Virus record (IMG/VR): IMGVR_UViG_3300047365_000330
Coordinates: 1 to 23,458 of that record
Source: a virus
Strand: one strand, 5' to 3'
DNA length: 23,458 nt
Shown here: in pieces, positions 1 through 23,458 of the stretch
How the letters are laid out: the number at the start of each line of letters is the position of its first letter
Numbering within the stretch: position 1 is the stretch's first letter
The notes under the pieces: model-generated
Told to the model about the DNA's origin: nothing
The model's database searches: none
The model's input: the letters and a program-made list of their open reading frames with translations, nothing else
Program-made: the position numbers and the translations under genes

Positions 1-47
1 GTACTTTTTTTGTGGGTGAGATAAAAATCGCGCGCTCTGCTGTGGTC

Positions 48-83
48 ACTAAGGTATCCGTTCGTTCATGGAGATACCTTAGT
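48..83. other. Perfect 11-bp stem-loop near the left edge
   Basis: ACTAAGGTATC (48-58) is exactly complementary to GATACCTTAGT (73-83), leaving a 14-nt loop. No long T-run follows on either strand, so it is not a classic intrinsic terminator. It may be a processing site or a 3' end stabiliser between the gene run to the left of the window and the small-gene train that starts near 174-293. Apart from this hairpin and a weak promoter candidate I see nothing else in 1-173. Confidence 0.6.
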
Positions 84-113
84 TTCTCTGAATCACATAC
101 AGTTTGTGTAGAT

Positions 114-143
114 TGTACACATTACACACCTTATATATAGTAT
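114..143 (+). promoter_or_regulatory. Weak candidate sigma70-type promoter
   Basis: TGTACA at 114-119 is the same -35 hexamer used by the clear minus-strand promoters in this window. A TAGTAT sequence follows at 138-143 after 18 bp, but it matches TATAAT at only 4 of 6 positions and lacks the TGG extension seen in the other promoters. It lies in the right place to drive the plus-strand train of tiny genes. Tentative. Confidence 0.3.
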
Positions 144-173
144 TATGAGTCATTCCATACGGTACATCTCTAT

Positions 174-296
174 ATGAGTATTTGTAGTAGTCTTTTATAT
201 AGATTATTACGATACGATGACTCCCTTCCATACGAATTATTAATGAGATTATATTATAGTTTATTAATGGTAATAATATTAACGAGAAATCGATGA
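174..296 (+). CDS. Tentative 40-aa hydrophobic peptide
   Basis: This is an ATG-initiated frame (MSICSSLLYRLL...) ending at a TGA that overlaps the ATG of the next small gene as ATGA at 293-296. Its C-terminal half is hydrophobic (LLMVIILT) and could form a short membrane segment. There is no convincing Shine-Dalgarno sequence in front of the ATG. The only real support is the overlap, which matches the pattern of the downstream genes. No family recognised; it could be chance. Confidence 0.25.
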   Translation: MSICSSLLYRLLRYDDSLPYELLMRLYYSLLMVIILTRNR

Positions 297-439
297 ATAA
301 GAAGTTTGATTATAGTTTATTAAAGAATAAAGTGAATAAAAAGTCTTATGAGAAACCTGTTAGTGATAATATTATGAGTCATAAGGAAAAGATAAAAGAA
401 TTAAGGATTAAGTTATATAAATTGATAGGAATAAAGTAA
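293..439 (+). CDS. Small basic hypothetical protein (48 aa)
   Basis: MNKKFDYSLLKNKVNKKSYE... is lysine-rich and predicted mostly helical and soluble, with no recognisable domain. Its TAA overlaps the ATG of the next gene (TAATG at 437-441), so the two are probably translationally coupled. The ATG is preceded only by a weak GAG-containing ribosome site. It is the first plausible member of a train of tiny phage genes running to 1101. Function unknown. Confidence 0.5.
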   Translation: MNKKFDYSLLKNKVNKKSYEKPVSDNIMSHKEKIKELRIKLYKLIGIK

Positions 440-543
440 TGGATTATAATAAGAGTGATGAAATAGTATATTCAAGTGTGAAGATTTGGCATATATTGTT
501 ATTAAATGTTATAGGATTATGTGTTGTTTGGAGTATAATATGA
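439..543 (+). CDS. Small single-pass membrane protein (34 aa)
   Basis: MDYNKSDEIVYSSVKIWHIL... has a polar N-terminus of about 15 residues followed by one hydrophobic stretch (IWHILLLNVIGLCVVWSII) that runs to the C-terminus. This is the shape of a tail-anchored or type II micro-membrane protein. The start overlaps the upstream TAA and the stop overlaps the downstream ATG (ATGA at 540-543), which supports a coupled operon. No family recognised. Such proteins in T4-like phages are usually early accessory genes, but no function can be read here. Confidence 0.5.
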   Translation: MDYNKSDEIVYSSVKIWHILLLNVIGLCVVWSII

Positions 544-719
544 AGAAATACATATATGAGAGTCCGGATAAGGGTAAGACTGTCTATAGGAGAGAGTTTG
601 GTAAGGTTGAGAGAGAATTATATAGTGTAGAACATGACCATTATATAGAGAAATTGGTGGAACATGATACAAATCGTACGTGTTGGAACGATCGAATGGA
701 ATATTGGAAGAATGTTTAA
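540..719 (+). CDS. Hypothetical protein (59 aa)
   Basis: The frame is open further upstream to 486, but the ATG at 540 is preferred because it forms an ATGA overlap with the preceding gene, and upstream residues would lie on top of that gene. The product (MKKYIYESPDKGKTVYRREF...) is charged and soluble, rich in Lys, Glu, Arg and Tyr, with a C-terminal NRTCWNDRMEYWKNV segment. No domain recognised. It lies in the middle of the coupled tiny-gene train. Confidence 0.55.
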   Translation: MKKYIYESPDKGKTVYRREFGKVERELYSVEHDHYIEKLVEHDTNRTCWNDRMEYWKNV

Positions 720-783
720 GGTTTATATAGGATTATATGTTATAATGATAGGAATATGTTTATGGATGATATGGCAAATATGA
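712..783 (+). CDS. Candidate 23-aa membrane micropeptide
   Basis: MFKVYIGLYVIMIGICLWMIWQI is almost entirely hydrophobic and would form one membrane helix. The ATG lies within the last 8 bases of the preceding gene and the TGA overlaps the next ATG (ATGA at 780-783), so it fills what would otherwise be a gap in a perfectly coupled series. Its tiny size makes independent proof impossible from sequence alone. Confidence 0.4.
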   Translation: MFKVYIGLYVIMIGICLWMIWQI

Positions 784-935
784 TTGAAATAATAATATAT
801 GGGATGATTACTGCGTTTGCTGCATTAATGTATATGTTTATAAGTGATTTATATAGAGATAGGCAGTGGAGAAAGAATAATCCGGATGAACATAATATAA
901 TGGAACGTAAAATAAAGGATGATTTTAGTGAGTAG
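780..935 (+). CDS. Small membrane protein (51 aa)
   Basis: The N-terminal half (IIIYGMITAFAALMYMFIS) is a single predicted membrane helix. The C-terminal half (DLYRDRQWRKNNPDEHN...) is charged and probably cytoplasmic, giving an N-out/C-in single-pass topology by the positive-inside rule. The ATG overlaps the stop of the upstream micropeptide. Function unknown. Confidence 0.55.
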   Translation: MIEIIIYGMITAFAALMYMFISDLYRDRQWRKNNPDEHNIMERKIKDDFSE

Positions 936-1101
936 ACCGTTAGAGACAAGAGATCATATGATGGTTGGTGTGACTTCGTGTATGTTATTCATATGTTATA
1001 AGATGATGTTAATGAGTCCGATACTCGCAGGGTTGTTAATGTGGTTCAATATGAATTTATTTAACGCGTATTGTCGTTGGCGTAAGAGTGAGAATATGTA
1101 A
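928..1101 (+). CDS. Small membrane protein (57 aa), GTG start preferred
   Basis: Two starts are possible: ATG at 919 and an in-frame GTG at 928. AAAGGA at 914-919 is 8 nt from the GTG but abuts the ATG, so the GTG is the better start. The product (MSRPLETRDHMMVGVTSCML...) has two short hydrophobic runs, around residues 12-25 and 32-47, that could form a helical hairpin in the membrane, and ends in a basic tail (CRWRKSENM). It overlaps the gene before it by 8 bases. No family recognised. Confidence 0.5.
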   Translation: MSRPLETRDHMMVGVTSCMLFICYKMMLMSPILAGLLMWFNMNLFNAYCRWRKSENM

Positions 1102-1102
1102 A

Positions 1103-1840
1103 ATGAGAGAAATGCATAATGTAGATAGAGAAGGTCGTAAACTTATATATGGTCGTGAGCCGTCTAAACCACAGTACCATGAATATCCAAGAGAAAAGAC
1201 ATTTCCTACAGAAGAAGATATGGCGTGTGAAGCGCAACTCAGTGCATTAGGTACATGGGAACCTTTAAGACTTAAAATACGTCAAGGTGAATGGAAAGAA
1301 AATGAAAGATCAGTAAAAGATTTATGGAGACCATTTCAACCAAAAGAAGGTATTTTAAATGATAGAGAAAGTATTTTATTATATGGTGCGAAAGGATCAC
1401 AACCGACTGATCCGTGTGGACTTGCGCAAATGGCAAGACATACTGGAATTAAACCACGCGAAGACTCGATGACATATCCTACAAGTGCAGCAGAAATGTT
1501 TACTTGTTTACACGATGTATTTGATACTTTTGATTTTGGTAGAACATTTGCGGTAAGGTTAAACCAAGGCGGACATTATCCACCACACAGAGATCATATA
1601 TTATTAACACGACCAACATTCAGATTAATCGCATTCTTAGGTGATTCGACTGGTCCTTTAAAATGGGAAGTTGAAGACAAAAGAGTTACCTTTCAACCCA
1701 ATCATTTGTACTATGTCGACACAAGGAAAACACACAGTTTATGGAGTGGCAGCCATAAGAGTACGATGGTTGTTTTTAATGTGATGAAAAACTGGGAGAA
1801 CGTTATGAAAATATTAACGAACCTTAAATATCGCGGTTAA
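1103..1840 (+). CDS. 2OG-Fe(II) oxygenase-like (aspartyl hydroxylase-type fold)
   Basis: This 245-aa protein has an N-terminal region of about 140 residues without recognisable motifs, followed by a double-stranded beta-helix core. H162-x-D164 (in YPPHRDH) and H211 (in RKTHSLWSG) fit the Fe(II)-binding facial triad. The pattern of the core (FRLIAFLGD...LKWEVEDKRV...NHLYYVDT) resembles the aspartyl/asparaginyl beta-hydroxylase and prolyl-hydroxylase group. Known family role: oxygen-dependent hydroxylation with 2-oxoglutarate as co-substrate; the substrate here is unknown. A GTG at 1088 is also in frame, but the ATG at 1103, just after the previous stop, is preferred. It is followed by a smaller member of the same superfamily. 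Confidence 0.75.
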   Translation: MREMHNVDREGRKLIYGREPSKPQYHEYPREKTFPTEEDMACEAQLSALGTWEPLRLKIRQGEWKENERSVKDLWRPFQPKEGILNDRESILLYGAKGSQPTDPCGLAQMARHTGIKPREDSMTYPTSAAEMFTCLHDVFDTFDFGRTFAVRLNQGGHYPPHRDHILLTRPTFRLIAFLGDSTGPLKWEVEDKRVTFQPNHLYYVDTRKTHSLWSGSHKSTMVVFNVMKNWENVMKILTNLKYRG

Positions 1841-1849
1841 ATAATTATA

Positions 1850-2314
1850 ATGATATATGAGATTGATTATGAGTACGACAGGTTATTACTATTAGAAGAG
1901 AGTATGGACCGAGACTACGAGTCTTTTGTTGACTCTAAGACCAGACTTGTGTGGGATGAATGGTTGATATGTAAAAATATTGGTCCTATTGGATCACAAA
2001 TTGCAGCGCACTTTGAGTCAATACTTCAAACAAAACTCGAACCAAGATATTATATACAGCGTAAAGGTATGAGATTACCGTTTCATTGTGACCGAGATAC
2101 ACAATGTGCAATTAACTTAATATTAAATGATAGTCAAGATGCGATAGAGTTTCGAGTTAACGATAAAGTCTATACCAATCACTATCAGACTGCATTGATC
2201 GATACACAAACCGAGCATCAAGTTGTTACAGTAACAAGTGACAGAATACTCTATAAGTTATCTATGAAAAAGATGTCGTTCAAACAAGCGAAAAAAGCTT
2301 TAACTGGTCTCTGA
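1850..2314 (+). CDS. Small 2OG-Fe(II) oxygenase-like protein (154 aa)
   Basis: H79-x-D81 (LPFHCDRD) and H123 (TQTEHQVVT) give the iron triad. R132 (SDRILYKLS) is placed to bind 2-oxoglutarate. The segment CAINLILNDSQDAIEF aligns well with two minus-strand proteins nearby (2280-2747 and 4673-5164), so these are paralogues. The start at 1850 follows the previous stop by 9 bases. Its 3' end overlaps the convergent paralogue by 35 bp. The length is close to a bare catalytic core, with no accessory domain. Substrate unknown. Confidence 0.7.
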   Translation: MIYEIDYEYDRLLLLEESMDRDYESFVDSKTRLVWDEWLICKNIGPIGSQIAAHFESILQTKLEPRYYIQRKGMRLPFHCDRDTQCAINLILNDSQDAIEFRVNDKVYTNHYQTALIDTQTEHQVVTVTSDRILYKLSMKKMSFKQAKKALTGL

Positions 2315-2747
2315 TCTCTTCATAAGAATTTTCTAAGTAAGCAAACATAAGTAACAGTCTTTCTTTCGGATAAGCTGGTACCATGTGCATTCTACTATTA
2401 TTAAATAACGCACACTCGTAATTGACCTCACCAAATTCTTCAAATATTGCAGGACCATAGTCATCTGATAATATAATATTAATCGCACAACGAGTATTCG
2501 GGTCAGTGTGCATATGAACGTAAGCATTTGGTTGTAACGTAAAAGCGATAATATTACTTCCTTTAAATTTTTTATGAAGAGAGTTTATGATAGGATAGTC
2601 AGTTGTGTTTTTTAAAGTAGCTCGTAGCCAAGTGTCTTTGATATTTGGTGACGTAAAAAAAGTCTTAAAATCAAGTCTTCTAAATTCTTCTCTTAATTTT
2701 ATTTTATCGTACTTAAGATTAAGATGTGTGATGAACTGATTTTCCAT
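2280..2747 (-). CDS. Small 2OG-Fe(II) oxygenase-like protein (155 aa)
   Basis: H80-x-D82 (HMHTDPN), H121 (SRMHMVPA) and R130 (KERLLLMF) reproduce the spacing of the other small oxygenases in this region. The CAINIILSDD strand is nearly identical to theirs. The ATG at 2747 directly follows the stop of the GNAT-like gene. It is the last gene of the leftward run and converges, with a 35-bp overlap, on its plus-strand paralogue. It is probably a hydroxylase of a small molecule or a protein side chain; nothing in the sequence names the substrate. Confidence 0.7.
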   Translation of the reverse strand: MENQFITHLNLKYDKIKLREEFRRLDFKTFFTSPNIKDTWLRATLKNTTDYPIINSLHKKFKGSNIIAFTLQPNAYVHMHTDPNTRCAINIILSDDYGPAIFEEFGEVNYECALFNNSRMHMVPAYPKERLLLMFAYLENSYEEIRDQLKLFSLV

Positions 2748-3268
2748 TACACTCTCGGTAGTTCTATAGTGTCTTTATTAGTAATAATATGTTGATGACA
2801 CTTAATATTTTTCCTATTACACGTAAGATATAAATCTGGCAATAATCTATAACGATACCGTGGATCTAAATACTCTATAAATCTTTCGATTGAATAAGTC
2901 TTATCTACCTCTGCACTCATTGATATGAAAGGTTGAAAGTTATTTTCTATTGCCCATTGTGTTTGTTGCGGAACAAACTGATCAGCACAAAATCTTATAT
3001 TTTTCTTAATAAACTTATTAATACCAAATCTTCTATGAGATCGAAACGTGCAATATCTATCACATATTCGTACAGTCTTATCATTAAACTTCGTGATGCC
3101 GCCCATCGCTATTGGCACACTATCGTCTTCAAGTACGTGAAACTGCAAGTACTTATCCCATCTTTTTTTTATTTTATTATACTCATAGTTTTCTGCATTA
3201 CGATGGTTATCGTTAGTTGCTTGTTCGCAAAGATCTTTAATGTCTTCTACATCATATATATTTTTCAT
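2747..3268 (-). CDS. GNAT-like acyltransferase-type protein (173 aa)
   Basis: The layout resembles small phage GNAT-family proteins: an N-terminal helix pair, then beta strands around LQFHVLEDDSVPIAMGGITK and a helical segment (FGINKFIKKNIRFCADQF). The conserved acetyl-CoA pyrophosphate loop (Q/RxxGxG/A) is not clear, so activity is uncertain. The frame is open to 3292, but the ATG at 3268 forms a TAATG overlap with the TauD-like gene and is preferred. It sits between two oxygenase genes, which suggests a shared modification pathway. Low certainty on function. Confidence 0.5.
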   Translation of the reverse strand: MKNIYDVEDIKDLCEQATNDNHRNAENYEYNKIKKRWDKYLQFHVLEDDSVPIAMGGITKFNDKTVRICDRYCTFRSHRRFGINKFIKKNIRFCADQFVPQQTQWAIENNFQPFISMSAEVDKTYSIERFIEYLDPRYRYRLLPDLYLTCNRKNIKCHQHIITNKDTIELPRV

Positions 3269-3972
3269 TAACATACGCCGGCTATTCTCCATAGATGTCT
3301 ATTACCAGCAGTGGTACCTTCTCTTTTATGGTTAGTAGTGAGATTATTACTTATCATTAAGTCACCTTTCTTCCACTTATGGTAGTATATTCTATCAGGT
3401 GCATAAAGAACATCTTCTATTATTTTTTTCTCGTCAAGTGGCAAGTCGGTGTACGCTTCTGAATAGAATACATATTTACTTTTAGAGTCTTCTTGTATTA
3501 ATTGATGTTTAACGTTTCGATATTTTAAACGAAACCATCTTCTATCTGCTTCAGTCTTAAACTTATATCCATACCTCTCGCTTTTTGTAAATCTATCCAT
3601 ATTAGCAGATACGAGTCTATCTGGTATCGGGCAGTCTATTCGATTACTTACGAACATAGTTCTGCCTGCGTCGTCTGATACGTCGACCGCGTATAGTCCT
3701 GTTATATGAACAGGATCTTGCATGTACCCACCGTCCATGTGCCATTCTAAATCAGAACTACTGTAAAGATTACCACGACCTTCACCGCTGCTCGTAATGT
3801 CAAGAAATATAGTGTCCATAGGATTTTGGCCTACAACTTGATAATGTTGATTTACAAATTTAAATATTTCCATTTGAGATGCTGGAGTATTTTCTATAAT
3901 TATTAAGTCTGTATCTTTATTTTTAAGAGACGTTAAGTCTCTATTATTCCAGTCTTGTGTTGTTACTTTCAT
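3268..3972 (-). CDS. TauD/TfdA-family 2OG dioxygenase (234 aa)
   Basis: W77-H78-x-D80 (LEWHMDGGY) is the family's first iron motif. H215 (TTNHKREG) and the following R225/R229 (NRHLWRIAG) match the C-terminal HxnR motif that binds iron and 2-oxoglutarate. The middle part (GLYAVDVSDDAGRTMFVSN) fits the TauD/CAS/BBOX core. Members oxidise taurine, betaines, amino acids or carrier-bound substrates. At 234 aa it is slightly short for the family. It is coupled by TAATG overlaps to the desaturase upstream and the GNAT-like gene downstream. Substrate unknown, but the family call is firm. Confidence 0.85.
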   Translation of the reverse strand: MKVTTQDWNNRDLTSLKNKDTDLIIIENTPASQMEIFKFVNQHYQVVGQNPMDTIFLDITSSGEGRGNLYSSSDLEWHMDGGYMQDPVHITGLYAVDVSDDAGRTMFVSNRIDCPIPDRLVSANMDRFTKSERYGYKFKTEADRRWFRLKYRNVKHQLIQEDSKSKYVFYSEAYTDLPLDEKKIIEDVLYAPDRIYYHKWKKGDLMISNNLTTNHKREGTTAGNRHLWRIAGVC

Positions 3973-4685
3973 TATGCACTCCGTATTAATTTTATAAAGA
4001 AATATGTAGGATCTATCAGTCCGTGTCTTATTTTCTTTGAATCGTCGTGATGTGCTTTGTGATATCCTTCACCTGCAGTAAAAATATTGATAAGTGTGTT
4101 GTTAGTTGCCTCACCGGTTTTATGTAAGTATGCGTTAAATAATCCAAACAAATGTGAGCTCAACACACATGGCAATGCATATGCAAACACTAACAACAAT
4201 GGATCTATTACAAATAATAATACAACTAACACACTAACCATTTTAAAATAATGATCATGCCAAAATTTAAGTATTTTATTGTTTATAAGACCTTTAAAGA
4301 ACTTTCTTTCAATCTTTTGTTCTAGTCCCCACAAATTAAAATAAATTCGCCAAAACCCGTAATGGTTCGGAGATTGTGGATCTTTATCTGTGTCAGAATA
4401 AGCGTGATGTTGTCTATGTATTGCTGCTCTAGTTAAGTACGGTCCAGATCCTATGAATAAACTTAAAGTGTTAGTAAAATATTCAAACCATTTACCAACT
4501 TTAAATGCGTCATGTGCGTAGAACCTATGATAACCTGCGCTTGATGACATAATTGTAATACAATAATACCATGCAAAACCTGCTATCCACATCCACCATG
4601 TTCCATATATTGCACCATATATTAATGCAAAGTGGCATAAACTGTGATTAATTAATAGTTTATATGTAGTCTTTATATTAAACAT
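3972..4685 (-). CDS. Membrane fatty-acid desaturase, delta-9 type
   Basis: All three histidine boxes are present in order: HRFYAH (53-58), HRQHH (90-94) and EGYHKAHH (206-213), plus an asparagine/histidine pair in NAYLHKTG. Hydrophobic segments near 12-45, 65-85 and 148-185 give the four-helix topology expected of acyl-CoA/acyl-lipid desaturases. The known reaction is insertion of a cis double bond into a saturated acyl chain using a di-iron centre, O2 and reducing equivalents. At 237 aa it is a compact version. The start overlaps the upstream oxygenase by 13 bases and the stop overlaps the TauD-like gene (TAATG). It probably alters host membrane lipids during infection. Confidence 0.9.
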   Translation of the reverse strand: MFNIKTTYKLLINHSLCHFALIYGAIYGTWWMWIAGFAWYYCITIMSSSAGYHRFYAHDAFKVGKWFEYFTNTLSLFIGSGPYLTRAAIHRQHHAYSDTDKDPQSPNHYGFWRIYFNLWGLEQKIERKFFKGLINNKILKFWHDHYFKMVSVLVVLLFVIDPLLLVFAYALPCVLSSHLFGLFNAYLHKTGEATNNTLINIFTAGEGYHKAHHDDSKKIRHGLIDPTYFFIKLIRSA

Positions 4686-5164
4686 TTACCTCTCAATTCA
4701 TTTTCTACTTCTTTAAACGTTTTTTTATGCCAAGCAAATTTTAATAATAATCTATCACTAGGATATGGCTTAACGCTGTGATGTTTAGATACATCTATTA
4801 AAGCATTCTTATAATATTCATCGCCGTAATCAAAAGTTATAGGTGCTACGTCATCTGATAATAATAAATTAATTGCTGTAATAACATCATAATCTCTATG
4901 CTTTGGTAAAAAAGAATTTGCTAATTGTTTATAAACATATATAATATCACATTTAAATGCTGCATTTAAGCGTTTAATCTCAGGTAGACTATTAGTGTCT
5001 TCAATAATGGTTTTTAACCATGTATCAGTTTTATACCAAAATTGTTTACTTTCTTCCGTTTTTGCTCTCCACCAATTATTAGAATGGCCAGGCTTTAAAT
5101 GAAGTGTATCAATTTCTTTTATTACTTTATCTTTATCAAAAGAAATATTTAAGTGTCTAATCAA
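4673..5164 (-). CDS. Small 2OG-Fe(II) oxygenase-like protein (163 aa), TTG start
   Basis: H89-x-D91 (LPKHRDYD), H128 or H129 (SKHHSV) and R138 (SDRLLLKF) give the iron triad and co-substrate arginine. TAINLLLSDD matches the paralogues at 1850-2314 and 2280-2747. There is no ATG near the N-terminus. The TTG at 5164 overlaps the previous TGA (TTGA) and gives an N-terminus (MIRHLNISFDKDK) similar to that of the 2280-2747 paralogue, so TTG is the likely start. The N-terminal 60 residues are tryptophan-rich (NNWWRAK). The product lies immediately upstream of the desaturase. Confidence 0.7.
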   Translation of the reverse strand: MIRHLNISFDKDKVIKEIDTLHLKPGHSNNWWRAKTEESKQFWYKTDTWLKTIIEDTNSLPEIKRLNAAFKCDIIYVYKQLANSFLPKHRDYDVITAINLLLSDDVAPITFDYGDEYYKNALIDVSKHHSVKPYPSDRLLLKFAWHKKTFKEVENELRGKCLI

Positions 5165-5316
5165 GATACTTGTATAGCAACGTAGACTAACATAGCAAAT
5201 ATACCGATATTAATCATCATATTAATATAGTGTGGATTCGGTGTCATAATCTTTCTCCTTGGGTTCCAATTGTTTGAAGGTTGATGCGATGTGTATTCAA
5301 TAACTTTCCATAACAT
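5161..5316 (-). CDS. Small single-pass membrane protein (51 aa)
   Basis: A strong AGGAGG lies 7 nt before the ATG at 5316, embedded in the end of the upstream gene. The first 25 residues are polar and basic (MLWKVIEYTSHQPSNNWNPR). One hydrophobic helix (MMINIGIFAMLVYVAIQV) ends the protein. A second in-frame ATG at 5247 also has an AAGGAG ribosome site and would give a 28-aa form that is almost only the membrane helix, so dual starts are possible. No family recognised. Confidence 0.6.
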   Translation of the reverse strand: MLWKVIEYTSHQPSNNWNPRRKIMTPNPHYINMMINIGIFAMLVYVAIQVS

Positions 5317-5319
5317 AGT

Positions 5320-5532
5320 TTATCCTCCTAGCCATTTATCGACTTCAAATATTTCTATCATAAGAAAACTAAACAACAGAAGTAGAATACTCCAAACTAT
5401 GAGTTTACCACTGAAGTTGGTCGCTTTCATCTTGACTGCGATCAGTTCATTACCTAGAAATCTAAGTGCAAGTTCAAACTCATTATGTTCATCTTTAATG
5501 ACTATACCGTTCTTTTTTTCTACTTCTGCCAT
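5320..5532 (-). CDS. Small tail-anchored-type membrane protein (70 aa)
   Basis: The N-terminal 40 residues are soluble and charged (MAEVEKKNGIVIKDEHNEFE...). They are followed by a membrane helix at about 44-63 (LIVWSILLLLFSFLMIEIF) and a short tail (EVDKWLGG) whose codons contain the ribosome site of the next gene. It lies in the coupled leftward operon behind the tmRNA. No domain recognised. Confidence 0.65.
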   Translation of the reverse strand: MAEVEKKNGIVIKDEHNEFELALRFLGNELIAVKMKATNFSGKLIVWSILLLLFSFLMIEIFEVDKWLGG

Positions 5533-5541
5533 GTTTTTATC

Positions 5542-5775
5542 CTACTTCTTTTCGCTTACATAAGTGTATAACTTATTCGCGGTTTCGATGAGATCTACGG
5601 GTTGATACATCATGGGTAAGTGGTCGTTGACCGCGTCCATAATGTCTTCACGTTTTTCAGATGCCTGATCTATCATTCTATACATAATATCCTGTTGTAA
5701 ACAGTACTGTGTATCGGCCATGTCTTTAGCCATTTTTAAAGTTTCGAGTCTTATTTCGTATGCGTTTTTAGACAT
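5542..5775 (-). CDS. Small helical hypothetical protein (77 aa)
   Basis: The frame is open to 5799, but AGGAGG at 5781-5786 sits 5 nt before the ATG at 5775, so the shorter form (MSKNAYEIRLETLKMAKDMA...) is chosen. It is predicted almost wholly helical and acidic, with no Cys-rich or membrane features. The protein resembles small conserved proteins of T4-like marine phages in size and composition; function unknown. It is the first protein gene after the RNA block, and its leader carries a perfect hairpin (5809-5830). Confidence 0.65.
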   Translation of the reverse strand: MSKNAYEIRLETLKMAKDMADTQYCLQQDIMYRMIDQASEKREDIMDAVNDHLPMMYQPVDLIETANKLYTYVSEKK

Positions 5776-5808
5776 ATTGTCCTCCTGTGTGTGTTGCATA
5801 TATGTGTT

Positions 5809-5830
5809 GTGGAGGTAACAATTCCTCCAC
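5809..5830 (-). promoter_or_regulatory. Leader hairpin with anti-Shine-Dalgarno arm
   Basis: On the minus strand GTGGAGG and CCTCCAC form a perfect 7-bp stem around an 8-nt loop, 23 nt upstream of the AGGAGG ribosome site at 5781-5786. The CCTCC arm could pair either in this hairpin or with the downstream AGGAGG, so the two pairings would be mutually exclusive. Alternatively it is only a processing hairpin separating the RNA block from the first mRNA. Confidence 0.5.
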
Positions 5831-5839
5831 GCGGATGTA

Positions 5840-6010
5840 TTAAGTCATCACACTTTTTTTAGCAGGACTATTTTAGTTCCCTCGTGCGTCCAGCCCGCCC
5901 TGCCGTGTAGGTAATTTTACGTTCTTATATCGAGTCTACCTTATCCGTCTTGGTAGCCCACCTACGTCGCCGCACCCCGTAAAGTGCACACGTGAATCCC
6001 GGTTTTTTAT
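5840..6010 (-). ncRNA. Candidate structured non-coding RNA downstream of tmRNA
   Basis: This stretch has no credible coding frame and is clearly richer in G and C than the coding regions around it. On the minus strand GCAGG (5899-5903) can pair with CCTGC (5862-5866), enclosing an ACTA-AAA-TAGT hairpin. GTAGGT near 5962 can pair with ACCTAC near 5910, enclosing a purine-rich middle section. It is co-oriented with and downstream of the tmRNA and upstream of the first mRNA. I do not recognise it: tRNA T-arms, RNase P conserved regions and the SRP RNA motif are all absent. The boundaries are approximate. Confidence 0.5.
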
Positions 6011-6044
6011 AAGTAGTGTTGCAACACGTACTTACCTCAGGAAA

Positions 6045-6328
6045 TCTGTGGAGGATTCTGTTTCCAAGCTCCTCCGGGCTCATAAGAATTAAGCTGCTTG
6101 AGCTAACTCTTGAGGTGCAAAATTATCGTTTGCATTTGTCGTTTTGTTCGCATTAACCGAGCTTACATCCGGATAACTCCACATCGCTATTACGTATCTG
6201 TCGATCCTATTTCAGCCCCATCAAGAATACAGCACTTATTTAACGACACCCGTGGCTGTATTCATGGTGGAGCTGTCGGGTACCGCCCCCGAGTCCAGCA
6301 AACCTTTCGCTTTGTTTCATCGTTATAT
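6045..6328 (-). ncRNA. ssrA: Circularly permuted (two-piece) tmRNA
   Basis: The tRNA 3' half comes first on the minus strand. A T-stem TCGGG/CCCGA (6288-6292 with 6276-6280) leads to CAGCTCCACCA, with CCA ending at 6265. After 45 nt containing a perfect 9-bp hairpin (6255-6263 with 6225-6233), the tRNA 5' half begins: GGGGCTG at 6219-6213, followed by AAATAGGATCGACAG. The acceptor halves pair with a G3-U wobble, the alanine identity signal. Downstream lies a tag frame, 6133-6089, encoding ANDNFAPQELAQAA then TAA, and a GGAGGA/TCCTCC hairpin (6050-6075). An earlier GCG at 6151 would lengthen the tag to 20 residues. This order is the permuted arrangement known from alphaproteobacteria. Mature ends are estimated. 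Confidence 0.93.
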
Positions 6329-6335
6329 AGTATAT

Positions 6336-6364
6336 ATTATACCACAAAAATAGCCATTTGTACA
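6336..6364 (-). promoter_or_regulatory. Early (sigma70-type) promoter for tmRNA transcript
   Basis: TGTACA (6359-6364) and an extended -10, TGGTATAAT (-10 hexamer at 6336-6341), are separated by 17 bp. Transcription would start near 6328, just ahead of the tmRNA acceptor piece. The same arrangement is found at 9910-9938, 20373-20401 and 22808-22836. A long A-run upstream on the minus strand may act as an UP element. Confidence 0.85.
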
Positions 6365-6373
6365 CCTTTTTTT

Positions 6374-6381
6374 TATAAATA
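6374..6381 (+). promoter_or_regulatory. T4-type late promoter (TATAAATA)
   Basis: An exact TATAAATA octamer, the element recognised by T4 gp55-type late sigma factors, lies 22 bp before the ATG at 6404. It has no -35 element of its own, as expected for late promoters. It is divergent from, and only 9 bp away from, the early promoter of the tmRNA transcript. A GAGGAG ribosome site at 6394-6399 follows. Confidence 0.75.
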
Positions 6382-6403
6382 GTTATGAAGAAGAGGAGTT
6401 GAG

Positions 6404-6886
6404 ATGCCAGTAGCAGAAATACTAGCGGGCATTGCATTGGTTAAATCTAGTGTAGAGTTCATAAAGTCTAACATAGACACATGTAAAGACATAGGCGAAA
6501 TCGGTAGTGCAATAGACGGTTTACTTCGAGGTAAAGACGAAGTTGAAAAACGTGCAAATAAAAGAGGTTTAGGTATCAAAGAACAATTTGATACTGCACA
6601 TATAGCACGTGAAGCGATTGATGCTCGACTCGCAGCCGAACAGTTACAAGAAATATCACAAATGATTAACTTACGGTTTGGTCCTAACACTTGGCGTGAG
6701 ATTATGGAAGAACGCGCTAAACGTATACAAGAACATAAGGAAGCAGTCAAGCAAGCACGAATAGATAAAAGAAAAGCAAATGCACAGTTATGGTCAGAAG
6801 TTAAACAGGTTTTGTTAGTAGCTGGTCTCATATTTGCAGTCCTTGCGATCATAGTTGGATCAGTATGGTACTCAAGACTCTCTTAA
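6404..6886 (+). CDS. Conserved T4-like marine phage membrane protein (160 aa)
   Basis: The N-terminus (MPVAEILAGIALVKSSVEFI...) is amphipathic. The centre (about 50-130) is a long charged helix rich in Lys, Glu and Arg, probably coiled coil. A membrane helix at about 137-155 (VLLVAGLIFAVLAIIVGSVW) sits close to the C-terminus. The N-terminal sequence is familiar to me as a conserved protein of T4-like marine phages with no established function. Its late promoter suggests a virion or lysis-stage role. The gene overlaps the next one by 22 bases. Confidence 0.7.
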   Translation: MPVAEILAGIALVKSSVEFIKSNIDTCKDIGEIGSAIDGLLRGKDEVEKRANKRGLGIKEQFDTAHIAREAIDARLAAEQLQEISQMINLRFGPNTWREIMEERAKRIQEHKEAVKQARIDKRKANAQLWSEVKQVLLVAGLIFAVLAIIVGSVWYSRLS

Positions 6887-7200
6887 TTATTTTAGTTACA
6901 TCGACTGTAGCACTCGCTGGTGCCAAGACTATTGGTGGAAAGAAAGATTATACACGCCAACAGAAGATACAAAGAGGCGATATAATTAAACCTAAGTTGA
7001 CTACGTGTAGATTAAAGAAGATTGTACAATCAAGAAGTGGTGGACAAGCGTGTATATATCAAGGTGGTAATAAAACATTTGAGTTGTTGTTTGATGATAA
7101 CTGTCCTAAGCAATTTAAATGTAAGTATCAACCAAACAGTAAAGAACCAAATATAGATAATGTTATGGAAAGTTTAAATTCAATTGGTAAAAACAAATAG
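6865..7200 (+). CDS. Small exported hypothetical protein (111 aa)
   Basis: The N-terminus (MVLKTLLIILVTSTVALAGA) is a good signal peptide, with predicted cleavage near residue 20. The mature part is basic and contains four cysteines (CRLKK, CIYQGG, CPKQFKC) that could form two disulfides in the periplasm. The ATG lies inside the end of the upstream gene. Late-operon position suggests a role in lysis or at the envelope; no family recognised. Confidence 0.65.
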   Translation: MVLKTLLIILVTSTVALAGAKTIGGKKDYTRQQKIQRGDIIKPKLTTCRLKKIVQSRSGGQACIYQGGNKTFELLFDDNCPKQFKCKYQPNSKEPNIDNVMESLNSIGKNK

Positions 7201-7208
7201 GAGATATT

Positions 7209-7358
7209 ATGATAGGTGAATCTAACGTAGGCGAAGTAAGACATTGCACATATTGTGGACATAGGTGCCATTGTTATTCAAGTGGTTGTCAAGAATGTAT
7301 TAACGATGTGTGCCAAACTTGTGAGTGTGGTGACAAAAAAGATGATATTCAAACATGA
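7209..7358 (+). CDS. Cysteine-rich zinc-ribbon-like miniprotein (49 aa)
   Basis: An AGGAGA ribosome site at 7199-7204 precedes the ATG. Nine cysteines occur within 28 residues (CTYCGHRCHC ... C ... C ... CQTCEC, residues 13-40), plus nearby histidines, a pattern typical of small zinc-binding ribbons or knuckles. The charged ends (MIGESNVGEV and DKKDDIQT) are short. The stop overlaps the next gene by 17 bases in another frame. The specific function is unknown; a nucleic-acid or protein-binding role is plausible. Confidence 0.7.
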   Translation: MIGESNVGEVRHCTYCGHRCHCYSSGCQECINDVCQTCECGDKKDDIQT

Positions 7359-7620
7359 GAAATTTATATTAGACTTAAACGCTGCAACTAAAGCAAAGTT
7401 ATATTCTGAAAATAAACTTGTTTTTATGGGAGACGGTTATAAAGCTATACTTATATTAATTAATAGTAGCAGCAACCCTGAACCAGTTAAAAACAAATTT
7501 AAAGCACAACTTAAATTAAGAGAAAAGCCTAAGTTTAGTCAACCAGATGATATGGAACAGCTTAGACAAAAAGCTCTTAATAGTATTGTAAAAACAACAC
7601 CTAAAAATAAAAAACGTTAA
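7342..7620 (+). CDS. Hypothetical protein (92 aa)
   Basis: The frame extends upstream to 7255, but that portion lies over the cysteine-rich gene. ATG at 7342 (MIFKHEKFILDLNAATKAKL...) is the better start. The N-terminal half has alternating strands (KFILDL, KLVFMGDGYKAILILIN). The C-terminal half is basic and helical, ending in TTPKNKKR. It may bind nucleic acid, but no family is recognised. It ends the late rightward operon, its stop touching the convergent gene. Confidence 0.55.
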   Translation: MIFKHEKFILDLNAATKAKLYSENKLVFMGDGYKAILILINSSSNPEPVKNKFKAQLKLREKPKFSQPDDMEQLRQKALNSIVKTTPKNKKR

Positions 7621-7835
7621 TAAACCTTTTGATTACCACCTATTCGTTTAGGTACACATACTGCAGTATAAGATAATCTTTTAGGAGCATCATCATCAGC
7701 AATTCTATTTGGCACAGATGGTTGTTTAGTAAGACGCTGAGCATAATATAAGCAATTATCAATATTTCTAAAATACATATCTTGACTTGTCACCTGTTTA
7801 CCTAAGTAAACCATTAATAAAAAAGCATGTGTCAT
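7617..7835 (-). CDS. Small exported protein (72 aa)
   Basis: A short hydrophobic N-terminus (MTHAFLLMVYLGKQVTSQ) resembles a signal peptide. The mature part has two cysteines (NCLYYAQRL and TAVCVPKR), a pattern shared in outline with the exported proteins at 7832-8050 and 19286-19552. The ATG forms an ATGA overlap with the upstream gene. It is the last gene of a leftward run and touches the convergent gene by 4 bases. Function unknown. Confidence 0.6.
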   Translation of the reverse strand: MTHAFLLMVYLGKQVTSQDMYFRNIDNCLYYAQRLTKQPSVPNRIADDDAPKRLSYTAVCVPKRIGGNQKVY

Positions 7836-8050
7836 TTCAGTATTTTAAGTGGATGTTTTTCACCGTTCTTAATTTCCATTTCAAGTTTGCCTTGTTTACA
7901 AACCCATCTTGGTCCGCCGGGTCCTTGAGTTCTTTTAATTTTTCTCTTCACTTTCAAACAATCCATCATTGAGTCGCGAGGTGTAAACTCTGTTGGTTCT
8001 ACATCTCCACTCATAAACATTAACAAAATAAAGCCTGTAAATATTTCCAT
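7832..8050 (-). CDS. Small exported protein (72 aa)
   Basis: MEIFTGFILLMFMSGDVEPT has a short hydrophobic leader likely to be a signal peptide. The rest is basic with two cysteines (DCLKVKRKIK and WVCKQGKLE), which could form one disulfide. TAATG overlap with the coiled-coil gene upstream and ATGA with the gene downstream make a three-gene coupled unit behind the late promoter. No domain recognised. Confidence 0.6.
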   Translation of the reverse strand: MEIFTGFILLMFMSGDVEPTEFTPRDSMMDCLKVKRKIKRTQGPGGPRWVCKQGKLEMEIKNGEKHPLKILK

Positions 8051-8457
8051 TAGTGTTTTCCGTTTAATACTTTATCTTTAAGCTTCTCTATTTGATCTTC
8101 AAGTTTTTCAATTCTTGACTTATAAAAATCGAGTGTAAGCTTTTGTTGTTGGTCGTATGGAGCTTTACCAGTTTCAATATTATTTGCTAATTTTTCTAAC
8201 TGACCTGCGAGGTGTTCAATTAACATAAACTGTTCTGCATCAGCAGGTAGAGAACCCATATCACCACGTGGCCATTTGATACGAAACTCTGTATTTTTCT
8301 CTAAGTCAGATGACATTAATGTGATATCTGTTTCTAACTTATTCAGTCTTTCTATGATACCAAAATATGCCCATACACCTACAGCCACTGCCAGAATAAT
8401 TGACAGTAGATTTCGTATTGGCATTTCAACGCCGGTGTTTTCAGATATTTTTGGCAT
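8050..8457 (-). CDS. Conserved phage membrane/coiled-coil protein (135 aa)
   Basis: One membrane helix near residues 17-36 (LLSIILAVAVGVWAYFGIIE) follows a short N-terminus (MPKISENTGVEMPIRN). Long heptad-type helices then run at 37-60 and 85-132 (KSRIEKLEDQIEKLKDKV). I recognise the N-terminal pattern from T4-like marine phages, where it is conserved without a firm function; a holin-linked, spanin-like or structural role is possible. AAGGAG precedes the ATG, and a TATAAATA late promoter lies 18 bp upstream of the start codon. Confidence 0.7.
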   Translation of the reverse strand: MPKISENTGVEMPIRNLLSIILAVAVGVWAYFGIIERLNKLETDITLMSSDLEKNTEFRIKWPRGDMGSLPADAEQFMLIEHLAGQLEKLANNIETGKAPYDQQQKLTLDFYKSRIEKLEDQIEKLKDKVLNGKH

Positions 8458-8475
8458 AATTGCTCCTTACCATAT

Positions 8476-8483
8476 TATTTATA
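8476..8483 (-). promoter_or_regulatory. T4-type late promoter (TATAAATA)
   Basis: An exact minus-strand TATAAATA sits in the short intergenic space before the gene starting at 8457, with an AAGGAG ribosome site downstream. It sits immediately next to a cluster of TGTCA inverted repeats, which may influence its use. Confidence 0.75.
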
Positions 8484-8486
8484 TCA

Positions 8487-8543
8487 TGTCAAAAAAATGA
8501 CACTTACAATAATATGTCACGATATACTGTCAGGTTTTTGACA
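8487..8543. repeat. Cluster of five TGTCA/TGACA boxes
   Basis: TGTCA occurs at 8487-8491, 8515-8519 and 8528-8532, and its complement TGACA at 8498-8502 and 8539-8543. Two pairs form perfect inverted repeats, each with a 6-nt loop and the same 11-bp start-to-start spacing, about one helical turn. They fill the gap between the DUF3310-like gene and the late promoter. They could be operator half-sites or RNA hairpins ending the upstream transcript, although no U-tract follows. Confidence 0.6.
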
Positions 8544-8918
8544 CTAATCAGTGTTGTATTTGTATTCTTCATCTGAATCGCCCATAGACAATCTACTATC
8601 TATGTCGGCTATATTATCGAATTGATCTCTGTCATGTACATGTAACATAATAGTTGCATAATGTAATACTTTCATTATATCTTTTCTTGCATCTTCAATT
8701 GAACCTTTTTTGCCATACCTTTGTGCATATTTCATTATATTACCAATACAAAATCCTGCGCCATGACCGCCGTCAACTATAAACTCTGTTGCTTGAAACT
8801 GTTCTCGAGAATAATGTCCTTTATATGTACTGTTAATAACGTCCATTAATTCATCAACATACATATCTTCATTAAACTTATAAGATATCTTGGGTCTTTT
8901 CACCAATTCATTACTCAT
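8544..8918 (-). CDS. DUF3310-like phage protein (124 aa)
   Basis: The central block GFCIGNIMKYAQRYGKKG, followed by DARKDIMKVLHYATIML, matches the pattern of DUF3310 (SaV-like) proteins, which are often annotated as phage nucleotide kinases without proof. The N-terminus (MSNELVKRPKISYKF) and acidic C-terminus (MGDSDEEYKYNTD) are phage-specific extensions. ATGA overlap links it to the upstream 49-aa gene. Function in the cell unknown. Confidence 0.7.
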   Translation of the reverse strand: MSNELVKRPKISYKFNEDMYVDELMDVINSTYKGHYSREQFQATEFIVDGGHGAGFCIGNIMKYAQRYGKKGSIEDARKDIMKVLHYATIMLHVHDRDQFDNIADIDSRLSMGDSDEEYKYNTD

Positions 8919-9064
8919 TTATGCTTGTCCTTTATTATTTTCTTTGCGTTATTAACCCAGTCGACTACAGTTTGATTATTTTCATGTATATTACCTGGTT
9001 CTATTTTATGGCCGTGATGTTCTACAATAAACTCAGCTATCATTAATTCAGAATCAATACTCAT
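8915..9064 (-). CDS. Small hypothetical protein (49 aa)
   Basis: GGAGG (9072-9076 on the minus strand) precedes ATG at 9064. The product, MSIDSELMIAEFIVEHHGHK..., is helical and soluble with no recognisable domain. ATGA overlaps bind it to both neighbours (9061-9064 and 8915-8918), which is good evidence that it is a real gene. Function unknown. Confidence 0.6.
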   Translation of the reverse strand: MSIDSELMIAEFIVEHHGHKIEPGNIHENNQTVVDWVNNAKKIIKDKHK

Positions 9065-9144
9065 TTGTTATTCCTCCAAAAGTATGGAATTACTTTACCT
9101 TCGTGATCTAAGCAACTCATATGCATTGCTAACCATTTATCCAT
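9061..9144 (-). CDS. Candidate 27-aa peptide
   Basis: MDKWLAMHMSCLDHEGKVIP... starts directly after the TAA of the SleB gene and ends with an ATGA overlap to the next gene. The coding frame carries the ribosome site of that gene near its end (TTT TGG AGG). No hydrophobic segment. It may be a translational bridge or a genuine micropeptide. Confidence 0.45.
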   Translation of the reverse strand: MDKWLAMHMSCLDHEGKVIPYFWRNNK

Positions 9145-9693
9145 TTATTGTTCCCATCTGTAAAATATGTGTTTACCAATTGTAACTGTATGTGTTTTTC
9201 TAGATGCCCATTCTGGTGATACATAATCAGCATGGTAGTGTGTTGCACCTCTAGTAAAATCGTACATTAGTATAGAATTATAACCATATACTATTTTAGA
9301 AGCAATAACTTTTATACTATCATACAATACATGATCTATAGATGGTACATCATCAGCTTTTCCATCACAATACCAACTAAATTGACATCTATCTCTAAGA
9401 GGGTGCCACTTATTATGTGTTTCTAAAAACCATTTAGAATGCTGACCTTGATATACAACTTGGCATACTGTATTTGGAAATCTGTCGTCATGAACTCTAT
9501 TCATAGTAACATACGCTACGGCAATCATACCTTCCATAGATTGATTGCGTGCTTCCCAATACATATTTTTTGCTAAGCAGGTTGTTTCTTCTTGTTTATG
9601 TGTTTGAGCGTTTACTGGTGTACAATAGGTTAATACTAGCATACCAAATACGCCAAACAATAAACCTTTTAAATAATCAGTATTATTAAGCAT
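9145..9693 (-). CDS. SleB-type cell-wall hydrolase (endolysin candidate)
   Basis: After a signal peptide or signal-anchor (DYLKGLLFGVFGMLVLTYCT...), the protein has the Hydrolase_2/SleB core. MYWEARNQSMEGMIAVAYVTMNRV carries the likely catalytic glutamate (E47), followed by CQFSWYCDG and GATHYHADYVSPEWA. Known family activity: lytic cleavage of the peptidoglycan glycan strand. The frame is open to 9732, but ATG at 9693 overlaps the previous gene by only 8 bases and places the signal at the N-terminus. At 182 aa the length is normal. Export suggests a Sec-dependent endolysin or a periplasmic wall-remodelling enzyme. It sits among an early-promoter gene set, so timing is unclear. Confidence 0.85.
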   Translation of the reverse strand: MLNNTDYLKGLLFGVFGMLVLTYCTPVNAQTHKQEETTCLAKNMYWEARNQSMEGMIAVAYVTMNRVHDDRFPNTVCQVVYQGQHSKWFLETHNKWHPLRDRCQFSWYCDGKADDVPSIDHVLYDSIKVIASKIVYGYNSILMYDFTRGATHYHADYVSPEWASRKTHTVTIGKHIFYRWEQ

Positions 9694-9874
9694 ACCAGTA
9701 CATCTCAACTTCATCAGAAATTTGAGATTCATCTAACCAGTTAAATTCTCTGTTTCTCATGATTTCAACATGTTCTTTGGCCTGAGATAAGGAATTGGCA
9801 TTTTTAATGATATGCTCAGCGTTATTGTAAAATTCTTCCATTGAATCCATAACTAAACTTTTAACTTTTGACAT
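9686..9874 (-). CDS. Small helical acidic protein (62 aa)
   Basis: MSKVKSLVMDSMEEFYNNAE... is a short, all-helical acidic protein without a known domain. A GCGGAG ribosome site in the conserved leader AAAATGAAAAAAGCGGAGAA precedes the ATG. It is the first gene after the promoter at 9910-9938. Its C-terminus (EMYWYA) overlaps the SleB start by 8 bases. Confidence 0.6.
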   Translation of the reverse strand: MSKVKSLVMDSMEEFYNNAEHIIKNANSLSQAKEHVEIMRNREFNWLDESQISDEVEMYWYA

Positions 9875-9909
9875 ATTATTTTCTCCGCTTTTTTCATTTT
9901 AATATATAT

Positions 9910-9938
9910 ATTATACCATAAAAAAAGAGGTTTGTACA
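9910..9938 (-). promoter_or_regulatory. Early (sigma70-type) promoter
   Basis: TGTACA (9933-9938), 17 bp, then TGGTATAAT with the hexamer at 9910-9915. It drives the gene set 9874-8544. The leader AAAATGAAAAAAGCGGAGAA is identical to that behind the promoter at 22808-22836, and a 36-bp conserved element lies upstream at the same distance. Confidence 0.85.
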
Positions 9939-9945
9939 CCTTTTT

Positions 9946-9981
9946 TTTCACTTTTTTCAAAGTTTGTTGTGAACATGTTAA
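9946..9981 (-). repeat. Promoter-upstream element, copy 1
   Basis: This 36-bp block matches 22844-22879 at 32 of 36 positions and includes a TTTCACTT...AAAGTTTGTT core and the palindrome AACATGTT (9972-9979). The palindrome begins exactly 33 bp beyond the -35 hexamer in both copies, suggesting a protein-binding site acting with the promoter rather than a random repeat. Confidence 0.7.
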
Positions 9982-10602
9982 CTAATTCATATTAGCTTTA
10001 GAATCGTATGTTACAATATTAACATTGTTTGTTATGTTAACTTTAATAGCGTTATGAACATGATGAAGTACAAATTTAGTATTAGGAAACTCTTTAAACA
10101 TGTTTTCCCATACAGGACGCCAATTGTTGGCTAATCTGTGGCTGTTCATATTACCTCTATCAGAATTAAGATAGAAATCAGAACAACTTCTTAAATTAAA
10201 ATCAAAAAGAGAATCAAATCCATATAGATGTATTTCATCTGCTTTAACTTTGTTTGCAGCATAATGTACAGCCATATGACCACAATTAAAATCTGTGTAG
10301 TTTGCTACATATTTTGGAAGTGTAGTGTAGAATTCCTTTACTTGGTGTGAATGTTTTACATAAAATGTAGATTGTTGATCCATCCAAATTTTAGGTCTCA
10401 TACCTAAAATCCAATCACCCGGAATAGTCAACGATCCTTCATGCAATGCTCTCATCATTTTAAAGTCAACCATAATTGTACCATATGCACCAGGTACAGG
10501 CCAAGGCGGAATATTACAAGTAAGTTTCATTCCAACTCTTTGTTCTTTTTGATACAAACTAGATTGATCACCGTTACCTATAATGTGTACGACTTTACTC
10601 AT
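9982..10602 (-). CDS. Putative glycan-associated protein with GNGxS-type N-terminus (206 aa)
   Basis: The N-terminus MSKVVHIIGNGDQSSLY resembles the Rossmann-like GNGPS motif of DUF115/MptE-type and some sialyltransferase-like phage proteins. Later segments (ADEIHLYGFDSLFDF and FVLHHVHN) fit an alpha/beta fold with a typical H-x-Y-G-x-D strand. AGGAG precedes the start, and ATGA overlaps the glycosyltransferase gene upstream. It is the last gene of the glycan island, so a transferase or sugar-phosphate role is likely, but the family is not certain. Confidence 0.55.
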   Translation of the reverse strand: MSKVVHIIGNGDQSSLYQKEQRVGMKLTCNIPPWPVPGAYGTIMVDFKMMRALHEGSLTIPGDWILGMRPKIWMDQQSTFYVKHSHQVKEFYTTLPKYVANYTDFNCGHMAVHYAANKVKADEIHLYGFDSLFDFNLRSCSDFYLNSDRGNMNSHRLANNWRPVWENMFKEFPNTKFVLHHVHNAIKVNITNNVNIVTYDSKANMN

Positions 10603-11252
10603 AACATACTCCTAATTTTTGCTTTACCTTTTGGTCCAGTCCAATGCATAATTCTTGTTTTACCAGTATAACCATCATTTTCTACTTGTATTCTTAATAC
10701 GTTATATTCGTTAGGCAGATCGTTTATTGCATTAATTTTAGTAATAGGGGTCAATAGTGAATCAAGTACTTCTTGATCTCCTACCTCTTGTTTATTTTTT
10801 CTAATTGCTTCTACCCATCTACTTAATATTATAGGTTTATCTATAAAACCTACAACACCTGAATTGTGCCATAGGTGCCCGCGTCTTAAAGTCCACGGTT
10901 TATCTTCAACCATTGATAGTTTATTAGGTTCTAGTAAATCAAATATGCCATCAATATTATCTTTTATCTCGCAATCAGTATCTAACCATACAGTTTTTTT
11001 AGCTGGGCATTTATACATTGATAACGGTTTTTTAAACCAACCAGATTCTTTAACATTTGATAGATCCATTACTGCATCTACGTTTTCACGTATAATCTTA
11101 AGACCTAATTCACTAAGACCGAAGTTAGCAAATACTATTGGACTTTTAGTGTGTTTTTTTAAGTTCTTTAAAAACCATGGAAGAATCCACTCATGGCTTT
11201 CATCGCATCCAGTTAAAAATGCTTGATCAAATAATTTCGTAGGTTTCGCCAT
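10599..11252 (-). CDS. GT8-like glycosyltransferase (217 aa)
   Basis: TVWLDTDCEI contains the DxD metal/sugar-nucleotide motif. HNSGVVGFI and QEVLDSLL match the NxG and DQ-type acceptor motifs, and a C-terminal IMHWTGPKGK matches the HxxGxxKPW-like end of GT8 enzymes. Family role: transfer of a sugar from a UDP- or similar donor with retention of configuration. The frame is open to 11336, but ATG at 11252 (MAKPTKLFDQAFLTGCDE) is chosen to limit overlap with the upstream GT25 gene to 26 bases. Donor and acceptor unknown. Confidence 0.7.
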   Translation of the reverse strand: MAKPTKLFDQAFLTGCDESHEWILPWFLKNLKKHTKSPIVFANFGLSELGLKIIRENVDAVMDLSNVKESGWFKKPLSMYKCPAKKTVWLDTDCEIKDNIDGIFDLLEPNKLSMVEDKPWTLRRGHLWHNSGVVGFIDKPIILSRWVEAIRKNKQEVGDQEVLDSLLTPITKINAINDLPNEYNVLRIQVENDGYTGKTRIMHWTGPKGKAKIRSML

Positions 11253-11868
11253 AATTATGTTTTGCGTAGCACCCTTGTTTTTGTTGTATTGTAGTAAAAC
11301 TATCTCTGGCTTCTGCTGGCCATGGATAGTATTCACCTAGTGTAAATTTACTTGAATGTATGTATATGTCTGTTGGACCTGCAGAAAATACGCACTCATC
11401 AATCAATTGCTGTGCACCTTTTGGCGTTAATCTATATGCATGTGCGCCTGGGAAATATGGCTTAGATACTAGTGAGCCATAACCTATAAATGATGGTGTA
11501 TTGAATTTACCGTATGACGGTTTACCAAGATTTAAAATGTCAAACATCATCATTTGTGGAACGTCTCCAACTAATACTGCATCATGCTCAAATATAACTA
11601 TAGGCTCTTTAGACCTAACACACTTTTTCCACAAACTATGATGACTTAAAAACCCTGCTATACAATTTTCTGGTCTACTATATATTTCATTAAATGCTGC
11701 AGAAGGATATTTAAGTTTTTTTAACTCTTCATATACATCACAGTTTTCTGGAGTGTAAGCTTTATGCTTGTTTATTTTATAACCAAATACTAAACCACTT
11801 TTAACGCATCTATCAGCAACTTGAACTGATCGATCATTTTCTGTTATTGTTATTACATACATTTTCAT
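11227..11868 (-). CDS. GT25-family glycosyltransferase (213 aa)
   Basis: MYVITITENDRS starts the fold as in LPS beta-galactosyl/glucosyltransferases. GFLSHHSLWKKC matches the family's GCxxSH block, and PIVIFEHDAVLVGD carries the acidic ExDA motif. AHAYRLTPKGAQQLID and GPTDIYI follow in the expected order. Known members extend LPS, glycoprotein or capsule glycans. It is closely related in layout to the next gene upstream (11865-12563), a likely duplication. ATGA overlap at the start. Confidence 0.82.
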   Translation of the reverse strand: MKMYVITITENDRSVQVADRCVKSGLVFGYKINKHKAYTPENCDVYEELKKLKYPSAAFNEIYSRPENCIAGFLSHHSLWKKCVRSKEPIVIFEHDAVLVGDVPQMMMFDILNLGKPSYGKFNTPSFIGYGSLVSKPYFPGAHAYRLTPKGAQQLIDECVFSAGPTDIYIHSSKFTLGEYYPWPAEARDSFTTIQQKQGCYAKHNYGETYEII

Positions 11869-12563
11869 AGTGTTGTTGTTGACCTCAATCCTTGTATTCT
11901 TGTATAGAAATTACGTGTTACTCCAAGCTTAGGGACTAATTGATAACACATTAGTGCATCGTTTGGCCACATACCGTATTCCTGTGTTAAATCAATCATA
12001 AGTTGTGCGCCTGCTGGTTTTATAACATATGCTGAGTTACCAGCCAAACCTTGCGGTATATTGTATTCGTCAATCCTTGGAACTGGCTGAAAGAAATCAA
12101 TCTTTTCTTGGATTTTATCATGGTATATTTTAGATTTACGAGTTGCCATTGATGGATCGTTTATTCCTATAATATCAAAAGGTGCTTTATCAAATGTACT
12201 ATCAGCTGGTAATCTTTTTATAAACCTAGAATCGTGTTCAAGTATTAATATAGTCTCATTAAGATTTTTGCACTTCTGCCACAAATACCAATGACTTAAA
12301 AAACACGACATACGTTTTCTTTTATCTGCGGTTTGATATGCAGACTTAAGCATACCGCTTTTCATATCTAGGTCTTGACCTTCCCATGGATAATTCCAGG
12401 TTAATCCATTACCGCCACAATATCCTTCTACTTTATTAAGTTCAATTGCTTCATGCATTTCAAGGCCATCTTCATGGCCATACTTTTCATAACTTTCTTT
12501 AAGTTCATTAAAACCAGACATTGAAATCTTATTATCTGGTACTACTATTGCAAAAGCTTTCAT
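11865..12563 (-). CDS. GT25-family glycosyltransferase (232 aa)
   Basis: The GT25 blocks are present in order: CFLSHWYLWQKC, ETILILEHDSRF, GNSAYVIKPAGAQLMID and WPNDALMCYQ. The frame is open to 12614, but ATG at 12563 overlaps the upstream stop as ATGA and begins with the family's first strand (MKAFAIVVPDN). It is adjacent to a second GT25 gene, so the two may add successive sugars. Donor unknown. Confidence 0.82.
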   Translation of the reverse strand: MKAFAIVVPDNKISMSGFNELKESYEKYGHEDGLEMHEAIELNKVEGYCGGNGLTWNYPWEGQDLDMKSGMLKSAYQTADKRKRMSCFLSHWYLWQKCKNLNETILILEHDSRFIKRLPADSTFDKAPFDIIGINDPSMATRKSKIYHDKIQEKIDFFQPVPRIDEYNIPQGLAGNSAYVIKPAGAQLMIDLTQEYGMWPNDALMCYQLVPKLGVTRNFYTRIQGLRSTTTL

Positions 12564-12985
12564 TTTATTACCTTTACTTCTGTTCCGTCTTCGATATAAT
12601 GTTTTCCAATGCAATATCTTCTTAAATAGTCTTTTCTAGAGTACGCAAAATTATTAACATTATCTATTATAATATCAAATCTTGGTTTATTCCATACATT
12701 TATCATAACATCATTAATATTTTTTTGATTTATTGTATCGCATCTTGACCAAAATATTCTTTTTTCTCCTAGATAATTATATTTATTTGGTTGTCTTTTA
12801 TCAAATTCGTCAATACAATAAATGTTAGATCTTTCTAAAAATTTATGCCAAACCACTATACTATTTTCTACGCCAACTTGTAAAATATTTAAAGGCTTAT
12901 GTCTATATTGAAATAATTCTTTTTCATAAAATAAAGAATATTTTTGCCTATTAGATTTATATCTTTGCATTAATGTATCAAGCAT
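12560..12985 (-). CDS. Short SAM-methyltransferase-like protein (141 aa)
   Basis: NILQVGVENSIVVWHKFLER is a recognisable version of motif I of the capsule/macrolide methyltransferase group (ILEIGVxxGGSLxxW). NIYCIDEFD follows as motif II and PRFDIIIDN as motif IV. The glycine positions of motif I are partly replaced (ENSIVV), and the C-terminal part is shorter than the usual 200 or more residues, so it may be a reduced or non-catalytic form. It lies within the glycan operon, 1 base from the stop of the upstream gene. Confidence 0.55.
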   Translation of the reverse strand: MLDTLMQRYKSNRQKYSLFYEKELFQYRHKPLNILQVGVENSIVVWHKFLERSNIYCIDEFDKRQPNKYNYLGEKRIFWSRCDTINQKNINDVMINVWNKPRFDIIIDNVNNFAYSRKDYLRRYCIGKHYIEDGTEVKVIK

Positions 12986-12986
12986 T

Positions 12987-13724
12987 TTATCTTCTGTTGC
13001 GCCAAAATTTTTCTATTACTACGCCACCATAAACACAATGATGATTATCTAAAGTACTTAACATTTGATACCAACCATATTCAGCAGGCCATAACTTTTT
13101 TTCTTTATGCAGTTTGTGTACTAATTCGGTATCATACAAGTTACGTGGATGAAATATTAAAAAATCATTTAACCAATAACTCCAATCTCGACTCCACATA
13201 ATATCAGTATCTTCATTTATAAACACATGATCAATATCTTTAAAACTATTAAGATCAGTCCATCTGCCTCCTCGTATAGCAAAACCAATTGCCATATTTT
13301 CATTATAAGATTGTTCTAAGTACTTGCTAAAATTTACTTTTTCAGAAACTACTGTATCCCATCTTGCTCTTATAATCATATCATATTCTTGCGGTAAATC
13401 GGCAACTTGATACGCATGTGCAATGAGTTGTTTAGTCGCATTCAATAACTTTTTTTTATGAGACTCACCAGTTTTTTCTAAAAACTGTTTTTTGTAAACA
13501 TGATATTTTGGATGAGGATTATCTTTTACACATTCACACCACGGATTATAATGCATAGTTGGTTCAGGATAATAAGTAGAATTATACCTTTCTGATTCAT
13601 CATTTTTGTGCTCTTCCCATGAAGAAAAAAACATAGGCACATCGGGGAATGCTTTTTTTAAGTAACCGATGTTTCTTTTTATGTTACCTCTGGCAAGGCC
13701 AGATATGCAAATTGCAATTTTCAT
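12987..13724 (-). CDS. Putative glycosyltransferase-like protein (245 aa)
   Basis: MKIAICISGLARGNIKRNIG... is typical of a family of LPS/capsule-associated proteins beginning with a CISGxxR strand. EYDMIIRARWDTVV matches that family's YDxVIRxRxD motif, where the aspartate is thought to act like a DxD. Other features are FFSSWEEH near residue 33 and aromatic-rich C-terminal segments. The exact reaction is not established. TAATG overlaps join it to the nucleotidyltransferase gene upstream. Confidence 0.6.
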   Translation of the reverse strand: MKIAICISGLARGNIKRNIGYLKKAFPDVPMFFSSWEEHKNDESERYNSTYYPEPTMHYNPWCECVKDNPHPKYHVYKKQFLEKTGESHKKKLLNATKQLIAHAYQVADLPQEYDMIIRARWDTVVSEKVNFSKYLEQSYNENMAIGFAIRGGRWTDLNSFKDIDHVFINEDTDIMWSRDWSYWLNDFLIFHPRNLYDTELVHKLHKEKKLWPAEYGWYQMLSTLDNHHCVYGGVVIEKFWRNRR

Positions 13725-14458
13725 TATAAGTCCTCAAGTTTATCCCAATATTCACTATTTTTTAAATCATTTAATTCTTCTGGTGTTCCCATTCCTATCA
13801 TTTCATCTATACGATGTATTCCAACATTTTCTTCTAAATAGTTATATGTAGGTGCTAAATAAAATTCATTATTTGTTCTATCATTTGCAGCCATTTGTTT
13901 TTCATGTGCTTTAATCCAATTACACTCATCACCAAAATAATAAACGCCAACTGTTGCAATATCGCTTATAATTTCTTTTTCTCTAAGTTGTAATAAATTA
14001 TCGTATTTATCAACCTCACAGTAACTATGTTTTGGTTCATTATGATTTGGCGTAAACACTGGTATTAGACCACCTGGATATAAATTACTTTCTATCTTTT
14101 CATAAAACTCTTTAGGATCCCATCGCATCAATTGATCACAATTTGCAACTATCATAGGTTCACCACCTAATACATTTGTAGCTAGCCTTACAGTACATGC
14201 TGCACCTTCGGTTGTACCCGGTATGATTATAATATGAGCATCAGGATAATGTTCTAGAATACGTTTATCAATTTCATATTCATTAACGTGGTCTTGTCTA
14301 ACTATACACCACGGCTTAACGTTATCGCCTAACCATAAGTTTTCAATAACTCGTGCAAACATAGGTTTGCCTTTTATATCGATTAGTGGTTTAGGTAAAT
14401 CATATCCATCATCAAAAAATCTCTGACCGTTTCCAGCCATAGGCAGTATGACTTTCAT
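13724..14458 (-). CDS. Sugar-1-phosphate nucleotidyltransferase-like (244 aa)
   Basis: MKVILPMAGNGQRFFDDGYD... followed by PKPLIDIKGKPM is the NTP-transferase signature: the G-x-G-x-R phosphate-binding loop and the PKPL lysine. EGAACTVRLA and MIVANCDQL give the base-binding region and metal-binding aspartate. The pattern is closest to capsule-type nucleotidyltransferases (BcbE/HddC-like). Known role: NTP plus sugar-1-phosphate to NDP-sugar and pyrophosphate. It is joined by TAATG overlap to the RuBisCO-like gene immediately upstream, so that protein could help make or modify its substrate. Confidence 0.8.
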   Translation of the reverse strand: MKVILPMAGNGQRFFDDGYDLPKPLIDIKGKPMFARVIENLWLGDNVKPWCIVRQDHVNEYEIDKRILEHYPDAHIIIIPGTTEGAACTVRLATNVLGGEPMIVANCDQLMRWDPKEFYEKIESNLYPGGLIPVFTPNHNEPKHSYCEVDKYDNLLQLREKEIISDIATVGVYYFGDECNWIKAHEKQMAANDRTNNEFYLAPTYNYLEENVGIHRIDEMIGMGTPEELNDLKNSEYWDKLEDL

Positions 14459-15546
14459 TATAACATCGCCTCACTCATTTCTTTTACTTTATGGTATAAT
14501 GTATTACCAGTTGTTCCATCGCCAGTGTGTAACCAACCACCGACTGATCCCATCCAATTGTTACCTATACGTTCTTTAATTTCTCTTGCAAGAACTGGAT
14601 TCATACCACAACTTAACGATGGAATAACATTATACTTATTACAAATCTTTATTGCTTCAAGTGTTTCTGTTTCGCTTTCACCTTCTGGATAATATCCACC
14701 CAACATGCCAACATGCATACTATCAATACCTGCCATGCAGCCTAACTTTACTAAAACTGGCCATGATAAAGAATACTTGTTACTTGGATCAGTTAAAATG
14801 CGTATACCAGATCTTTGGTAGTGAGTTGCAATCCAGTACTTTCTAGCAGTTGTGTAAGCACCAAGTCCAGACCAAAAATTAATATGTACACCGCCAACAG
14901 TTCCTTCACTACTTGTAGCCATTTTTACTGCTGCACAGTTGTCTACTAACTCTAAAGGATCAGCGTTAATACAATAAGCGTAAAAACCTTTCCAACCAGA
15001 TATTGTTTTAAGATGTTCAATAGCATCAATTCTTTCTTGCAGAGGTAAATAAGAGTTATTTGCCATAATCTCATCTTCTTTAATAAAATCTGCTCCACCA
15101 TACATCATGTCTTTAACTAAAGATAACAGCTGTTCTTTATTAAGACCAGACTTAGGTTTAATGATAGCACCAAATAATGGTCTATTTTCTGCATTTAATC
15201 TTTTTTTCCAGCCACTCATACCTAAAAGCGGTTCAATTGTTTTAATTGGTATGTCTATGTCTATTACTCTGCATCTATCAACACCTAAAATATCAGTATG
15301 ACCACCCATAATAATACACATTAATTGATTGATATTTGGCCAATCAAATGCGCCTAAAGGAAATTCAATAACAACAATGTTTTTCTTTATGCTTATGACT
15401 TGTGCTATATAATCTTTTACGTTTGTGGCGTTTTCTATTTCAGATCTTATATTTGGATTTCCAATACTTTGTCCAATAGCAATTTCATGTGCTATTTTTG
15501 GAATGTCTGGACCATCTACTTCATAAGTAACTGTGTATCTTTTCAT
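14458..15546 (-). CDS. RuBisCO-like protein (form IV-type, 362 aa)
   Basis: The N-terminal domain begins YTVTYEVDGPDIPKIAHEIA. The TIM barrel carries GAIIKPKSGL, with K130/K132 equivalent to K175/K177 of plant RuBisCO. GGADFIKEDE gives K156, D158 and E159, equivalent to the carbamylated K201, D203 and E204. GIDSMHVG gives H278 (H327), then SCGMNP and VGGWLHTG for the phosphate sites. Missing are loop-6 K334 (here MLGGYYPEG), N123 (here GG) and the HRAMH motif (here TDPSNK in a shorter loop). Metal binding and enolisation are therefore plausible, but RuBP carboxylation is not. Known RuBisCO-like proteins act on sugar-phosphate-like or thio-sugar substrates. ATGA and TAATG overlaps place it inside a glycan operon. 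Confidence 0.9.
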   Translation of the reverse strand: MKRYTVTYEVDGPDIPKIAHEIAIGQSIGNPNIRSEIENATNVKDYIAQVISIKKNIVVIEFPLGAFDWPNINQLMCIIMGGHTDILGVDRCRVIDIDIPIKTIEPLLGMSGWKKRLNAENRPLFGAIIKPKSGLNKEQLLSLVKDMMYGGADFIKEDEIMANNSYLPLQERIDAIEHLKTISGWKGFYAYCINADPLELVDNCAAVKMATSSEGTVGGVHINFWSGLGAYTTARKYWIATHYQRSGIRILTDPSNKYSLSWPVLVKLGCMAGIDSMHVGMLGGYYPEGESETETLEAIKICNKYNVIPSLSCGMNPVLAREIKERIGNNWMGSVGGWLHTGDGTTGNTLYHKVKEMSEAML

Positions 15547-16160
15547 ACTCTTATCTCGAACTGTGTTACGCCATGTCTAAACATATGCTTGGTTAAGTTA
15601 TTGGTATTTATGAATTCGTTAACTGCTTTTGTCACACCAGCTTTAGCCCATTTGTTTACGCCTGGTTTCAAAGGTGGCCAACCATAATCATCACCTAATA
15701 TAAGTCCACCTGGTTTTACTATTTTTAACGCATTTTCTAAATCGCGTAAGCATCCTTCATATGAATGATCACCATCAATATAGATCCAATCTAATTCAAC
15801 GTCATTGTATTTTTTAAACCATTCGTCAGATAACATACGACAGATTTCGACTTCTTTGTGTGTTCTAAATCTTGAATTAATTTCTGTATAAACTCTATCA
15901 TAGTATTTTTGAAAACCTGCTTCTGCAAACTCTCCAGTAATCGGTTGATATTTTGCAAGATATTCTTGATACGTCATTTCTGAGTTTTCTTTATATGGTT
16001 CAACAGAATATGAATCAACCATGTATAGTTTTTTTAAACGTCTTTTTAAAAATTGTGTTGATGTATTACCAAACCAAACACCAATTTCTGCACCAACAGT
16101 GTTAGGTTTTATTACGTGCATTAAATGGTGAGAGTCTTTATTTGTGTGTGTTGCCATCAT
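15543..16160 (-). CDS. Class I SAM-dependent methyltransferase (205 aa)
   Basis: VGAEIGVWFGNTSTQFL is motif I with an E-x-G-x-x-x-G pattern. KLYMVDSYSV supplies the acidic motif II, LDWIYIDGDHSYEGCLRDLE is the strongly conserved DGDH region of the Methyltransf_24 group, and KPGGLILGDDYGWP follows. Such enzymes often methylate hydroxyl or carboxyl groups on sugars or small molecules. Two tandem ATGs (16160, 16157) are possible starts. It is coupled to the RuBisCO-like gene by ATGA overlap. Substrate unknown, probably a glycan precursor or tip sugar. Confidence 0.82.
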   Translation of the reverse strand: MMATHTNKDSHHLMHVIKPNTVGAEIGVWFGNTSTQFLKRRLKKLYMVDSYSVEPYKENSEMTYQEYLAKYQPITGEFAEAGFQKYYDRVYTEINSRFRTHKEVEICRMLSDEWFKKYNDVELDWIYIDGDHSYEGCLRDLENALKIVKPGGLILGDDYGWPPLKPGVNKWAKAGVTKAVNEFINTNNLTKHMFRHGVTQFEIRV

Positions 16161-16164
16161 AATA

Positions 16165-16935
16165 TTAAACTTTCGTATATTTTGTTCCGTTATTAATCGC
16201 TCTTACCAGATGATGCGATTTATAAGAACCAGCTGTATCGTATATGTGTATATCTTCATATTTTTTATATAACTGTGCAATATGCATCATACCGGAATCG
16301 CTGCCAACATGTGCTTTTGCATTTTTCATTGCTAAACCTATGTGCGGTATTGAATCTTTTAATAAACCTTTACCTTCACCACCTACGTATAACACTGCAC
16401 ATTTATATTTATCATGTATTTTATTTCTTATGTTTTCTGGTAAAGTTCTACGCGAATCAGTTGAATCCCACTGTACAGTAATAAATTCATCTGGTAACCA
16501 ACCATTACTTACAGATGGAGTTAATTCAGGCAAAGTTTTTAAATATTGAGACATTTCGATACCAACACGTGTTTCATTAGGATGCATATGAATTGTATCT
16601 TCATAATGATAAATGTATGCGTCGATACCTTTTTTCTTTAAATATTTAATCCACTCAACTTCTGTTAAATTTTCAACTGGATGTGGTTCTAAATAAATTA
16701 TCTCAGCAGGAAATAGACTCATAAGTTCTATCCATGATTTTTTCTTTTTAGCAGAAGGTACACCGCCAGCAACACTCCATTTGTCATCTGTAATATGAAT
16801 CGTTACAGCTGTATTATGCGCTTTTGCATATTGATATGCCATTAATAAACTATGGCATCTATCGCCTAAACCTGGAGTAGTATATGGTCTATCACCGCTT
16901 CTTACACTTTTAGACCTTAAAGCTATATGTTTCAA
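16165..16935 (-). CDS. GT9/heptosyltransferase-like protein (256 aa), TTG start
   Basis: GLGDRCHSLLMAYQYAKAHN resembles the N-terminal GxGDxl strand of GT9-type transferases. Near the C-terminus, HVGSDSGMMHIAQLY matches the GxDSGxxHLAaa donor-binding motif of the heptosyltransferase family. The middle is shorter than in LpsF/WaaC-type enzymes. No ATG is near. TTG at 16935 overlaps the upstream TGA (TTGA), the same configuration as at 5164, and is probably the start. Likely role: sugar transfer in the phage glycan pathway. Confidence 0.65.
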   Translation of the reverse strand: MKHIALRSKSVRSGDRPYTTPGLGDRCHSLLMAYQYAKAHNTAVTIHITDDKWSVAGGVPSAKKKKSWIELMSLFPAEIIYLEPHPVENLTEVEWIKYLKKKGIDAYIYHYEDTIHMHPNETRVGIEMSQYLKTLPELTPSVSNGWLPDEFITVQWDSTDSRRTLPENIRNKIHDKYKCAVLYVGGEGKGLLKDSIPHIGLAMKNAKAHVGSDSGMMHIAQLYKKYEDIHIYDTAGSYKSHHLVRAINNGTKYTKV

Positions 16936-17273
16936 TGGCTTTTCTTCTCTGTTATTTCGCTACCAAAATATATATCAATACGTTTTTTAGTTTCATGTCT
17001 TAAATCATTTATTTGAGTAATAAGAAATGCAGTATTAGATTCTTCTTTACTAAATCTTTCTACATCTTTTCTTTTAATATCTTCTAAATACCATAACTGT
17101 TGATTAATTGCTAGCATAATACCTAAATAAAAATCAAATCCTGGATGAGTTAAATCAAGACTTTTGTATTGTTTTAATTCTGTTGCAACGTCAAGACCTT
17201 CGTCTTGTTTTATTACTAATATAGAATACCTATCTATATATTCACCCATACTTATATCAATTTGAATTTTCAT
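16932..17273 (-). CDS. DUF6165-like protein (113 aa)
   Basis: MKIQIDISMGEYIDRYSILV..., followed by a helical segment (TELKQYKSLDL) and LWYLEDIKRKDVE, resembles the small DUF6165 family (VSxGElvDKxTILxIK start) often found beside LPS and glycosyltransferase genes. It is helical and soluble, and its role is unknown. ATGA overlap with the GT8-like gene upstream and TTGA with the GT9-like gene downstream indicate tight co-expression. Confidence 0.65.
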   Translation of the reverse strand: MKIQIDISMGEYIDRYSILVIKQDEGLDVATELKQYKSLDLTHPGFDFYLGIMLAINQQLWYLEDIKRKDVERFSKEESNTAFLITQINDLRHETKKRIDIYFGSEITEKKSH

Positions 17274-18064
17274 TGAACAATCTCCATTAATTCATCCACG
17301 TTTTCACCACCGTTTGGTAATTTGTCTTTAAGAAAGAAATGTACAAAATAAGCTTCTTTAACTTTTTCAATTGGAATTGCTGTATATAATGCATTCCATT
17401 TCCAATTAAGATATGTCTGGACCATTTTCTCTTTTTTAACCCAATAGTTTAATAGGGTTTGATCTGTGCTCCATTTCCATGCGCCTAGGCCATCAATGAA
17501 GTTTTTAAATTCAGATCTTTGTATAAATTCTTTTCCAGTTTGGCCTTTAAGGTATTTTAATATACTTTTATCCATAAGCATAAGACCCATATTATAAAAT
17601 AATGCACCATCGCTATTCCATTCCCAGTCAACATCACTAAGTTGAGAATACTGCATTCTAGTATATCCTGCTAGTTTTTGTTTATACCATGGGAGGATTG
17701 GCGCCATTCTTTCCACAACTCCAGCAAATTCGGCGGTTCCACCAAAAGAGTCCAATTGATCGAAGATGTTTGGTGAGTCATTGCGCACCCAGATATCAGC
17801 ATCAATAATGCAAATTTGGTCGTAACTACTAAAGTAATCAAATGCGTTTTCTTTTTCATATATCGGTAAAAACCCTCCATATTTTTCGTATGACTCTTTA
17901 CTACGATTTGTGGCAAATACGTCAGGTTTAATTTTCATTATAGGTTGAGTTTGAATAATGTATTCTACATTATTTTTTTCAGCGTATGCTTTAACCGAAG
18001 CTGTACAGTGATCATACAGCTTCGATGGTTTTCCAGTATAAACTTGGTAGATCAATCTTCTCAT
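17270..18064 (-). CDS. GT8-like glycosyltransferase (264 aa)
   Basis: YDQICIIDADIWVRND holds the DxD motif (DAD) for metal and nucleotide-sugar binding. YNMGLMLMD is the NxGxxxx block, and STDQTLLNYW is the DQ block used in acceptor binding. A late YFVHFFLKDK provides the C-terminal histidine region. An AAGGAT ribosome site precedes the ATG. It is the first gene of the glycan island in transcription order, 15 bases after the EF-hand gene. Donor and acceptor unknown. Confidence 0.75.
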   Translation of the reverse strand: MRRLIYQVYTGKPSKLYDHCTASVKAYAEKNNVEYIIQTQPIMKIKPDVFATNRSKESYEKYGGFLPIYEKENAFDYFSSYDQICIIDADIWVRNDSPNIFDQLDSFGGTAEFAGVVERMAPILPWYKQKLAGYTRMQYSQLSDVDWEWNSDGALFYNMGLMLMDKSILKYLKGQTGKEFIQRSEFKNFIDGLGAWKWSTDQTLLNYWVKKEKMVQTYLNWKWNALYTAIPIEKVKEAYFVHFFLKDKLPNGGENVDELMEIVQ

Positions 18065-18079
18065 AACAAAATCCTTATT

Positions 18080-18427
18080 TTATTTTTTTACTGGTTTACT
18101 TGCTTTACCTTTTAGTGCATCAGCGCCAAAGAATGCTGAAACTAAAACAGCAATTGATGCAAAATATGTTGGAGCAATATCAGCAATTAATCCTGCTGCT
18201 TCAGATAATCCAAATGCAGAAGTTATGAAAATACCAAATGGGTATAATAATAATCCAAATAAAGCAAACCATGCCATTTTTCTAATAGCATCTCTTTGTG
18301 CGTCTGCGTCTTCCATTTCTTTTCTCTTAAACTCCAAATACATTGCCTGCTCTTCGTCAGTTACAATGCCATCACCATTAGTATCAGCTGGATGAAAACC
18401 CTGTTGTTTCATTTCTTCTTCGGCCAT
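18080..18427 (-). CDS. EF-hand membrane protein of T4-like marine phages (115 aa)
   Basis: Residues 15-26 (DTNGDGIVTDEE) form a perfect calcium-binding EF-hand loop with ligands D15, N17, D19, T23 and E26. A charged helix follows, then two membrane helices at about 50-72 and 82-104 separated by a short loop, and a basic tail (KGKASKPVKK). I recognise this architecture from T4-like marine phages, where the function is unproven; a holin or membrane scaffold are options. AAGGAG sits 7 nt before the ATG, inside the end of the previous gene (44-bp overlap). A TATAAATA octamer lies about 100 bp upstream. Confidence 0.75.
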   Translation of the reverse strand: MAEEEMKQQGFHPADTNGDGIVTDEEQAMYLEFKRKEMEDADAQRDAIRKMAWFALFGLLLYPFGIFITSAFGLSEAAGLIADIAPTYFASIAVLVSAFFGADALKGKASKPVKK

Positions 18428-18623
18428 CGTAGAACTCCTTTATTACCTTCGCTATTGTTAATGCATCATTAAATCCATTACGAAGTGAATTTGACCTGTG
18501 GCCATTTTCAATAAACCATTCTATTGTATTTATATCCGAACCAGATACTTTCATATTATAGCCTTTAGTGAGTTCTTCAAACTCATATCTTAATTGAACA
18601 ACGTATGTTAATCCTATTGGCAT
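18384..18623 (-). CDS. Small hypothetical protein (79 aa)
   Basis: ATG at 18623 follows the exonuclease stop by one base, so this start is preferred over the upstream ATG at 18662, which lies inside that gene. The product has two amphipathic helices (VVQLRYEFEELTKG and DALTIAKVIKEFYDG) and a basic, serine-rich tail. Its 3' end overlaps the EF-hand gene by 44 bases. No family recognised. Confidence 0.55.
   Translation of the reverse strand: MPIGLTYVVQLRYEFEELTKGYNMKVSGSDINTIEWFIENGHRSNSLRNGFNDALTIAKVIKEFYDGRRRNETTGFSSS
18527..18534 (-). promoter_or_regulatory. Possible late promoter inside upstream gene
   Basis: An exact minus-strand TATAAATA lies about 100 bp before the EF-hand membrane gene and could also serve the glycan genes beyond. 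It is inside a coding region of an AT-rich genome, so a chance match is possible; a second intragenic match occurs at 20953-20960. Confidence 0.3.
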
Positions 18624-18624
18624 A

Positions 18625-19317
18625 TTAGTGTCCAAACATTTTTCGTTTTCTATATTCATCAATCGTATCCTCTAATAGTTTAGTCCAGTTATCTCTATGT
18701 TCTACGAACACACACGGTTTTTCATGATCAACATCCATTATAATTACTATATTGGGTATTTTCATTCCCGTTCTTTCTTCGTACATGATAGCATATGCTG
18801 CACCTTGCGCGAAATAGTTTGTGATTCTTTCTTTCTTCTTAATATATTTAGAAGTTTTAAAATCAATTATTGAGGGTACTCCATTAAACTGTGCGATGCA
18901 ATCACATCTTCCAGCTAATTGTAAATGATGACTAAATAAAGGCACCTCGAGACCGAATATCGTTCCAATACTCTCATCAAGTATAGGTTTGAGATTTGCG
19001 AGACTTTGTCTGATGTGCGGTAATTCTTTTGTAGTATCTTCATTATTTAAATACTTTTCTAATATGCTATGAACCTTTGTGCCACGCCTAGATGCTTTGC
19101 CACTAATCATATCTGCTTGTTCTGCACCTACACGTTCGCGCCAAGCTCTTATAGCATCTTCACTAAGTATGCTTAGAACTGTTGTGATACTAGGATAAGA
19201 CTTACCATCAGGAGTATTATAAGTTCTGCCTGATTTTGTAGTTGTAGCATCCAGGTCTTGATAACCAATATCAATTGTGTCATGGCTAAATATTTTTCTT
19301 TTCAATTGTTGGTGCAT
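18625..19317 (-). CDS. RecB/Cas4-like PD-(D/E)XK exonuclease (230 aa)
   Basis: RRGTKVHSILEKYL (H83), GLEVPLF (E124), LAGRCDCIA (D139), SIIDFKTSK (D152-x-K154) and YFAQGAAYAIMY (Q171) reproduce the full motif series of the PDDEXK_1 exonucleases, including Cas4 and mitochondrial MGME1-like enzymes. They cut single-stranded DNA ends using a metal ion. No cysteine cluster for an iron-sulfur site is present. Such genes are standard in T4-like marine phages, probably serving recombination or host DNA degradation. The ATG overlaps the upstream gene by 32 bases. Confidence 0.8.
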   Translation of the reverse strand: MHQQLKRKIFSHDTIDIGYQDLDATTTKSGRTYNTPDGKSYPSITTVLSILSEDAIRAWRERVGAEQADMISGKASRRGTKVHSILEKYLNNEDTTKELPHIRQSLANLKPILDESIGTIFGLEVPLFSHHLQLAGRCDCIAQFNGVPSIIDFKTSKYIKKKERITNYFAQGAAYAIMYEERTGMKIPNIVIIMDVDHEKPCVFVEHRDNWTKLLEDTIDEYRKRKMFGH

Positions 19318-19552
19318 TATAATTAAATATTTCCTTTATTGCTTCTTGGTTAATACAAAATATAGCTTCAGGCTTATGTTTAAAGTTATATTCATTAGCT
19401 GCAGTTCTATATATATTCATGTTATTTGCTTGTACGTAATTCCAACATTTCATATACTCATCAAAATTAGGTTTAGCAAATACAAATAATGGTCTATCAA
19501 GCTGAGTAGCCGATGCCATTACAAATGTTACTACTATAAAAAATGTATTCAT
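19286..19552 (-). CDS. Small exported two-cysteine protein (88 aa)
   Basis: MNTFFIVVTFVMASATQLDR is a signal peptide with likely cleavage after ASA. The mature protein has two cysteines (KCWNYVQANN and IFCINQEAI) that may form a disulfide. The layout (hydrophobic leader, Cys-helix, Cys) is like the exported proteins at 7617-7835 and 7832-8050. An AGGAAT ribosome site precedes the ATG. Function unknown; periplasmic action is likely. Confidence 0.6.
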   Translation of the reverse strand: MNTFFIVVTFVMASATQLDRPLFVFAKPNFDEYMKCWNYVQANNMNIYRTAANEYNFKHKPEAIFCINQEAIKEIFNYNAPTIEKKNI

Positions 19553-19561
19553 TGATTATTC

Positions 19562-19792
19562 CTATGTTTTTATTGTGTTACCTCTACCAGAATTTGCTTT
19601 AATTCTAGCGAGATTATCTTTCCAGCCATTGTCAGTCTTTGACAATAAGCTTCCTTGACCAGAAACAATATTTGGAAACGTAAGAACTTTAATACAATTG
19701 TGTTTTTTAAGATAAGCCTGCAATTCATCTGACTTAATATCTATTTCGTATTCGTCACCCTCTTCTAGAGGCTTTACTGTATACTTAGGCAC
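19562..19792 (-). CDS. Conserved small phage protein, GTG start (76 aa)
   Basis: The frame is open upstream to 19891, but that part lies over another gene. A GTG at 19792, with AAGG 8 nt upstream, gives MPKYTVKPLEEGDEYEIDI..., which matches the MPxYxVK start of a small protein conserved in T4-like marine phages. FPNIVSGQGSLLSK, then GWKDNLARIKANSGRGNTIKT, also fits that family's C-terminal part. It resembles FmdB-type regulators in layout but lacks the paired cysteines (one Cys only). Function unknown. Confidence 0.7.
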   Translation of the reverse strand: MPKYTVKPLEEGDEYEIDIKSDELQAYLKKHNCIKVLTFPNIVSGQGSLLSKTDNGWKDNLARIKANSGRGNTIKT

Positions 19793-20345
19793 CTTGATAT
19801 CCTTTCCACCATTCAGGAGCTGATCTTCCCCAATCCCATTTAGCAAACGGTTTTGCTGTATGATAGTAATTTCTGTATGCTTGAACAGCATTACCTTTTA
19901 CGATACAATCTGGGTATTGAGACATTGCTTGTGCAAATTCTGTAAGACCAACATCTGGTATATTTATAGGGGGTTTGACAAGAACTTTACCAAGCTTTTC
20001 GAAAGTTGCATGTTTTTTATTTCTACGAAATTCAAACTCGGTGGCTAGACCTACAAAGTGTGTATAATGCCAGTTGTAGTTTTGTAAACTTTCCATAGTC
20101 CACACTGTACATGGATGATACTTGTGTACTGCAGCATAGTATACATCATCACGATCATCACCAAATGTATAATACTGTTGCATAGTTTTGCCAGACTTCG
20201 ACCTACGTCTTTCAGGTGTACCGTCAAGTAACCTGTGAGATGTACATAGCATTTGTGCTGCTTCAATAATCATTTTAGGTATGTGTTTGTCGCACATCAT
20301 AGTTGCAGCAGTTGTTGGGTCGTTGTCTAATACAAAAATATTCAT
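19785..20345 (-). CDS. Conserved T4-like marine phage protein (186 aa)
   Basis: MNIFVLDNDPTTAATMMCDK... and IPKMIIEAAQMLCTSH form a strongly patterned N-terminus that I recognise as conserved in T4-like marine phages. Later segments are WTMESLQNYNWHYTHF and a C-terminal KPFAKWDWGRSAPEWWK. The aromatic and histidine content suggests an enzyme or nucleic-acid-binding fold, but no catalytic family can be named. It is the first gene after the promoter at 20373-20401. Confidence 0.7.
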   Translation of the reverse strand: MNIFVLDNDPTTAATMMCDKHIPKMIIEAAQMLCTSHRLLDGTPERRRSKSGKTMQQYYTFGDDRDDVYYAAVHKYHPCTVWTMESLQNYNWHYTHFVGLATEFEFRRNKKHATFEKLGKVLVKPPINIPDVGLTEFAQAMSQYPDCIVKGNAVQAYRNYYHTAKPFAKWDWGRSAPEWWKGYQGA

Positions 20346-20372
20346 ACTTTCACCTTCTTAAATAATATATTA

Positions 20373-20401
20373 ATTATACCATGCTTTTTGCAGTTTGTAC
20401 A
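20373..20401 (-). promoter_or_regulatory. Early (sigma70-type) promoter of the long leftward operon
   Basis: TGTACA (20396-20401), 17 bp, then TGGTATAAT with the hexamer at 20373-20378. No other clear promoter or terminator appears between here and 9982 apart from the uncertain octamer at 18527. This may therefore be the main promoter for about 10 kb, including the glycan island. Unlike the promoters at 9910 and 22808, it lacks the AACATGTT upstream element. Confidence 0.85.
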
Positions 20402-20432
20402 CAGTTGTTTTTTGAATTGATTTGAAATTCTA

Positions 20433-20849
20433 CTAATCCGTTAGTAGTTTTGGAAAAGCTTCTTCTACAACTGGTCTAGAAATCCCAGGAATTTTCTTTT
20501 TATTAATCATATTAATAACAAGCTTAGCATCTTCTGGATGAATGCCTTCAAGAATTCCAATGAATATTTGTTCTCTTTTATATTTTGCCATTTCATCACC
20601 AGCTCCACCCTTAACAAAATATCTGAACTGTGCGTTTTGCTTTGTTAAATTAGTAGGGTGGTTGTGTGCTGCTGCTGCAGTATATGGAGGCTCACCAGCT
20701 GGCATATTCCATTGGATTTTAGTATCCATCGATCCTCTTATAATATCTTTTAAAGCCCATGTTTCATTTTCTTTTAAAACACGAACTTTATCATCACGAC
20801 TTCTTTGTTTAGCCATTTCTTCTAAAACTTCAAAAACATATTGTTTCAT
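20433..20849 (-). CDS. DUF6433-type phage protein (138 aa)
   Basis: MKQYVFEVLEEMAKQRSRDD... and WALKDIIRGSMDTKIQWNMPAGEPPY agree with the N-terminal pattern of DUF6433, a family found mainly in T4-like phages. The second half contains QFRYFVKGG and FIGILEGIHPEDAKLVINMI, helical and soluble. TAATG-type coupling joins it to the RNase H gene. The function is not established; the position suggests DNA metabolism. Confidence 0.75.
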   Translation of the reverse strand: MKQYVFEVLEEMAKQRSRDDKVRVLKENETWALKDIIRGSMDTKIQWNMPAGEPPYTAAAAHNHPTNLTKQNAQFRYFVKGGAGDEMAKYKREQIFIGILEGIHPEDAKLVINMINKKKIPGISRPVVEEAFPKLLTD

Positions 20850-21703
20850 TAAATAAACTCCTGTACACTTTCAATCAAATTATTACAACGCTTGGCAATT
20901 AAGTAGGGTAATACTTTACTTTTGTTTGACCAAGGATCTTGTTTTTCATATGTATTTATAATTTCATTTTTTAGCTCTTGTGGCGTTTCACTAAGGGCGA
21001 TGAGTCTTTCATTTCTTAAGTAGTTACGATACCAAGAAGCAGCATATAGTAATTCACCTTGCTCTAGATCTTCTATGATACCATCTACTTTCTTTTGAGA
21101 CATAGGTGTTTGTCTGAAACCTTCTACAAACGTATCGTCATTCGATAAAATGTTTGGTACACCATCGCCTTTATCGCCACGTATAATATGATTAAGTAAA
21201 TAATATCTAGCATTATCTTCTTTAAGTTCTTTCTTAAGAAGAGGTGAAAACTGCTTTACATTAGGAAATCTTTGCAATTGTAAGAAATCTCTGTCTGAAG
21301 AAACAATCATAATTTTTTCTACATTAAATTGTACCGTAGATTTACTAGCAACAATAGTACCAATAATATCGTCTGCTTCGCATGTATCGACTTTAATGAC
21401 TTTATATGGAAAGTTTTCTGCAATTTCTTCTCTTACTAGATTAAGTAAACGAAATGCTTCATTCCAATCAAATGTAGACTCTTGTCTGTTTTTCTTACGG
21501 CTAGCTTTGTATTGCGGAAATACTGATCTACGCCAGTTATTTGCAGCATCTACGGCAAGAACCATTTCACCATATTCATCTTTGTATCTTTTATGATACA
21601 TTCGTAATGAATTTAGTATCATATGACGAATCATATCTTCGTCATTAGTTTTATTAATAATAATACTAGCCAGTGCAATACCGCTGTAATCAACAATAAT
21701 CAT
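20849..21703 (-). CDS. rnh: T4-type RNase H (5' to 3' flap exonuclease)
   Basis: The FEN-1/T4 RNase H acidic residues are in place: D5 (MIIVDYSG), D52 (AVDAANNWR), E109/D111/D112 (CEADDIIGT), D137 and D139 (SSDRDFLQL) and D177/D180 (RGDKGDGVPN). The last is also the helix-hairpin-helix DNA-binding turn. Known role: removes RNA primers and 5' flaps from lagging-strand DNA during phage replication. At 284 aa it is close to the T4 protein. TAATG overlap with the HNH gene upstream. Confidence 0.9.
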   Translation of the reverse strand: MIIVDYSGIALASIIINKTNDEDMIRHMILNSLRMYHKRYKDEYGEMVLAVDAANNWRRSVFPQYKASRKKNRQESTFDWNEAFRLLNLVREEIAENFPYKVIKVDTCEADDIIGTIVASKSTVQFNVEKIMIVSSDRDFLQLQRFPNVKQFSPLLKKELKEDNARYYLLNHIIRGDKGDGVPNILSNDDTFVEGFRQTPMSQKKVDGIIEDLEQGELLYAASWYRNYLRNERLIALSETPQELKNEIINTYEKQDPWSNKSKVLPYLIAKRCNNLIESVQEFI

Positions 21704-22131
21704 TATTTTTTTCCACCTTTTTTTACGTTATCTAATCTATACAAGTATTGTAAATTTGACAATCTATTATCATTACTATCACCATTGATATGATCAACAT
21801 CAACCGCATTCGAACCAATGTGTTTTTTAACACTATTTGCTGTTGCCTGCCATTCAGCGATAGTTACGTCCTTAGGCTTAGCAGCATCTGATAAGACCCA
21901 GTCTTGTCTTGTGCCAACAAAAGACTCTAGCATTGCTTGAGCAATAGTGATATTTGTAGCATCAATACTCACTTTAGGTCTGTCACCTGTAGCTGACATC
22001 TCCATTAATTTATAAATTTTTCCTTCTTCAGTTAAAAAATAATTATGGCCACCGGATGTGTACCTATTTAAATAAGTAATATTTTTATTAACAAGAGGAA
22101 CTGCTTTTACATTATTTATTTTATCAATCAT
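21703..22131 (-). CDS. HNH endonuclease (142 aa)
   Basis: VDVDHINGDSNDNRLSNLQY carries the HNH core (D113, H114, N120, N126). The N-terminal part (FLTEEGKIYKLMEM) resembles the AP2/NUMOD-type DNA-binding front of phage homing-type endonucleases. Members nick or cut DNA, often spreading themselves between phages. It sits between two replication-region genes without interrupting either, so it is probably a free-standing intergenic element. The basic tail (NVKKGGKK) fits DNA binding. Confidence 0.8.
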   Translation of the reverse strand: MIDKINNVKAVPLVNKNITYLNRYTSGGHNYFLTEEGKIYKLMEMSATGDRPKVSIDATNITIAQAMLESFVGTRQDWVLSDAAKPKDVTIAEWQATANSVKKHIGSNAVDVDHINGDSNDNRLSNLQYLYRLDNVKKGGKK

Positions 22132-22412
22132 TATCCAATTCTCCTTTGATTATAATAATCGTACGTGCGCTTATAAACATACACATCCCATAATGTAGCA
22201 TTCTTCATACCACCTCGTGGATTGCCTCCGTAAACATAACCATTGGTAGGTTTTCTACCTTTCTTTTCAACTCTAAATTTCATATTAGGTGAATTACAAG
22301 CTTTTACAATTTGCTTGACCATTGCATATTCAGCCATATCTCTTGGATCTTTAGGATCAAATCTACCAATCCATGATGTTGATCTTTCGTGCTTTCCAAT
22401 ATGTATTCCCAT
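22131..22412 (-). CDS. Small basic hypothetical protein (93 aa)
   Basis: The frame is open upstream to 22451, but ATG at 22412 has AAGGA 8 nt in front and begins after the stop of the previous gene. The product (MGIHIGKHERSTSWIGRFDP...) is basic, with VEKKGRKPTNGYVYGGNPRG in the middle and an aromatic-rich end (YKRTYDYYNQRRIG), suggesting nucleic-acid binding. No family recognised. It overlaps the HNH gene by one base. Confidence 0.6.
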   Translation of the reverse strand: MGIHIGKHERSTSWIGRFDPKDPRDMAEYAMVKQIVKACNSPNMKFRVEKKGRKPTNGYVYGGNPRGGMKNATLWDVYVYKRTYDYYNQRRIG

Positions 22413-22413
22413 A

Positions 22414-22569
22414 TTATATTCCTTTCTCATAATATATACCAAATGCTTCAATTACTTTATTAGGAAAAGCGTAAGGATTACGCTGAACCATTATTTTTAA
22501 TTCTTTCATTGTTAATCCTAGAAATTCTGCTTCTTTCTTAAGGATAGTAGTTGCACCTTGAATTTTCAT
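22414..22569 (-). CDS. Small helical protein (51 aa)
   Basis: ATG at 22569 overlaps the upstream TAA (TAATG). The protein (MKIQGATTILKKEAEFLGLT...) is helical, with an EAEFLGLTMKELKIMVQ segment that looks like a small helix-turn-helix-like pair. Its end (FGIYYEKGI) encodes the ribosome site of the next gene. No family recognised; a small DNA-binding role is possible but unproven. Confidence 0.55.
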   Translation of the reverse strand: MKIQGATTILKKEAEFLGLTMKELKIMVQRNPYAFPNKVIEAFGIYYEKGI

Positions 22570-22772
22570 TATAAAATCTCTGCAGCTAGTTTTTGAACCA
22601 TTGTGTACTTATTAGCAAGATCCTTTATAATCTTCATATTGTAATCTTCTCTTAAGGTTTCTCTTCTAATAGTTTCCGGAAGAGTTCTTAGTAAAAGTTG
22701 AATTTTAATTGAAGGTTTATTAGATTTAAGGATTAAAGCCTTAAGTGATGATGTTGAGATTGGTTTTGACAT
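22569..22772 (-). CDS. Small basic hypothetical protein (67 aa)
   Basis: ATG at 22772 is preferred over the in-frame ATG at 22796, because the latter lies in the conserved promoter leader and GCGGAG sits 9 nt before 22772. The product (MSKPISTSSLKALILKSNKP...) is basic and helical (RTLPETIRRETLREDYNMKI). It is the first gene behind the promoter at 22808-22836. Function unknown. Confidence 0.55.
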   Translation of the reverse strand: MSKPISTSSLKALILKSNKPSIKIQLLLRTLPETIRRETLREDYNMKIIKDLANKYTMVQKLAAEIL

Positions 22773-22807
22773 TTTGGTATTCTCCGCTTTTTTCATTTTA
22801 TAAGTAT

Positions 22808-22836
22808 ATTATACCATACTTTTACATAAATGTACA
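22808..22836 (-). promoter_or_regulatory. Early (sigma70-type) promoter
   Basis: TGTACA (22831-22836), 17 bp, then TGGTATAAT with the hexamer at 22808-22813. It should transcribe the run 22772-20433 including the HNH and RNase H genes. The leader AAAATGAAAAAAGCGGAGAA is shared exactly with the promoter at 9910-9938, as is the 36-bp upstream element. Confidence 0.85.
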
Positions 22837-22843
22837 CAGTTAA

Positions 22844-22879
22844 TTTCACTTATTTTAAAGTTTGTTATTAACATGTTAA
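22844..22879 (-). repeat. Promoter-upstream element, copy 2
   Basis: This block matches 9946-9981 at 32 of 36 positions, including AACATGTT (22870-22877), here extended to a perfect 12-bp palindrome TTAACATGTTAA. The distance from the -35 hexamer (33 bp) equals that of copy 1. A third AACATGTT occurs at 23166-23173 near the promoter at 23124-23152, but at 13 bp and without the rest of the block. Confidence 0.7.
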
Positions 22880-22886
22880 ACAAATC

Positions 22887-23093
22887 TTATTTGTTAGATA
22901 AGAAGTGTTTAAAAGCCGTAATACATGTTGGTGTGGCAGAAATAGTAATGTTTGGATTTCCTCCAGCAGGTCCAATTGGTATGGATGAGACTAAAGTAAG
23001 GTGATATTCATTTAAGATAGTTAAGAAATCTGAAATAGAAATATCGTATGGTATGTCAAAAGTATGGTTTATTTTGGTGATTGATTGAGTCAT
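22887..23093 (-). CDS. Small hypothetical protein (68 aa)
   Basis: AAAGGA precedes ATG at 23093. The product (MTQSITKINHTFDIPYDISI...) is strand-rich at the N-terminus, has a glycine/proline turn (IPIGPAGGNPN), and ends in a short helix (ITAFKHFLSNK). No domain recognised. It is the only gene between the promoters at 23124 and 22808, so it forms its own short transcription unit. Confidence 0.55.
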   Translation of the reverse strand: MTQSITKINHTFDIPYDISISDFLTILNEYHLTLVSSIPIGPAGGNPNITISATPTCITAFKHFLSNK

Positions 23094-23123
23094 ATTAAAG
23101 TCCTTTTTTCATTTTATAAGTAT

Positions 23124-23152
23124 ATTATACCATACTTTTCTCTAAAAGTAAA
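23124..23152 (-). promoter_or_regulatory. Early promoter with weaker -35
   Basis: TGGTATAAT (hexamer 23124-23129) is spaced 17 bp from TTTACT (23147-23152), which replaces the TGTACA used elsewhere. The downstream leader (ATATACTTATAAAATGAAAAAAG) resembles that at 22790-22808. AACATGTT lies at 23166-23173. It drives the gene at 22887-23093. Confidence 0.75.
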
Positions 23153-23171
23153 GGAAAATAAACATAACATG

Positions 23172-23309
23172 TTAACTACTATCACCTTTATTTTCTTCTT
23201 GCTTTAATTTCCAAAGCATCCAATCATAATATCTTTCTGGTTCTTTTTCATCATCCATTTCAATGTGGTCACCAGTTCCAGTCATATCTTGTGTATATTT
23301 GTTAGTCAA
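23172..23309 (-). CDS. Small acidic hypothetical protein (45 aa), TTG start
   Basis: GGAGG lies 6 nt before TTG at 23309, and the TTG lies within the last codons of thyX. An ATG at 23285 would give 37 residues but has no ribosome site. The product (MTNKYTQDMTGTGDHIEMDD...) is acidic and helical with YYDWMLWKLKQEEN near the end. No family recognised. The stop codon lies within the AACATGTT palindrome. Confidence 0.55.
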   Translation of the reverse strand: MTNKYTQDMTGTGDHIEMDDEKEPERYYDWMLWKLKQEENKGDSS

Positions 23310-23458
23310 TAAAATCCTCCATTGGAAATATTTTTGATATTGCTTTAGCACATGCTATAGCAACTTCACTACATTCTTTTTGTGTACCGTTAGAAGATCT
23401 TAATTCAATAAAATGAATCCAACTTCTTATAGTACCATTCATATATAATCTAGATGTA
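23302..23458 (-). CDS. thyX: Thymidylate synthase ThyX, C-terminal part (window edge)
   Basis: Only the last 51 residues are inside the window. RLYMNGTIRSWIHFIELRSS is characteristic of the ThyX C-terminal region, including the conserved NGT...RSW...FxxLR pattern that contributes to dUMP and FAD binding. The usual ThyX end follows (GTQKECSEVAIACAKAI). Known reaction: flavin-dependent methylation of dUMP to dTMP with methylenetetrahydrofolate. It is frequent in marine phages for nucleotide supply. The rest of the gene lies beyond the right edge. Confidence 0.9.
   Translation of the reverse strand, partial: TSRLYMNGTIRSWIHFIELRSSNGTQKECSEVAIACAKAISKIFPMEDFID

Follow-up and report, generated by a model that had tools for sequence, protein, structure and literature searches.

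Gene content and organisation of the locus

The window, meaning the whole stretch of DNA analysed, is a 23,458-base IMG/VR record. A RuBisCO-like protein (RLP) is encoded in it, together with the following genes of the same region, all on the minus strand:

11227..11868, minus: glycosyltransferase family 25 (LPS type), second copy (PF01755, 42.2 bits)
11865..12614, minus: glycosyltransferase family 25 (LPS type) (PF01755, 42.7 bits)
12987..13724, minus: SG protein (CISGLAR motif), a predicted GT-A-fold transferase of 245 aa which adjoins the NT stop (AlphaFold2 model, pLDDT 88.5)
13724..14458, minus: sugar nucleotidyltransferase-like protein (NT) of 244 aa (PF00483, 45 bits), coupled to the RLP gene
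14458..15546, minus: RLP of 362 aa with an ATG start (Pfam PF00016/PF02788, AlphaFold2 model, tree)
15543..16160, minus: class-24 methyltransferase (PF13578, 60.8 bits)
17270..18064, minus: glycosyltransferase-8-like protein of the same operon, tentatively named since its PF01501 score (16.3 bits) is below the cut-off (24.3)

The start of the RLP gene overlaps the stop of the methyltransferase gene (GTATGA), while its own stop overlaps the start of the NT gene (TAATG), and the translational coupling on both sides proposed in a preliminary description of this DNA is therefore real. The same description placed the RLP within a phage glycan operon; this holds for the window, where two family 25 glycosyltransferases, the methyltransferase, the predicted GT-A-fold SG protein and the NT surround it. 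The SG model was found to have a GnT-I/POMGnT1-like GT-A fold (Z 12.7 to POMGnT1 and 12.5 to GnT-I; rmsd 3.2, 182 residues), with nucleotidyltransferases of the same fold at Z 11.5 and below; judged from this model the protein is likely, not certain, to be a GT-A glycosyltransferase. Members of the SG family were present within 4 kb of the RLP in 61 of 103 loci.

Elsewhere in the window, a fatty-acid desaturase-like protein (3972-4685; PF00487, 46.8 bits) adjoins a TauD-family dioxygenase (3268-3972; 69 bits), and four small ORFs (1088-1840, 1850-2314, 2280-2747 and 4673-5164) with no Pfam match appeared by eye to be 2OG-Fe(II) oxygenase-like (HxD...H motifs).

Fold and active-site residues of the RLP

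The RLP was matched by Pfam RuBisCO_large (86.1 bits, cut-off 30.1) and RuBisCO_large_N (24.4 bits, cut-off 20.7). Its AlphaFold2 model (27 relatives in the input; pLDDT 89.6, pTM 0.90) superposed on a form III RuBisCO with a Z of 38.3 and an rmsd of 2.4 Å over 347 residues. The protein is a genuine member of the RuBisCO superfamily, with an N-domain and a TIM barrel, and structure prediction with superposition thus bore out what had been proposed from the sequence. Values of Z for MtnW and other RLPs were 36-37.5, so close to that for form III that structure alone cannot pick the RLP subfamily.

Residues were compared in an alignment of 34 members of the RLP family with RuBisCO forms I, II and III, MtnW and acid-sugar RLPs, using spinach numbering. 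K130, K132, K156, D158, E159 and H278 of the window RLP correspond to spinach K175, K177, K201, D203, E204 and H327, in agreement with the residues originally described as retained. K175, K177, K201, D203, E204 and S379 were kept in 34/34 family members, the carbamate lysine (Lys201) and the metal ligands (Asp203 and Glu204) among them. The histidine at H278, as originally read, is present in the window RLP; as a family-wide feature it does not hold, the position being His in 30 and Gln in 4 of the 34. The position of R295 carries K or R in 32/34.

The losses originally described, of loop-6 K334, N123 and the HRAMH region, were also seen in the alignment, the window RLP having G82 at the position of N123, Q244 at H294, I248 at H298 (mostly D in the family) and Y285 at K334. 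The substitutions N123G, H294Q, K334Y, T65N, W66P and G380C were fixed in all 34 members. From established RuBisCO enzymology, carboxylation is not expected where N123, H294 and K334 are lost, and the original view of the protein as an RLP rather than a CO2-fixing RuBisCO is upheld by the replacement of this catalytic set in 34/34. With the lysine and metal set intact, enolisation chemistry would be retained; on these residues, metal-dependent enolisation by a protein which is not a carboxylase is plausible, and we infer from the kept residues that K156 may be carbamylated. Four of the fixed substitutions (T65N, W66P, K334Y and G380C) rebuild the P1 phosphate site, so that ribulose bisphosphates are unlikely as substrate, a monophosphate being only a guess.

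Phylogenetic placement

A careful maximum-likelihood tree was built from 71 proteins, including RuBisCO forms I-III, MtnW (as PDB sequences) and acid-sugar RLPs, each of which formed a group of its own. The RLP family was split off from the other proteins by a branch supported at 100/100, was set apart from RuBisCO forms I-III (100/100 and 100/98), and was also recovered as its own clade in a quick tree. The placement that bears most directly on the original description is that relative to the known functional RLPs, and the family lies outside both the MtnW and the OiaX/acid-sugar clades (100/100). In these sequences the clade is deeply separate, with a distinctive residue signature, and is set apart from the clades tested; it may yet belong to one of the named clades IV-Photo, IV-DeepYkr, IV-AMC or IV-GOS, which, like the R. 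rubrum RLP, lie outside this sampling. The window RLP falls within a viral subclade. A GOS study described 65 RuBisCO homologues clustering with no known form (PMC1821046), and these may include the clade of the window RLP.

A very divergent RuBisCO-fold protein from a proteobacterial genome (L167, G586) was placed on a long branch near MtnW.

Distribution in viruses and cells

An alignment-based scan of viral contigs in IMG/VR yielded at least 347 stretches encoding the RLP, and a scan with the single protein gave 165 matches. In isolate phages there was no match to the RLP protein among 50,697 phage records (INPHARED) and none by megablast with 10 kb of the window; PHROGs contained no RLP family, and a search of BFVD by fold returned generic TIM barrels only, with no RuBisCO fold. 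A search of the literature on phage or glycan-linked RLPs returned nothing describing the family of the window RLP, the subject of the Lac Pavin paper being cellular RuBisCO and not phage RLPs.

The window virus looks T4-like: T4 RNase H domains are encoded in the window, and the T4 Gp23 capsid family was found in 6 of 15 large viral relatives. Four kin of the window phage (L184, L185, L186 and L187) encode dCMP-hydroxymethylase-like proteins of the thymidylate-synthase family (MRSNDVVFGYKND), adjoined in L184, L185 and L187 by a dCMP-deaminase-like ORF, which suggests hydroxymethyl-cytosine DNA.

Cellular relatives of the RLP were found in SAR11 (single-cell and isolate genomes), Azospirillum, Elusimicrobia, Verrucomicrobia, Patescibacteria, nano-archaea and Legionella (L. 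nautarum, L. drozanskii and L. maceachernii). They are rare, occurring in 2/297 genomes of the SAR11 order and 4/143 of the Legionella family. The SAR11 cassette sits between housekeeping genes and is thus chromosomal. A Sphingobacteriales MAG (L082) is not firm cellular evidence, since its neighbouring genes belong to viral families and it is perhaps a mis-binned phage contig. The phage setting originally described is accordingly true of the window but not specific to phages, the cassette being present also in SAR11, Legionella, Verrucomicrobia, Elusimicrobia, Azospirillum and nano-archaeal records. In SAR11 chromosomes it adjoins epimerases and glycosyltransferases; the Legionella RLP-NT pair adjoins a LicD gene and that of Verrucomicrobia a WavE gene. 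A glycan context for the RLP is supported, and a surface glycan is the target favoured by the chromosomal copies beside polysaccharide genes and by the family 25 enzymes encoded in the window.

Conservation of the RLP-NT cassette

The partner NT has the features of a sugar nucleotidyltransferase in its sequence. Its invariant motifs are G-x-G-x-R, PKP and NCDQ, and G9, G11, R13, K23 and D108, which comprise the GxGxR signature and the metal-site Asp, were kept in 74-75 of 75 NTs. The best PDB match was 4evw, labelled only as a nucleoside-diphosphate-sugar pyrophosphorylase, and with the closest solved structure so vaguely named the specificity of the NT is not readable from its sequence.

A PF00483-type NT was located within 5 kb of the RLP in 94/104 loci (within 1 kb in 84), and the pair, whose recurrence in viral contigs the preliminary description had left to be searched for, is thus conserved. 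In nine of the ten loci lacking an NT the flank is short or cut, or a masked stretch is close by (L101), while L052, which has full flanks, an RLP and a cupin, is a real absence. The NT, where on the same strand, followed the RLP in 51 loci and preceded it in 37, with a median gap of 0. Divergence of the two proteins was correlated (Mantel r 0.53; 0/500 permutations as high). Divergence of the RLP also tracked that of the cupin and of SG in Mantel tests, while no correlation was seen with the GDPD-like protein (r -0.02), considered as a co-evolving partner.

Small cupins adjoin many of the RLPs. A role for the cupin as an RLP-specific second enzyme was considered and rejected as the main idea, as cupins also accompany NTs without an RLP. 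One cupin-like protein of ~107 aa (RGWFIGNFEPS...; L084:1122-1442, L082:11055-11381, cluster 8) has almost no Pfam match and occurs in NT modules with or without an RLP. A further protein of ~150 aa with an IAHRGN motif (L085:4109-4561 and cluster 6) is Pfam-invisible, appears to be a truncated GDPD-type barrel, and was seen in numerous viral and SAR11 glycan modules. In five SAR11 loci (L089, L090, L091, L092 and L097) the RLP lies between two different nucleotidyltransferases, one per type.

Replacement of the RLP in related loci

Cultured marine cyanophages were found to encode the same NT family with no RLP, and the fusions seen there offer the best indication of function. The NT forms the C-terminal half of a longer protein in S-CAM9, S-8S53 and B23, the N-terminal half being a beta-phosphoglucomutase-like HAD (HAD_2), and in S-SKS1 its fusion partner is DHBP synthase (RibB, 219 bits), whose acidic loop DDxDRExEGD is intact. 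SG-like proteins are encoded in these RLP-less loci, and a GDPD-like protein in most of them. Among 91 viral NT loci (near-identical contigs counted separately), 27 had a fused HAD_2, 7 a nearby HAD, 12 a fused RibB and 20 a nearby RLP; in most of the remaining 24 the NT is longer and carries a DxDGT (HAD-like) motif at its C-terminal end, as read by eye in three examples. NTs linked to an RLP were monofunctional in 90/90 (221-282 aa) and never fused.

The NT-RibB fusion is found in S-SKS1 (L271:5001-6425; HQ633071.1 38066-39493) and in about ten IMG/VR contigs (L352-L361), and is annotated solely as a riboflavin enzyme. It suggests an activated sugar of the dihydroxybutanone type.

By gene-fusion logic, the RLP, RibB and HAD would each fill one and the same place in the pathway, providing the NT with a phosphorylated substrate. 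The RLP is thus probably an exchangeable source of this substrate, which the NT activates for a GT-A-fold transferase encoded in the same operon. The reaction of RibB on ribulose-5-phosphate proceeds by way of a 2,3-enediol, and that of RuBisCO on ribulose bisphosphate does likewise. Because 2,3-enediol(ate) chemistry is shared by both, a pentulose phosphate is the leading candidate substrate, on which the RLP may act as an enolase or isomerase. The HAD variants indicate that the NT family overall is not confined to pentulose chemistry, and as a counterpoint to the pentulose model the HAD partner fits an ordinary sugar-1-phosphate pathway better.

Proposed function and alternatives

The reading preferred here, to which we assign a probability of roughly 55%, is that the RLP is a metal-dependent, lysine-carbamylated enzyme which does not fix CO2 and which feeds a phosphorylated product to the NT, from which an activated donor reaches a glycan. 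The RLP would draw a phosphorylated keto-sugar from the metabolism of the host, the leading guess being a pentulose phosphate like ribulose-5-phosphate, form its enediolate, and so yield a product that is again phosphorylated. This would be turned by the coupled NT into an NDP- or CDP-activated donor, which the SG protein and neighbouring glycosyltransferases may then attach to a glycan, probably on the surface of the infected cell. The RLP would be one of several interchangeable suppliers of the NT, the others being a HAD hydrolase or mutase and RibB. The apiose-type, branched or carboxylated sugars raised in the preliminary description gain no support from these data as products of the RLP.

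The order of the two steps could be reversed, with the RLP acting after the NT as an isomerase or epimerase of a nucleotide-linked keto-sugar (NDP-ketose). The RLP and NT genes vary in order and so do not indicate which step comes first, NDP-4-ketosugars occur frequently in glycan operons, and both phosphate sites are altered in the RLP. Such a role is nevertheless unlikely: the swap with HAD or RibB, which are sugar-phosphate enzymes, points upstream of the NT, and RLPs are known to act on phosphorylated keto-sugars or acids and not on nucleotide sugars (PMC6302742).

The activated sugar could alternatively be destined for hypermodified phage DNA, by glycosylation of hydroxymethyl-cytosine. 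T4-like phages modify this base with glucose or arabinose, and the window phage looks T4-like by its RNase H domains and the Gp23 of its kin. Thymidylate-synthase-family proteins are encoded in the relatives L010, L020, L023, L037 and L052, and all four of those whose sequences were read are similar to dCMP hydroxymethylase, with Asp in place of N177; a dCMP-deaminase-like ORF adjoins three of the four. DNA is kept among the possible targets by these dCMP-hydroxymethylase-like proteins of close relatives, but as a general role for the cassette its modification is rather improbable, given the copies in SAR11, Legionella and Verrucomicrobia chromosomes and the viral records (fragments) that carry the cassette and in which no such gene was found. 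The operon moreover has LPS-type family 25 enzymes, and no DNA glucosyl- or arabinosyl-transferase was recognised in a general scan of the proteins.

A diverged methionine-salvage or acid-sugar (OiaX/apionate-type) enzyme, carried in the glycan operon as metabolic cargo, would belong to the same superfamily and is weakly matched by NCBIfam OiaX (91.6 bits) and MtnW (53 bits); it is very unlikely, as these scores are far under the cut-offs (700 and 409), the clade is split off at 100/100, the NT partner is constant, and no four-carbon acid-sugar kinase was seen beside the RLP, unlike the acid-sugar RLPs of L168-L170. It is just as hard to credit that the RLP has no chemistry of its own and serves the NT as a scaffold or regulator, a RuBisCO fold with its catalytic capacity reduced. 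The changed active-site positions and the close NT partnership lend this view something, but five residues of the catalytic and metal sites do not vary among 34 divergent members, which indicates selection for catalysis.

To our knowledge, the functions described for RLPs in the literature are all catabolic or salvage, namely methionine salvage, its isoprenoid-linked shunt and the use of apionate-type sugars. The clade of the window RLP would be the first with a link to the synthesis of a nucleotide-activated sugar. It would also be the first sizeable viral group in the RuBisCO superfamily, with its IMG/VR matches numbering at least 347 and none in the phage resources searched. More speculatively, it could represent a new functional class, an anabolic RLP which rearranges a ribulose-phosphate-like sugar in place of RibB or HAD, so that glycans receive a nucleotide-activated keto-sugar without precedent, and which owes its spread chiefly to T4-like viruses. 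The search for the substrate is narrowed by the NT-RibB and NT-HAD fusions, and a defined cassette of two to three genes is testable in vitro and may reveal an unrecognised component of bacterial or phage glycans.

Comparison with known systems

The best sequence and structure matches of the window RLP are to archaeal form III RuBisCO, with which it shares K175, K177, K201, D203, E204 and S379, although identity is about 20-24% and the window clade differs by N123G, H294Q, K334Y, T65N, W66P and G380C. MtnW (2,3-diketo-5-methylthiopentyl-1-phosphate enolase of Bacillus and Geobacillus) has the same fold (Z 37.5 to 2zvi), the carbamate lysine and the metal ligands, lacks the loop-6 Lys and is likewise not a carboxylase. 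It has Lys at position 123, however, where the window clade has Gly, it lacks the K177 which that clade keeps, it retains H294, and it belongs to a separate clade with a different gene context. The acid-sugar RLPs (OiaX, 3-oxo-isoapionate-4-phosphate decarboxylase, and its kin) resemble the window RLP in having K175, K201, D203 and E204, but they keep H294, R295 and K334, are catabolic, form a separate 100/100 clade, and adjoin four-carbon acid-sugar kinases, of which none was recognised in the window operon from the ORF list and Pfam.

In the R. rubrum pathway a cupin methylsulfurylase acts after the RLP. Small cupins similarly adjoin many RLPs of the window family, although there the cupin is not RLP-specific and also occurs with RLP-less NT modules. 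The R. rubrum RLP is an MTRu-1-P isomerase and acts on a ketopentose phosphate (PMC6302742). Finally, the NT-HAD and NT-RibB fusions of the Synechococcus phages S-CAM9, S-8S53, B23 and S-SKS1 differ from the window cassette in that their NT is joined to HAD_2 or DHBP synthase and no RLP is present; they share with it the same NT family, GT-A-like SG neighbours, in most cases a GDPD-like protein, and a position in a phage glycan operon.
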